A DNA stretch of 64,000 nt, taken from contig NZ_CP016782.1 in the NCBI RefSeq assembly GCF_002288365.1, forward strand, positions 682,001 to 746,000, read 5' to 3'. Shown piece after piece: positions 1 to 64,000 of the stretch. The translations under genes were made by a program, and so were the position numbers. Position 1 is the first letter of the stretch, and each line of letters starts with the position of its first letter. Under the pieces are notes generated by a model. It searched no databases and had not been told where the DNA came from. It saw nothing but the letters and a program-made list of their open reading frames with translations. Source of the stretch: Candidatus Planktophila limnetica. GTDB lineage: Bacteria; Actinomycetota; Actinomycetes; Nanopelagicales; Nanopelagicaceae.

Positions 1-3989
<3,989 letters not shown>

Positions 3990-4250
3990 AAGTTTTATCT
4001 TGGCGTACAGACCAAACAAACTGTCGTTTATTTATGTCTTTACCAAAGGAAATCAACGAGTATTGCCAATCGCTACAAGTAGTGATTGGCGCATACTTCA
4101 TTGAAGTATTTATTTAGAAGATGGCACTAGAAATTTGCATAACTAAGTAAGCCATCTTCTGGCATTGACTTATGGCACGCTGTTGAGTTCTCAAGGTACG
4201 GATGCGCACTGCGTCCAGGAATTTCTTCCTATTTTCAGGGCAGACCGCCA
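3990..4250 (-). other. rRNA operon leader
   Basis: This gene-free stretch between the rRNA promoters and the 16S 5' end holds the boxA-like motif at 4180-4194 and several self-complementary segments. Examples are gccatcttct near 4151 against agaagatggc near 4117, and gattggc/gccaatc around 4064-4092. Such stems are expected substrates for rRNA processing. I see no reading frame with a ribosome binding site. Confidence 0.6.
4180..4194 (-). promoter_or_regulatory. boxA-like antitermination motif in rRNA leader
   Basis: The reverse complement is TTGAGAACTCAACAG followed by CGTGCC. This motif recurs upstream of 16S in Actinobacteria and is regarded as the rrn boxA/antiterminator. The near copy at 2175-2190 before 23S supports a real role rather than chance. 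Confidence 0.65.
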
Positions 4251-4280
4251 AACCTAGTGCATGGGCTCAGAACCGGTCAA
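4251..4280 (-). promoter_or_regulatory. rRNA promoter P2 candidate
   Basis: Reading leftward, TTGACC at 4280-4275 is followed after 18 nt by TAGGTT at 4256-4251. This lies about 55 nt upstream of the boxA motif. It is the promoter-proximal member of a tandem pair with the candidate at 4352-4380, a common arrangement for rrn operons. Transcription would start near 4244. Confidence 0.55.
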
Positions 4281-4351
4281 ACCGGCCATTGCCATCTAGG
4301 TGTGGGGATCAGCTGTTCGGCCTAATTCGTCCGTTTCACAGCAGGAGGGAA

Positions 4352-4380
4352 ACTATAGGGGTAGGGACAGAAAGGGTCAA
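4352..4380 (-). promoter_or_regulatory. rRNA promoter P1 candidate
   Basis: Reading leftward, TTGACC at 4380-4375 is followed after exactly 17 nt by TATAGT at 4357-4352. This is the best sigma-70-type match I found in the window, as expected for an rRNA operon. It sits just after the hairpin that follows tyrS. Confidence 0.65.
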
Positions 4381-4417
4381 ATTGGGATTTTCGGCTAAAT
4401 CAACCATTTTTTCCCTA

Positions 4418-4453
4418 AGGGCTAAAAGCCATCTCGGCGTAGGTTTTAGCCCT
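4418..4453 (-). terminator. Hairpin after tyrS, probable terminator
   Basis: A perfect 10-bp inverted repeat (arms AGGGCTAAAA and TTTTAGCCCT, 16-nt loop) begins 11 nt past the tyrS stop codon. There is no clear U-run after it in the leftward transcript, so it may act as a weak or factor-assisted terminator or as an mRNA 3'-end stabiliser. It separates the arg-tyrS transcription unit from the rRNA promoters. Confidence 0.45.
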
Positions 4454-4464
4454 ATTAACAAATT

Positions 4465-5730
4465 TTAAAGTAATTCAACTGCTGCAAGATCTCGCTTGCC
4501 TTTTCGCAAAAGTGCATATTTGCCGCATAAAAAGTCGGATTTCTGGAGTGCAAAGTCTTCTGATTCCACCTTGGCATTATTTAGATACGCGCCACCTTCT
4601 TTAACAATTCTGCGGGCAGCAGACTTTGAGTCCACAACCCCGGTAGCCGCCAGCAAATCCACCCACGTTGGGATGCTCTCTCCTGACTTAATCGTAATTC
4701 GCGGCAATTCTGAAAGCGCTCCGGCCAATGTTGCTTCATCTAACGAACCTAAATCACCTTGTCCAAAGAGTGCTCGGGCGGCTTCTTCAACCCTTTCGGC
4801 AATTTCAGAAGAGTGAACCAGTGAAGTGAGTTCCCGAGCGAGTGCACGGTGTGCTTCGCGCATACCAGGGTTTGCATCATGAGCTTTTTCAAGTTCGGAA
4901 ATCTCTTGATGAGACTTAAAGGAGAAAACCTTTAAGAACTTGATGACATCTTTGTCATCTGTGTTTAACCAGTATTGGAAAAATGCATACGGCGAGGTCA
5001 TAGAAGCCTCTAACCAAATGCTGCCGCTGGCAGTCTTACCAAACTTGGAGCCATCAGATTTCGTCAACAAAGGAATTGTTAACGCGTGACCACTACCGCC
5101 TTCAACTCTGCGAATAAGATCTAAGCCAGCAACAATATTTCCCCATTGATCCGAGCCACCTAATTGCAATGTGCACTGGTATCGACGGTATAGCTCTAGA
5201 AAATCTAGTGATTGCAGCACTTGATAAGAAAACTCTGTGTAGGAAATTCCACCGGATTCAAGTCGTGAAGAGACGGAATCCTTAGCGAGCATTTGATTAA
5301 CTGAAAAATGTTTACCAATATCTCTTAGAAATTCAATAGCCGAAAGGGGCGAAGTCCAATCCAGATTATTCACGACTTGCGCTTTATTGGGACCTTTATC
5401 GAAATCTAGAAATGATGACACTTGCTCACGAATATTTGAGACCCACTCGGCAACGGTGTCATTGCTATTTAAAGTACGTTCTTCGTTGCGACCCGATGGA
5501 TCTCCCACTAAACCTGTGGCTCCCCCAACTAATGCAATTGGATTATGTCCTGCCAATTGAAAACGTCGTAAGACAAGAAGAACCACTAAATTTCCAACGT
5601 GCAGCGAGGCAGCGGTTGGATCAAAGCCTATGTACAGCGTGATGGGCTTCTTGAGCGCCTCTTGTAAGGCGCTTTCATCGGTCGATTGGGAGATTAATCC
5701 TCGCCAGCGCAGATCTTCTAAAAGATTCAT
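4465..5730 (-). CDS. tyrS: Tyrosyl-tRNA synthetase
   Basis: This enzyme charges tRNA-Tyr with tyrosine in the cytoplasm. The 421-aa protein has the class I Rossmann start YIGFDPTAASLHVGN, whose HVGN (about residues 44-47) is the HIGH-type motif. A KFGKT element near residue 230 is the KMSKS-type loop, and a C-terminal S4-like RNA-binding region carries the AARRIVKEGGAYLNN stretch. Length is normal for bacterial TyrRS. The start codon overlaps the argH stop by 4 nt (ATGA), so it is the last gene of the arg transcription unit. argH-tyrS adjacency is known in other Actinobacteria. Confidence 0.97.
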   Translation of the reverse strand: MNLLEDLRWRGLISQSTDESALQEALKKPITLYIGFDPTAASLHVGNLVVLLVLRRFQLAGHNPIALVGGATGLVGDPSGRNEERTLNSNDTVAEWVSNIREQVSSFLDFDKGPNKAQVVNNLDWTSPLSAIEFLRDIGKHFSVNQMLAKDSVSSRLESGGISYTEFSYQVLQSLDFLELYRRYQCTLQLGGSDQWGNIVAGLDLIRRVEGGSGHALTIPLLTKSDGSKFGKTASGSIWLEASMTSPYAFFQYWLNTDDKDVIKFLKVFSFKSHQEISELEKAHDANPGMREAHRALARELTSLVHSSEIAERVEEAARALFGQGDLGSLDEATLAGALSELPRITIKSGESIPTWVDLLAATGVVDSKSAARRIVKEGGAYLNNAKVESEDFALQKSDFLCGKYALLRKGKRDLAAVELL

Positions 5731-7154
5731 GCCCTCATCATCTCGGAAAAAGCCTTGGATTTGTTGGCAATTTCCGTGCGTTGGTGCAATGTTTTTTTCA
5801 TAGCCGCAGCAATCTGCTTGCGCACTTGCGAAGGAGCCGTGCCGCCAGAGGTTGTGCGTGAAGCGATAGCACCCTCAACAGTTAATACATCGCGAATTGA
5901 AGGATCTAATAACGGATGAATTGACGCAAATTGCTCGTCACTTAATTGATGAAGCTCAATTTTGTGTTTTTCGCACATCGCGACACACATACCCGCAGCT
6001 TCATGTGCCTGTGAGAAGGGGACATTTTTTCGAACTAAATAATCAGCTATTTCTGTTGCGAGAGAGAAACCCGTTGGCGCAGATAATTTCATCTTCTCGC
6101 GATCAAAATTCGTTGTTGCAATCATTCCTGATACTGCTGGAATAACTAGAAACAATGTATCTAAACTATCGAAAAAAGGTTCCTTGTCTTCTTGCAGATC
6201 GCGGTTATATGCAAACGGCAATCCCTTGAGCATAGTAAGTACCGAAACCAAATTACCAATGAGGCGAGCACTTTTGCCACGCGCTAGTTCAGCCATATCT
6301 GGATTCTTCTTCTGCGGCATTATTGAGGAACCAGTTGAATATTGGTCAGAAATTTTTGCCCAAGCAAACTCGGTAGATCCTAAAAGAGTCCACTCTTCAC
6401 CGATTCTAGACAGATGAATACCGATCAGTGAAGTAATAAACAGAGCCTCTGCCACATAATCACGATCGCTCACAGCATCAATACTGTTTTCAAAAGTGTT
6501 TTCAAATCCTAGATTCTTGGCCGTAAATTCAGGATCTAGTGGTAACGATGATCCTGATAACGCCCCAGCACCTAAGGAACTAACGGATGCTCTGTGATAC
6601 CAATCATTGATTCGGGAAATATCTCTGCTGAACGCGTGAGCATGCTTAGCGATTTCGTGTCCGAAGGAAATTGGTTGTGCATGCTGAATGTGAGTAAAAC
6701 CAGGAGCCGGATCATCTATATATTCACTCGCTTTTTTCAAAATCACTTCAGTTAATTCAGTAAGCAAATTAGCCAAAGCAAGCATGTGATCGATGGCGAA
6801 AAGACGAAGGTCTGTCGTTACTTGATCGTTTCTAGATCGTCCCGCACGTAGCGATCCACCTAAAGGACCAAGTTTGGTAGTTAAACCACGTTCTAAAGCA
6901 CTATGAACATCTTCATCTTCTTTGGTGGGCAAGAATTTCTGTGAAGCAACTTCTTCAATAAGTTCTTTTAGCGCTCCCCTAATTTTGGCTGAATCTTCTT
7001 TTGAAACAAGTGAAGATTTTTCAAGAACTGCTAGATGCGCTAAAGATGATCTCAAATCATAAGGAGCTAATCGCCAATCGAATCCAACACTTTGCGATAG
7101 AGCAAAGACAGCATCGGTCGGTTGCTCGGTAAAACGCCCACCCCAGAGTGCCAC
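5727..7154 (-). CDS. argH: Argininosuccinate lyase
   Basis: It catalyses the last step of arginine synthesis, splitting argininosuccinate into arginine and fumarate. The 475-aa protein shows the fumarase/aspartase superfamily signature GSSIMPQKKNPD near residue 280 and the N-terminal ALWGGRF motif. It starts with GTG at 7154, immediately after the argR stop codon, and overlaps tyrS by 4 nt at its end. argG, whose product makes its substrate, is not in this cluster. Confidence 0.97.
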   Translation of the reverse strand: MALWGGRFTEQPTDAVFALSQSVGFDWRLAPYDLRSSLAHLAVLEKSSLVSKEDSAKIRGALKELIEEVASQKFLPTKEDEDVHSALERGLTTKLGPLGGSLRAGRSRNDQVTTDLRLFAIDHMLALANLLTELTEVILKKASEYIDDPAPGFTHIQHAQPISFGHEIAKHAHAFSRDISRINDWYHRASVSSLGAGALSGSSLPLDPEFTAKNLGFENTFENSIDAVSDRDYVAEALFITSLIGIHLSRIGEEWTLLGSTEFAWAKISDQYSTGSSIMPQKKNPDMAELARGKSARLIGNLVSVLTMLKGLPFAYNRDLQEDKEPFFDSLDTLFLVIPAVSGMIATTNFDREKMKLSAPTGFSLATEIADYLVRKNVPFSQAHEAAGMCVAMCEKHKIELHQLSDEQFASIHPLLDPSIRDVLTVEGAIASRTTSGGTAPSQVRKQIAAAMKKTLHQRTEIANKSKAFSEMMRA

Positions 7155-7655
7155 TTATTTTCTCCCAACTTTTGATCCGCGAGTGTTCTTAGCGTTAGCA
7201 AAGGCGAGAACTTCTTTGGCCAACTGCGCTCCACCTGTGGCTTTCTTTGACACAAGGATAATCGTGTCATCACCGGCAAGGGTTCCAATTACACCTGTGA
7301 GATTGGCGTGGTCTAAAGAACTTGCTAAAAATTGCGCCGCACCTGGTGGCGTATGTACCACTGCAAGATTGGCGCTGTGATCAACGGAAATTATCAGCTT
7401 CGATGGGACAGGGTTAACACGCGATAGAGCGTCATCTGAGGATTCGCGAATCTGATACACAGAAGAACCGTCTATATCTCGCCCACGAACCGCTCCAATT
7501 TCTTCTAGATCTCTACTCGCCGTTGCTTGAGTTACTCGAAATCCACTTTTTTTCAGATGCACAACTAAATCAGTCTGTGAATGAATAAGACCAGATTTAA
7601 TCAATGCAATTGCCTTGGCTCTGCGCCCAGAAACATTGTGTGAATTAATAGACAT
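7155..7655 (-). CDS. argR: Arginine repressor
   Basis: This is the arginine-responsive repressor of arginine biosynthesis genes. The 166-aa protein has an N-terminal winged helix (about residues 8-75, with the TQATASRDLEEIG recognition region). Its C-terminal oligomerisation and arginine-binding domain carries GTLAGDDTII. It lies inside the operon it probably controls, between argD and argH. Its first 11 nt overlap the end of argD. Candidate operators are the paired boxes upstream of argC at 11758-11781. Confidence 0.95.
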   Translation of the reverse strand: MSINSHNVSGRRAKAIALIKSGLIHSQTDLVVHLKKSGFRVTQATASRDLEEIGAVRGRDIDGSSVYQIRESSDDALSRVNPVPSKLIISVDHSANLAVVHTPPGAAQFLASSLDHANLTGVIGTLAGDDTIILVSKKATGGAQLAKEVLAFANAKNTRGSKVGRK

Positions 7656-8814
7656 TCGACATAACCTCCTTGAATTTTTTAATGAACAGATCGATTTCCT
7701 TCTCAGAAATATTCAATGCCGGAGCAATGCGAATCGTGCTCGGATTTGCGGCATTAACTAACACTCCAGAATCTTGTAGTAACTGAGCGATCTGAGCTGA
7801 ATTCTGGTGAGACAATTCGATTCCGATGAGCAAACCTGCGCCCCGCACTTCGGCAACACCAGCAGTTGATCGAAGGGCAACCGAGATATATTTGAAATCG
7901 TTTTTACACTTAGACAATATTTTGTTCTTCTCAATCCATTTGATCGCCGCAATTGAAGCTGCTGTGGTGACTGGGTTGCCTCCAAATGTAGAACCATGAT
8001 CACCAGGAACAAATAATTGTGAAGATTTTCCAACTGCAATCATGGCCGCAAGTGGTAAACCTGCGCCCAAACCTTTAGCGACAGTAATTACATCAGGTGT
8101 GATTCCTGAATACTCATATCCAAACCATTGACCTGTGCGTCCTATTCCGGTTTGAACTGCATCTATTGCCAATAAAACGCCGTGAACCGTGCAAATTTCG
8201 CGTATCTCCTTCAAGTAGTTCTCTGGCGGAACAATCACACCAGCTTCTCCCATAATCGGTTCGATAATAACCATCGCAGTTCTTGAATTAATGGCTCGTC
8301 TGGCTTTCTTGATATCGCCGAATGGAATGTGCTTAATGTTTTTGAGTATCGGAGTGAATGCAACCTTTTTTGCACTCTGTCCTGTGAGCGATAAAGACCC
8401 CATAGTTCGGCCATGAAAAGAACCATCCATAGCAACAATTCTTGTGCGGCCTGTTTTTCTCGATAACTTTATTGCCGCTTCATTTGCTTCCGCTCCTGAT
8501 TGCGCAAAGAAAACTCGCGAATCCTTTTTCCCGGTGAAACGAACCAAAATCTGCGCTAATTCGATCGCATTGGGATGAGAGTAAAAATTACTCACATGTG
8601 ACAATGTCTTAATCTGGCGGTTTACAGCTGCGACAACAGCGGGATGAGCATGACCCAAAATGCTAGTTGCGATCCCACCCAACATGTCTAAGTATTTAAC
8701 TCCGTTGGCGTCTTGAACTATGCATCCTTTTGCCTTCACGAGAGTTATTGATGGCACTGAGTAATTACTCATTAAATTCTTGGACCAAAGAACGCTGTAA
8801 TCCTTGTTCTTCAT
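7645..8814 (-). CDS. argD: Acetylornithine aminotransferase
   Basis: A PLP-dependent class III aminotransferase that converts N-acetylglutamate semialdehyde to N-acetylornithine. The 389-aa sequence carries the cofactor-binding region with the Schiff-base lysine in DVITVAKGLGAGLP, and the substrate-loop stretch FHGRTMGSLSLTG. The start overlaps the argB stop (ATGA), and the end overlaps argR by 11 nt. It could also accept succinyldiaminopimelate, as ArgD does in some bacteria, but context fixes the main role as arginine synthesis. Confidence 0.96.
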   Translation of the reverse strand: MKNKDYSVLWSKNLMSNYSVPSITLVKAKGCIVQDANGVKYLDMLGGIATSILGHAHPAVVAAVNRQIKTLSHVSNFYSHPNAIELAQILVRFTGKKDSRVFFAQSGAEANEAAIKLSRKTGRTRIVAMDGSFHGRTMGSLSLTGQSAKKVAFTPILKNIKHIPFGDIKKARRAINSRTAMVIIEPIMGEAGVIVPPENYLKEIREICTVHGVLLAIDAVQTGIGRTGQWFGYEYSGITPDVITVAKGLGAGLPLAAMIAVGKSSQLFVPGDHGSTFGGNPVTTAASIAAIKWIEKNKILSKCKNDFKYISVALRSTAGVAEVRGAGLLIGIELSHQNSAQIAQLLQDSGVLVNAANPSTIRIAPALNISEKEIDLFIKKFKEVMSNVY

Positions 8815-9572
8815 GCGTACACCAAAGTTCCACCGCTGCCATCAAGGGCCGCTGCAAAACTAGTTTCGTCAGTTCCATCGATTATTCGAACTGAATTCGC
8901 TCCTGCAGCAATCGCTTCGAGAGTTGCATCAACTTTGGGCAACATACCATCAGCGAATGTAAGTTTTAGTTCAGCGAGTTCGTGGGCTGATATTTTCTCA
9001 ATAAGTGAACTCTTATCAGGCCAATTCTGATAAATCCCTGCTACATCAGTCATGATAATTACAGTTGAATTCGGATACGCACCTGAAATGGCGGCAGCTG
9101 CCAGGTCAGCATTGATGTTCAATCCGATTCCCCCTGCTACATCAACAGCTATCGGTGCAATCACCGGAACAATTTTCTGGAAAAGTAATTGATCAATTTT
9201 AGAAACATCCACTCGAAGTACGCGTCCTACTTTACCCAAACCATCTATGCCTTCAGCGAATATAACTTCAGATTGCTTGCCGGACATCGCCTGAGCTTTT
9301 ACTCCGGCAAGAAGCAAATTATTAGCAACCTCTGGACCTACAACTTTCGATAGCACCTCATCCACAACTTCGAAGATTTCATCCGTTGTGAAGCGGTACC
9401 CATTAACAAAAATGCTTTCAATATTGCGATTCTTTAGTTCGGCATTGATCTGCGGTCCGCCACCATGAACAACGATTACTTGTTCGCCCTTCAATAAGAC
9501 CGATTTAATTGCAGCAGCGAAAATACCTTGTGTGTCATTCATCGCATGGCCACCAAACTTAATAATGATCAT
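8811..9572 (-). CDS. argB: Acetylglutamate kinase
   Basis: It phosphorylates N-acetylglutamate in the second step of arginine synthesis and is usually the arginine-feedback step. The 253-aa protein belongs to the amino-acid kinase family. It has an N-terminal phosphate-binding IIIKFGGHAM, the substrate loop VVHGGGPQIN, and a C-terminal ATP-site stretch with ADGMLPKV. At 253 aa it is shorter than the roughly 290-300 aa arginine-sensitive enzymes with an extra N-terminal helix. This suggests, but does not prove, arginine insensitivity. It overlaps argJ and argD by 4 nt each. Confidence 0.95.
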   Translation of the reverse strand: MIIIKFGGHAMNDTQGIFAAAIKSVLLKGEQVIVVHGGGPQINAELKNRNIESIFVNGYRFTTDEIFEVVDEVLSKVVGPEVANNLLLAGVKAQAMSGKQSEVIFAEGIDGLGKVGRVLRVDVSKIDQLLFQKIVPVIAPIAVDVAGGIGLNINADLAAAAISGAYPNSTVIIMTDVAGIYQNWPDKSSLIEKISAHELAELKLTFADGMLPKVDATLEAIAAGANSVRIIDGTDETSFAAALDGSGGTLVYA

Positions 9573-10711
9573 GTGGAATACGCAGAGTTCTCATGTACGT
9601 AAGCATGGGATAAATCATTAGTTTTGATTGTCGCGCATGCAACGCCGACTTTCAGATCTATATCGATTACAACCAACCGTTGCTCAAAAGAAACTTTCGA
9701 CTTATCAGCCCCCGGAGCACTCGAAGCACATACCTGTACTCCATTGAGAGAAACATCAATAATGTTAGGATCCATAAAGGCATCTGCGGTTCCAACAGCG
9801 GCCAACACTCGACCCCAATTTGGATCTCCCCCAAATATTGCGGCCTTGAGTAAGTTGTTCCTGGCGCATGCTCTTCCAACATTAACTGCATCGCTTTCAG
9901 AGCGAGCATTAGAAACATTGATTTCAATGGTTTTGGTAGATCCTTCGGCATCGGCAATTAATTGATCTGCCAAGGATGAACACGTTTCCTCAAGCATAGA
10001 TGCGCATTGCTCCTGAGTTAATTGAACTCCACTTGCACCAGATGACATGAAAAGAATGGTGTCATTGGTGGAGGTACATCCATCAGAATCTATTCGGTTA
10101 AAGGTACTATCCACCGTTTCTTCAAAAATTTCCTTAGCATCAACCGGCAAAAGGGCGTCAGTTAAAATAACACAGAGCATCGTTGCCAAAGCCGGTGCCA
10201 ACATTCCAGCGCCTTTGGCAATTCCACTGACCTGAACTCCATTCGCATTCAGATTAACGATTTTTGGGACAGAATCCGTGGTCATAATCGCATGTGCACA
10301 ATCCAACACGGAATCATTAGATAAGTTCTTCGAAAGCACATCTAATCCACTCAAAATCTTATCCATAGGCAAAAACTCACCGATCATCCCTGTCGAACAG
10401 ATGAAAACTTCAGAAGATGAATGATTGAGTAACTTTGCAACGTGCTCAGCTGTTGCGTGCGTATCTTGAAAACCTTTTGGCCCAGTACAAGCATTAGCGC
10501 CACCGGAGTTCAGAACTACTGCTTTAACGACAGAGCCTTTAATAACTTCTTTACTCCATAAAACTGGAGCGGCTACTACTTGATTGGAAGTGAAAACTGC
10601 TGAAGCCCATTGTGAAGGACCTTCATTAACAATTAAAGTCAGATCCTTATCTCCCGAACTCTTTAAACCTGCAGCTGTTGCTGAAGCAACAAATCCCTGA
10701 GGCAGCTTCAC
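9569..10711 (-). CDS. argJ: Glutamate N-acetyltransferase / ornithine acetyltransferase
   Basis: It recycles the acetyl group from N-acetylornithine to glutamate and may also use acetyl-CoA to make N-acetylglutamate. The 380-aa sequence contains the self-cleavage motif in LAPALATMLC. The Ala-Thr bond at about 176-177 splits the precursor into alpha and beta chains, and that Thr becomes the nucleophile. It starts with GTG at 10711, overlapping the argC stop (GTGA). Whether it is mono- or bifunctional cannot be told from sequence alone. No argA-like gene is seen here. Confidence 0.96.
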   Translation of the reverse strand: MKLPQGFVASATAAGLKSSGDKDLTLIVNEGPSQWASAVFTSNQVVAAPVLWSKEVIKGSVVKAVVLNSGGANACTGPKGFQDTHATAEHVAKLLNHSSSEVFICSTGMIGEFLPMDKILSGLDVLSKNLSNDSVLDCAHAIMTTDSVPKIVNLNANGVQVSGIAKGAGMLAPALATMLCVILTDALLPVDAKEIFEETVDSTFNRIDSDGCTSTNDTILFMSSGASGVQLTQEQCASMLEETCSSLADQLIADAEGSTKTIEINVSNARSESDAVNVGRACARNNLLKAAIFGGDPNWGRVLAAVGTADAFMDPNIIDVSLNGVQVCASSAPGADKSKVSFEQRLVVIDIDLKVGVACATIKTNDLSHAYVHENSAYST

Positions 10712-11727
10712 GTTCCGAGTCCATCCGTGGACAAACCGGAACCTTCATGGAAACCACACATCAAATTGGCATTTTGAATGGCCTGACTCGCTGCGCCTTT
10801 ACCTAAATTATCCAAAGCCACACTTATAACCAGTCGTTGCACATGTTCATCAACTGCAACCTGGATTTGGACTTTATTGGAACCTGTTAATGAACCAGTC
10901 TTAGGCATTTGACCAAGTGGTAGAACATCTACGAAATATTCATCTTCATAAAACTTTGCATAGGACGCATTTACTTCTTCCGTTGAAATAGTTGAAGTCA
11001 ATCGTGCGGTAATCGTCGATAAAATTCCCCTAGGTATAGGAGCCAAGATTGGAGTAAAGGAAATTTTGAGATCTTTGCCTGAGGCATTGCTTAACGCTTG
11101 TTCCACTTCAGGCGTATGTTGGTGGATACCCCCAAATTTATAGGATGTTAAAGAGCCCATCACTTCACTAGCTATGAGATTAATCTTTGCACTTCTGCCA
11201 GCTCCAGTTGTTCCTGAAGCCGCAACAACTACGACATCTGAAACATCTATGAAATCTAAAGCTGGAAGCAATCCAGTGATAATTGATGTTGCATAGCAAC
11301 CCGGATTTGAAACCTGCACACTCTTAGAAATTTTTTCTCTTTGTCCTGGAATTTCAGGCAAACCATATGTCCATACCCCAGCATGCTCTCCGTCATAGTA
11401 CTTATCCCATTGGGCTGAATCATTGAGTCTAAAATCTGCTCCGAGATCAATAACCTTTGTATGACTAGGAATATTTCTTACAACACTGGCTGATTGACCA
11501 TGTGGCAGAGCGATAAAAACAACATCAACCTGATCAAAGTTTACTTCTTCGATCGCTACGAATTTTTGGTTTTGGTAAGTATTTAAGTGCGGATGAACAG
11601 ATGTAATTAGTTCTCCTGCATTGCTATGGGCACTTACTTGAGTAACCAGTAAATGTGGATGAGTTGCCAATAATCGCAAGAGCTCGCCCCCTGCGTAACC
11701 ACTGGCACCGATAACTACTGTCTTCAT
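10708..11727 (-). CDS. argC: N-acetyl-gamma-glutamyl-phosphate reductase
   Basis: This NADPH-dependent enzyme reduces the acyl phosphate made by ArgB. The 339-aa protein has the Rossmann motif GASGYAGGELLRLL at residues 7-20 and the catalytic cysteine C144 in SNPGCYATS. It is the first gene of argCJBDRH. Only 47 nt separate it from the pheT stop, and that gap overlaps the ARG-box pair at 11758-11781. It therefore probably has its own ArgR-controlled promoter. AGGCTGGA just before the ATG may serve as a weak ribosome binding site. Confidence 0.96.
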   Translation of the reverse strand: MKTVVIGASGYAGGELLRLLATHPHLLVTQVSAHSNAGELITSVHPHLNTYQNQKFVAIEEVNFDQVDVVFIALPHGQSASVVRNIPSHTKVIDLGADFRLNDSAQWDKYYDGEHAGVWTYGLPEIPGQREKISKSVQVSNPGCYATSIITGLLPALDFIDVSDVVVVAASGTTGAGRSAKINLIASEVMGSLTSYKFGGIHQHTPEVEQALSNASGKDLKISFTPILAPIPRGILSTITARLTSTISTEEVNASYAKFYEDEYFVDVLPLGQMPKTGSLTGSNKVQIQVAVDEHVQRLVISVALDNLGKGAASQAIQNANLMCGFHEGSGLSTDGLGT

Positions 11728-11757
11728 GATTCCAGCCTAGCCAGAAATGACTAATTA

Positions 11758-11781
11758 TGCAATTTTATGCATAATTATGCA
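11758..11781 (-). promoter_or_regulatory. Two overlapping ARG-box-like operators upstream of argC
   Basis: The sequence has a perfect 14-bp palindrome TGCATAATTATGCA (11768-11781) and an overlapping imperfect copy TGCAATTTTATGCA (11758-11771). The two are offset by exactly 10 bp, one helical turn. Known ArgR boxes are A/T-rich palindromes arranged in pairs, so this is a convincing operator. It lies 31-54 nt upstream of the argC start and covers the pheT stop codon. CATAAT elements within it could double as -10 boxes, so binding would block initiation directly. Confidence 0.7.
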
Positions 11782-14231
11782 GTTCGTACCACCGCACCAC
11801 AACGCTTTGATGCCAGACTGGTGGCTGATTCGCGCATCGCAGAAACTTCTTCACTGGTGAGGGTGCGATCTGGTGCCCTAAAAGTCAGAGTGAAAGCTAA
11901 GGAAACTTTCCCATCTCCCACTTTGTCGTATCGATCAAAGAGAGAGATAGATTCAAGTAGATCTCCGGCACCCTCCACCAAAGCACTTTGAACCTGCAGC
12001 GCAGTAACGGAGGAATCAACAATCAAAGCAACATCTTGCATCGCAGCAGGCATCACGCCAACCCTATGAGGGCGAACCATCTCGGACTCTGGCAGTGCTC
12101 CTAAATTAATTGCGAATGCACTGGAGCGGGCAGGCAAGTTGTATTGACTAAGAATGCGCGGATGAATTTCTCCTGCATGTGCAACAACTTTTCCATCCAC
12201 GATAAGTTCAGCGCAACGTCCCGGATGCCAGGGCGCTAGATCTGAACGCTTCACTTCATAATCTAAATGAGCGAGCTCCAGAATTTCTTGTGCAAACGCT
12301 ATTGCATCATTCCAACCGTAATCTGCCGATTTTCCTTGCCAAGAATCTTCTTCCTTCTTGCCTACCATCAAACCTGAAACCATCTCAGCTTGTTGCGGTG
12401 CGGAAGCAAATATCTTAGAAATTACATCTGCAGAAGGACGCTTTGCAACGTCAGGACTAACTGAAGCTTCCAACTTTTGTGAACTTCTAAAAATTGACCC
12501 CATCTCAAAAATCGCAAAACTCTTAGCGCCTCGACTGATGTTTCGAGCCGCAACTTCTATCAAACCTGGAATTAAATGAACTCTTAGTAGTGGATTTTCA
12601 TCCGACATCGGGTTGGCAATTGCATACGTAGCCGCGCGAGGGCCAACAAAGCCCATGTCATCTATTGTCTTCTGGTTTGTAAAGGGGAAAGTTAAAACTT
12701 CAGCAAATCCTCGATTGGCTAAGTACTGCGCAATAACCCGACGTCGTTTTTGTAAGGATGTTAAGGATGCGTGCAAAGGCCGATTCGGAAGTATCGAAGG
12801 TATAGATTCATATCCAATAATGCGTGCAACTTCCTCTGCGATATCAGATGTATTCATTAAATCCGCTCGCCATGATGGTGGATCGATAACCCACTTCTTC
12901 TCATCCACATCGCAGCCCACTACACGCAAAGTTCTGGCAACTTCTTCAGGTTTTACTTCAAAACCTAGGATCTTTGAAACGTCATGAGGATCTATGCTAA
13001 AAGTTGGTGGAAACTTAGCCTCACCAGTAAATGCTGTTTCAACATGTTGCGCCGAACTATTTTCAGTCAATAATTGAACAAAACGTGCCGAGGCGAACTC
13101 CGCTAGCGAAGGATCAACTCCGCGTTCTAATCTGCGTGATGCTTCTGAAGATAACTTATGCCGGCGGGAGTTTTGAGCTACGGCAATTGGATCAAAGCGC
13201 ATCGCTTCTAGTGCGATTTCAGTTGTGCTTTCAGATATTTCAGAGGAAGCACCACCCATGGTTCCGGCTAACGCGAGATGCTTTTCCTCATCTGTAACCA
13301 TCAAATCCATAGGATCCAACATGCGAATCTGTCCATCTAAAGTTGTGAACTTTTCAGCCTTACCTGCACGCTTTAGATGCAAGCTTCCTTTTATTTTGTG
13401 TCGGTCAAATGCGTGTAGCGGCTGACCTAATTCCAGCATGACATAGTTCGTTACGTCGACAACTAAAGAAATAGATCTCATACCCATTTTTTCAATTCGA
13501 CGACGCATCCACACAGGAGTTGAGGCGCTGGAATCAAAATTCGACATCGTTCGAATATAGAAAATTGACGCACAATTCTTATCATCGATTTTGGGCTGCA
13601 CGCCTTTGCCAGTGTTTGCAAAGGACAAGGTGCGCAAAGCTTGCACTGGATCAGTAAATTTCAGATCAAATGCTCCCGCTATTTCACGAGCCACTCCCCT
13701 AATGCTGAGTGCATAGCCACGATCAGGGTTTACTGCGATATCAAATATGACATCGTCAACTAACAAGGTTTGTCTCACGTCATCTTTTATTGAAACCTGG
13801 TTCTTGCTAAATGCCATAATGCCGGCGTGATCATCGCTTAAAGCCAACTCTTTTGCTGAGCAAATCATGCCATTGGAAGTTTTCCCATATGTCTCGCGCG
13901 CAGCTATTTGAAAGTCACCAGGAAGCACTGCGCCCGGCAAGGCCACTACAACAATGTCGCCAACATTGAAATTTGTTGCACCACATATTACGAAACGAGT
14001 CTGCTTCTCGCCGCAGTCCAAACCAACGTATCGGATTGGTTTCTTAAATTCAGTGATTTCTTCGATTGAGAGAACTTCAGCAAAAACTAATGAACCTTGA
14101 ACATCTTTACCTTGCACAATTATTTCTTCAACCTCAAATCCAACTCGCACAAGACCTTGAGCGATGTCCTCTGCGGACAGATTCTTTGGAATTTCAACAA
14201 ACTCTCTTAACCAAGACAATGGTGCACGCAT
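11775..14231 (-). CDS. pheT: Phenylalanyl-tRNA synthetase beta subunit
   Basis: The large subunit of the heterotetrameric enzyme that charges tRNA-Phe. The 818-aa protein has an N-terminal tRNA-binding domain (about residues 40-155), a B3/B4 editing region (about 210-370), a B5 domain (about 395-470), a core domain, and a C-terminal FDX-ACB anticodon-binding domain (about 720-815). Its ATG overlaps the pheS stop by one base (TAATG), indicating coupled translation. Its last bases overlap the argC operator. Confidence 0.97.
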   Translation of the reverse strand: MRAPLSWLREFVEIPKNLSAEDIAQGLVRVGFEVEEIIVQGKDVQGSLVFAEVLSIEEITEFKKPIRYVGLDCGEKQTRFVICGATNFNVGDIVVVALPGAVLPGDFQIAARETYGKTSNGMICSAKELALSDDHAGIMAFSKNQVSIKDDVRQTLLVDDVIFDIAVNPDRGYALSIRGVAREIAGAFDLKFTDPVQALRTLSFANTGKGVQPKIDDKNCASIFYIRTMSNFDSSASTPVWMRRRIEKMGMRSISLVVDVTNYVMLELGQPLHAFDRHKIKGSLHLKRAGKAEKFTTLDGQIRMLDPMDLMVTDEEKHLALAGTMGGASSEISESTTEIALEAMRFDPIAVAQNSRRHKLSSEASRRLERGVDPSLAEFASARFVQLLTENSSAQHVETAFTGEAKFPPTFSIDPHDVSKILGFEVKPEEVARTLRVVGCDVDEKKWVIDPPSWRADLMNTSDIAEEVARIIGYESIPSILPNRPLHASLTSLQKRRRVIAQYLANRGFAEVLTFPFTNQKTIDDMGFVGPRAATYAIANPMSDENPLLRVHLIPGLIEVAARNISRGAKSFAIFEMGSIFRSSQKLEASVSPDVAKRPSADVISKIFASAPQQAEMVSGLMVGKKEEDSWQGKSADYGWNDAIAFAQEILELAHLDYEVKRSDLAPWHPGRCAELIVDGKVVAHAGEIHPRILSQYNLPARSSAFAINLGALPESEMVRPHRVGVMPAAMQDVALIVDSSVTALQVQSALVEGAGDLLESISLFDRYDKVGDGKVSLAFTLTFRAPDRTLTSEEVSAMRESATSLASKRCGAVVRTA

Positions 14232-15238
14232 TACAGCCCCACTCCGAATTGTCTTGTGAATCGCAAATCGCCTTCAACAATGTCATGCATATCTGTTATG
14301 CCGTGACGAACCATAAGAGTTCGTTCTAGCCCCATACCAAATGCAAATCCGCTGAACTCCTTCGTATCAATGCCGCACGTTTGTAAAACGCGCGGATTAA
14401 CCATTCCACACCCACCCCATTCAATCCATCGACCATTGAAAAAGACATCGACTTCAGCACTTGGTTCCGTGAAAGGAAAGAAAGAGGGTCGCAAACGAGT
14501 TGTTACATCAGGACCAAACATGTACCGAGCAAAATTATCCAACGTTCCCTTCAAATGAGCCATAGTAATTCCACGATCAACTACTAAACCTTCAACTTGA
14601 TGAAAAACCGGACTATGCGTGGCATCTAATTCATCGGCTCTAAAAGTTCTACCTGGGCATATGACATATATTGGCGGTTTTTTTGTAAGCATTGTTCTAA
14701 TCTGTACGGGCGAAGTATGTGTTCTTAAAACCATTCCAGATTCCAATGGTTCTACGAAAAAAGTATCCTGCATGGTTCTAGCAGGATGGTCGGCTGGAAT
14801 ATTGAGAGCATCGAAATTGAGCCATCCTGATTCCAGCTCAGGACCTTCTTCAACAAAATAACCTTGTTCAATAAAAAAATCTGAAATATCATTTTTAATA
14901 ATACTAATTGGATGCAAGCCGCCCTGATGATTTCGACGCACAGGCAAAGTGATATCAACGATTTCTTCGGCAAGCATTTTCTTATCGCGCTCATCTTCCA
15001 AACGCTTTGTTGCGGCTTCTAAAGAGTTGGCAATGGAAGCTTTCGCTTCTCCGACAAGTTTTCCTAATGAGATTTTTTCATCCGGTGAGAGAGATCCTAA
15101 AGAGCGAGACGCTCCAGAAATATATGACTTATCCCCCGTGTGAAGCAGACGTGCACTCTTTAAATCATCGAGAGTCGCGCAAGCCTTAAAGGCCGAATCA
15201 GCCGAGTCAACCCAACCTTGAATTTCTTGCGCATTCAT
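14231..15238 (-). CDS. pheS: Phenylalanyl-tRNA synthetase alpha subunit
   Basis: The catalytic subunit of PheRS, a class II synthetase. The 335-aa sequence has an N-terminal coiled-coil arm (about residues 1-90). The catalytic core includes class II motif 2 (about residues 195-225) and motif 3 in FAFGMGLERTLMVRHGI near the C terminus. The ATG at 15238 is preceded by CTCCATGA context with GAGGC-type pairing to 16S. It is followed by pheT with a one-base overlap. The methyltransferase gene lies 25 nt upstream. Confidence 0.97.
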   Translation of the reverse strand: MNAQEIQGWVDSADSAFKACATLDDLKSARLLHTGDKSYISGASRSLGSLSPDEKISLGKLVGEAKASIANSLEAATKRLEDERDKKMLAEEIVDITLPVRRNHQGGLHPISIIKNDISDFFIEQGYFVEEGPELESGWLNFDALNIPADHPARTMQDTFFVEPLESGMVLRTHTSPVQIRTMLTKKPPIYVICPGRTFRADELDATHSPVFHQVEGLVVDRGITMAHLKGTLDNFARYMFGPDVTTRLRPSFFPFTEPSAEVDVFFNGRWIEWGGCGMVNPRVLQTCGIDTKEFSGFAFGMGLERTLMVRHGITDMHDIVEGDLRFTRQFGVGL

Positions 15239-15263
15239 GGAGGCGAGTCTAACGCCTCGTACT

Positions 15264-16058
15264 TTAGGAAGTTGGGATATTTGCTAGTTGATACATAACG
15301 ATGCTTGCGGCAACAGATAGATTCAGGCTTTCTGCATTGCCGGGCATAGGAATTCTTACCGGAGTTATACGATCCTTTGACGCAGATAAACCTTTGAGAT
15401 TATGCAAGCCGCGAGCTTCATTTCCAAATATTGCAACCACTGATCGATCCAAGGCAATCTTTGATAACGGTGTTTCTGCGGCAGTATCGAGCGCAACAAA
15501 TGTGCAATCCCAATTTAGTATTTCATCCAAAGGCACTTCCTGGTAAACCGGTATGTGCCATAGTGATCCAACAGTACTTCGGACAACTTTTGGTGAATAA
15601 ATATCAACGCTATTGGGCGATGTAATAACCGCCTCGAAGCCGAAAGCATCTGCTGAACGGATGATTGTCCCAGCATTTCCCGGATCTTGAACTTCACTGA
15701 GATAAATGAATTTGCTTTTAGTTGCTGGCTTTAGACTTTCAATCGAATTATTTGGAATCTCACAGACTGCAATCAAACCCTGCGGGGTAACGGTGTCTGA
15801 CATAGTTCTTGCGACGTCATCTGAGATGCTCAGAACTTCACATTGAGCTTGATCTAATACTTCTGAATACTTTTCTAAAGCGCTATTTGTCACGTACATG
15901 GTTTGTAACTGTGGTCCTGTAGAAGAACTCAACGCCTCGCGAACACATTGAATACCTTCTGCGATAAAAAGCCCTGATTCACTTCGTTCTTTAGAACCTC
16001 TAGAACTGATAAGAGCCTTAACTCTCCCAACATGTGGGGAATTAAGGCTCTCAATCAT
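15264..16058 (-). CDS. TrmH/SpoU-family RNA 2'-O-methyltransferase
   Basis: A 264-aa SPOUT-class methyltransferase that probably methylates a ribose in rRNA using S-adenosylmethionine. The N-terminal domain (about residues 1-100) resembles the RNA-substrate-binding domain of this family. The three knot motifs are readable: DPGNAGTIIRSADAFG, VAIFGNEARGL, and RIPMPGNAESLNLSVAASI. A gene of this type commonly sits between rplT and pheS in Actinobacteria. The exact target nucleotide cannot be assigned; TsnR-like and RlmB-like roles are both possible. Confidence 0.9.
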   Translation of the reverse strand: MIESLNSPHVGRVKALISSRGSKERSESGLFIAEGIQCVREALSSSTGPQLQTMYVTNSALEKYSEVLDQAQCEVLSISDDVARTMSDTVTPQGLIAVCEIPNNSIESLKPATKSKFIYLSEVQDPGNAGTIIRSADAFGFEAVITSPNSVDIYSPKVVRSTVGSLWHIPVYQEVPLDEILNWDCTFVALDTAAETPLSKIALDRSVVAIFGNEARGLHNLKGLSASKDRITPVRIPMPGNAESLNLSVAASIVMYQLANIPTS

Positions 16059-16066
16059 GATTCTAT

Positions 16067-16429
16067 TTATGCAGATGCAAGACTCTTACGAGCCACATCA
16101 ACAAGTGCTTTGAATGTAGCTGGATCATTAGTAGCTAAGTCAGATAGTATGCGTCGATCGATTTCTACTCCTGCGCTCTTTAATCCCTGAATTAAACGGT
16201 TGTATGTCAAACCATTTTCACGGCTTGCAGCGTTGATGCGCTGAATCCACAATTGACGGAAGTCACCCTTTTTGTCCTTGCGGTCATTGAAGGCATAAAC
16301 CATTGAGTGTGTAACTTGCTCTTTAGCCTTTGTGAAAAGACGGGAACGTTGTCCACGATAACCACTTGCGCGTTCAAGAGTTGTACGACGCTTCTTTGCT
16401 GCGTGAACACCACGTTTTACTCTAGCCAT
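16067..16429 (-). CDS. rplT: 50S ribosomal protein L20
   Basis: An early-assembly large-subunit protein that binds 23S rRNA. The 120-aa sequence opens with the family hallmark [14 protein letters not shown] and has the rest of the helical basic protein at normal length. It follows rpmI by 14 nt in the conserved infC-rpmI-rplT operon. In several bacteria L20 represses this operon by binding its leader; no such site could be proven here. Confidence 0.98.
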
Positions 16430-16443
16430 TTAATTCACGCTCC

Positions 16444-16641
16444 TTACTTCAGCCCAAGCATGCGCTTGGCTGTAAATGTAGTTGACGGCTTTGCTGCTGA
16501 CTCATTGCTCAAGCGACGTGTAACACGTGAAGACTTATGCTCAAGGAGGTGGCGCTTGCCAGCACGTTCGTGCATAACTTTTCCGGTTCCTGTGATGCGA
16601 AAAGTCTTCTTCGCCCCACTGTGAGTTTTCATCTTTGGCAT
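16444..16641 (-). CDS. rpmI: 50S ribosomal protein L35
   Basis: A small basic large-subunit protein of 65 aa beginning [18 protein letters not shown], which is diagnostic for L35. GGAGAGCACA precedes the ATG as a ribosome binding site. It lies between infC and rplT in the usual order. Confidence 0.98.
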
Positions 16642-16667
16642 TGTGCTCTCCTTAGTTCGGTTTCTCT

Positions 16668-17252
16668 TTACGCTTCTTCTTTTGCAGCTGCTAGCTCTTT
16701 AGCTTTGCGGGCTGCGCGTTGTTCAGCAACTGCTTCTGTCTTCTTCTTCGTCGGTCCTAATACCATTGTCATGTTTCGACCTTCTTGTTTAGGGGCGAAC
16801 TCCACAAAGGCAAATAGTGCAACATCTTCTGCAAGACGTTGTAGCAATTTGTAACCAAGTTCTGGTCTTGTCTGCTCTCTTCCGCGGAACTGCATCGTTA
16901 CCTTCACCTTGTCGCCACCTTTGAGGAACTTCTCGATATGAGCACGCTTAGTCTCATAATCGTGATTTTCGATCTTTGGTCGCATGCGCACTTCCTTGAC
17001 CACAATGTGGGTCTGGTTCTGACGCGCTTCCCGAGCTTTTTGTGCGATTTCGTACTTGTACTTTCCGAAATCCATAATCTTGCAAACGGGTGGATTGGCA
17101 TCTGGTGCAATCTCAACTAAGTCAAGACCGACTTCATCTGCCATCTTCAACGCGGTATCGATATCTACAACTCCAACTTGATCACCGGTATGACCGATGA
17201 GTCGAATTTGAGGTGTGCGAATTCGATCATTAATGCGCGGTTCAGTGCTGAT
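16668..17252 (-). CDS. infC: Translation initiation factor IF-3, probable ATC start codon
   Basis: IF-3 binds the 30S subunit, blocks premature 50S joining and checks initiator pairing. Signature runs RINDRIR and GFGKYKYE-like [12 protein letters not shown] are present, with the N domain (about residues 1-75), a linker, and a C domain ending in [11 protein letters not shown]. The frame stays open upstream to a TTG at 17294. However, the best ribosome binding site, AAGGAG at 17263-17258, is spaced 5 nt before an ATC codon at 17252-17250, exactly where IF-3 homologues begin (ISTEPRIND). Non-standard AUU-type starts used for autoregulation are established for infC in other bacteria. With this start the protein has 194 residues. 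Confidence 0.92.
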
Positions 17253-17320
17253 TTGTGCTCCTTCGGTTAAGTGCAAACGCTTTGTGTGTTGCAAGCGCTA
17301 CAAGAAAAACACCGCAAGGA

Positions 17321-17340
17321 GAATTGGATGAAACCAATTC
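17321..17340 (-). other. Small hairpin in the infC leader
   Basis: A 7-bp inverted repeat, GAATTGG and CCAATTC with a 6-nt loop, lies about 70 nt upstream of the proposed infC start. On the leftward transcript it is followed after about 10 nt by a TTTTT run, so it may act as an attenuator or as part of a ribosomal-protein leader. On the opposite strand the same hairpin places the ATG of the 17328-17423 small frame in its loop. Function is not proven. Confidence 0.3.
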
Positions 17341-17423
17341 ATAACCCTGACAAACCAACTCGCCGTAGCGATGGAGGTGGGAGCGGTACTCCTCTTGCAG
17401 TAACTATGCAGTCACTGGTCTGA
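17328..17423 (+). CDS. Possible 31-aa small protein, antisense to the infC leader
   Basis: The only rightward frame with a good ribosome binding site in the infC-fabI gap: AAGGAG at 17316-17321, 6 nt before an ATG. The predicted peptide is 31 aa, with a basic PDKPTRR part, a glycine run and a hydrophobic end TMQSLV. I do not recognise it. No clear rightward promoter is visible, and the same DNA must serve as the infC leader, so chance is quite possible. A tandem TGCAGT(A/C)ACT repeat at 17396-17416 lies within it. Confidence 0.2.
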   Translation: MKPIHNPDKPTRRSDGGGSGTPLAVTMQSLV

Positions 17424-17465
17424 GGTGAAGATTACCCGAGAAGGGGTGAAAGGCGAAATTTACGC

Positions 17466-18233
17466 TTAAGCACCCATGGCATGTACGCCACCATCGACGT
17501 GAATGATCTCCCCCGTAGTCTTGGGAAACCAATCGGAGAGCAGAGCTACAGCGCCTTTTGCGGCGGGCACAGCATCTGTGACATCCCATTGAAGAGGTGC
17601 TCTCTCATTCCAAACCTTCTCAAATTCATCAAAACCTGGAATTGATTTAGCAGCCATGGTGCGAATAGGGCCCGCTGCAATGAGATTTACACGAATGTTT
17701 TTAGGTCCAAGATCTCTTGCGAGATAGCGAGAAGTTGATTCCAATGCAGCTTTAGCAACACCCATCCAGTCATACTTTGGCCATGCGACAGTTGCATCAA
17801 AATCCAAACCAACTACAGAAGCGCTGTCTTTAAACAACGGCACACACGCCATCGATAAAGACTTCAAGGAATACGCAGAAACATGCATGGCAGTTGCCAC
17901 ATCTTCCCAGGTGGTATTTAAGAAATTACCACCGAGTGCGCCCTCTGGTGCGAAACCAATTGAATGAACAACTCCATCTAGGTGTGGAACGTGTTCAAGA
18001 ACTCTGTTTTGCAGTGAATCAAGATCTCCTTGATTGGTTACATCCAATTCAATTACTGGCGCAGGATTTGGAAGGCGCCCAGCAATGCGTGTGGTCAAAC
18101 TAAGTACACGACCATATGAAGAGAGCAGAACATTAGCCCCCTCTTCTTGAGCTATTCGAGCAATATGAAAGGCAATCGATGCATCAGTTAAAACACCAGT
18201 TACTAAAATATTCTTGCCGCTGAGCAAATCCAT
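17466..18233 (-). CDS. fabI: Enoyl-[acyl-carrier-protein] reductase (FabI/InhA type)
   Basis: It reduces enoyl-ACP in the last step of each fatty-acid elongation cycle, using NADH. The 255-aa SDR-type protein shows the family's modified cofactor motif GKNILVTGVLTDASIAFHIA. The active-site arrangement is KYDWMGVAKAALES (Tyr-x6-Lys), and the C-terminal end GGVHAMGA resembles InhA. Its ATG directly abuts the fabG stop codon. fabG-fabI pairing is typical in Actinobacteria. Confidence 0.95.
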   Translation of the reverse strand: MDLLSGKNILVTGVLTDASIAFHIARIAQEEGANVLLSSYGRVLSLTTRIAGRLPNPAPVIELDVTNQGDLDSLQNRVLEHVPHLDGVVHSIGFAPEGALGGNFLNTTWEDVATAMHVSAYSLKSLSMACVPLFKDSASVVGLDFDATVAWPKYDWMGVAKAALESTSRYLARDLGPKNIRVNLIAAGPIRTMAAKSIPGFDEFEKVWNERAPLQWDVTDAVPAAKGAVALLSDWFPKTTGEIIHVDGGVHAMGA

Positions 18234-18944
18234 TTAGTGCCCCATTCCTAGTCCGCCATCAACAGGAATTACAGCACCCGTTATGTATGCCGCTTTTTCT
18301 GAAGCAATAAAAGATACAACTTCTGCGATCTCTGTAGCATCGGAGAATCTGCCAAGAGGAATCGACTCTGCAATCTCTTGTCTACGCTTGTCGCCTAATT
18401 CTGCTGTCATATCGGTTTCAACAAATCCTGGAGCAATCACGTTAGCCGTAATGCCACGACTGCCCAATTCGCGTGCGAATGATCGAGCCATGCCGATTAG
18501 TCCTGACTTACTTGCCGAATAGTTAACTTGACCAGCAGAACCCAATAATGCGACAACTGAACCAATAAATATCAGGCGACCTTTTTTGATTTTAAGCAAA
18601 CCTTTGGTTCCGCGTTTGGCAACCCGAAACGCACCAGTTAAATTCGAATCAATGACTGCTTCAAAATCTTCATCAGACATGCGCAGCACAAGTGCGTCCT
18701 TCGTTATTCCTGCATTACATACTAAAACTTCTGGAATCCCCCAAGATGTTTCAATAAGAGTGAATGCATCATCAACGCTCTGGGTAGATGTGACGTCAAT
18801 TGCCACACAATCAAAACCTGGTACTGACGCACCGGAACGAGAACCAATAACCACCTGAAAACCATCTTGCAACAAAGTATTGGCGATAGCTAAACCAATC
18901 CCTCGATTTCCCCCAGTTACGAAGGCGATAGGTTTTTGCGACAT
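18234..18944 (-). CDS. fabG: 3-oxoacyl-[acyl-carrier-protein] reductase
   Basis: An NADPH-dependent SDR enzyme that reduces beta-ketoacyl-ACP in fatty-acid elongation. The 236-aa protein has TGGNRGIG for cofactor binding and the Ser...Tyr-x3-Lys active site in VNYSASKSG. The C-terminal stretch VIPVDGGLGMGH is typical of FabG/MabA. It is cotranscribed with fabI downstream. The divergent DUF3099 gene starts 78 nt to the right, so a leftward promoter should lie in that gap. Confidence 0.93.
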   Translation of the reverse strand: MSQKPIAFVTGGNRGIGLAIANTLLQDGFQVVIGSRSGASVPGFDCVAIDVTSTQSVDDAFTLIETSWGIPEVLVCNAGITKDALVLRMSDEDFEAVIDSNLTGAFRVAKRGTKGLLKIKKGRLIFIGSVVALLGSAGQVNYSASKSGLIGMARSFARELGSRGITANVIAPGFVETDMTAELGDKRRQEIAESIPLGRFSDATEIAEVVSFIASEKAAYITGAVIPVDGGLGMGH

Positions 18945-18986
18945 GCGAGAAATCTACTGGCTACTCTCGCGTAAAGTGAATTTCAT

Positions 18987-19016
18987 CTGGCACCGTGTCT
19001 GCTCCTCGCCTAGAAT
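18987..19016 (+). promoter_or_regulatory. Promoter for DUF3099-SURF1, apparently leaderless
   Basis: CTGGCA (18987-18992) and TAGAAT (19011-19016) are spaced 18 bp. The -10 box ends only 6 nt before the ATG at 19023, so transcription should begin at or within a base or two of the start codon. This matches leaderless mRNAs, which are common in Actinobacteria. Confidence 0.6.
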
Positions 19017-19022
19017 CAACGC

Positions 19023-19295
19023 ATGGCTAACGAAGAAGATGTTTACGACATCACCAGTGCTCAGAAATCTTTAAGCTCTGATCAACCTGGGCGTCAACGC
19101 CGTTATTTTATTTCAATGATGGTCCGAACAGCTTGCTTTATTCTCACAGTAATCCTGCCAAGCCCCTATCGTTGGATTGCACTAGCAGGTGCAGTATTTC
19201 TTCCATACGTCGCAGTAGTCGTTGCAAATGCAGGTCGGGAAACAATTCTTCCGGGCGCATCAATATTGAAAAAGAAACCACGTTCACTGTCATAA
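19023..19295 (+). CDS. DUF3099 family membrane protein
   Basis: A 90-aa protein with a charged N-terminal segment and two predicted transmembrane helices, about residues 35-52 and 54-72. The pattern ITSAQKSL..DQ..R.RRYFISM, followed later by AGAVFLPYVAVVVANAGRE, is characteristic of the DUF3099 family of Actinobacteria. Function is unknown. The -10 box sits 6 nt before the ATG. SURF1 follows 14 nt downstream, which hints at a membrane or respiratory link. Confidence 0.9.
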   Translation: MANEEDVYDITSAQKSLSSDQPGRQRRYFISMMVRTACFILTVILPSPYRWIALAGAVFLPYVAVVVANAGRETILPGASILKKKPRSLS

Positions 19296-19309
19296 GTTAA
19301 GGTAATACC

Positions 19310-19999
19310 GTGGTTAAAGAACGGTACTCAATTCTCAAAACACTTATCGCGCTTTTGTTAGTGCTTTTATGTCTCTGGGCTGCACAGTGGCAATATCATC
19401 GCGGAGTTGACCGTCACGCCCGCAATACTTTGATCGTCGAACAATCTCAATTACCTGAAGTTAAATTGAGCGAACTCACCGGAAACTTAGATTCTTTCGA
19501 ATGGCGAAAAATTTCTATCCAAGGCTCCTTTGACGATGCAAATCAAATCTTGCTTCGTAATCGATATAGCGAAGGCGTTTACGGTTTTGAACAACTCACA
19601 CTATTTACTTTTGGAGAGAGAAAAATCTGGGTTGATCGTGGTTGGATCCAAGCGGGATCGAATGCAACTATTGCGCCATCGCTACAAAGAACAAATGAAA
19701 ACATTGTGAATATAACGGGCCGCCTGCGATTAGATTCTTCTTTGCCTCAAGGAAAGTTTTTTGCCGTCTCAAACAACTCTCAGAGGGATTTAGTATCGCA
19801 ATTAGATGCTCGAAAAGGAATTCAAACGGAAGATTTCTATATCGATCTTATTTCAGTTTCAGATACTTCAATGAATCCAGATGTCCCAGTTGAGTTGCCT
19901 GAACTCAGCGACGGTCCCCACATGGCATATGCATTGCAATGGATTTTCTTTGGCGCTTTAGTTGTTTATGGAAGACGTCTCATTCGCAAAACCGCTTAA
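19310..19999 (+). CDS. SURF1 family cytochrome oxidase assembly protein
   Basis: A 229-aa membrane protein thought to help insert heme A into cytochrome c oxidase. It has an N-terminal helix (about residues 10-28), a large exterior domain beginning WRKISIQGSFD, and a second helix near the C terminus with the signature GPHMAYALQW. That two-helix layout is typical of SURF1. It starts with GTG, with AAGG upstream. Its last 42 nt overlap the end of the convergent ABC exporter gene. ctaA in this window serves the same pathway. Confidence 0.9.
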   Translation: MVKERYSILKTLIALLLVLLCLWAAQWQYHRGVDRHARNTLIVEQSQLPEVKLSELTGNLDSFEWRKISIQGSFDDANQILLRNRYSEGVYGFEQLTLFTFGERKIWVDRGWIQAGSNATIAPSLQRTNENIVNITGRLRLDSSLPQGKFFAVSNNSQRDLVSQLDARKGIQTEDFYIDLISVSDTSMNPDVPVELPELSDGPHMAYALQWIFFGALVVYGRRLIRKTA

Positions 20000-21850
20000 A
20001 TCTTGTCGCATATATAACTCTGAATACAATCCGCCAGCATTAAACAACTCTTCATGTTTTCCACGTTCAACAATAACTCCATTTTCAAGGACGATGATTT
20101 GATCCGCATCCTTTACTGTACTTAAACGATGCGCAATGACGATACTGGTTCTTCCCTTGAGTGCAGACTTCAAAGCTTGTTGAACCAGTGCTTCATTTTC
20201 GGAGTCTAAATGCGCAGTAGCTTCATCGAGAATTACAACTGATGGAGATTTTAGAAGTAAACGTGCAATAGCTAAGCGTTGTTTCTCACCCCCTGATAAA
20301 CGGTGACCACGTTCTCCAACAAGTGTTTCAAAACGACTTGGAAGCGATTCAATTAATTGCCAGATTTGTGCAGATCTACAAGCCTCTTCCATTTCGGCTT
20401 CAGTTGCATCATGTTTGGCGTATCTCAAATTTTGGGCAATGCTTTCATGAAATAAATGGGCATCTTGTGTAACAACACCTATTGCGCCACGAAGAGAATC
20501 AAGAGTTAGATCTCGTACATCAATTGAATCAATTTCGATACTGCCACTGGTAACGTCATAGAGTCGTGGTAATAAAGCACTGATGGTTGTTTTACCTGCC
20601 CCAGATGGTCCAACGATTGCCGTGAAACTTCCTGCCGGAACCTCAAATGAAATACCTTTCAAGATCTCTCCACTTTGTATCTGTTCTTCTTTGGCTGCTG
20701 ACTCCAATGAGGCAAGTGAGATTTGATCCGCGCGCGGATATGAGAAATGAACATCTTTAAACTCAACGCTAGGAATCTTGCTCGCCAGCAACTGAGCGTC
20801 AGCTTTATCTGTCACCATCGGCACTAGATCTAATACCTCGAAAACTCTTTCAAATGAAACGAGCGCTGTCATTACATCGATTCGCACATTTGATAAAGCA
20901 GTTAATGGTCCATACAAACGAGCCAACAGAGCCGTGATTGCCAACAAAGTTCCAACAGTCACAGTTCCATTTAAAGCAAGGTGCCCACCTATTCCATAAG
21001 CAAAGGCGGTGGCAACTGCTGCAACGCTGGTGAGAGCAATGAAGAATATTCGATTGAGCATCGCCATTGAGATGCCAATGTCTGCTACGCGTCTAGCCCG
21101 TGAACGAAAAAATTCATTTTCATGACCGGGTTCTCCGTATAGGGCAACTAACATCGCACCCGAAACATTGAATCGTTCTGTCATCGTTGAGGACATAGCA
21201 GCGTTTAGATTGAAAGAATCCCGCGTGAGAGCCTGTAGTTTGCGACCTACCCATTTAGTGGGAATCAAAAAAACAGGCAAAAGCACAAGTGAAACCAGAG
21301 TGATCTGCCAAGAAAGAAACAACATGGTTGTTGTGACCAAAATTAACGTAACAACATTGCTTAAAACTCCGGACAAAGAAGATGTAAAGGCTTGCTGTGC
21401 ACCGATCACATCCGAATTAATTCGAGATATGAGTGCACCGGTCTGAGTCCGCGTGAAGAACGCTATCGACTGTTTTTGAACATGTGCGAAAACTTGTGAA
21501 CGTAAGTCATAAATCAAACCTTCTCCGATTCGAGCAGAGAACCAACGACCTACGATGCTCATAAAAGCATCAGCCACGGCAAGCAAGCCCACGATGAAAG
21601 CTAACTGAGTGATTAGTTCGCCATTTTTTGGAATAACTCCATCGTCAATTAACTTACGAAGAATCAAAGGTGTCGCAACAACTAAGAAAGCATCGATTAC
21701 GACTGTAAACAAAAAAATTGAAAGATACATTTGATATGGCCTTGCGAAAGCAAAAATTCTCTTGACGGTTCCTGCTTTTAGTTTTTGTTCCTTAACTGAA
21801 GGGTCAGCAGTCATGGACCGGTGGGTCATCCACGCTACCTGCATGGACAT
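19958..21850 (-). CDS. ABC exporter, fused membrane and ATPase domains
   Basis: A 630-aa type IV ABC exporter half-transporter that probably works as a dimer. The membrane domain (about residues 30-340) has six helices. The ATPase domain has Walker A GPSGAGKTT, signature LSGGEKQRLAIAR, Walker B VVILDEATAHLD and switch IVIAHRLSTV. The N terminus has in-frame ATGs at 21850, 21844 and further down; the first lies 2 nt past the sufT stop, so the gene looks translationally linked to the suf operon. The substrate is unknown. It resembles multidrug or lipid exporters; an Fe-S-related Atm1-like role is only a guess from context. Confidence 0.9.
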   Translation of the reverse strand: MSMQVAWMTHRSMTADPSVKEQKLKAGTVKRIFAFARPYQMYLSIFLFTVVIDAFLVVATPLILRKLIDDGVIPKNGELITQLAFIVGLLAVADAFMSIVGRWFSARIGEGLIYDLRSQVFAHVQKQSIAFFTRTQTGALISRINSDVIGAQQAFTSSLSGVLSNVVTLILVTTTMLFLSWQITLVSLVLLPVFLIPTKWVGRKLQALTRDSFNLNAAMSSTMTERFNVSGAMLVALYGEPGHENEFFRSRARRVADIGISMAMLNRIFFIALTSVAAVATAFAYGIGGHLALNGTVTVGTLLAITALLARLYGPLTALSNVRIDVMTALVSFERVFEVLDLVPMVTDKADAQLLASKIPSVEFKDVHFSYPRADQISLASLESAAKEEQIQSGEILKGISFEVPAGSFTAIVGPSGAGKTTISALLPRLYDVTSGSIEIDSIDVRDLTLDSLRGAIGVVTQDAHLFHESIAQNLRYAKHDATEAEMEEACRSAQIWQLIESLPSRFETLVGERGHRLSGGEKQRLAIARLLLKSPSVVILDEATAHLDSENEALVQQALKSALKGRTSIVIAHRLSTVKDADQIIVLENGVIVERGKHEELFNAGGLYSELYMRQDLSGFANETSSINN

Positions 21851-21852
21851 AC

Positions 21853-22164
21853 TTAGACCGTAAAGCCCAATGCTCTTAGTTGTTCGCGACCTTCATCAGA
21901 GATTTTATCCGGACCCCAAGGTGGCATCCATACCCAGTTTATTTTCACATCGGTAGTCATCCCTGCAAGTGCTTGTCTGGTTTGATCTTCAATTACATCT
22001 TGGAGCGGGCAAGCCGCAGATGTCAGAGTCATATTTAAAACTGCAATATTTGCTTCATCGACCATCACGTCATAAATCAAACCCAGATCAACAACATTGA
22101 TTCCTAGTTCAGGGTCGACAACATCTTTCATTGCCTCAGTCACATCATCAACACTTGTTGTCAT
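21853..22164 (-). CDS. sufT: SufT-like DUF59/MIP18 Fe-S maturation factor
   Basis: A 103-aa protein of the metal-sulfur cluster biosynthesis (DUF59) family with the hallmark DPELGINVVDLGLIY and a single cysteine in LTSAACPLQD. Family members assist loading of Fe-S clusters onto client proteins and typically end actinobacterial suf operons, as here after sufU. It lies 30 nt past the sufU stop. Fold and context support the call; the precise client role is inferred. Confidence 0.9.
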   Translation of the reverse strand: MTTSVDDVTEAMKDVVDPELGINVVDLGLIYDVMVDEANIAVLNMTLTSAACPLQDVIEDQTRQALAGMTTDVKINWVWMPPWGPDKISDEGREQLRALGFTV

Positions 22165-22194
22165 TTCTTCAAACCCTTCTATATCTGGCTTAGT

Positions 22195-22635
22195 TTAGTT
22201 CTTTTTTTGAGCTTGTACTGACGCATCCTTAAAGGCCATCCAGCCTAATAATGCACACTTAATACGAGCCGGATATTGAGATACACCTGCCAGGGCTACA
22301 GCATCCTCCAAGATTGATTCATCTGGCTGACCACTGCCTTTGCTCTGCATAAGCTGAACAAAATTATCGAAAACTACTTGTGCATCATCTAATTTCTTGC
22401 CAATCATTAAGCCACTCATGATGGATACGCTTGCTTGAGAAATAGAGCATCCGAGCCCATCCCATGAAACTGATTGAACTATCGATCCATCCAAAGTTAA
22501 ATTCAATGTAATTTCATCCCCGCAACTCGGATTGATGTGGTGAACCTGAGCGTCATAGGCAGCAGCGAGACCTTTGTTTTCTGGATGCTTGTAATGATCC
22601 AAAATAACTTCCTGGTAAAGGTTATCTAATTGCAT
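22195..22635 (-). CDS. sufU: SufU sulfur-acceptor/scaffold protein
   Basis: A 146-aa IscU-like protein that accepts sulfur from SufS in Gram-positive Fe-S assembly. The three zinc-ligand/acceptor cysteines are visible in NPSCGDE, GLGCSIS and RIKCALLGWM. The SufU-type insertion between the second and third cysteine is present and distinguishes it from IscU. The start overlaps the sufS stop by one base (TAATG), coupling synthesis of the two partners. Confidence 0.95.
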   Translation of the reverse strand: MQLDNLYQEVILDHYKHPENKGLAAAYDAQVHHINPSCGDEITLNLTLDGSIVQSVSWDGLGCSISQASVSIMSGLMIGKKLDDAQVVFDNFVQLMQSKGSGQPDESILEDAVALAGVSQYPARIKCALLGWMAFKDASVQAQKKN

Positions 22636-23882
22636 TATTGTCCAAAATACTTTTTGGCATCTTTGACGCCAGCAACTAACGCATCAAGATCTGAATGATC
22701 GTTATACAAATACAGAGATGCTCGAGTTGTTGCTGGAACTCCCAGTGCTCGGGTCAACGGCCAAGCACAATGATGACCTGTTCTGACCGCAATACCGAGA
22801 CTATCTAAATACTGACCAAGATCGTGGGGGTGAATTCCTTCAACAGTAAAAGAAACTATTCCTCCACGCAATGCTCTATCTAATGGCCCCACTATTGCGA
22901 TGCCCTCAATTTTTCCAAGTTCAGTTAATAAGTAGGAAGTTAGTTCTTCTTCATGCTTGTGTATGGCATCCATACCAACATTTTGAAGATACTTAAGAGC
23001 TGCGCCCAACCCAACTACTTGCGCCATGTTGGGAACGCCAGCTTCAAATTTTCTAGGAGCTTCGGCCCATGTCGCATCAGTCATGGTTACATTTTCAATC
23101 ATTGATCCACCGAATAAAAATGGCGGCAATTCATTTAACAAATCATATTTTCCCCACAAAACTCCAACGCCAGTTGGACCTAGAGCTTTATGACCTGAAA
23201 ACGTTAAAAAATCTGCTCCCAATGTGCGAACATTGACAGCTGCATGCGGAACTGATTGACACGCATCAACGATAACAACTGCTCCGACTGAATGCGCCTT
23301 CTTAATTATTTGTTCAAGATTGTTAATCGTTCCCAGAACATTGGATTGCTGGGTTATAGCAACAATCTTAGTTTTATCGGTGATTAATGAATCAATATTT
23401 GATTCATCCAGTCGTCCATCCGCTGTTACTCCGAACCACTTAAGCGTTGCGCCACTGCGCTTTGCTAATTGTTGCCAAGGAATCAAATTCGCATGGTGTT
23501 CCATTTCTGAGACAACAATTGTGTGCTCTGGCCCTATTGCAAAACGACTGCCCGGCTCAGCATTGCTAAAAGCATAAGCAAGAAGATTTAATGATTCGGT
23601 GGCACCTTTTGTAAATACAATCTCTTGCGAATCGGCGCCAAGAAAATCTGCAACAGTTTCGCGGGCGGCTTCAAAGAGCTCGGTTGCTTCTTCAGCTAAC
23701 TGATGAGCACCGCGGTGTGCTGCGGCATTGTGTAATTTGTAGAAATCCATTTCAGCATCTATTACAACCTGGGGCTTTTGACTCGTCGCACCACTATCTA
23801 AATAAATGAGCTTTTTGCCGTCACGAATAGTTCGCAAAAAGATTGGGAAATCTTTGCGGATCTTCGTGACATCAAGAGTCAT
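22635..23882 (-). CDS. sufS: Cysteine desulfurase SufS
   Basis: A PLP enzyme that removes sulfur from cysteine as a persulfide and passes it to SufU. The 415-aa class V aminotransferase-fold protein has the cofactor lysine K232 in FSGHKALGPTG and the catalytic cysteine C372 in RTGHHCAWP, the short-loop SufS (group II) arrangement. It lies between sufC and sufU with spacings of 9 nt and -1 nt. Confidence 0.96.
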   Translation of the reverse strand: MTLDVTKIRKDFPIFLRTIRDGKKLIYLDSGATSQKPQVVIDAEMDFYKLHNAAAHRGAHQLAEEATELFEAARETVADFLGADSQEIVFTKGATESLNLLAYAFSNAEPGSRFAIGPEHTIVVSEMEHHANLIPWQQLAKRSGATLKWFGVTADGRLDESNIDSLITDKTKIVAITQQSNVLGTINNLEQIIKKAHSVGAVVIVDACQSVPHAAVNVRTLGADFLTFSGHKALGPTGVGVLWGKYDLLNELPPFLFGGSMIENVTMTDATWAEAPRKFEAGVPNMAQVVGLGAALKYLQNVGMDAIHKHEEELTSYLLTELGKIEGIAIVGPLDRALRGGIVSFTVEGIHPHDLGQYLDSLGIAVRTGHHCAWPLTRALGVPATTRASLYLYNDHSDLDALVAGVKDAKKYFGQ

Positions 23883-23891
23883 AATTACAGA

Positions 23892-24644
23892 CTAATTACC
23901 GACGTATTCGGCATATCCTTGCGCTTCTAGCTTGTCTGCTAACTCCGGACCGCCTTCTTCAACTACGCGTCCGTTTGCAAAAACATGCACGAAATCTGGT
24001 TTGATGTAACGCAGGATGCGTGTGTAGTGCGTGATGAGAAGTACTCCTAAGTTATTTGAATCTTTTGCGCGGTTAACGCCTTCAGACACAATACGTAGAG
24101 CATCAACATCTAGACCTGAATCGGTCTCATCTAAAATCGCAATCTTTGGCTTTAAGAGTTCAAGCTGCATAATTTCATGGCGCTTCTTCTCTCCTCCAGA
24201 AAAACCTTCATTAACGTTTCTCTGAGCAAAGCTTGGATCAATAGATAGAGCTTCCATTGCACCTTTTACTTCTGATACCCACGTGCGCAACTTTGGAGCC
24301 TCACCGCGAAGCGCCGTTGCTGCTGTACGCAAGAAATTAGATACTGAAACTCCTGGAACTTCAACGGGATATTGCATTGCTAGAAACAATCCAGCCTTTG
24401 CGCGTTCGTCAACACTCATTTCAAGAACATCTGCACCATCTAGTGTTACCGAACCACCAGTGATGGTGTACTTAGGATGACCAGCGATTGAATAAGCAAG
24501 AGTGGACTTACCGGAACCATTTGGTCCCATGATTGCGTGAGTCTCCCCTGACTTAATGACCAGGTCAACGCCCTTAAGGATTTCTACCGCACCGCTTTCG
24601 GTGTTTACAGAAACTTGAAGGTTTCGGATATCTAATGTGCTCAT
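23892..24644 (-). CDS. sufC: Fe-S assembly ATPase SufC
   Basis: The ABC-type ATPase of the SufBCD scaffold. The 250-aa protein has Walker A GPNGSGKST, the SufC-specific signature FSGGEKKRHEIMQLELLKP, and Walker B IAILDETDSGLD. It works with SufB and SufD rather than with a membrane permease. It lies downstream of the Rieske-type ferredoxin gene. Confidence 0.96.
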   Translation of the reverse strand: MSTLDIRNLQVSVNTESGAVEILKGVDLVIKSGETHAIMGPNGSGKSTLAYSIAGHPKYTITGGSVTLDGADVLEMSVDERAKAGLFLAMQYPVEVPGVSVSNFLRTAATALRGEAPKLRTWVSEVKGAMEALSIDPSFAQRNVNEGFSGGEKKRHEIMQLELLKPKIAILDETDSGLDVDALRIVSEGVNRAKDSNNLGVLLITHYTRILRYIKPDFVHVFANGRVVEEGGPELADKLEAQGYAEYVGN

Positions 24645-24678
24645 GGGTGACCTGTTATCTCTCGTTTTTGTTTGTGGA

Positions 24679-24993
24679 CTATTTATCTGTGAAATGAACT
24701 TCTACGACATCATCGACGATGCTGACTGGGTAGGTTTTAACAGCGATATTGGCCGGCAATGTAAGTGCCTCGCCTGTGCGCAAATCAAACTCTGCTCCGT
24801 GTAGCCAACACTCAATTTTGAAATCTGTTACGTCTCCTTCAGACAAAGATGCCTCTGAGTGTGTGCACGTATCATTGATCGCAAAAACTTCGTTACCAAT
24901 ACGTGTTAAACAAAGATCCTCACCATTGATGTTTACTTTCACCGGCTTACGATCTCGCATCGCTGATAGCTTAATTGAACTCACCTTAAGCAC
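24679..24993 (-). CDS. Rieske-type [2Fe-2S] ferredoxin in suf operon
   Basis: A 104-aa soluble Rieske ferredoxin. Cluster ligands are in CTHSEASL (Cys-x-His) and CWLHGAEFD (Cys-x2-His), as in NirD/BphA3-like proteins. It may donate electrons during cluster assembly. It lies between sufD and sufC, a common actinobacterial position. Two GTG starts are possible: 24993, overlapping sufD by 8 nt, or 24984 just past the sufD stop. The latter has AGGCAGG 8 nt upstream and may be the true start. Confidence 0.9.
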   Translation of the reverse strand: MLKVSSIKLSAMRDRKPVKVNINGEDLCLTRIGNEVFAINDTCTHSEASLSEGDVTDFKIECWLHGAEFDLRTGEALTLPANIAVKTYPVSIVDDVVEVHFTDK

Positions 24994-26077
24994 CTGCCTT
25001 TACAAGTTCATCATCAATGCGCTGCATTAATCGATCTTGAATTTCGGAATCAGCAATCTCGGTGATGATTTCTGCAAAGAAACCTCGGACAACTAAACGA
25101 CGAGCATCTTCTACTGAAATACCGCGTGACATCAAATAGAAAAGCTGTTCATCATCAAAGCGACCCGTAGTGCTTGCATGTCCTGCACCAACTATCTCGC
25201 CAGTTTCGATCTCTAAATTTGGCACTGAATCGGCGCGAGCTCCATCTGTGAGCAAAAGATTTCGATTAAGTTCGTATGTATCGGTTCCTTCTGCATTGGC
25301 ACGAATGAAAACATCACCAATCCAGACTGTATGAGCCTTGTCTCCAGATAAAGCACCTTTGAAATTAACTCGAGACTTCGCATTAGGAACGCAATGATCA
25401 ACAAATATTCGGTGCTCAAAGAACTGCCCAGCAGTTGCGAAGTACACACCAATTAAGTGAGCGTCTGCGCCAGGGCCAGTAAATTCAACTGTTGGAAGTA
25501 AGCGAACTACCGAACCGCCAATAGTGACAGTGATGGATTTAAACATCGCATCTTTATCAACTATGGCATGGTGCTTACCAACGTGAACAGTTTGAGAATC
25601 CCACTCTTGTAACGTCACAAAAGTGAGATTGGCGCCTGATTCAACTTTGAATTCAATCTCTTCTGCTAACAAGGTGTCCCCTGTATTGGCAAGAATAACA
25701 GTTGCCCGTGCATTCGATCCCACATGGATTAGAACACGCGAAAATTCAGCTGCATTAATTCCAAAAGTTTTTCTCGACAAATGAATTGGCGAGCTAACCT
25801 CTGTGTTTGCAGCGATTTTCAAAACTGCAACATCTGAGGAAAACTCTCGAACTCTGTTCATTACTGCGTCATCAGTTGTGCTTAAAGATGGCAAAAGCTC
25901 TCTTGAAATTCTCTCAAATGTAACTCCTGGAGTTACATCAGAGCGCAACGAAAGCGAACGATGCTCTGCAATTGCCGCAGAGCCATCGTGTAAACCCTTA
26001 AGGCGATTCAGTGGAGTAAAACGCCACGACTCTTCCCGCCCATGAGGCACCAAAATATTTGTGGTTAAAACACTCAT
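24986..26077 (-). CDS. sufD: Fe-S assembly protein SufD
   Basis: A partner of SufB in the SufBC2D scaffold complex that builds Fe-S clusters. The 363-aa protein has the beta-helix core typical of SufB/SufD. The conserved C-terminal block is [34 protein letters not shown], with the His needed for iron acquisition in this family. The ATG overlaps the sufB stop by one base. Confidence 0.95.
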   Translation of the reverse strand: MSVLTTNILVPHGREESWRFTPLNRLKGLHDGSAAIAEHRSLSLRSDVTPGVTFERISRELLPSLSTTDDAVMNRVREFSSDVAVLKIAANTEVSSPIHLSRKTFGINAAEFSRVLIHVGSNARATVILANTGDTLLAEEIEFKVESGANLTFVTLQEWDSQTVHVGKHHAIVDKDAMFKSITVTIGGSVVRLLPTVEFTGPGADAHLIGVYFATAGQFFEHRIFVDHCVPNAKSRVNFKGALSGDKAHTVWIGDVFIRANAEGTDTYELNRNLLLTDGARADSVPNLEIETGEIVGAGHASTTGRFDDEQLFYLMSRGISVEDARRLVVRGFFAEIITEIADSEIQDRLMQRIDDELVKAGA

Positions 26078-27486
26078 TAACCAACAGCGCCTTCCATTTG
26101 AAGTTCAATCAAACGGTTGAGTTCAAGTGCGTATTCCATTGGAAGTTCGCGAGCAATCGGTTCAATGAATCCACGAACAATCATTGCCATTGCTTCATCT
26201 TCTGTTAGACCACGTGACATCAAATAGAACAATTGATCATCACTGATCTTAGAAACTGTCGCTTCGTGACCCATTGAAACATCGTCTTCTCGAACATCTA
26301 CATATGGATATGTATCAGAGCGAGAAATCGTGTCCACAAGCAGCGCATCGCATTTGACGGTGCTCTTTGAATGATGAGCACCTTCTTGAATTTGCACTAA
26401 GCCGCGATATGAAGTTCTACCGCCACCACGAGCAACTGATTTAGAAATCACAGTTGAAGATGTATACGGTGCGGCGTGAACCATCTTTGCACCTGAATCT
26501 TGATGTTGTCCTTCTCCAGCGAATGCTAGTGAAAGTGTCTCACCTTTAGCGTGGGCTCCCATAAGAAAAATTGCTGGATATTTCATAGTTACCTTTGAAC
26601 CAATGTTTCCATCAATCCACTCCATGGTTGCACCTTCGGCACATGTTGCTCGTTTAGTAACTAAGTTATAGACGTTGTTAGACCAATTTTGAATAGTTGT
26701 GTAACGAACTCGTGCACCCTTTTTCACAATAATCTCAACTACTGCAGAGTGCAGTGAATCAGATTTGTAAATAGGAGCTGTACAACCTTCTACATAATGA
26801 ATGTAAGAATCCTCATCAGCAATGATTAAGGTACGTTCAAACTGGCCCATATTTTCAGTGTTGATACGGAAATATGCCTGCAAAGGAATCTCTACGTGTA
26901 CTCCCTTAGGAACATAAATAAATGAACCACCAGACCACACAGAGGTATTCAACGCAGCAAATTTGTTATCGCCAACTGGGATTACGGTTCCGAAATATTC
27001 TTTGAATAATTCTGGGTGGTCACGCAATCCTGAATCCGTATCAAGAAAAATCACACCTTGCGCTGCAAGATCTTCACGAATCGAGTGATAAACAACTTCA
27101 GATTCGTATTGAGCAGCAACACCTGAGACCAGACGTTGTTTTTCCGCTTCAGGAATACCTAAGCGATCGTAGGTATTTTTAATATCTTCTGGAAGGTCAT
27201 CCCATGTTTGTGCTTGCTTTTCAGTTGAGCGCACAAAGTATTTGATTGTGTCGAAAAAGATTCCGGATAAATCTGATCCCCATGATGGCATTGGCTTCTT
27301 TTCAAACAGGGCTAAACCCTTAAGACGTAGATCGAGCATCCACTGTGGTTCGGACTTCTTCGAAGAGATATCGCGGACAACGTCTTCGTTGATACCCCGC
27401 TTGGCGTTATCGCTCTTCTCATTCTTATCTGCCCAGCCGTATTCGTAATTACCAATTCCTTCTAGTTCTGGATGGGCGATTGTCAT
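26077..27486 (-). CDS. sufB: Fe-S assembly scaffold SufB
   Basis: The main scaffold subunit on which Fe-S clusters are assembled. The 469-aa protein has the N-terminal region [19 protein letters not shown], the stretch [10 protein letters not shown] with a conserved cysteine, and the C-terminal [23 protein letters not shown]. Its ATG overlaps the regulator's stop codon (ATGA), so the regulator and sufB are translated together. Confidence 0.97.
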
Positions 27487-28226
27487 GAGCGACCTCTCTT
27501 AGTAGTTAACGAACGAGCCGTTTTTGGAACAAAAGTTGTGCACACACCATCGCCATGAGCGATGGTTGCTAATCGTTGAACATGAGTACCGAGGATCTCT
27601 GAGAAAGCACGAGTTTCGGCTTCACATAATTGTGGGAACTCTGCTGCAACGTGTGCGATCGGGCAATGGTGCTGGCAAATTTCTTCTCCATGCACCTTTT
27701 CAACAACACTTGCTGCATAGCCCTGTTCAGTTAGAAACGAGGCCAATGCATCGCTCTTTTGAGATTTTTTCACAATTGATAGGGACGCCTTTTTAATAAT
27801 GTCATCGGCGCGAGATTCTGCGAATGCTTTGATGCTTTCCTCTCCCATTTGAGCGGACATGAATTTCAAAGCAGCTACTGCTAAATCATCATAGGAATGT
27901 TCAAATTTTTCACGACCGTTATCAGTCATCACAAAAACTTTTGAAGGTCTACCGCGACCGCGAACAAGTGCTGCGTGTGGTTCGCGCGCTTCTAAAACTC
28001 CATCCAAAACAAGGGCGTCTAAGTGGCGACGAATTCCTGCAGGAGTAAAACCAAGCTTTTTCGAAAGGGCAGCAGCAGTTGATGGTCCATTTTCTAGGAT
28101 TTGGCGAGCCACGGCATCGCGTGTACGCACGTCATCGGAAGGTGCTAATCCTGCGGCTATTTTCACAACACTATTGTGTCGTAAATCAATGATTCTTACC
28201 ACTCGAGGCACGCCTGCAATTGGCAT
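27483..28226 (-). CDS. sufR: SufR-type Fe-S-sensing transcriptional regulator
   Basis: A winged-helix repressor of the suf operon. The N-terminal HTH reads [28 protein letters not shown] with a wing [13 protein letters not shown]. The C-terminal cysteines, [16 protein letters not shown] and GVCTTF, are the expected cluster ligands. The start is uncertain. ATG at 28226 gives 248 aa, and TTG at 28232 is also open. Homologues usually begin about 15 residues before [10 protein letters not shown], which points to GTG at 28166 (228 aa). That start would be leaderless, with a palindrome on top of it (28164-28178). It heads sufBD-Rieske-CSUT. Confidence 0.92.
28164..28178 (-). promoter_or_regulatory. 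Candidate SufR operator
   Basis: An inverted repeat CACAA-N5-TTGTG spans 15 bp. Read leftward it contains ACAAT-N5-TGTGA, close to the ACACT-N5-TGTGA site I recall for mycobacterial SufR (from memory, not checked). It covers the possible GTG start at 28166 and a -10-like CACAAT at 28178-28173, so binding there would repress its own operon. If the longer SufR start is used, the site would be inside the gene. Confidence 0.4.
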
Positions 28227-28243
28227 CTTCAATCATGCCTGCC

Positions 28244-28253
28244 AATCTAGGCT
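28244..28253. promoter_or_regulatory. Overlapping divergent -10 boxes of sufR and ctaA
   Basis: On the + strand TAGGCT (28248-28253) ends 6 nt before the ctaA ATG at 28260, giving a leaderless transcript. On the - strand TAGATT (28249-28244) would start transcription near 28237 toward sufR. The two boxes share bases, so polymerase could occupy only one at a time. Recognisable -35 boxes are weak, as often in actinobacterial TANNNT promoters. Confidence 0.4.
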
Positions 28254-28259
28254 AAGCCC

Positions 28260-29144
28260 ATGAGCGAATTTGCCCGTAAATGGTTGGTGGCAATTCTGCG
28301 AATTCTCCTAGTTTTCCAAGTGGGAATTGTTCTCACCGGTGGCATCGTTCGACTCACAGGCTCAGGCCTTGGCTGTCCTACTTGGCCGGAGTGTGTTGAA
28401 GGTTCATACACCCCAGTGGAAGATCAATTCGAAGGTTTTCGTGCGTGGATTGAATTTGGAAATCGATTACTAACATTTGCACTCGTGCTCGCCTGCATAC
28501 TTTCGATTCTTGCCGTATTGCTGAGTAAACAAAAAGAATTGCGACTACTAGTTCTTGGTCAATTCGCTGGAATATTTGGACAAGCTGTTTTAGGTGGCAT
28601 CACGGTGCTTACAGATTTGCATCCATTGCCTGTAGCAGGTCACTTCATACTTTCAATCATCTTAATCGCTGGTGCGCAATCACTACTGACAAAAGCGAAG
28701 ACTCCATACGAGCGAATCACACTTGGTAAAAATACACTCCACGCACTAGGTCGAGGCCACGTGGTTCTTACGTTCCTAGTTATTGTTGTTGGAACATTGG
28801 TGACAGGTTCTGGTCCCCATGCCGGAGATGCTGCCGCCCCACGTTTTGATTTTGATTTCCGTACAGTGGCTTGGTTACACGCAGACTTGGTCATTGCATT
28901 ATTAGGCCTATCCCTCGCCTACTTCATTTTTACCGCGACTCCTTCTCATACAAAACGCTTGCTCAAATTCTTCTTCCTTGCAGCACTAATTCAAGGGGCA
29001 ATTGGATATATTCAATACTTCCTGGATTTGCCAGAATTAATCGTTGCCATGCATATGCTCGGATCCACATTGGTGTGGATCAGCGCATGGAAAGTATGGC
29101 TATCCGTTTCAAGACAACCAAAAGAGAGTGAATTGAATCGATGA
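28260..29144 (+). CDS. ctaA: Heme A synthase (COX15/CtaA family)
   Basis: It oxidises heme O to heme A for aa3-type cytochrome oxidase. The 294-aa membrane protein has about eight helices. Its motifs are GGIVRLTGSGLGCPTWPEC (paired cysteines), AGHFILS, RGHVVLTF, AWLHADL and VAMHMLGS, and these supply heme-binding histidines. The position of the first conserved His in Bacillus CtaA appears as FGNRLL here, with Asn. The ATG is probably leaderless. Its stop overlaps tkt by 4 nt. No ctaB (heme O synthase) gene lies between ctaA and tkt. Confidence 0.94.
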   Translation: MSEFARKWLVAILRILLVFQVGIVLTGGIVRLTGSGLGCPTWPECVEGSYTPVEDQFEGFRAWIEFGNRLLTFALVLACILSILAVLLSKQKELRLLVLGQFAGIFGQAVLGGITVLTDLHPLPVAGHFILSIILIAGAQSLLTKAKTPYERITLGKNTLHALGRGHVVLTFLVIVVGTLVTGSGPHAGDAAAPRFDFDFRTVAWLHADLVIALLGLSLAYFIFTATPSHTKRLLKFFFLAALIQGAIGYIQYFLDLPELIVAMHMLGSTLVWISAWKVWLSVSRQPKESELNR

Positions 29145-31192
29145 GCACTATTGCAAATTGGAGTAAAGAAGATGATCTAGTAATTGCCCATGCACGGGCA
29201 CTTGCTATGGATGCGGTGCAGAAGGTGGGCAATGGCCATCCTGGAACCGCAATGTCTCTGGCACCTGTTGCATACTTACTCTTTCAGCATCACTTAATTC
29301 ACGACCCTAGTGATCCTAAATGGATTGGTCGCGACCGTTTCATTCTGTCTTGCGGACACTCATCAATGACTCTCTACACACAGCTCTTTCTAAGCGGATA
29401 CGGATTAGAACTAAAAGATCTTCAAGAGTTTCGAACATGGGGTTCACTCACACCAGGTCACCCAGAGTTTGCTCACACCGCCGGAGTTGAAATGACAACT
29501 GGACCTTTGGGTCAAGGTGTTTCAACCGCAGTTGGTATGGCGATGGCCGCGCGATTTGAACGTGGTCTCTTTGATCCTTTAACAACTGACGGCTCATCAT
29601 TATTTGATCACAATGTGTGGGTCATTTGTTCTGACGGAGATTTACAGGAAGGCGTTAGCAGCGAAGCAGCATCTCTTGCAGGTACGCAGGCACTGGGTAA
29701 TTTAAATGTTATCTATGACGATAATCGAATTTCAATCGAAGGCGACACGCACGTTACATTTACAGAAGATGTCTCTGCGCGATACCGCGCCTACGGCTGG
29801 CAAGTGATAGAAGTGTCGGCTCTTTCAAATGGTGATGTGGACTTAGTTAACTTAGATAAAGCGATGACACAGGCAGCTGCAAATCTAAAACAGCCAACAA
29901 TGGTTAGATTAAAAACAGTTATTGCCTGGCCCGCTCCCCATGCACAAGGCACAGCTAAATCTCATGGTTCAGCACTCGGAGCAGAAGAAATCGCTGCAAC
30001 CAAGGTCGAACTTGGTCTAAACCCAGAAGAACACTTTGCATTTCCACAAAGTTTGCTTGATCACGCACGTCTAGTAAAAAAGCGTGGCGCTGCAGCTCGA
30101 GGGCAATGGGACAAGAAATTTGATTCATGGAAAAAAGCACAACCCGACCGCGCGAAAACTTTGTCACGAGTTCTTTCTCAACAATTACCTTCAGATTGGG
30201 ATTCCTTAATTCCAAGCTTTGAGGCTGGTAAAGAAATCGCTACTCGGAAAGCATCCGGTGATGTGATCAACGCTCTTGCGCAGAAACTTCCTGAAATGTG
30301 GGGCGGTTCTGCAGATCTAGCAGATAGCAATAACACCACAATTGAAGGCGGAGCTTCCTTTCTTCCCGCAAGTAGTTCTATGAAGGATGCGAATCCCTAC
30401 GGGCGAATCATTCACTTCGGTATTCGAGAACATGCAATGGGATCAATACTCAATGGAATCGCTTTAAGTGGCTTAACAAAAGCATTTGCTGGAACATTTG
30501 CAGTTTTCAGTGATTACATGAGACCGGCTGTTCGATTAGCAGCCCTCATGAAACTACCTTCCACATTTGTTTGGACACACGATTCAATTGGATTAGGTGA
30601 AGATGGACCAACACATCAACCTGTTGAACACTTTGCGGCACTTCGTGCGATTCCTGGTTTAGATGTCATCAGACCAGCTGATGCCAATGAAGTTGCAGCG
30701 GCATGGCGTGTAATTATCCAACGGCGCAACGCATGCGGAATCTTACTTTCTAGACAAAATTTACCGGTTTTTGATCGCACGCAATATGGATCACTCGATG
30801 GCGTTGCACGTGGTGCTTACATTCTCAAAGAAGCAAGCTCCGCCCCACAAGTTATTTTGATGGCAACTGGATCAGAAGTTTCCTTAGCTGTAACGAGCGC
30901 GCAAGCCTTAGAAGCATCGGGTATTCCTACTCGCGTAGTCAGCGTTCCGTGCTTTGAATGGTTTAACGAACAAACACAAGCGTATAAGGATCAAGTTCTG
31001 CCTCCATCGATAAAAGCGCGTGTAAGTATTGAAGCAGGAATTGCTCAGGGTTGGCGTGATTACGTCGGCGATAACGGAGCTTCTATCTCCTTAGAGCATT
31101 ACGGCGCATCAGCTAGTGCCAATGTTTTGTTTAAAGAATTCGGCTTTACCGTGGAAAATGTAATTGCAACCGTGAAGAAAATACTTTCTTGA
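29141..31192 (+). CDS. tkt: Transketolase
   Basis: A thiamine-diphosphate enzyme that moves two-carbon units between sugar phosphates in the pentose phosphate pathway. The 683-aa protein has the N-terminal GNGHPGTAMSLAP and the cofactor motif SDGDLQEG...YDDNRISIEG. A pyrimidine domain contains GIREHAMGSILNGIALSG, and a C-terminal domain carries FEWFNEQ. The start overlaps ctaA (ATGA) and the end overlaps tal (TTGA). Confidence 0.97.
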   Translation: MSTIANWSKEDDLVIAHARALAMDAVQKVGNGHPGTAMSLAPVAYLLFQHHLIHDPSDPKWIGRDRFILSCGHSSMTLYTQLFLSGYGLELKDLQEFRTWGSLTPGHPEFAHTAGVEMTTGPLGQGVSTAVGMAMAARFERGLFDPLTTDGSSLFDHNVWVICSDGDLQEGVSSEAASLAGTQALGNLNVIYDDNRISIEGDTHVTFTEDVSARYRAYGWQVIEVSALSNGDVDLVNLDKAMTQAAANLKQPTMVRLKTVIAWPAPHAQGTAKSHGSALGAEEIAATKVELGLNPEEHFAFPQSLLDHARLVKKRGAAARGQWDKKFDSWKKAQPDRAKTLSRVLSQQLPSDWDSLIPSFEAGKEIATRKASGDVINALAQKLPEMWGGSADLADSNNTTIEGGASFLPASSSMKDANPYGRIIHFGIREHAMGSILNGIALSGLTKAFAGTFAVFSDYMRPAVRLAALMKLPSTFVWTHDSIGLGEDGPTHQPVEHFAALRAIPGLDVIRPADANEVAAAWRVIIQRRNACGILLSRQNLPVFDRTQYGSLDGVARGAYILKEASSAPQVILMATGSEVSLAVTSAQALEASGIPTRVVSVPCFEWFNEQTQAYKDQVLPPSIKARVSIEAGIAQGWRDYVGDNGASISLEHYGASASANVLFKEFGFTVENVIATVKKILS

Positions 31193-32286
31193 TTACACAA
31201 GAGATCTCGAAGGCGGGCACATCTATTTGGTTAGATGACTTATCGCGAGCAAAGTTAACTGGTGATGACGCTCAAAGTTTGCCATCTCGAATCGCCAATT
31301 CAGGCGTTGTGGGAGTAACAACTAATCCAAGTATTTTCAATTCAGCAATCACAGGATCCGCCGACTATGCCGCCGATATCGCCTCGATGAAATCCTTATC
31401 CCCCGAAAACATTGTTAAGAAATTAACTACTGATGATGTGCGCAACGCATGTGATCTCTTCGCAGATATCTATGCTCAATCTTTCGGTGTGGATGGTCGA
31501 GTAAGCATCGAAGTTGATCCGCGCCTGGCCCACGACACCCAGAACACAATTGATGAGGGCAAATCCCTCTGGGAAATAGTTGATCGCCCAAATCTTTTGA
31601 TTAAAGTTCCAGCAACTAAAGCTGGCCTACCTGCCATTACCGAACTAATCGCAAGTGGAATCAGCGTTAATGTCACTTTGATTTTTTCTTGCCAACGCTA
31701 TGAAGAAGTAATTGATGCTTTTATTCTAGGAATAGAGAAAGCACAAGAACGTGGCATTGATTTAACCTCAATTCATAGTGTGGCATCTTTTTTTGTTAGC
31801 CGAATAGATACATCAGTTGATCGCCAACTCAAAGAGATAAACACCCAATCAAGCCTTGAACTTCTTGGAAAAGCCGCGATAGCTAATGCCGTTCTTGCCT
31901 ATGAACTCTTCCTATCGAAATCCGCATCTGCACGGTGGGACAAGTTAAACGCTGCTGGTGCGCACATGCAACGTCCATTATGGGCATCTACCGGCGTTAA
32001 AGATCCAGCTTATGACGACACTAGATATGTCATGGAATTAATTGCACCCTCTACGGTAAACACGATGCCGCAATCAACATTGGACGCTGTAATAGATCAT
32101 GGCAAGTTTCATGGAAATACAATTACACCGGCCATCGAGAATTCACACATTACTCTCGCTGCTCTTTTAAAAACTGGAGTTTCACTCAATCACATCACCG
32201 ATACCTTAGAAACAGAAGGAGTGGCTGCCTTTGCCAAAGCATGGCAAGCACTTTTAGATGATGTAGATAAGGTTCGTAATGCATGA
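31189..32286 (+). CDS. tal: Transaldolase
   Basis: It transfers a dihydroxyacetone unit between sugar phosphates. The 365-aa protein is of the longer actinobacterial type. It opens with TSIWLDDLSR and GVTTNPSIF and has the Schiff-base lysine in LIKVPATKAGLPA. It starts with TTG, overlapping the tkt stop (TTGA), and ends overlapping pgi (ATGA), so tkt-tal-pgi are tightly coupled. Confidence 0.96.
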   Translation: MITQEISKAGTSIWLDDLSRAKLTGDDAQSLPSRIANSGVVGVTTNPSIFNSAITGSADYAADIASMKSLSPENIVKKLTTDDVRNACDLFADIYAQSFGVDGRVSIEVDPRLAHDTQNTIDEGKSLWEIVDRPNLLIKVPATKAGLPAITELIASGISVNVTLIFSCQRYEEVIDAFILGIEKAQERGIDLTSIHSVASFFVSRIDTSVDRQLKEINTQSSLELLGKAAIANAVLAYELFLSKSASARWDKLNAAGAHMQRPLWASTGVKDPAYDDTRYVMELIAPSTVNTMPQSTLDAVIDHGKFHGNTITPAIENSHITLAALLKTGVSLNHITDTLETEGVAAFAKAWQALLDDVDKVRNA

Positions 32287-33818
32287 TTGAAGTTCGATAT
32301 AGAAATAGCGAGCTAGTTGATCGGCAGTCACAACTATTCAAAAAGCTGTTGGACGCTCATGAACGACTCATCAAAAAAGACTTCACCATTTGGGGTTCAG
32401 AAGCCAGCGATGAGGCAAAAATTCGTATGGGTTGGATTGATCTGCCAACAGATTCTCGCGAGTTGCTTGCACAACTTGATGCACTCACAGCCAAGTTTCG
32501 ACATCTGAACACAATTGTTTTATGCGGAATGGGTGGATCTTCTCTCGGTCCTGAAGTTATTGCACACACCTATGGCAAAGAGCTCATCGTGCTGGATTCA
32601 ACTGACCCACATTACATTTCCCATTGCTTACCTGAAAATCTGGAAACAACACTTGTGATTGTTGGTTCAAAATCTGGTTCAACAATAGAGACAACCAGTC
32701 AGAAAGCGCTCTTCGAAAATCTATTTGAAGCAGCTGGCTTAGATAAGACTAGACACATGATTATCGTTACCGATCCAGATTCTCCCCTTGATATCGCATC
32801 GCGTAATTCTGGATTCACAGTTGTAAATGCCAACCCGAATGTGGGTGGTCGCTTTAGTGTTTTGGGCGCTTTTGGTTTACTACCTTCCGCATTTCTTGGC
32901 ATTGATGTTTCAATTATTTTAGATAGCTCAGCAGATACAAAAGAAGCCTTGATTCGCGACCCATATCCGGCGCTCCTTACGGCCTATGCAATTATCACGG
33001 GAACCGTTCAATATTTTGGCATAACAGATGAAAACTCAAAAATGCCTGGGCTATCAGATTGGATTGAACAACTCGTTGCTGAATCCACAGGCAAAAATGG
33101 AGTTGGTCGCCTACCAATTGTTACCGATAAAGCAGGAGATTTTCTACCGCCAAAAACGCTAAGAGTCTCATTTGCATCCGATGCTGATTTGGTTATCACT
33201 GGAGATTTAGGTTCGCAATTCTTCTTCTGGGAATGGGTGACTGCACTCTTGGGTTCTGGTTTATCTATTGATCCCTTTAATCAACCAAATGTTCAAGAGT
33301 CAAAGCTAGCAAGTGGTTCACTGTTAGCAACATGGGGCGACTCTGTTCCAGCACTTAACAGTGTGGGTACGGATAAATCCATTGCGTTTTTTCAACAAGC
33401 AGATGATGTGAAATCTCTGCTATCTGTTTTTCTCAATGCCATCGCCGAGAATGGATACCTCGCCATAATGGCTTACGTGGATCGACGAGAAGATGCGCAA
33501 CTTATGCAACTTCGAAACATCATTGCGCACAAAACTTCCAAGGCTGTAACTTTTGGATGGGGGCCACGGTTTTTACATTCAACAGGGCAATATCACAAGG
33601 GCGCACAAGCCAATGGATCTTTCCTTCAAATAACAGCGGAGAGTGATGTGGATTTTGTGATTCCAGGTAAAGACTTCACTTTCAAAACACTCATTGCAGC
33701 CCAGGCCAATGGAGACGAAAATGCTATTGCAAGCCGTGGATTGCCTATATTGAGATTGCACTTACTCGATCGCGCAAAAGGAATCTCTGAACTTCTAGCA
33801 ATAGCTAAGAGTCTTTAG
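32283..33818 (+). CDS. pgi: Glucose-6-phosphate isomerase
   Basis: It interconverts glucose-6-phosphate and fructose-6-phosphate, linking glycolysis with the pentose phosphate pathway. The 511-aa protein has the SIS-domain loops CGMGGSSLGPEV and VGSKSGSTIET, and the later FGWGPRFLHSTGQYHKGA stretch. It follows tal with a 4-nt overlap. In many Actinobacteria zwf, opcA and pgl lie nearby; they are absent here. Its stop codon overlaps the convergent rbpA by 4 nt. Confidence 0.95.
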   Translation: MIEVRYRNSELVDRQSQLFKKLLDAHERLIKKDFTIWGSEASDEAKIRMGWIDLPTDSRELLAQLDALTAKFRHLNTIVLCGMGGSSLGPEVIAHTYGKELIVLDSTDPHYISHCLPENLETTLVIVGSKSGSTIETTSQKALFENLFEAAGLDKTRHMIIVTDPDSPLDIASRNSGFTVVNANPNVGGRFSVLGAFGLLPSAFLGIDVSIILDSSADTKEALIRDPYPALLTAYAIITGTVQYFGITDENSKMPGLSDWIEQLVAESTGKNGVGRLPIVTDKAGDFLPPKTLRVSFASDADLVITGDLGSQFFFWEWVTALLGSGLSIDPFNQPNVQESKLASGSLLATWGDSVPALNSVGTDKSIAFFQQADDVKSLLSVFLNAIAENGYLAIMAYVDRREDAQLMQLRNIIAHKTSKAVTFGWGPRFLHSTGQYHKGAQANGSFLQITAESDVDFVIPGKDFTFKTLIAAQANGDENAIASRGLPILRLHLLDRAKGISELLAIAKSL

Positions 33819-34150
33819 TCATCTCCGCGTAATTTGCGTAACGCTTCTTCAAGAATCTTTGAGCCTTCAGCATCGCTTCTACGCTCTTTCACATATGCCA
33901 AGTGTGTTTTATATGGTTCATTCTTAATAGGACTTGGTGGATTGGCTTTATCGCGACCTGCTGGGTAACCACACTTAGGGCAATCCCACTCTGCAGGAAT
34001 TACAACGCTCTCTTCTTCGGCAAATGATGGACGCACTTCATGTCCGTTTGCGCACCAATAAGAAACATGAGAACGAGCAATCGCTTCTCCACGTTCTGCC
34101 TCGCCCATTGGGCCTGCACCAACGCGACTACCGCGAATTGCACTTGCCAT
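33815..34150 (-). CDS. rbpA: RNA polymerase-binding protein RbpA
   Basis: An actinobacterial transcription factor that binds the principal sigma factor and stabilises the open promoter complex. The 111-aa sequence has the zinc-binding residues in YWCANGHEVRPSF and WDCPKCGYPAGRD, and the sigma-interaction end EPYKTHLAYVKERRSDAEG. It is diagnostic for Actinobacteria. It lies downstream of secG on the same strand. Confidence 0.97.
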   Translation of the reverse strand: MASAIRGSRVGAGPMGEAERGEAIARSHVSYWCANGHEVRPSFAEEESVVIPAEWDCPKCGYPAGRDKANPPSPIKNEPYKTHLAYVKERRSDAEGSKILEEALRKLRGDD

Positions 34151-34186
34151 GTATTGCTCCTATCAATTCAGAGTTAGTTTAAAACT

Positions 34187-34414
34187 TTACTTAAGAACCA
34201 AACTTAAAGCCACGACTCCAGCAAACCACAATCCACCAACAACAATTGTGATGCGATCTAAGTTCTTTTCTACAACGGAAGAACCGCCATAGCTAGATGA
34301 GATGCCGCCGCCGAACAAGTCAGATAGTCCTGCACCTTTTCCTTTGTGCAATAGAACAAGAAGGATCATAAGAATGCTTGTTAAAACCAGAATGATTGAG
34401 AGTGCTAACTTCAC
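34187..34414 (-). CDS. secG: Preprotein translocase subunit SecG
   Basis: A small membrane subunit of the SecYEG export channel. The 75-aa protein has two transmembrane helices (about residues 3-22 and 53-73) flanking the conserved loop HKGKGAGLSDLFGGG. It starts with GTG after AGAAGGAGCACAG, which contains a strong ribosome binding site. It follows tpiA, a very common bacterial order. Confidence 0.95.
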   Translation of the reverse strand: MKLALSIILVLTSILMILLVLLHKGKGAGLSDLFGGGISSSYGGSSVVEKNLDRITIVVGGLWFAGVVALSLVLK

Positions 34415-34497
34415 TGGACTGTGCTCCTTCTATGCTTTCACGCCCGAGATGGTGGGCAGGTGGATAAGGATACCTGTTTAGGCGGGGACTTTCCTAC

Positions 34498-35271
34498 TTA
34501 TGAAGCAGCGTAGAACTTAGCGATTTTGGCTAATTCTTCAGGATCCAGACTTGCACCACCGATGAGAGCGCCATCAACATTCTCTTTTTTCATAATCTCA
34601 ACAATGTTGGAAGACTTCACTGAACCGCCATAAAGGATGCGCATATTTGCAGCAATTTCTGCACTTCCAATTGATTCAATCTCTTCTCGTATAGCAGCGC
34701 ATACTTCTTCGGCATCTTCAGGAGTCGCAGTTTTACCAGTGCCAATTGCCCACACTGGCTCATATGCAATCACAATTTTCTTCAAATCTGGTTTATGGAA
34801 ACCTTCAAGGCCTGCGCGAATCTGTCTTACAACGTGGCTCACGTGCGTTCCAGTTTCTCGAACAGATAACTCTTCACCTACGCAAAATATTGGAGTTAAT
34901 TCATTGGCAAGAGCTGCTTTTATCTTTCGATTGATAAGCGCATCATCTTCGTGATGAACTGCTCGACGCTCGCTATGACCAATTACTACAAATGTGCATC
35001 CAAGCTTTGAGAGCATCGAACCCGAAATATCTCCGGTGAAAGCTCCGCTAGCTTCAGGCGAGATGTCTTGAGCCCCGTAAAGAAGTCGCAAGCGATCTCC
35101 ATCTACAAGAGTTTGAATGGATCGAATATCTGTAAAGGGTGGAATGATCGCAACATCTACTTCGTCATAATCTTTATCAGTAAGGCTATAAACAAGTTTT
35201 TGCGCAACGGCGATGGCTTCAAGGTGATTGAGATTCATCTTCCAATTACCAGCCATTAAAGGTTTACGCAT
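34498..35271 (-). CDS. tpiA: Triosephosphate isomerase
   Basis: It interconverts dihydroxyacetone phosphate and glyceraldehyde-3-phosphate. The 257-aa TIM barrel has AGNWKMN with the active-site Lys, VIGHSERR with the catalytic His, [10 protein letters not shown] with the catalytic Glu, and the phosphate loop [11 protein letters not shown]. It is the third gene of gap-pgk-tpiA. Confidence 0.98.
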
Positions 35272-35302
35272 TTAGTACAGCCCACTTTCATAAGTTAGTA
35301 AC

Positions 35303-36450
35303 TCAGAGTCCTAAGGCCGCTAAGCCAGGTAGAACCTTTCCCTCAAGATACTCAAGGGATGCTCCGCCACCGGTTGAAATATAACCGAAATCAGAATCCT
35401 TAAATCCTAATGCACGCACCGCAGCGGCTGAATCTCCCCCGCCAACTACAGAAATACCTTCGACTTCGGTCAGCGCTTGTGCAACTACTTGTGTGCCATG
35501 CGCAAAGTTTGCAAATTCAAAGACACCCATCGGTCCATTCCAAAATACCGTCTTGCACTTCTTAATTGCATCGGCAAAAGCCGCACCCGAATCAGGTCCG
35601 ATATCGAGACCCATTTGATCAGATGGCATCTGATCTACAGGCACAACCGTTGGTGTCGCTGATTCTTTAAATTCTGGAGCAATCACAATATCTGTAGGCA
35701 AAACTAGAGTAACGCCCTTGAGCGCCGCAGTTTCAATGATCTCTTTAACAGTTGGAATCAAATCAGTTTCAACAAGTGAAGAACCGATCTCTTTTCCTTT
35801 GGCTGCAAGGAATGTAAATACCATTCCACCACCAATTGCCATGACATCTACTTTGGAGAGTAGGTTTGAAATGACGCCAATCTTGTCCGATACTTTTGCG
35901 CCACCGAGAATAACCCCATAAGGTCTTTCTGGAGATTGTGTTAATTTCTTGAGCACTTCAACTTCTGCTTGAATTAAAAATCCAGGTGCATTAGACAATA
36001 GAGATGCAAGATCATAAACGGATGCGTGTTTGCGATGTACTGCCCCAAAACCATCTCCAACGTAAAGATCTGCAAGGGTTGCTAGCTCTTTGGCGAATGC
36101 ACCACGTTCTGCGTCATCTTTGCTTGTTTCTGCGGCGGTGAATCGAAGGTTTTCCAAAAGCGTTACCGCAGCACCATTGTTTGAAATGAAATCAACTGTC
36201 TGACCAAGTAACTCTTCTAATCTTTTGGCAACAGGTGCCAAAGATAATTCGGGCTTTATTTCACCTTTAGGACGACCTAGGTGAGCACCGATGACAATTG
36301 AAGCGCCACGTTCTAGAAGATTTTTTATCGTAGGAAGCGAGGCGCGAATACGTCCATCATCTGTGATCGCGCCGTTGCTTAAAGGAACGTTTAAATCACA
36401 TCGGAGGAATACACGCTTACCTGCTACATCAAGTGAAGCAAGTGAATTCA

Positions 36451-36451
<1 letters not shown>
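35303..36451 (-). CDS. pgk: Phosphoglycerate kinase
   Basis: It makes ATP from 1,3-bisphosphoglycerate in glycolysis. The 382-aa protein has RCDLNVPL, the substrate-binding GAHLGRPKG, the hinge stretch GVILGGAKVSDK, and the nucleotide loop VVGGGDSAAAV. Its length is slightly below the usual 390-400. The start overlaps the gap stop by one base (TAATG). Confidence 0.97.
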
Positions 36452-37562
<1,111 letters not shown>

Positions 37563-37595
37563 AAGTAGATAAAGATCAGGGCGCTGGCTACCTGT

Positions 37596-38573
37596 TTAGT
37601 TCAATAAATCTGGTGATAATCCAGCTTCAGTATCAGGAATTCCTAATTCACCCGCTCGTTTATCTGCCATCGCTAGTAATCGACGAATTCTTCCAGCGAT
37701 TGCATCTTTGGTCATTGGTGGAACTGCAAGTGAACCTAACTCTTCCAAACTCGCTTGACCATGACTAATGCGCAACTCTCCTGCTTCCTTTAAATGATCA
37801 GGAATAGTTGGCCCAAGAATTTCCATCGCCCGAGAGACACGAGCAGATGCTGCAACGGCAGCTCGCGCCGAACGACGTAAATTCGCATCATCAAAATTGG
37901 CTAAGCGATTAGCTGTTGCCCGAACTTCACGGCGCATTCTTCGTTCTTCCCAAGCAAGAACACTCTCGTGAGCACCGAGTCGAGTAAGTAAAACTCCAAT
38001 GGCATCGCCATCTCTAATAACTACTCGATCAACACCTCGTACCTCACGCGCTTTGGCAACTATTCCAAGACGGCGTGCCGCTCCAACTAGTGCAAGTGCT
38101 GCTTCAGGACCCGGACATGTAATTTCAAGAGATGATGATCTACCTGGCTCTGTTAAGGAACCATGCGCGATGAAAGCACCACGCCACGCTGCTTCTGAAT
38201 CACAAATTGCGGCAGATACAACTTGTGGTGGAAGCCCGCGAACAGGTCGTGAATTTGCATCAACTAACCCAGTTTGGCGAGCAAGTGCATCGCCTTCGTT
38301 AATTACACGAACAACATAGCGAGAGCCTTTACGCAATCCACTTGAAGAAAGAACTGCTAAGTCACTTTCATGCCCATAAATGTCAGAAATATCTTTGCGC
38401 AATCGACGTGCACTCTGAGCAGTATCTAATTCAACTTCAATAACGATTTTACCTGCTGCAATGTGTAATCCCCCGGCAAAGCGCAGAAGGGATGAAACTT
38501 CAGCTTTACGACAGCATGGCTTTGTTATAGCCAAGCGACTGAGTTCATCTTTTACTGCTGCTGTCATTGCCAT
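37596..38573 (-). CDS. whiA: DNA-binding regulator WhiA
   Basis: A sporulation and cell-division regulator family, conserved even in non-sporulating Gram-positives. It has an N-terminal LAGLIDADG-like domain and a C-terminal helix-turn-helix (about residues 240-315, with [25 protein letters not shown]). The ATG at 38573 is chosen because homologues start [14 protein letters not shown]; an in-frame TTG at 38585 exists upstream. It forms the usual trio with yvcK and rapZ. In a streamlined non-sporulating cell, a division role is the likely one. Confidence 0.95.
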
Positions 38574-38577
38574 GGGC

Positions 38578-39537
38578 TCATCCAACCAAAGATTTGTCCA
38601 TGATGTGGCTCAAAGCAGATATTAATTTTTTCACATCGTGATGCAGACTTCCTGGAGATTTGCGTAAATCAGCAACGTGTAAAACACCCCCAAAACTCTC
38701 AACAAGACCTTGAAGCCTTTGTCCATCATCTAATTCAGCTTCATCAATTAATACATGATCAATTTTCATATCAGGTGCGTATGCATGCATCATTTCAAGA
38801 TGTTCTACGGGGGTATTTCCCGCAAACTCGTCGGCTTTTGCGCCCGAATGTGAGTCCAAATTCAGAATAATTATTTTCTTAGCACTACTTCGAGCAAGGG
38901 CTTGACGTTGTTGCGTTACTAAAAAATGAGGAAGGACGCTAGAAAACCAAGATCCAGGACCAACTGTGATCCATTCGGCCTTTTCAATCGCTGTGAGCGC
39001 AACTGGCAAGGCAGTTGGATTTTCAGGAACTAATTGCAGTGATTTCAATTTTCCTTGAGCAGTTGCAACTTGCACTTGACCCTGCACCTTGTTCAGTACT
39101 CCCGCGTTTTCAAATATTGCTTCGATATCTAATGGCGCCGCTGCCATCGGAAGTACTCGGCCAACAACTTTTAATAACGCAGCAACACGATCCAAACCCG
39201 CTACAGGGTCAACATCTCGATCCCACAGCGCAGCCAACAAGAGATTTCCAACAGCGTGACCATTGAGCGCTCCATCGCTTGTGAAGCGATATTGCAAAAT
39301 GTCGGCCCAGCTCTTGCCCCATTCATCATCTGCGCATAACGCAGCTAGCGCCATCCGTAAATCTCCTGGAGGAAATATGGGAAATTCTTCACGTAAGCGC
39401 CCGCTGGAACCACCATTGTCGGCGACTGTAACAATTGCTGTTATCTCTGTTGTTAATTTTCGAACCGCTGCAAGTGTTGCCGCAAGACCATGTCCCCCAC
39501 CCAAACACACTATGCGTGGATTAACCTGCGAACTCAT
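38578..39537 (-). CDS. YvcK/CofD-like gluconeogenesis factor
   Basis: A 319-aa protein of the YvcK family (CofD-like fold) that binds UDP-sugars and affects carbon metabolism and cell shape. The motifs [16 protein letters not shown] and [16 protein letters not shown] are diagnostic, with the later [15 protein letters not shown]. It overlaps rapZ by 4 nt at its start and ends within 5 nt of whiA, in the conserved rapZ-yvcK-whiA cluster. Confidence 0.94.
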
Positions 39538-40400
39538 TCACGCCCAACGTCGCGATGTGAAGCATGCGCACTAATTGTTAGTCCTGCGCCCTCTCCATCT
39601 AGTTTGTCAGCGATTTCACGTGCGACTGACACGCTTCTGTGTTTTCCACCTGTGCACCCGATGGCAACTGTGAGATATTTTTTACCTTCGCGCAAATATC
39701 CTGGCAGCATCTGTTGAATCAATGAGACGTAGGTATTTACGAAATCACCAACACCTGGGTTTGCTAAGACAGTTGACTTAACCTTTTCATCCAAACCAGA
39801 GAGTGGTCTTAGTTCTGGTATCCAATGAGGATTTGGTATGAAGCGGCAGTCCAAGACCAGATCTGCATCTACTGGAATTCCGTATTTGTATCCAAAGGAG
39901 AGCACATTAACCCTGACAGATTGTGTCAATCCTTGAGCAAATATTTCAGCTGTTCGCTTTTCCAATTGATGAACATTTAAATTAGAGGTATCAATGACAA
40001 CGTCAGCTTGTGCCAACAACTCTTGGAGTTTCTCGCGTTCGGCTGCGATTCCATCAACGATTCGTCCCGAACCTTGTAGCGGATGGGGCCTGCGAGTTGA
40101 TTCAAATCTTTGCACCAACGCCTGATCCGTTGCATCAAGGAAAGCAACACGAAAATTAGTTCCGGATTTTTTAAGATGCGCTAATGAGGATGCGAGTTCA
40201 TCAAAGAACTTTCCACCACGAACATCTACAACAACGGCTAATGCACTTATTTCAGATTGCACACCCTGGTTAATCAGATCAGAGAGCAAAGTTGGCGGAA
40301 GGTTATCCACGACATACCAACCCAGATCTTCTAGAGCATGGGCCACGGTGGAGCGACCAGCGCCAGTCATTCCGGTCAGAATCAAAACTTCTTTGCTCAT
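39534..40400 (-). CDS. rapZ: RapZ/YvcJ family nucleotide-binding protein
   Basis: A 288-aa P-loop protein with GMTGAGRST (residues 10-18) and the conserved C-terminal half containing FGYKYGIP, DLVLDCRFIPNPHW and GCTGGKHRSV. In Proteobacteria RapZ is an RNase adaptor. In Gram-positives the homologue YvcJ has nucleotidase activity and a less defined role. It lies 21 nt past uvrC. Confidence 0.94.
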   Translation of the reverse strand: MSKEVLILTGMTGAGRSTVAHALEDLGWYVVDNLPPTLLSDLINQGVQSEISALAVVVDVRGGKFFDELASSLAHLKKSGTNFRVAFLDATDQALVQRFESTRRPHPLQGSGRIVDGIAAEREKLQELLAQADVVIDTSNLNVHQLEKRTAEIFAQGLTQSVRVNVLSFGYKYGIPVDADLVLDCRFIPNPHWIPELRPLSGLDEKVKSTVLANPGVGDFVNTYVSLIQQMLPGYLREGKKYLTVAIGCTGGKHRSVSVAREIADKLDGEGAGLTISAHASHRDVGRE

Positions 40401-40421
40401 GCTCGTATCTTTGCCTACCTG

Positions 40422-42338
40422 TCAAGCATCTTCAATAACGCCTGTGGCCATATCAATTTTCGTTGAACTTGTGCTTGCTAGGAATTCATAAACTATTCCA
40501 GCAATCTTGTCTCCAATACCCGGAGTCATAGCTATATCTTCAAGAGTTGCTTTCTTGAGTGCTGCGACTGAACCAAAACGTTCCAGTAAAGCGTTTCTGC
40601 GGCTCGGTCCTAATTGTTCAATCTCATCAAGAATTGATTCCAACATAACTTTTGAACGCCTTGATCGGTGAAAGGAGATTGCAAAGCGATGGGCTTCATC
40701 ACGAATTCGTTGTAATAGATAGAGGCCTTCACTGGTGCGCGGCAAAATGATTGGATCAGTTTGCTCTGGCACCCACACTTCTTCTAATCGTTTGGCTAAG
40801 CCACATAAAGCAATATCGGCTATTCCTAACTCGTTCATAGCTCGTTGAGCAGCACTGACCTGCGGTGCACCACCATCGACCACAATGAGTTGAGGTGGGT
40901 ATGCAAACTTACTTAACTTTCCACCAGCTTGAATTATCTCAGCGCTATCTACAACTCGATCGTTGAGCAATCTTTTTAATCTTCGAGTAATAACTTGATG
41001 CATCGCACGGGTATCATCAAAACCATCTTTGGTATCGATAATGAATCTGCGATATTCGCTCTTTTTTGCAACCCCATCTTCAAAAACCACCATAGAAGCC
41101 ACAACTGAAGTGCCAGAAATATTTGAAATATCAAAACATTCGATGCGTAGAGGTGTTTTTTCTAACCCCAACTCTTCTTCAATCTCCAAGAGCGCCTTAC
41201 CCGACACTGCCGCATCACTTGCTCTCTTGCTCATGAATTGAACAAGTGCGTAGTGAGCGTTGCGCTTGACGGTTTCAAGTAATTCAACTTTGTCGCCCCG
41301 TTGTGGAACCTTAATAGTTACTTTGCTGTGGGCAAGAGATGTCAGCCACTGCTCAAGAGATTCGACATCTGCCGGCTGTGAATTTAAATATATTGATTCA
41401 GGTATTTCAGTCGTTTCAGTGCCATAAATTGAAAATAACAATGAAGCCCACTGATCATCTCCTTCTAAAGTGTGTTCCTGATTAACAATCCAGGATCGTG
41501 ATCCCTTAATAGAGCCGCGACGTAACATGAAGATCGAACCAGCCGCGTGTAAACCTTCTTCGTGGATCGCAATGAAGTCACCATCTAACTCATCAGATAA
41601 ATTGCCCTGTGTTGAACGTTGCGCCTTTTCAAAGGATTCAATTTGATCTCTAATCCGAGCGGCTCGTTCGAACTCTTCTCGTTCTGATGCTGACTGCATC
41701 TCTGATTGCAGAGCTGGCAGAAGATCCTGCATCCCAGCTTCCATGAATGCATCAAGTTTGTGAACTATTTCTTTGTGCTCTTCAGGTGTAACCCACCCAA
41801 CACAGGGAGCAGCGCACTTACCAATGTCGCCTAACAAGCATTGGCGTTTGCTCTTCTGTGCCCGCGCAAAATTGCCGGCGCTGCACGATCTCACAGGAAA
41901 TACCTTTAACAAGATATCGAATGTATTACGCAGAGCCCATGCATTTGTATATGGCCCAAAGTATTTAAGTCCGGGACGCTTTTCTTTTCTTGTGACAAAT
42001 ATTCTTGGGAATTCATCTTGCATTGAAATTGCCAGATATGGATATGACTTATCATCTTTGAATTGAACGTTGTAAGTGGGGTGATACTGCTTTATCCATG
42101 AAAATTCCAAAGCTAATGCTTCTAACTCCGTATTAACAACAGTCCAGTCCACACGTACTGCCTCATGCACCATTCGATTGGTTTTATGCGCAAGATTGGA
42201 TTGAAAGTATGAACTCAGTCGATTCTTCAGATTCTTGGCTTTGCCAACATAAATCACTTTCTCGCTCTTATTATAAAAACGATAGACGCCAGGTTCTTCT
42301 GGTATCTCGGATGGACGATAACTGGCTGGATCGGCCAT
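40422..42338 (-). CDS. uvrC: Excinuclease ABC subunit C
   Basis: The dual-incision nuclease of nucleotide excision repair. The 638-aa protein has the N-terminal GIY-YIG domain (GVYRFYNKSEKVIYVGKAK), a UVR domain for UvrB contact (about residues 205-240), and an RNase H-like 5' incision domain with IECFDISNISG. A C-terminal helix-hairpin-helix pair includes LGPSRRNALLERFGS and MTPGIGDKIA. It directly follows uvrA. Confidence 0.97.
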   Translation of the reverse strand: MADPASYRPSEIPEEPGVYRFYNKSEKVIYVGKAKNLKNRLSSYFQSNLAHKTNRMVHEAVRVDWTVVNTELEALALEFSWIKQYHPTYNVQFKDDKSYPYLAISMQDEFPRIFVTRKEKRPGLKYFGPYTNAWALRNTFDILLKVFPVRSCSAGNFARAQKSKRQCLLGDIGKCAAPCVGWVTPEEHKEIVHKLDAFMEAGMQDLLPALQSEMQSASEREEFERAARIRDQIESFEKAQRSTQGNLSDELDGDFIAIHEEGLHAAGSIFMLRRGSIKGSRSWIVNQEHTLEGDDQWASLLFSIYGTETTEIPESIYLNSQPADVESLEQWLTSLAHSKVTIKVPQRGDKVELLETVKRNAHYALVQFMSKRASDAAVSGKALLEIEEELGLEKTPLRIECFDISNISGTSVVASMVVFEDGVAKKSEYRRFIIDTKDGFDDTRAMHQVITRRLKRLLNDRVVDSAEIIQAGGKLSKFAYPPQLIVVDGGAPQVSAAQRAMNELGIADIALCGLAKRLEEVWVPEQTDPIILPRTSEGLYLLQRIRDEAHRFAISFHRSRRSKVMLESILDEIEQLGPSRRNALLERFGSVAALKKATLEDIAMTPGIGDKIAGIVYEFLASTSSTKIDMATGVIEDA

Positions 42339-42340
42339 AA

Positions 42341-45205
42341 CTACTTCTTCTTCGCAGGTGCTTTGCGGTTTGTTTTCAAAATCTCAGACAAGAAGTGTCC
42401 TGTATAGCTAGCTGCTATTTTTGAAACTTGTTCAGGTGTTCCTTCTGCAACAACTGTTCCTCCTCGGAATCCACCCTCAGGGCCCATATCAATAACCCAA
42501 TCCGAGGATTTAATAACGTCTAAATTGTGTTCAATAACAACAACAGTGTTTCCTGACTCCACAAGGCGATTTAGAACACCTAATAACTTATTTACATCTT
42601 CAAAGTGCAGTCCTGTGGTTGGCTCATCTAATACATAAATTGTGCGCCCAGTTGATCGGCGCTGAAGCTCTGTTGCAAGTTTGACGCGTTGGGCTTCTCC
42701 ACCAGAAAGTGTTGGCGCTGATTGTCCCAAGCGAACGTACCCCAAACCAACATCGCATAAGGTTTTAAGGAAACGAGAAATTGTAGGCACAGATTCAAAG
42801 AAAGTATGGGCTTGCTCAATCGGCATATTGAGAACATCGGCGATAGTTTTGCCTTTGTAGTGAACCTCTAAAGTTTCGCGGTTATAACGCGCACCATGAC
42901 AGATTTCGCAAGGTACATACACATCTGGCAAGAAGTTCATCTCGATCGTGATGGTTCCATCGCCAGAACAGTTCTCGCAGCGCCCACCTTTTACGTTAAA
43001 CGAAAAGCGCCCTTGTTGATATCCGCGAACTTTAGCCTCTGTTGTTTCAGCAAAAAGCGCACGGACTTTGTCAAAAACGCCTGTGTAGGTGGCGGGATTA
43101 GAACGAGGTGTACGACCAATTGGTGATTGATCAACGTGCACCACTTTATCTAACAGATCAACGCCAGTAACAGTGCGATGGCGACCTGGAACTATGCGGG
43201 CGCCATTTAGTTTGTTAGCTAAAACGCTATATAAAATATCGTTTACTAGCGTTGATTTTCCAGAACCACTGACGCCTGTTACGGATACAAATACTCCCAG
43301 TGGTATTTCAACATCTATATCCTTCAGGTTATTCTCTTTAGCGCCCTTGATGACCAACTTACGTTTGGCATCGAGTGCTCGACGTTTACTCGGTATCTCA
43401 ATAGATTTACGTCCACTTAAGTAAGCCCCAGTTATGGATTCTTTAGAATTAATCAGTGATTGATAATCACCTGAAACAACAACTTTTCCACCATGTTCGC
43501 CGGCGCCCGGGCCAATATCTACAATCCAATCCGCAGCGCGGATCGTCTCTTCATCATGTTCAACAACGATCAAGGTATTTCCCAGATCGCGCAGACGAGT
43601 GAGAGTGTCAATTAACCTGCGGTTATCTCTTTGGTGTAAACCAATGCTTGGTTCGTCCAATACATAGAGCACGCCAACTAATCCAGAACCAATTTGAGTA
43701 GCCAGACGAATTCTTTGAGCTTCACCACCTGAAAGTGTTGCTGCCGGACGCGCTAAGGAGAGGTAATCCAACCCGACGTCTAGTAAGAATCCCAGGCGAG
43801 CATGTACTTCTTTCATCACTCGCTCAGCAATCTGTGCTTCGCGGGCATTGAGTGAAATCTTTTTTAAGAACTCTGCGCAATCCGCAATGGATAATTCACA
43901 TATTTGAGCAATCGATAAATCCCCCACTGTCACAGCAAGAACTTCTGGTTTTAACCGAGCGCCCTTACAAACCGAACAAGGAATCTGGCGCATATACGCT
44001 TCATATTTTTCACGACTGTAATCACTATCAGTTTCACCGTGTCGTCTATGAATAAATGGCACAACACCTTCAAAACCACTTGTGTGGTTGCGAACTCGCC
44101 CATAGCGATTCTTGTACTTCACATGTACTTCGTATTCATATCCATCAATAATCGCTTCTCGAGCTTTTTCAGGTAAGCGCTTCCATGGAGTATTTAATGA
44201 AAATTTCACATCTTCAGAAAGCGCTTCAAGTAATCGAAGGAAATACTCAGAAGATTGACCGCCTGACCACGGCGCGATGGCTCCTTCATAAATAGAAATC
44301 GAATCATCAGGAATGATGAGTTCTTCATCTACTTCTAGTTTTGTACCTATGCCCGTGCACTCGGGACATGCACCAAAGGGAGAGTTAAAAGAAAATGATC
44401 GCGGCTCTAACTCTTCAAATGAAAGATTGCAGTCATGACATGCAAGATGTTCGCTAAAGGTGCGCTCTTTATCTGCGCCCTTCGCGTCCACAAAATCTAG
44501 TAAAACGATTCCGGATGCAAGGCGAAGGGCTGTTTCGATTGAATCCGTTAAGCGTGATTTCGATTCTGCTTTAGCGCTCAAGCGATCAACCACAACCTCG
44601 ATTGTGTGTTTTTCTTGCTTCTTTAATTTTGGAGCATCACTTAAGGCAACGATCTGCCCATCAATACGCGCGCGGGCATAACCCGAGGCAATGAGCTCTG
44701 CGAATAAATCTACAAACTCACCTTTACGCGCTCGAACAACTGGCGCCAAAATCTGAAACTTTGTTGTTGGCGGCATAGTAAGAATTTGGTCAACGATTTG
44801 TTGTGGGCTTTGACGCGTGACCGCTTTGCCACAACTAGGACAGTGCGGACGTCCTGCTCGTGCAAAGAGAAGGCGCAAGTAATCATAAACTTCTGTAATT
44901 GTTCCAACTGTTGAACGTGGATTGCGGTTCGTTGATTTTTGATCAATTGAAACGGCAGGTGATAAACCTTCAATGAAATCAACATCAGGTTTATCCATCT
45001 GTCCTAAGAATTGGCGCGCATATGCTGATAAGGATTCAACATAGCGACGTTGGCCTTCAGCGAAAATCGTGTCAAAAGCCAGACTAGATTTTCCTGAACC
45101 AGATAGCCCTGTGAACACGATCAACGATTCACGAGGTAACTCAATTGAAACGTCCTTGAGATTATGTTCGCGAGCACCGCGCACGATTAACTTATCGATG
45201 CTCAT
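42341..45205 (-). CDS. uvrA: Excinuclease ABC subunit A
   Basis: The damage-recognition ATPase of nucleotide excision repair. The 954-aa protein has two ABC modules with Walker [10 protein letters not shown] and GVSGSGKST, and two LSGGEAQR signatures. Two zinc fingers are present: CHDC...CPEC in the first half, and CENC...CEIC in the second. The start overlaps the uvrB stop by one base. All three uvr genes are contiguous here. Confidence 0.98.
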
Positions 45206-47286
45206 TAATGCCCCGCTTCCTGCATGGCTCTAAGTTCTTTTTTAAGATCTCTGATTTCATCGCGCAATCGGGCCGCCAACTCAAAGGATAGTTCTGCCGC
45301 AGCGCTTCTCATCTGATCAGTGAGCGACTCTATCAATGCGACTAACTCTTGGCGCGGCAAAGATCCCGCGTTCTTGCTGCGCAAACCAATTGGCGGTGCA
45401 CCTGCTGACCTAGATTTGCGACCCGAAGCAAGTAGTTCATCGGTGTCATCACTTTCTCGATTAATCAGATCAGTAATGTCCGCAATTTTCTTACGTAATG
45501 GCTGCGGGTCAACACCACGTTCGAGGTTATAGGCAACTTGTTTTGCTCGGCGTCGATTGGTTTCATCGATTGCTTTTGCCATGGACTTGGTGATGTTATC
45601 TGCATACATGTGAACTTCACCTGAGACATTTCGGGCCGCACGACCAATAGTTTGAATCAGTGAAGTTGCAGATCGCAAAAATCCTTCTTTATCAGCATCG
45701 AGAATTGCAACCAAGGAAACTTCAGGCAAATCCAAGCCTTCTCGCAATAGGTTAATTCCGATTAACACATCAAATTGTCCGCTACGTAGTTCACGCAACA
45801 ATTCAACTCTGCGCAAAGTATCAACTTCTGAGTGCAAGTACTCAACTCTGATTCCTTTTTCTTGCAGGTACTCAGTGAGATCTTCAGACATCTTCTTAGT
45901 CAAAGTTGTCACTAGAACGCGTTCATTCTTCTCGGTTCGAATCTTGATTTCGGCTAGCAAGTCATCAATCTGCCCCTTTATGGGCTTAACAATGATTTGA
46001 GGATCAACTAAACCGGTCGGACGAATAACTTGTTCCACAACATCGTTTTCAACTTTGCCTAATTCATATGGTCCAGGAGTCGCCGACAAATAAACCTTCT
46101 GCCCAACACGATCGAGAAATTCTGGCCATTTAAGAGGTCGATTATCTAAGGCGCTAGGAAGACGGAAACCATGTTCAACCAGTGTGCGCTTTCGCGATGC
46201 ATCACCTTCAAACATGGCACCGATTTGTGGGACCGTTACGTGGCTTTCATCTATAACTACCAAAAAATCCTCTGGAAAATAATCTAGTAAACAATTAGGC
46301 GCCGAACCTGGATTGCGACCATCTAAGTGGCGAGAATAGTTTTCGATTCCAGAGCAGAAACCCAATTGCTCCATCATCTCTAAATCAAAAGTTGTGCGCA
46401 TGCGAAGTCTTTGAGCTTCTAAAAGTTTGCCTTGCTTTTCAAAGAGATTTAACTGGATCTGCAATTCATCTGTGATCTCCCCCATCGCCCGCTTCATTGT
46501 TTCTGGGCCGGCGGCATAGTGAGTCGCAGGAAAGACATACATCTCTTCTTCTTCTCGAACAATTTCACCTGTAAGCGGGTTCAAGGTTGTGATGCGTTCG
46601 ATCTCATCGCCAAACATTTCGATGCGAAGAGCCAGTTCTTCATACATAGGAATGATTTCAATCGTGTCTCCGCGAACTCGAAATGTTCCGCGTTCAAATG
46701 CCATGTCATTGCGCTTGTATTGAACATCTACGAATCGACGAAGGAGTACATTTCGCTCGATTTCATCTCCAACCCGCAGTTTGATCATGCGATCCACATA
46801 CTCTTGGGGTGTTCCGAGTCCGTAGATACAGGAAACGGTTGCCACCACGATCACATCTCGTCTTGTCAGAAGTGAATTCGTGGCAGAGTGTCGCAAGCGC
46901 TCAACTTCGTCATTCACACTTGAATCTTTTTCAATGAAAGTATCTGTTTGCGGAACATAGGCTTCTGGTTGGTAATAATCATAATAAGAAACGAAATACT
47001 CAACAGCGTTGTTAGGCAAAAGTTCTCTAAATTCATTTGCCAGCTGCGCTGCTAAAGTTTTGTTAGGGGCCAGTACAAGTGTTGGACGTTGTAGCTTTTC
47101 GATCATCCACGCTGTTGTTGCAGACTTTCCAGTTCCGGTTGCACCGAGTAAAACAACGTCCTGGACGCCAGAGTTAATGCGCTTGACGATTTCTTCAATG
47201 GCAGCCGGTTGATCACCTGCTGGTATGTAATCACTGATTACTTGGAAAGGTTCAACCCGTCTTTGTAGGTCAGTAATCGGGCGCAT
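45205..47286 (-). CDS. uvrB: Excinuclease ABC subunit B
   Basis: The helicase-like subunit that verifies damage and recruits UvrC. The 693-aa protein has Walker [11 protein letters not shown] and the beta-hairpin region [21 protein letters not shown]. It also has Walker B VVIDESH, helicase motif QTIGRAARN, and the C-terminal UVR domain [21 protein letters not shown]. It lies 24 nt past coaE. Confidence 0.98.
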
Positions 47287-47310
47287 ACGCTGAACTCTAT
47301 CTGCGCGGCT

Positions 47311-47910
47311 CTATATTTGCGCGCGAGGCAAAATTGTTGACTCCCAGACGTTCTCAACCTGGCGCAATAGTTCATCTTCGCCTGCATCGTTAGTAATTAC
47401 ACAATCTGCAATGGCTCGACGCTCTTGCTCTGAAGCTTGTGACGCCATTCTCTTTTCAATATCTGAGTGAAACATGCCGCGATCGCGTAACCGTTGTTTT
47501 CGCAAATCTGCTTGAGATTCAACTGTGATGACGAAATCAAAACGATCGGCAGCGCCAGTTTCAACCAAGAGCGGAATTTCATAGACCAGAATCTGACCCG
47601 GAGTTAGGCTAGCAACGGCCTCTTCAAATTCGACGCGAATTCGAGGATGGATGATTGCTTCAAGATCTTTCTTAGCTTGCGCATCTTCAAAAATCACCTG
47701 ACCAAGAGCGGTGCGATCGATGTCTCCATTTTTTAATATAGAGTCACCGAATCGAAGTAAAACTTCATCAAAACCTTGCGAACCTCGTTCAATAGCTGCG
47801 CGCGCTAATTGATCAGCATCGATAACAATTGCGCCGAGTTGCGAGAAATATTGGGCTGCGAGTGATTTACCCGAGCCAATACCGCCAGTGAGTCCTATTA
47901 CGAAGGCCAC
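47311..47910 (-). CDS. coaE: Dephospho-CoA kinase
   Basis: The last step of coenzyme A synthesis. The 199-aa P-loop kinase has GLTGGIGSGKS at the N terminus and DADQLAR, and RLRDRGMF in the lid region. It follows rpsA by 6 nt and precedes uvrB, an order common in Actinobacteria. Many high-GC actinobacterial homologues carry an extra C-terminal UPF0157 domain; here the protein is the simple short form. Confidence 0.95.
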   Translation of the reverse strand: MAFVIGLTGGIGSGKSLAAQYFSQLGAIVIDADQLARAAIERGSQGFDEVLLRFGDSILKNGDIDRTALGQVIFEDAQAKKDLEAIIHPRIRVEFEEAVASLTPGQILVYEIPLLVETGAADRFDFVITVESQADLRKQRLRDRGMFHSDIEKRMASQASEQERRAIADCVITNDAGEDELLRQVENVWESTILPRAQI

Positions 47911-47916
47911 TAGAAA

Positions 47917-49266
47917 TTACTCTGCTGCTACCTCAACAGGTGTTGCAGCGGCATCAGCAGCTTTGGCTTCAGCCTTTTGCTTCTTATGAGCTAAGAAGCG
48001 CTCCTGTGCAACTGCATATTCTTTCTCCCACACTTCGCGCTGGGATTCATATCCCGGCTTCCACTCTTGAGTGTCAGCATCGAAACCTTCAGGATAAATG
48101 AATTTGCCGTCAGCATCGTAACGAGCAGACATTCCGTATTGAGTTGGATCGAATGCTTCGATTTCAACTTCTTGTCCCTCATTTGCTTGCTTGAGAGATA
48201 GTGAAATACGACGACGTTCTAGATCAATATCAATGATCTTTACAAATAGTTCGTCATCAACTTGAACTACTTGCTCAGGAATTTCAACGTGGCGCTCTGC
48301 TAATTCAGATATGTGAACAAGTCCTTCGATACCTTCGTGCACACGAATAAATGCACCGAATGGAACGAGCTTGGTAACAACACCTGGCACAACTTGATTA
48401 ATTGTGTGTGTGCGAGCAAATGCTTGCCATGGATCTTCTTGTGTTGCTTTCAGAGAGAGTGAGACACGCTCGCGCTCAAAATCAACTTCGAGAACTTCAA
48501 CTGTTACTTCATCGCCGACTTCAACAACTTCACCTGGGTGATCGATGTGCTTCCATGAAAGCTCTGAAACGTGAACGAGTCCATCTACTCCACCAAGGTC
48601 AACGAATGCACCAAAGTTAACGATGGATGAAATTACGCCTGTGCGAACTTGACCCTTTTGGAGTTGGTTCAAGAAAGTCGTACGAGACTCAGATTGTGTC
48701 TGTTCAAGGAACGCGCGACGTGAAAGAACTACGTTGTTGCGATTCTTATCTAATTCAATAATACGTGCTTCAACCTGCTTGCCAATATAAGGAGTTAGAT
48801 CGCGAACACGGCGCATCTCAACAAGTGATGCTGGAAGGAAGCCACGAAGACCGATGTCAACGATGAGACCACCCTTAACAACTTCAATAACTGTGCCGAT
48901 AACAACTTCATCGCGCTCTTTCTTGCCTTCGATGTCTCCCCATGCGCGCTCGTACTGTGCGCGCTTCTTAGAAAGAATTAAGCGGCCTTCTTTATCTTCT
49001 TTTTGTAGAACTAATGCTTCAATTTTGTCGCCAACTTTTACAATCTCATTTGGATCAGCGTCGTGACGGATCGATAATTCGCGGGAAGGGATTACGCCTT
49101 CTGTCTTGTAACCAATGTCAACAAGAACTTCTTCGCGATCTACTTGAACAACTGTGCCTTCGACGAGATCTCCGTCGTTAAAATTTCTAATTGTTCCTTC
49201 GATGGCGGCTAAGAAATCTGCCGCAGATCCAATGTCATTAACTGCAATTACTGGTGAAGTAGTCAA
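47917..49266 (-). CDS. rpsA: 30S ribosomal protein S1
   Basis: A four-S1-domain protein that binds mRNA on the small subunit. S1 repeats begin at GDLVEGTVVQVDREEVLVDIG, VVIGTVIEVVKGGLIVDIG, VRTGVISSIVNFGAFVDLG and VVPGVVTKLVPFGAFIRVH. The frame is open up to 49401. The likely start is TTG at 49266, with GGAG four bases upstream, because homologues begin just before IAVNDIGSAADFLAAI and a good promoter lies at 49311-49340. That gives 449 aa. Confidence 0.93.
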   Translation of the reverse strand: MTTSPVIAVNDIGSAADFLAAIEGTIRNFNDGDLVEGTVVQVDREEVLVDIGYKTEGVIPSRELSIRHDADPNEIVKVGDKIEALVLQKEDKEGRLILSKKRAQYERAWGDIEGKKERDEVVIGTVIEVVKGGLIVDIGLRGFLPASLVEMRRVRDLTPYIGKQVEARIIELDKNRNNVVLSRRAFLEQTQSESRTTFLNQLQKGQVRTGVISSIVNFGAFVDLGGVDGLVHVSELSWKHIDHPGEVVEVGDEVTVEVLEVDFERERVSLSLKATQEDPWQAFARTHTINQVVPGVVTKLVPFGAFIRVHEGIEGLVHISELAERHVEIPEQVVQVDDELFVKIIDIDLERRRISLSLKQANEGQEVEIEAFDPTQYGMSARYDADGKFIYPEGFDADTQEWKPGYESQREVWEKEYAVAQERFLAHKKQKAEAKAADAAATPVEVAAE

Positions 49267-49310
49267 AATGCTCCGTAGGGATAGATGAGTAGTAGGGACA
49301 GGGAGCGCTA

Positions 49311-49340
49311 AGGGTACGGTTTTACGCAATGCAAGGTCAA
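49311..49340 (-). promoter_or_regulatory. rpsA promoter candidate
   Basis: Leftward TTGACC (49340-49335) is followed after 18 nt by TACCCT (49316-49311). Initiation near 49304 would leave a leader of about 38 nt before the TTG start. The same -10 box and spacing recur before livK (58420-58449). This supports the shorter rpsA start. Confidence 0.55.
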
Positions 49341-49381
49341 TTCCGTGCGTATAAATAGCCTCATCCCCCAGTGCAGATGGA

Positions 49382-49387
49382 TAGAAT
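49382..49387 (+). promoter_or_regulatory. -10 box of the MFS transporter gene
   Basis: TAGAAT ends 8 nt before the ATG at 49396, so the mRNA would be leaderless or nearly so. No good -35 is visible. TATAAAT at 49350-49356 is an alternative -10 that would give a leader of about 30 nt containing AGGA. Confidence 0.4.
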
Positions 49388-49395
49388 CGCAGGAA

Positions 49396-50622
49396 ATGCA
49401 TAGATATAGAGAGTTGCTGCGATATCCGAACGCATGGGTATTAATTTTGGCTGCCCTGCCTGCACGCATCTCATACGGCATGATCGGTCTGGCTATTTTT
49501 TTCAAGACTGAACAAGAGACAAATTCGGTTGCAATAGCTGGATTAGCAATTGGTATTAACTCATTAGCTGGATCAATCACCGCAGGTTTGCGCGGTTCGA
49601 TCATGGATAAATATGGTCAACGTTGGCCCCTTCGTATCTTTGTTCCATGCTATTCAGCAATGTTGCTCGCGCTAAACATGGCCCACGACCGAAGCATCCT
49701 TTTAATTGCAGCATTTGTTCTGGGTATTACTGCTCCTCCAATTAATCTCTCCGTGAGGCCTCTTTGGAAAGATGTTGTGCCACCAGATTTTCTAAGAGTG
49801 GCATACGCCGTTGATTCAGCAATAATGAACTTCGCTTTTTTTGTTGGCCCTGTACTTGCAACAACTCTTGCTCTGTCTTCACATCCGGGTTCAGCACTTA
49901 GCACGGCATCGGCGCTGATGTTTATCGGTGGAGCGGCTCTTGGTCTTAGTTCAATATCAAGAAATTGGATACCAGAGAAAAAAGTTAAGGGCGCCGTCAC
50001 CTTATGGCGTTCAAAACCATTGAAACTGCTGATGATTGAAGGCTGCTTTATTGGTTTTGGTTGGGGATTATTCGATGTTGCAATTCCCGCTTATGCAACG
50101 CTTGAAGGTGTACCGCAGAGAACTGCGTGGATATTTGGCGCAATGGGTGTTGCAAATGTTGTGGGCGGTTTACTTGCTGGACTTGTTTCCAAAAACCGTT
50201 CCGCACTTTCCACCATGCGCAAAACGTATTTCGCGTGGTTCATTGTTTCGATTCCCATTGCTTTTACATATCCAGGTTGGTCTATGGCGCTCTTCGGCGC
50301 AGCACTTGGTTTAGTAGGCGGTGCGATACAAGTTTTCTACTGGGAAGTTATGGAAGCTGTTCGACCAAAGGGTTCTCAAACAGCGGCCCTAGGTTGGCTA
50401 TGGAGTGTTGAAGGAAGTTTCATGGCACTTGGCGCAGCCCTTGGCGGCTATCTATCCGAAATGTTTTCACCACGCCTTGTTCTCGCAACAACATCTGTAT
50501 GCATCGGTATCGGTTTCATTGTCTTATCTCTTGGGCGAAATCGCCTCAAAGAAGCCGATCGTATTCCAGAAGCCGATGAGGATTTAGAAGCGATGAAACT
50601 TAACTTACCAACTACTAATTAG
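49396..50622 (+). CDS. MFS transporter
   Basis: A 408-aa membrane protein with about 12 helices and the major facilitator layout. The cytoplasmic loop GSIMDKYGQRWPLR after helix 2 is a motif A-like sequence, and a second half begins near KPLKLLMIEGCF. The frame is open upstream to GTG 49345, but the ATG at 49396 is better placed relative to the -10 box and the first helix. The substrate cannot be assigned; sugar, drug or metabolite export are all possible. It is divergent from rpsA, and its stop overlaps the polA stop by 4 nt. Confidence 0.85.
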   Translation: MHRYRELLRYPNAWVLILAALPARISYGMIGLAIFFKTEQETNSVAIAGLAIGINSLAGSITAGLRGSIMDKYGQRWPLRIFVPCYSAMLLALNMAHDRSILLIAAFVLGITAPPINLSVRPLWKDVVPPDFLRVAYAVDSAIMNFAFFVGPVLATTLALSSHPGSALSTASALMFIGGAALGLSSISRNWIPEKKVKGAVTLWRSKPLKLLMIEGCFIGFGWGLFDVAIPAYATLEGVPQRTAWIFGAMGVANVVGGLLAGLVSKNRSALSTMRKTYFAWFIVSIPIAFTYPGWSMALFGAALGLVGGAIQVFYWEVMEAVRPKGSQTAALGWLWSVEGSFMALGAALGGYLSEMFSPRLVLATTSVCIGIGFIVLSLGRNRLKEADRIPEADEDLEAMKLNLPTTN

Positions 50623-53210
50623 TGCGCTGCTTCATTCCAACTAGAACCAATACCAATACTGACATCTAGCGGTGCCTTTAATTCAAATGCAGTTCCCATG
50701 CCTTTTCTTACCAAATCTGAGAGAAGCTCTACTTCACCAGGTGCTACATCGAAAATAAGTTCATCATGAACCTGCAAGAGCAATTGCGATTTCAATTTAT
50801 TCTCTTTGATCAGGCTATCAACATTGAGCATTGCTTTCTTAATAATGTCGGCTGCTGAACCCTGAATGGGAGCATTTAAAGCCATCCGTTCTGCAACTTC
50901 TCTGCGTGGACGATTATCACTAGTTAGATCCGGCAAATATCGTCTGCGACCCATAACTGTTTGGGTGTAACCAACTTTGCGCGCTTGATCGACAACATCG
51001 CTTAAGTAATCCCGTATTCCTCCAAAGCGAATAAAGTATTTGTTCATTAACTCCTGTGCGGCACTAGCAGATAAATCCAATTGAACGGCTAATCCATATG
51101 CACTTAAACCATAAGCCAAGCCATAAGACATTGCTTTCATTTGACGACGCATCTCAGGATCTACTTCACTGGCTTTCACACCAAATACCAACCCTGCAAC
51201 ACTGGCATGTAAATCTTCACCTGATTCAAATGCTTTGAGTAGCGCTGCATCATTGGATAAGTGCGCCATTATTCGCATCTCTATCTGACTGTAATCAGCG
51301 GTGAGCAATGATTCAAAGCCTTCACCAGCAATAAAGCACTCTCTGATTCTTCGTCCTTCCTCAGTGCGCACTGGAATATTTTGAAGATTTGGACCTACCG
51401 AAGATAAGCGCCCTGTTGCTGCAACTGTTTGGGCAAAGTGAGTATGGATTCGGTTCTTCTTTGTGGTTTCAGTGAGTAAGCCCTCAACGGTTGCGCCAAG
51501 CTTTTTTGTTTCACGCACACGAAGCATTGCTGCCAGAACTGGATGCTTGGATTTTTCAAAGAGCCAGTTCAGGGCATCAGCATCTGTTGTGTATCCGGTC
51601 TTGATCTTCTTTGTTTTAGGTAATTTGAGTTCATCGAATAAGACAACTTGTAGCTGCTTGGGCGATGCCAGATTGAACTCGTGGCCCACAGCATCGTGGG
51701 CAATCTTTGTCTGTGTTGCGCTCTCTTTTTCGAAAAAGATTGCCAGCGATTCAAGTTTCTTTCGATCCACGCTAATTCCACGAGATTCCATAACGGCTAA
51801 TAATTCAGAAATGGGCATTTCGAGTTCGCTAAATAACTCCGCTAATTGCCTAACCTTTAGTTCTTTTGCAAGTGAGTCTCGCACGGTGAAAAGTAAGCGA
51901 GCATGACTATGTAGCGCACTCTCTGGAGAGCTCTGATCAATCTGTGATCCATCACCCCAACGTTCGATAATGTCTGAAAAATCCAAACTACGCGTGCCGG
52001 GATTTACTAGATAAGCAGCAAGATTTGTATCAAAGGAAATATTTGAAAATGGGTAATTACGAGAAACTGACTTAGCATCATGTGCAATCTTTTTAGTCAA
52101 TTGATCACTCGCCCACTCACCCATCTTCGATGAGTGCACGATGAAGGATTCTTTGGCACTCAGTGCAACGCAATATCTGTGCAGAGTTTCACCTTCAAGA
52201 TCGAATGCAATCGCAATCTCGCCACCGTGGGCTGCAATTTTCTTTGAAGCTTCTTCGGGTGTGAGCACATTTGAATCAAATGGCGTTTCAAAGAGAGTGT
52301 CCGAACTTACTGCTGCTTTGATTTTTTCCGGCACCTTTTTTAGCAACGGCGTTAAGCGATCTCGCAACGTTCTAAACTCTAAATTTTCAAAGAGCGGAAT
52401 AATCAATTCGTCATCTGGGCCGCTCCAGGCAAGTGCGTCAACTTCAAAGTTAAATGGAGCATCGTGTACCAGCTGCGTTAACTCTCGATTACGAATGACG
52501 TTATCGATGTTATCTCGCAAAGATTGACCCACCTTGCCACCCAAGGTATCCACGTTGGCCAATAACTCTTTAAGTGAACCGAAATCAACAATCCACTTTG
52601 CCGCTGTTTTTTCTCCAACACCGGGTACCGATGGCAAATTATCACTTGGGTCCCCGCGCAGCGCGGCAAAATCTGGATACTGCTCGGCGCTCATGCCATA
52701 TTTGTCTTGAACCGCCTGCGGTGTCATTCGTGCCATCTCACTCACACCGCGCTTTGGATACAAAATAGTGGTGTGCGAATTAACTAATTGAAAACTATCT
52801 CTATCCCCCGTGCAGATCAAAACTTCGCATTGCTGCTTTTCCGCTCTTTTAGTAATTGTTGCAATGATGTCATCTGCTTCATAGCCTTCAACCTCAAATT
52901 GTTGTATTCCAAAGGCAGAAACCAATTCATGTAAGTAGCTCATCTGCGAACGAAATTCATCGGGAGTTTTGGAACGATTGGCCTTGTACTCTGGAAAAAT
53001 ATCGCTTCTAAATGTTTTGCGTGATACGTCAAATGCCACCGCAATGTGAGTTGGCTTTTCCTCCTTGATCAGAGAAATCAGCATCGTGGCAAAGCCATAG
53101 ATTGCATTTGTATGTTGACCCTGCGCGGTTGTGAAGTTCTCAGCAGGAAGGGCAAAAAATGCTCGATACGCCATGGAATGACCATCGATGAGCAGAAGGC
53201 GTTTGGTCAT
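50619..53210 (-). CDS. polA: DNA polymerase I
   Basis: It fills repair gaps and removes RNA primers. The 863-aa protein has an N-terminal 5'-3' exonuclease domain (about residues 1-290), then a 3'-5' exonuclease-like domain (about 315-490). The polymerase domain follows, with motif A LLTADYSQIEMRIMAHLS, motif B RRQMKAMSYGLAYGL and motif C LQVHDELIFDV. The proofreading domain keeps a DLE resembling exo I, but I do not find the exo III Tyr-x3-Asp, so proofreading is probably weak or lost. TAGGAT sits 6 nt before the ATG. Confidence 0.97.
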   Translation of the reverse strand: MTKRLLLIDGHSMAYRAFFALPAENFTTAQGQHTNAIYGFATMLISLIKEEKPTHIAVAFDVSRKTFRSDIFPEYKANRSKTPDEFRSQMSYLHELVSAFGIQQFEVEGYEADDIIATITKRAEKQQCEVLICTGDRDSFQLVNSHTTILYPKRGVSEMARMTPQAVQDKYGMSAEQYPDFAALRGDPSDNLPSVPGVGEKTAAKWIVDFGSLKELLANVDTLGGKVGQSLRDNIDNVIRNRELTQLVHDAPFNFEVDALAWSGPDDELIIPLFENLEFRTLRDRLTPLLKKVPEKIKAAVSSDTLFETPFDSNVLTPEEASKKIAAHGGEIAIAFDLEGETLHRYCVALSAKESFIVHSSKMGEWASDQLTKKIAHDAKSVSRNYPFSNISFDTNLAAYLVNPGTRSLDFSDIIERWGDGSQIDQSSPESALHSHARLLFTVRDSLAKELKVRQLAELFSELEMPISELLAVMESRGISVDRKKLESLAIFFEKESATQTKIAHDAVGHEFNLASPKQLQVVLFDELKLPKTKKIKTGYTTDADALNWLFEKSKHPVLAAMLRVRETKKLGATVEGLLTETTKKNRIHTHFAQTVAATGRLSSVGPNLQNIPVRTEEGRRIRECFIAGEGFESLLTADYSQIEMRIMAHLSNDAALLKAFESGEDLHASVAGLVFGVKASEVDPEMRRQMKAMSYGLAYGLSAYGLAVQLDLSASAAQELMNKYFIRFGGIRDYLSDVVDQARKVGYTQTVMGRRRYLPDLTSDNRPRREVAERMALNAPIQGSAADIIKKAMLNVDSLIKENKLKSQLLLQVHDELIFDVAPGEVELLSDLVRKGMGTAFELKAPLDVSIGIGSSWNEAAH

Positions 53211-53216
53211 GTGCGC

Positions 53217-53238
53217 ATCCTATGAGGCAAGTTAGACT
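53217..53238. promoter_or_regulatory. Divergent leaderless promoters of polA and the thioesterase
   Basis: On the - strand TAGGAT (53222-53217) lies 6 nt before the polA ATG. On the + strand TAGACT (53233-53238) lies 7 nt before the thioesterase ATG at 53246. Only 35 bp separate the two start codons, so each gene's upstream promoter contacts must fall in the other's first codons. Confidence 0.5.
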
Positions 53239-53245
53239 AGAGCCT

Positions 53246-53656
53246 ATGGAACAAGCAGACTTTCTAGCGATGATTCGCGAACGCGGTAGCGGTGCTTTAG
53301 ATAAAAAAATGGGAATTGAAATTATCGAGGCATCCCCACAACGCCTTGTCGGAACTATGCCTGTTGAAGGTAACACTCAGCCAATTGGGTTATTACATGG
53401 TGGCGCCAATGTTGTTTTGGCTGAAAGCCTTGGTTCAGTCGGTACTCAATTACACGCAGGCCCTACACGTCGCATTGTCGGTGTTGATATCAACGCAACA
53501 CATCATAAATCTGCGACAAAGGGAATAGTCACAGCTGTTGCAACTGCTGTTTCTTTAGGTAAAACGATGTGCTGCTATGACATTGTTATTACTAATGATG
53601 AAGGACAACGAACCTGTACAGCGCGTATTACTTGCTTGATTCTTGCTGAAAGATAA
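53246..53656 (+). CDS. Hotdog-fold thioesterase (PaaI family)
   Basis: A 136-aa acyl-CoA thioesterase-like protein. The catalytic-helix motif NTQPIGLLHGGANVVLAES and the later NATHHKSATKGIV are typical of the PaaI/MenI-type hotdog family. The frame extends upstream to an ATG at 53222. The ATG at 53246 is preferred because of the -10 box at 53233-53238 and homologue length. A thioesterase next to polA is common in Actinobacteria. Substrate is unknown; DHNA-CoA or phenylacetyl-CoA type are possibilities. Confidence 0.88.
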   Translation: MEQADFLAMIRERGSGALDKKMGIEIIEASPQRLVGTMPVEGNTQPIGLLHGGANVVLAESLGSVGTQLHAGPTRRIVGVDINATHHKSATKGIVTAVATAVSLGKTMCCYDIVITNDEGQRTCTARITCLILAER

Positions 53657-53668
53657 AACGCAAAGAAA

Positions 53669-54388
53669 TTAGTGTGCGCCAGTTCCAAGGTAAGCCGCAC
53701 GCACAGCAGGATCGTTAAGCAAATCTGAAGCCTTCGCTTCTTTCACCACATGGCCCACTTCTAATACATAAGCACGATGAGCGCGCTGCAAAGCTTGCTG
53801 TGCGTTTTGCTCAACAAGAAGAATAGTCGTTCCAGTTTTATTGATTTCGGTGATGATGTTAAAGATATTTGCGATCATCAATGGTGCGAGGCCCATTGAA
53901 GGTTCATCGAGTAACAAGACTTTTGGTCTAGCCATAAGCGCGCGACCGATTGCAAGCATCTGCTGCTCTCCACCGGAGAGAGTTCCCCCGATCTGAGAAA
54001 TACGCTCTTTAAGGCGTGGGAAAAGATGGAAAACTTTATCTAAATCTTCATTCATCTCTGCTTTACGACTTTTTCGGTTGTACTTACCCATTTCAAGATT
54101 TTCTAAAACGCTCATACCGATAAAGATCCCGCGACCTTCAGGTGCTTGCGATAAACCAAGATCAGCTCGCTTGTGTGCAGGCATCTTTGAGATGTCTTCA
54201 CCATTGAAAATAATCTGACCACTAGATACTGGTCGCAGCCCAGAAATTGTCTTAAGCATTGTTGTTTTGCCCGCACCATTTGCGCCAATGAGCGTGACAA
54301 TCTCACCTTCATTAACGGTAACGCTAATGCCTTTAATTGCTTCGATCTTGCCGTAGTGAACGTGTAGATCCTTAATTTCAAGACGCAT
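53669..54388 (-). CDS. livF: Branched-chain amino-acid ABC transporter ATPase LivF
   Basis: One of the two ATPases of the LIV-type importer. The 239-aa protein has Walker A GANGAGKTT, signature LSGGEQQMLAIGRALM and Walker B LLLDEPSMGLAP, plus the LivF-type stretch LSQAPEGRGIF. Its start overlaps livG by 11 nt. It ends 12 nt from the convergent thioesterase gene. Confidence 0.95.
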   Translation of the reverse strand: MRLEIKDLHVHYGKIEAIKGISVTVNEGEIVTLIGANGAGKTTMLKTISGLRPVSSGQIIFNGEDISKMPAHKRADLGLSQAPEGRGIFIGMSVLENLEMGKYNRKSRKAEMNEDLDKVFHLFPRLKERISQIGGTLSGGEQQMLAIGRALMARPKVLLLDEPSMGLAPLMIANIFNIITEINKTGTTILLVEQNAQQALQRAHRAYVLEVGHVVKEAKASDLLNDPAVRAAYLGTGAH

Positions 54389-55154
54389 CAGCAGGTGCTC
54401 CCAAATACGCTTCGATTACACGTGGATCGTTTTGAACAACCTTAGGAACATCATCAGCAATCTTTTGACCAAAATCGAGAACCGCTACGCGATCTGAGAT
54501 ATCCATAATCAGTGACATATCGTGCTCAATGAGAAGAACTGTGAAACCAGCGTCTCTGATCTTTCTAATTGTTGCAGCTAGAGCAACTTTTTCTGCTGGA
54601 TTAAATCCTGCTGCAGGTTCATCGAGTAAAAGTAACTGAGGATTTGTAGCTAATGCACGAGCAATTTCAAGACGTCTTTGATCACCATAAGGCAAGTTCT
54701 TTCCTAGCTGGCCTGCACGGTGCTTAAGCCCCATGAATGCGAGTAATTCCATTCCACGTTCTAGTGCAGCCTTTTCTTCGCGGCGTGATCGAGGAGTTCC
54801 AAATATTGCTCCAACAACACCTGACTTAGAGTGAACATCTGCTCCTGTAACAACATTTTCCAGTGCAGTGCTCTCGCCAAATAAGCGAATGTTTTGAAAT
54901 GTGCGAGCGATGCCCATCTTGGTTACTTGATAACGCTTCTTGCCCACAACAGATTGGTTCACAAAATTTACTTCGCCAGAAGTTGGTTTGTAGACACCAG
55001 TAACAACGTTAAAGACCGTGGTCTTACCAGCGCCATTTGGACCAATGAGGGCAGCAATTTCACCCTTGTTCACATGAAGATTAACTTCATTTAAGGCTGT
55101 AACTCCACCAAATTTCATGGTGACATTTTTGAGTTCAAGCAAAATTTCTGACAT
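54378..55154 (-). CDS. livG: Branched-chain amino-acid ABC transporter ATPase LivG
   Basis: The second ATPase of the importer. The 258-aa protein has Walker A GPNGAGKTT, the LivG-typical GIARTFQNIRLFGE, and Walker B LLLDEPAAGFNP with the C-terminal FGQKIADDVPKVVQNDPRVIEAYLG. The signature position reads LPYGDQRRLEIARAL. The start overlaps livM by one base. Confidence 0.95.
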   Translation of the reverse strand: MSEILLELKNVTMKFGGVTALNEVNLHVNKGEIAALIGPNGAGKTTVFNVVTGVYKPTSGEVNFVNQSVVGKKRYQVTKMGIARTFQNIRLFGESTALENVVTGADVHSKSGVVGAIFGTPRSRREEKAALERGMELLAFMGLKHRAGQLGKNLPYGDQRRLEIARALATNPQLLLLDEPAAGFNPAEKVALAATIRKIRDAGFTVLLIEHDMSLIMDISDRVAVLDFGQKIADDVPKVVQNDPRVIEAYLGAPADAS

Positions 55155-56218
55155 TACTTGATGCTCCCTTCACCAGATTCTTCAACTGTGTGCCAATTTG
55201 GATCAAAGTGCTCACGCTTTTTCTTTGGCAAAATTCCATCTGGTCGCAAGTTCATCATGACAACTAGTGCAATACCGAAGACCAAAATACGAGGTTGGCT
55301 TAGGAAACGGATTCGCTCCGGAGTAAATGCCAAAAGCGCTGCTCCAAGAATGACGCCCCAGAGGTTTCCAATTCCTCCGAAAACCACACACGCCAAAATC
55401 AAAATCGAAACGTTTAAGTTAAATTGATCTGGAACGATAGAAAGAATTTGAGATGCATACAACACGCCACCTGCACCGGCTACTGCTGCTCCAAGTACGA
55501 ATGCCCATACTTTGTATTTCAATGTATTAACGCCCATCAACTGAGCAACGTCATCATCTTGACGAATCGCATCCCACGCACGTCCTGGGCGACGCGCAGC
55601 AATGCGACGCACCATCCAAATGACAAGAAGGGTGAAGGTTAGAAGTACCCAGTAATAAGGTTTTGGATCAAGGATTGTGAACTTTGCCTTGAAAACATCT
55701 GGTGGAGTTGGAATTCCTGCAATGCCACGTGGGCCACCAATTGCTTCAATATTTACAGCAACAATACGAACGATTTCTCCAAAGCCAAGGGTCACGATTG
55801 CTAAGTAGTCACCACGCAAACGAAGTGTTGGGGTTCCTAACAAGACACCAGAGGCCATTGATAGTGCGATACCGATTGGAAGAATTTCCCAGAAATTCAA
55901 TGAGGTGTGTGTTCCCAGAATCGCCATTGTGTAAGCACCGATTGCAAAGAAGGCTACGTAACCCAGATCTAGAAGACCACTCTTGCCAACAACAATATTT
56001 AATCCAATAGCCATCAATACATACATACCCACTGGATAGAAGAGAACTGATTGGAAATCAGAGCCTGGAGTATCAATGAGTGGATTATTTAGAAAAGGAA
56101 GCGCATAGAAGAAAGCAATAAAGCTAATTGACAGGGAAACTCTTCGCCATTTAGGTGAGCGTTCCCAGTACTCCGCAGCATGATCGCGAAGGTTATAACG
56201 AAACTTCTTATCAGCCAT
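55154..56218 (-). CDS. livM: Branched-chain amino-acid ABC transporter permease LivM
   Basis: A membrane-channel subunit of 354 aa with about 9-10 helices. The conserved LTLRLRGDYLAIVTLGFGEIVRI-type stretch (here PTLRLRGDYLAIVTLGFGE) and the EAA-like GRAWDAIRQDDDVAQLMGVN loop identify LivM. It overlaps livH and livG by one base each (TAATG). Confidence 0.94.
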   Translation of the reverse strand: MADKKFRYNLRDHAAEYWERSPKWRRVSLSISFIAFFYALPFLNNPLIDTPGSDFQSVLFYPVGMYVLMAIGLNIVVGKSGLLDLGYVAFFAIGAYTMAILGTHTSLNFWEILPIGIALSMASGVLLGTPTLRLRGDYLAIVTLGFGEIVRIVAVNIEAIGGPRGIAGIPTPPDVFKAKFTILDPKPYYWVLLTFTLLVIWMVRRIAARRPGRAWDAIRQDDDVAQLMGVNTLKYKVWAFVLGAAVAGAGGVLYASQILSIVPDQFNLNVSILILACVVFGGIGNLWGVILGAALLAFTPERIRFLSQPRILVFGIALVVMMNLRPDGILPKKKREHFDPNWHTVEESGEGSIK

Positions 56219-57168
56219 TAGACCCTCGCCTGCTGAATTGATTCTCCAAATAAACCTGTCGGCTTAATCAGCAGAACCAAAACTAGAATCAAGAATGAGA
56301 TAACTGCTTTCCATGCTGTACCAAAGACTGCGCTTGTGTAGGTTTCCAATACTCCTAATACAAAGCCACCGAAGAGTGCTCCCTTGAGGTTTCCAATACC
56401 ACCAAGAACGGCCGCAGTAAATGCGCTAATACCTAAGAAAAAGCCCACTTTGAATGATGTGTTTTCATAAACTAGCATGTAGAAAAACGATGCCGCTCCA
56501 GCCATCATTCCGCCGGCAAGGAATGTCACCGTAATAACTTTATTAATGTTTACACCCATCAAAGTTGCTGTGTTCTCATCCATTGATACCGCGCGGATGC
56601 CCTTGCCATATCGTGACTTTGAGATGAATCGCTCCAGGGCAAACATCATCAAGGCTGCTGCGACAATGACGATCACCTTGTCATTTCGAATATCAGCACC
56701 GGCATAAGAGAATAGAAAAGTTTTATCCATAATGCGTGGGAACTCACGAGGAAGCGAATCTGTAATGATTCGAAATGCCTCAACTAGTGAGATAGAAACA
56801 CCAATAGCTGAAATAAGTGTTGCTAATTTAGTAGCGCCTCGTTGACGCAATCTGCGATAGGCAATGATTTCTACTAAAACCGCTGTAACTGCCGAAGCAA
56901 TCATCGCTGCGAGTAAACAGACTAAGAGCGTGAAAATCATTCCCCAGCCAGTGCGTGGGTCATCTTCTACTTTTACGCCCATAATTCCTGATGCAACAAG
57001 GGCTGAGAAGGTACCGATCATAAATACTTCAGAGTGTGCAAAGTTAATGAGGCGAAGAACGCCGTAAACAAGTGTGTAACCAAGTGAGATCAACGCATAA
57101 ATAGCACCGAGTGCGAGACCATCAAATGTCAGCCCCCAGAACGCATCACGCAGGAGTGCAAAATCCAT
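56218..57168 (-). CDS. livH: Branched-chain amino-acid ABC transporter permease LivH
   Basis: A membrane-channel subunit of 316 aa with about eight helices. GLALGAIYALISLGYTLVYGVLRLINFAHSE at the N terminus and the loop GKGIRAVSMDENTATLMGVN are typical of LivH. It follows livK after an 85-nt gap that holds a strong hairpin. GGATTGGGTGAG lies before the ATG. Confidence 0.94.
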   Translation of the reverse strand: MDFALLRDAFWGLTFDGLALGAIYALISLGYTLVYGVLRLINFAHSEVFMIGTFSALVASGIMGVKVEDDPRTGWGMIFTLLVCLLAAMIASAVTAVLVEIIAYRRLRQRGATKLATLISAIGVSISLVEAFRIITDSLPREFPRIMDKTFLFSYAGADIRNDKVIVIVAAALMMFALERFISKSRYGKGIRAVSMDENTATLMGVNINKVITVTFLAGGMMAGAASFFYMLVYENTSFKVGFFLGISAFTAAVLGGIGNLKGALFGGFVLGVLETYTSAVFGTAWKAVISFLILVLVLLIKPTGLFGESIQQARV

Positions 57169-57190
57169 TTCTCACCCAATCCTTATAAGA

Positions 57191-57222
57191 GTCGGAGTCG
57201 GTGATTTCTCACCGACTCCGAC
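57191..57222 (-). other. 14-bp perfect hairpin between livK and livH
   Basis: The arms GTCGGAGTCGGTGA and TCACCGACTCCGAC pair perfectly and enclose a GAAA (GNRA) tetraloop in the leftward RNA. Only a weak TCTTAT follows, so full termination is unlikely. In binding-protein operons, such a hairpin just after the binding-protein gene commonly protects its mRNA and lowers expression of the permease genes. That is the likely role here. Confidence 0.75.
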
Positions 57223-57253
57223 CGATCTTACAGAAGAACTACTGTCTTTCTAG

Positions 57254-58375
57254 TTACTTAATAGCACCTAGAAGAACAAGCTTTCCGTTCTTTACGATGA
57301 AGCCATTTACGTCAGCACCAGATACTTCACCTTCAGCGTCAAACTTAAGTGTCTTTGAAAGACCCTTGTGTGACTTTGTAGATACGTACTTGTTGATGCT
57401 TGCACGATCAGTGTTTCCAGCCTTGATTGCATCAAGGAAGAAGTTAGCTGCATCGTATGACTCTGTTGTGTAAACGCCAGGCTTCATGCCCATCGCTGTC
57501 ATTTCAGCAGCAAGCTTTGGAGATGCTGTCTCAAATGGGATTGCTGGGGCAGTTAGAAGTGCACCTTCTGCTGACTTACGAGCCAACTTAACGAATTGAT
57601 CATCAAGTGTTCCGTCGCCAGATGCGAAAGTGATCTTTGAACCTGAGTCACGGAGCTGCTTTACGAATACAGCAGCTTGTGAGAAGTAACCTGAGTAGAA
57701 CACAGCAGTTGCCTTTGACTTCTTGATCTTGGCAATTGTTGCTGTGAAGTCAGTTGTACCTGTTGGTGTTACATCCTTGCCGACAACGCGGCCAGCAAGT
57801 GTGATGTCAACTGTCTTTTGTAGGCCAACTGCATAGTCAGATGCGTCATTTACCAAGAACACTGTTGCCTTCTTGTTCTTTGACACGATCAAACGTGCTG
57901 CTGCTGGACCCTGGTAATCATCTGTCAACACCGCACGGTGGAAGATTGACTTACCGAAAGATGGAAGTGTTGGGTTTGTAGCAGATGGTGTAATGATTGA
58001 AAGTCCTGCTGATAGGTACACAGGTAGTGAAACCTTTGAAGCACCTGAATAAGCTGGACCAACAAGTGCAACTACACACTCTTCGGCTGCAACCTTAGGA
58101 GCGATTGGACCAGCAACTGCTGGATCTCCTTGGTCATCAACTTCGTAAACTACTGGGTCTACGTTTGAACCCTTATTGGCTTTTAGGAACTTTGATAGTG
58201 CGAACTTCACACCATTGAGTTCGTTGATACCCAATGCGGCTTCAGGTCCTGTTAGTGGACCTTGGTATGCGATTTTTAGCTTGCCAGAGCACGCTGCATT
58301 AGCTGCTGGTGCAACAGCAACAGCTGTTCCAACAACGAGTGCAACAGTTGCAATAGCGGAGATGATCTTCTTCAT
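57254..58375 (-). CDS. livK: Branched-chain amino-acid ABC transporter substrate-binding protein
   Basis: An exported receptor that captures amino acids for the LivHMGF importer. The ATG at 58375 is chosen over the open upstream frame because it begins a clear signal peptide, KKIISAIATVALVVGTAVA, and follows AGGAAAGGCAATAC. The protein is 373 aa. Cleavage is expected after AANA. The following Cys lacks a good lipobox (NAAC), so it may not be lipidated. The mature part is a type I periplasmic-binding fold, beginning KLKIAYQGPLTGPEAALG. Codon choice suggests high expression. Confidence 0.93.
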   Translation of the reverse strand: MKKIISAIATVALVVGTAVAVAPAANAACSGKLKIAYQGPLTGPEAALGINELNGVKFALSKFLKANKGSNVDPVVYEVDDQGDPAVAGPIAPKVAAEECVVALVGPAYSGASKVSLPVYLSAGLSIITPSATNPTLPSFGKSIFHRAVLTDDYQGPAAARLIVSKNKKATVFLVNDASDYAVGLQKTVDITLAGRVVGKDVTPTGTTDFTATIAKIKKSKATAVFYSGYFSQAAVFVKQLRDSGSKITFASGDGTLDDQFVKLARKSAEGALLTAPAIPFETASPKLAAEMTAMGMKPGVYTTESYDAANFFLDAIKAGNTDRASINKYVSTKSHKGLSKTLKFDAEGEVSGADVNGFIVKNGKLVLLGAIK

Positions 58376-58396
58376 GTATTGCCTTTCCTGTTCTTT

Positions 58397-58408
58397 TGTC
58401 CCGGGACA
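58397..58408. repeat. 12-bp palindrome at the start of the livK transcript
   Basis: The palindrome TGTCCCGGGACA lies about 5-16 nt past the predicted livK transcription start and 22 nt before the start codon. It could be an operator for a dimeric regulator or a 5' RNA hairpin. Nothing in the sequence decides between them. Confidence 0.35.
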
Positions 58409-58419
58409 GGGAGATGGAA

Positions 58420-58449
58420 AGGGTAATGGCAAGGGGCTCCTTCGGACAA
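58420..58449 (-). promoter_or_regulatory. livK promoter candidate
   Basis: Leftward TTGTCC (58449-58444) is followed after 18 nt by TACCCT (58425-58420). The -10 box and spacer are the same as before rpsA. Initiation near 58413 would give a leader of about 38 nt with a strong ribosome binding site. Confidence 0.5.
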
Positions 58450-58494
58450 GCCGAGTTGAGCGTGAAAGATTACGGAGAGATAACTATTTGGCGC

Positions 58495-59076
58495 TTATTG
58501 GCCTTCAGGAACCGCACTTGGCGATAGGACCGCTTCAGCCACAGCCTTCATACTTAATCGCCGATCCATGGCAGCTTTTTGAATCCATGAGAAAGCTTCT
58601 GGTTCACTTAAATTTAAGGCTTGCATCAAAATACCTTTTGCTTTGTCAACTAATTTGCGCGTTTCTAATCGTTCATGCAAATCTGCAACTTCATCCGCTA
58701 ATGATTTCATTTGTGTGTGGCGGCTAATGGCAATTTCAATAGATGGAATCAAATCATTGATAGTAAATGGTTTAACAACGTAGGCCATGACACCGGCATC
58801 ACGCGCACGATCTACTAACTCTTTTTGACTAAACGCTGTGAGCATCAGAACAGGAGCAATTGAAATAATCTCTTGCGCGGCAGATATTCCATCTAGCACC
58901 GGCATCTTCACATCAAGTATTGCTAAATCTGGCTTGTGTTCTTTTGCTAATTCAATCGCTTCTGCCCCATTAGTTGCTTGGGCAACAACGTCATAGCCAG
59001 ATTCGGTAAGCATTTCTACTAAGTCCATGCGAATGAGCGCTTCATCTTCGGCGACCAAAATTCGTAATTTGTTCAT
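58495..59076 (-). CDS. pdtaR: ANTAR-domain response regulator (PdtaR-like)
   Basis: A 193-aa regulator with an N-terminal receiver domain, with acidic residues in VAEDEA, phospho-acceptor D55 in AILDVKMP and K102 in YVVKPF. Its C-terminal ANTAR RNA-binding domain spans about residues 124-185 (LETRKLVDKAKGILMQ...EAFSWIQKAAMDRRLSMKAVAEAVL). In relatives, PdtaR is phosphorylated by PdtaS and acts as a transcription antiterminator by binding RNA. The partner kinase is not in this window. The start codon lies one nucleotide after the 3' end of a tRNA gene on the same strand, and there is no ribosome binding site. Confidence 0.95.
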   Translation of the reverse strand: MNKLRILVAEDEALIRMDLVEMLTESGYDVVAQATNGAEAIELAKEHKPDLAILDVKMPVLDGISAAQEIISIAPVLMLTAFSQKELVDRARDAGVMAYVVKPFTINDLIPSIEIAISRHTQMKSLADEVADLHERLETRKLVDKAKGILMQALNLSEPEAFSWIQKAAMDRRLSMKAVAEAVLSPSAVPEGQ

Positions 59077-59077
59077 G

Positions 59078-59150
59078 TGCCTCGAGTCGGATTCGAACCG
59101 ACACTATGCAGTGTTTGAGACTGCCCTCTCTACCGTTGGAGTACCGAGGC
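59078..59150 (-). tRNA. tRNA with CAA anticodon (Leu) but class I short variable loop
   Basis: A 73-nt cloverleaf. The acceptor is GCCTCGG/TCGAGGC (last pair G-U). The D stem CTC/GAG has a C13-A22 mismatch and a loop with GG. The anticodon stem GCAGT/ACTGC is perfect with loop CTCAAAC, giving anticodon CAA for UUG codons. The variable loop is only ATAGT, the T arm is GTCGG-TTCGAAT-CCGAC, and the discriminator is A. A14, A73 and U33 are as expected for leucine. Bacterial tRNA-Leu normally has a long variable arm, so this form is unusual. CCA is not encoded. It lies between pyk and pdtaR. Confidence 0.8.
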
Positions 59151-59158
59151 GCAGTAAA

Positions 59159-59164
59159 AGTCTA
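59159..59164 (-). promoter_or_regulatory. -10 box before the tRNA-pdtaR unit
   Basis: Leftward TAGACT ends 8 nt before the first base of the tRNA, so transcription would begin at or 1-2 nt before the mature tRNA 5' end. The -35 region is poor. The transcript would run from the tRNA straight into pdtaR. It is the same -10 sequence as before the thioesterase gene. Confidence 0.5.
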
Positions 59165-59200
59165 ACGCCAATTCTTGAATCAGAGAAAATGTAAGCGTAA

Positions 59201-60640
59201 TTAACGATAGGCAGGGGCAACGCCACCAACAGCGTCACCAACTATATGTACGCGCATCGCATTTGTTGATCCTGGAATTCCAGGAGGAGAGCCCGCAACA
59301 ATCATTACGTTTTCTCCCTTCTTCACTCGTCCGCTTTCAATCAAAAGAGAGTCGACTTGTTTAACCATGTCATCTGTGTGCTTAACCATTTCAGAGATAA
59401 CAGGTTCCACGCCCCAAGTAAGTGCCAATCGGTTATAGGTTCCAACTTCTGGAGTCAGTGCCAAAATTGGAATAGCCGAACGTAAACGAGACATGCGACG
59501 AGCGGAGTCTCCACTTTGCGTAAAGGCAACTAAATACTTCGCTCCAACAATTGCACCTACCTCAGTGGCAGCCTTTGTAATTGCGCCACCTTTGGTGCGA
59601 GGTGCATTAATGATTGGACGAATACGTTCTAGGCCGCCTTCTTCAGTCTTTTGAATAATGCGAGCCATAGTTTCAACGGCTTCTATCGCAAATTCGCCAA
59701 CACTTGTTTCGCCAGAGAGCATCAATGCATCGGCACCATCTAATACAGCATTGGCACAATCTGTGGCCTCTGCGCGAGTGGGACGTGAATTAGTAATCAT
59801 CGAATCTAACATCTGTGTTGCAACGATGACTGGCTTGGCAGCATCCCGGGCAAGTTCGATGCAATGTTTTTGAACAAGTGGAACATCTTCAATAGGTAGC
59901 TCCACGCCAAGATCGCCGCGAGCAACCATTATTCCATCAAAAGCCGCAACGATTCCTGGCAAGTTTGTTACTGCTTGAGGCTTTTCAATCTTTGCAATAA
60001 CTGGAACTCGAATGCCTACTTCATCCATGATGCGATGAACATCCTTAATATCATCGGCGCTTCTAACAAATGAAAGGGCAATAAAATCTGCGCCTGCTTT
60101 TAATCCCCACCGTAAATCCTCAATGTCTTTTTCTGAAAGCGCAGGAACGGATACTGCAACACCGGGCAGATTGATTCCTTTGTTATTGCTAACTGCCCCC
60201 GGTTCGATCACCTTAGTAATAACATCTGTCTTGGTCACCGAAGTTACTTCGACAGTTACTTTTCCATCATCGATTAATATGCGATCTCCTGCTTTGCAAT
60301 CCCCCGGTAAACCCTTGTAGGTGGTGCCTACGCGATCTTTTGTACCTTCAATATCATCGGTAGTAATTGTAAAAACATCGCCTCGGGATAAATCATGCGG
60401 ACCATTAGCAAATCGAGCCAATCTGATTTTTGGGCCCTGTAGATCAACGAGTATCGCCACAGGCACGCCAGCTTTTTTTGCAGCGTTTCGAACAGCATCG
60501 AGTCTGCTCTGGTGTTCTACGTAAGTTCCATGTGAAAGATTTAAGCGGGCCATATTCATACCAGCTGCAATTAGTTGCTCAACTTTGCCATCAGCTTCAA
60601 CAGCTGGTCCCATGGTGCAAACAATTTTCGCGCGGCGCAT
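59201..60640 (-). CDS. pyk: Pyruvate kinase
   Basis: It makes pyruvate and ATP from phosphoenolpyruvate. The 479-aa protein has RRAKIVCTMGPA at the start and the barrel motif IAKIEKPQAV with the active-site Lys. It also has MVARGDLGVELP for metal and substrate binding, and a C-terminal regulatory domain with GSPPGIPGSTNAMRVH. The small B domain is present (about residues 70-165). It lies 13 nt past the gltD stop. Confidence 0.97.
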   Translation of the reverse strand: MRRAKIVCTMGPAVEADGKVEQLIAAGMNMARLNLSHGTYVEHQSRLDAVRNAAKKAGVPVAILVDLQGPKIRLARFANGPHDLSRGDVFTITTDDIEGTKDRVGTTYKGLPGDCKAGDRILIDDGKVTVEVTSVTKTDVITKVIEPGAVSNNKGINLPGVAVSVPALSEKDIEDLRWGLKAGADFIALSFVRSADDIKDVHRIMDEVGIRVPVIAKIEKPQAVTNLPGIVAAFDGIMVARGDLGVELPIEDVPLVQKHCIELARDAAKPVIVATQMLDSMITNSRPTRAEATDCANAVLDGADALMLSGETSVGEFAIEAVETMARIIQKTEEGGLERIRPIINAPRTKGGAITKAATEVGAIVGAKYLVAFTQSGDSARRMSRLRSAIPILALTPEVGTYNRLALTWGVEPVISEMVKHTDDMVKQVDSLLIESGRVKKGENVMIVAGSPPGIPGSTNAMRVHIVGDAVGGVAPAYR

Positions 60641-60653
60641 GTGCTGAGTCTAT

Positions 60654-62111
60654 CTATAAAACTAGTGAGCGGTCTGTCGGTGCAATTGGTGCATGCAACT
60701 GGGATTTTTCATCTGTGAGATAGGAATCAACTGCTGCTGCAGCACTTCGACCTTCAGCAATAGCCCACACAATCAGCGATTGTCCGCGCCCTGCATCTCC
60801 AGCAACGAAAATACCTTCAGCCGTTGTTTGAAAATTAGCATCGCGCTTAATGATTCCGCGATCATCGAGTTCTACTTCTAGCTGTGTGAGTAACTCATTT
60901 TTTTCTGGACCTGTGAAACCCATTGCAAGGAATGCGAATTGCGCTGGGATTTCTCGTTCGGTTCCAGGAACAGGTGAGAATTTGCCATCGACAAATTGAG
61001 TTTCAACTAATTTGAGCGCACGTAGATTTCCCTCAGCATCTCCTAAGAATTCTTCTGTGCTAATTGAAAAAATTCGATTATCTAGTTCTTCGTGTGCACT
61101 TGAAACTCTAAATATCATCGGATACGTCGGCCATGGCGCACTTGTTGGCCGTTCATCAGTTGGACGAGGCATGATCTCTAATTGAGTAACAGATTTCGCA
61201 CCTTGACGAATTGCAGTTCCAAGACAATCTGCTCCTGTATCGCCACCACCTAAAATAATGACATCTTTACCCTCAACATTTATTGAACCTTGTGCAATCT
61301 CACCAAGTGCTTCTTGATTACCCCACGGCAAATACTCCATCGCCTGATAAACACCTTTGAAATTTCGGCCCGGAATATCTAATTCACGCCACTGCGTTGC
61401 ACCCACTGCCAGCACAACGGCGTCATAACGTGAGCGAAGTTGCGCACCAGTTAAGTCAACACCGACATTTACACCTGGTCTAAATCGAGTTCCTTCTTTT
61501 TCCATCTGCACAAGACGGCGATCCACAATGTGTTTTTCCATTTTAAACTCTGGAATTCCATAGCGCAGTAGCCCGCCAATTTTTTCACCGCGTTCAAAAA
61601 CCGCAACAGTGTGTCCGGCCCGAGTTAGTTGCTGAGCCACTGCTAATCCGGCAGGGCCTGAACCAACTACTGCAACAGTTTTACCTGATAAGCGATCTGG
61701 TGGTAAAGGTTTAACGTTGCCAGAACCAAATGCTTCTTCAATCGTACGTAGTTCTACCTGTTTAATAGTTACAGCGTCGGCATTAATCGCAACGACACAC
61801 GCCGTTTCACATGGTGCAGGACACAAACGACCTGTGAATTCTGGAAAGTTATTTGTGGCATGCAAGCGATCGATGGCACCTTCTTTATCCCCACGCCACA
61901 ACAAGTCATTCCATTCGGGAATGAGATTTCCTAGTGGGCATCCCTGATGGCAAAAGGGAATTCCACAATCCATGCAGCGCCCTGCTTGTTTTTGTAGGTG
62001 CTCAAAACTTTGTGGTTCATACACTTCGTTCCAGTCTTTTATACGAACATCTACTGGTCGACGCTTAGGTAGCTCACGCGGAGTGGATAAAAAACCCTTT
62101 GGATCAGCCAA
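60654..62111 (-). CDS. gltD: Glutamate synthase small subunit (NADPH)
   Basis: The FAD- and NADPH-binding subunit of GOGAT, which passes electrons to GltB. The 485-aa protein has N-terminal cysteine-rich Fe-S motifs, [18 protein letters not shown] and [13 protein letters not shown]. It also has two dinucleotide folds: [11 protein letters not shown] for FAD and [11 protein letters not shown] for NADPH. It starts with TTG at 62111, after the strong site GGAGGTGG 6 nt upstream, and overlaps gltB by 8 nt. Confidence 0.96.
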
Positions 62112-64000
62112 GAGCGGCCACCTCCATTACGTATTGATCAACAGGCAAACCTTCGCGATTGGCTTTCTCGATTGCATTGAGAACTCGTGCGTAATCTCTT
62201 GGCATAACCAAGGAGATGCGTCCAAGTGCTTTATCCCAATCGGCGAGTAAATCATGAGCAATGACAGAACCTGTTTCAACTTCAAAGGATGAAATTAAAG
62301 CGCGCACAATCTCTTTTTGATCATTTGGAACAGCGAAGATATCAACCATGTCTTGATTTACTTGAGCATGATCCAAATCCAAAATGAAAGCGCGTCCGCC
62401 AGACATTCCTGCTGCAAAATTTCTACCTGTGCGACCTAGAACTACAACTGTGCCGCCAGTCATGTATTCACAACCATGATCGCCAACACCTTCAACAACT
62501 GCAATGGCACCTGAATTTCGCACACAGAATCTTTCACCAACCATGCCACGAATCAAGATTTCACCAGATGTTGCGCCGTATCCAATAACGTTGCCAGCAA
62601 TCACATTCTCATGAGATGCGAATTGCGCTTTCTCATCGGGGCGAACAATTACTCGCCCGCCAGAAATACCCTTTGCAACGTAATCATTAGCATCGCCGTA
62701 GAGACGAATTGTGAGTCCACGTGGAATAAATGCGCCCAGTGATTGCCCTGATGAGCCATGTAAAGTCACATCGATAGTGTCTGGGTCTAATCCATCTGCA
62801 CCGTAGGTGCGAGTGATCTGTGAACCAAGCATTGTTCCTACTGTTCGATTTACATTTCGAATTGGCAAATCTATTCGAACAGGCTCTTTAGATTTCAAAG
62901 CGGCTGCAGATAATTCAATAAGTTTGTTATCGAGGGCATTTACTAAACCGTGATCTTGAGTTGTTATGCGATGCAGGGCGCTATCAACATCTGGGCGCAT
63001 AAGAAGTGGTGCAAGATCTAATCCATGAGCTTTCCAGTAATTAACAGCGTCTCGAGTATCTAGATATTCGACGTGACCAATGGCTTCCTGAAGAGTCTTA
63101 AATCCAAGTTGAGCGAGAAGTTCTCGCACTTCTTCTGCGATGTATTCAAAGAATGTTTCAACAAATTCTGGTTTACCAGTAAAGCGCTTACGCAGCTCTG
63201 GATTTTGTGTTGCAACACCAACAGGGCATGTATCTAAGTGACACACGCGCATCATCACACAACCTGAGACAACTAGCGGCGCTGTCGCAAAGCCAAATTC
63301 TTCGGCGCCTAACAGAGCTGCAATTACGACATCTCGCCCAGTTTTTAGCTGACCATCTGTTTGCACGACGATTCGATCGCGCAAACCGTTGAGCAATAAA
63401 GTTTGTTGAGTCTCAGCTAACCCAAGTTCCCATGGTGCACCTGCATGCTTAAGTGAAGTCAGTGGAGAAGCACCAGTTCCGCCATCGTGTCCAGAGATTA
63501 AAACAACATCAGCGTGTGCCTTACTCACACCTGCCGCAACTGTTCCAACGCCTACTTCGGCAACTAACTTAACGTGAATACGCGCATCCTTATTTGCATT
63601 CTTAAGATCATGAATTAACTGAGCAAGATCTTCAATTGAATAAATATCATGATGCGGTGGAGGCGAAATTAAGCCAACACCCGGTGTTGAGTACCTAACT
63701 TTTGCAATCCACGGATACACCTTGTTACCTGGCAGTTGTCCACCTTCGCCAGGTTTTGCGCCTTGCGCAATTTTAATTTGAATGTCATCAGCATTAACAA
63801 GATATTCACTTGTCACGCCAAAGCGGCCGCTAGCAACTTGCTTAATAGCTGATCGCTTTGAATCTCCATTAGCCATCGCAACATATCGCTCTGGGTCTTC
63901 CCCACCTTCACCTGTATTTGATTTAGCACCGATGCGATTCATTGCAATTGCCAATGTTTCGTGAGCTTCTTGTGAGATGGATCCATAAGACATGGCGCCT
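62104..64000 (-). CDS. gltB: Glutamate synthase large subunit, 3' portion (partial)
   Basis: The catalytic subunit of GOGAT, which makes glutamate from glutamine and 2-oxoglutarate. Only the last about 630 residues are inside the window; the frame runs off the right edge (reads ...[14 protein letters not shown]). Visible parts are the FMN-binding synthase barrel and the [3Fe-4S] cysteines in [15 protein letters not shown]. The C-terminal glycine-rich beta-helix is also visible ([21 protein letters not shown]). The amidotransferase N terminus is missing only because of the window edge. Confidence 0.96.

Follow-up and report, generated by a model that had tools for sequence, protein, structure and literature searches.

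Class I tRNA-Leu(CAA) with a short variable arm in Planktophila and its exchange with class II genes in Actinomycetota

Results

In Candidatus Planktophila limnetica, UUG is very probably read by a working leucine tRNA of class I form, which lacks the long variable arm and, together with a similarly short tRNA-Leu(UAA), replaces the class II tRNAs for UUA and UUG. Its 73-nt gene lies on the minus strand at positions 59078-59150 of the window, the whole 64,000-nucleotide stretch of DNA analyzed here (45% GC), in a single-contig genome of 1,328,793 bases that is 99.76% complete.

Structure and genomic context of the gene

The gene is supported by ARAGORN, which calls tRNA-Leu(CAA) at 59077-59150 on the minus strand, by its orthologues, and by the Rfam tRNA model RF00005, which matches 59078-59150 of that strand over model positions 1-71 of 71 with 54.2 bits (E 7.1e-9), above the gathering cut-off of 29 and hence within the family. 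The anticodon CAA, a reader of UUG, occupies 59115-59117 and is followed by A37. Where a class II tRNA would carry a variable arm of at least 10 nt, we found a loop of 5 nt, AUAGU (59107-59103), whose last base is U48. A14 and A15 lie at 59136-59137, A15 forming a leucine-type Levitt pair with U48, and the discriminator A73 lies at 59078; A15-U48 and A73 are named as determinants in passages of a 2023 review (PMC9976931). All bacterial tRNA-Leu determinants, that is A73, A14, A15-U48, G18G19 and A20a (the 20a numbering is our own), are present. The first-pass annotation had described a 73-nt class I cloverleaf with a CAA anticodon, a 5-nt variable loop, A73 and A14, naming no strand, and had proposed a covariance search; each of these features held up.

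Pairing is complete in the anticodon and T stems; the acceptor stem contains one G-U pair, and the D stem consists of 3 bp plus a C13/A22 mismatch. Of the CCA end, the first C alone is encoded. A stand-alone fold recovers the acceptor, anticodon and T stems as well as the 3-bp D stem, with a folding energy that is only moderately unusual (z -1.91; an equally good fold in 10 of 200 shuffles). The argument for a tRNA therefore rests mainly on its conservation and on the covariance match.

The tRNA is flanked on the same strand by a 479-aa gene that we take to be pyk, encoding pyruvate kinase (59201-60640, 50 nt before the tRNA), and by a 193-aa gene, presumably pdtaR, encoding a PdtaR-like response regulator (58495-59076), whose ATG follows A73 after 1 nt. 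Strong matches to tRNA-Leu(CAA) occur in 21 of 24 same-genus genomes, and the three without a match (G016, G019 and G022) are all incomplete. The tRNA is near-identical across the genus. The comparison of the pyk-pdtaR gap in relatives, suggested at first pass, placed pyk just upstream in 21/21 matching loci and pdtaR downstream in 18/21; none was found in the other three, whose stretch stops at or shortly past the tRNA. Candidatus Planktophila versatilis MMS-IA-79 has an identical tRNA at the corresponding place between the two genes.

A single C separates A73 from the pdtaR ATG (window 59074-59078). Across 28 loci (L041-L062, L106, L123, L129, L141, L145 and L192), the pdtaR frame opens at this point in 20, despite a varying N-terminal extension; the ATG is present with a short frame in two (L049, at a contig end, and L053, with an early stop) and absent from six, one at a contig end (L061) and five with other sequence (L062 ends before pdtaR). 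Because the ATG lies 1 nt after the discriminator in these 20 loci, their arrangement suggests that tRNA 3' processing may yield a leaderless pdtaR mRNA: the 3' maturation cut would leave a message starting at AUG. C-ATG follows 4 of the 41 tRNAs of the genome and opens frames of 170 to 486 codons, the further cases being Ala(GGC), Ala(UGC) and Gln(UUG) (L016, L005 and L029), with frames of 310, 170 and 486 codons. In the genus-mate G014, it follows Leu(CAA) only, among 39 tRNAs.

The same abutment, seen in 20 of the 28 loci, would also suit a pseudogene or, as an option raised at first pass, a tRNA-like regulatory RNA, here tied to pdtaR. We consider this very improbable, since the cloverleaf is intact and scores above the Rfam cut-off, the leucine determinants are conserved, the gene hardly varies within the genus, and the genome would otherwise be left without any CAA tRNA. 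Moreover, of the 52 class I CAA loci belonging to other groups, 43 showed neither pdtaR nor pyk nearby (some of these stretches end near the tRNA).

The short-armed tRNAs are the only dedicated UUA/UUG decoders found

A loose first look at the genome gave 103 tRNA candidates, all of which were scored with RF00005; 41 lie above its cut-off, and the next candidates reach 18.5 and 15.1 bits. ARAGORN assigns four of the 41 to leucine: Leu(UAG) and Leu(GAG), of class II with variable regions of 13 nt and 15 nt, and Leu(UAA) and Leu(CAA), of class I with 5 nt each. The short-armed tRNA-Leu(UAA), at G000:C1:189272-189344, is called by ARAGORN and matched by RF00005. Neither the RF00005 and ARAGORN set nor a separate class II pattern revealed a class II tRNA that carries UAA or CAA in this genome, so the second, normal class II tRNA-Leu(CAA) that the first-pass annotation had advised looking for did not turn up. 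Beyond these two short-armed tRNAs, we could find no dedicated decoder of UUA or UUG in the genome. The CUN codons would still be read by class II tRNA-Leu. G014, also a single contig, has the same four leucine tRNAs among its 39.

A normal class II tRNA-Leu(CAA) might have been missed, which would make the short gene an accessory tRNA; a loose first look could in principle overlook a gene, and one genome of the phylum (G319, see below) does hold CAA in both forms. We give this reading very little weight, given the gap between the 41 accepted tRNAs and the next score of 18.5 bits among 103 scored candidates, the absence of the class II YAA pattern from the genome, the matching set in G014, and the complementary anticodons in 54 of 55 genomes described below.

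The set also contains some odd members. L030 and L033 (G000:C1:872821-872894 and 867447-867520) are called Val(GAC) and have an Arg-like D arm with U or G at position 37; a normal Val(GAC) is present besides. Two low scorers, L039 and L040 (G000:C1:1036066-1036139 and 1070867-1070938; 42.6 and 35.2 bits), are called Ala(UGC) and Gly(ACC); neither gene has a counterpart in the 39-tRNA set of G014.

UUG and UUA match conserved leucines

The meaning of the codons was read from alignments of the genome's reading frames to translated loci of more than 58% GC, with every leucine codon of the query masked and sites scored where at least four homologues showed 90% agreement. A cleaned run of 13 frames and 131 alignments omitted three plus-strand window frames that may be antisense artefacts. 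In this run, leucine was matched at 25/25 UUG sites, at 38/42 UUA sites (two of the others being Ile and two Met) and at 68/73 CUN control sites. With the three doubtful frames kept (16 frames, 139 alignments), the counts were 25/25, 40/44 and 68/73, and the matching leucines in the homologues were mostly encoded by CUN. Both codons are common: among 530 leucine codons in the window frames with homologues, 130 are UUA and 105 are UUG. Because UUG and UUA sites match conserved leucine, the standard code holds and the short-armed tRNAs are predicted to deliver leucine at both codons, although a U34 tRNA could read UUG too, so that this test does not isolate the share of the CAA tRNA. Judged by function, the gene would count as a tRNA-Leu, as the sole CAA tRNA of a genome in which all 25 scored UUG sites match leucine.

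Leucine determinants in the short-armed genes

A14 and A73 are present in every one of 135 unique short-armed genes, and A15-U48 in 131; the search pattern itself prescribed G18, G19, A20a and the anticodon, which are thus no evidence in this count. The remaining four, all CAA genes (L131, titled Streptomyces; L138, titled Kitasatospora; L199 and L210), carry G15-C48 instead, a clean covariation that loses the E. coli-type pair, so that A15-U48 is not strictly kept. All four leucine tRNAs of the genome share A14, A15, U48, A73 and one extra nucleotide in the D region. These four bases and the same D-region length recur in the genome's tRNA-Arg(ACG), which differs at position 20; these features alone are thus not diagnostic. 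By identity at core positions within the genome, Leu(UAA) is nearest to Arg(CCG) (0.69) and Leu(CAA) is nearest to Leu(UAA) (0.62), values compatible either with loss of the arm or with recruitment of a different class I tRNA.

A tRNA charged with a different amino acid, with UUG reassigned or ambiguous, was another option of the first-pass annotation, and it draws on the missing arm, a feature by which leucine tRNAs are often recognized (as in passages of PMC7916415). The conserved leucines at all 25 UUG sites speak against it, as do the failure to find another CAA tRNA in the genome and the retention of A73 in all 135 and of A15-U48 in 131 of the unique relatives, and we find it scarcely credible. 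The same evidence, namely the leucine-matched UUG sites, the lack of a second CAA tRNA, and the kept cloverleaf and determinants, supports the remaining option, a divergent yet functional leucine acceptor.

Spread in Actinomycetota and beyond

A strict pattern for short-armed tRNAs with anticodon YAA matched 99 of 396 genomes spread evenly over Actinomycetota (our own included), a lower bound given the strictness of the pattern; a reversed control gave 0 matches. In a scan of named genomes, at least 117 loci carry short-armed YAA tRNAs. Of the 80 titled matches listed, 74 bear Actinomycetota titles, including Mycobacterium, Nocardia, Rhodococcus, Gordonia, Corynebacterium, Streptomyces, Kitasatospora, Bifidobacterium, Nocardioides, Microbacterium and Planktophila, among others. 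The other six listed are MAGs titled Christensenellaceae, Planctomycetota, Rokuibacteriota, Gemmobacter, Chloroflexaceae and Deltaproteobacteria (titles as given; contamination is possible). In the phylum of the MAG titled Gemmobacter (G435), none of 198 other genomes matches, so that G435 is the only match among 199. ARAGORN was applied to 148 pattern matches (L071-L217, comprising 30 loci from the phylum sample and 117 from named genomes, with two matches in L169) and called 147 of them tRNA-Leu, 95 UAA and 52 CAA, leaving one without a call.

Whether other Actinobacteria share the short-armed form had been left open at first pass; many do, and the UAA isoacceptor is likewise short. As short-armed CAA tRNAs are thus routine in the lineage, the claim that this gene is an oddity falls, while the finding itself becomes broader and is not voided.

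Several further observations concern the range of the short form. G025 combines class II UAA with class I CAA and a class I tRNA-Leu(UAG) (L303), so the short form extends beyond UUA/UUG. The Streptomyces phage Riptide (L226) also has a class I tRNA-Leu(UAG). Phages with short-armed tRNA-Leu (L222-L225) include Streptomyces phage Alone3 (CAA) and the cyanophages S-CREM1 and P-SSM7 (UAA), and a Felixounavirus carries a short-armed tRNA-Leu(UAA) with a slightly longer loop. A mycobacterial UAA query matches 194 phage records by sequence, arm length being no part of this count. In the Chloroflexaceae MAG (L169), some 250 nt separate short-armed Leu(UAA) from short-armed Leu(CAA), and the genome has a class II CAA at another site.

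Exchange with class II genes, anticodon by anticodon

A class II YAA pattern matched 310 of the 396 phylum genomes, with stray matches of the reversed control in 3/396; class II anticodons were read from the matches listed and, for 17 of the genomes, from a second search. A class II YAA tRNA accompanies the short form in 55 of the 99 class I genomes. In 54 of these 55, the anticodons of the two classes differ: 44 combine class I UAA with class II CAA, and 10 show the reverse. Only G319 departs from this, holding CAA in both classes besides class I UAA. No class II match was obtained in the other 44 class I genomes: class I supplies both anticodons in 20 of them, among which are all 14 members of group g4, and in the remaining 24 the strict pattern detects only one. 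Two class II matches never occur together in any of the 99. Thus, the short class I genes exchange with class II genes mostly one-for-one.

Eight further genomes were reached through the named loci. Four of six non-actinobacterial MAGs pair class I UAA with class II CAA, G438 has UAA in both classes, and in G434 a class II CAA accompanies class I forms of both UAA and CAA. The class II YAA pattern gave no match in the genomes of Planktophila versatilis and actinobacterium IMCC26103. In G345, where 10 of the 45 tRNAs were retrieved, the eight long tRNAs are all Ser, Tyr or Leu with GAG, UAG or CAG, and class I supplies CAA and UAA.

Discussion

Leucine tRNAs are classified by their long arm, and passages of a 2023 review give tRNALeu this arm everywhere except in animal mitochondria (PMC9976931), a rule that is broken by named Mycobacterium, Corynebacterium, Streptomyces and Bifidobacterium genomes with the short form. 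Passages of a review of non-canonical tRNAs place tRNALeu in class II (PMC7609411), and bacterial tRNA genes are called uniform, without structural diversity, in part of another review (PMC4033280). Among titles and abstract openings of open-licence PMC articles, we found no report of a short-armed bacterial tRNALeu; a subscription paper may have one. Annotation databases, we presume, very likely list these short-armed genes as tRNA-Leu.

The class II bacterial tRNA-Leu, such as E. coli tRNALeu and Streptomyces bldA, has a like leucine anticodon and is swapped with the short form anticodon by anticodon. Compared with the class II leucine tRNAs of the same genome, the short form shares A14, A15, U48, A73 and the extra D-region nucleotide and differs in its variable region of 5 rather than 13 or 15 nt. 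The animal mitochondrial tRNALeu(UUR) is likewise short-armed and reads UUR, and the human one is recognized through A73 and A14 according to passages of PMC9976931; that tRNA is organellar and served by a mitochondrial LeuRS, whereas the gene here is bacterial and folds into a regular cloverleaf. The tRNAscan-SE 2.0 paper, in the part that concerns it, describes a human tRNA-Leu-CAA without the arm (PMC8450103). That oddity is a recent tRNA-Met mutant whose small-RNA signal is very low and which may be a silenced pseudogene, whereas the gene here is conserved and the sole CAA tRNA. Allo-tRNAs are also unusual, and some have leucine anticodons; as passages of PMC7609411 have it, their acceptor and T arms measure 8/4 or 9/3, and two tested with leucine codons inserted Ser. 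The gene here has 7/5 arms, which sets it apart from allo-tRNAs, and is assigned to leucine.

The broadest reading joins several proposals: that class II tRNA-Leu for UUA and/or UUG was replaced by class I forms anticodon by anticodon across Actinomycetota (and for UAG too in one genome), that phages are possible vehicles of the swap, that this is an undescribed bacterial exception, and that in Planktophila the tRNA 3' cut gives a leaderless pdtaR mRNA. As a package, we advance it tentatively, rating its chance slightly below even. The short form allows a direct test of two questions, namely on which features of a tRNA LeuRS actually relies and how a synthetase keeps its accuracy with tRNAs of both classes, and it bears on tRNA annotation and on the choice of orthogonal tRNA-Leu pairs for this group.

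The genome contains a single LeuRS that scores above the family cut-off, and this enzyme most likely charges both forms by recognizing features they share outside the arm, namely A73, A14, A15-U48 and, within an enlarged D loop, G18G19 and A20a. In the simplest mechanism, the arm's absence would be tolerated because LeuRS reads these core features and ignores the arm. Passages of PMC9976931 are consistent with this: they give A73, A15-U48, G18G19 and A20a as the leucine identity of E. coli, with the anticodon and long arm not crucial, and report that E. coli tRNALeu variants without the anticodon arm and long variable arm stay active and that human mt-tRNALeu(UUR), for which A73 and A14 are the specifying bases, is charged although it has no long arm. 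The contrary view, that the variable arm is the major determinant for both SerRS and LeuRS, is taken in part of a 2021 review (PMC7916415).

A co-adaptation of LeuRS to tRNA class was considered and rejected. In a comparison of 26 chosen genomes, 9 of which gave no match at E 1e-150 (including all three g4 genomes taken in), one-piece LeuRS matches of similar length also occur where only class II was found (such as G043, G054, G059 and G251). The LeuRS of our genome (L218; G000:C1:988293-990734) has 826 aa, and a break in its alignment suggests that it lacks the leucine-specific insertion that precedes KMSKS in Thermus LeuRS.
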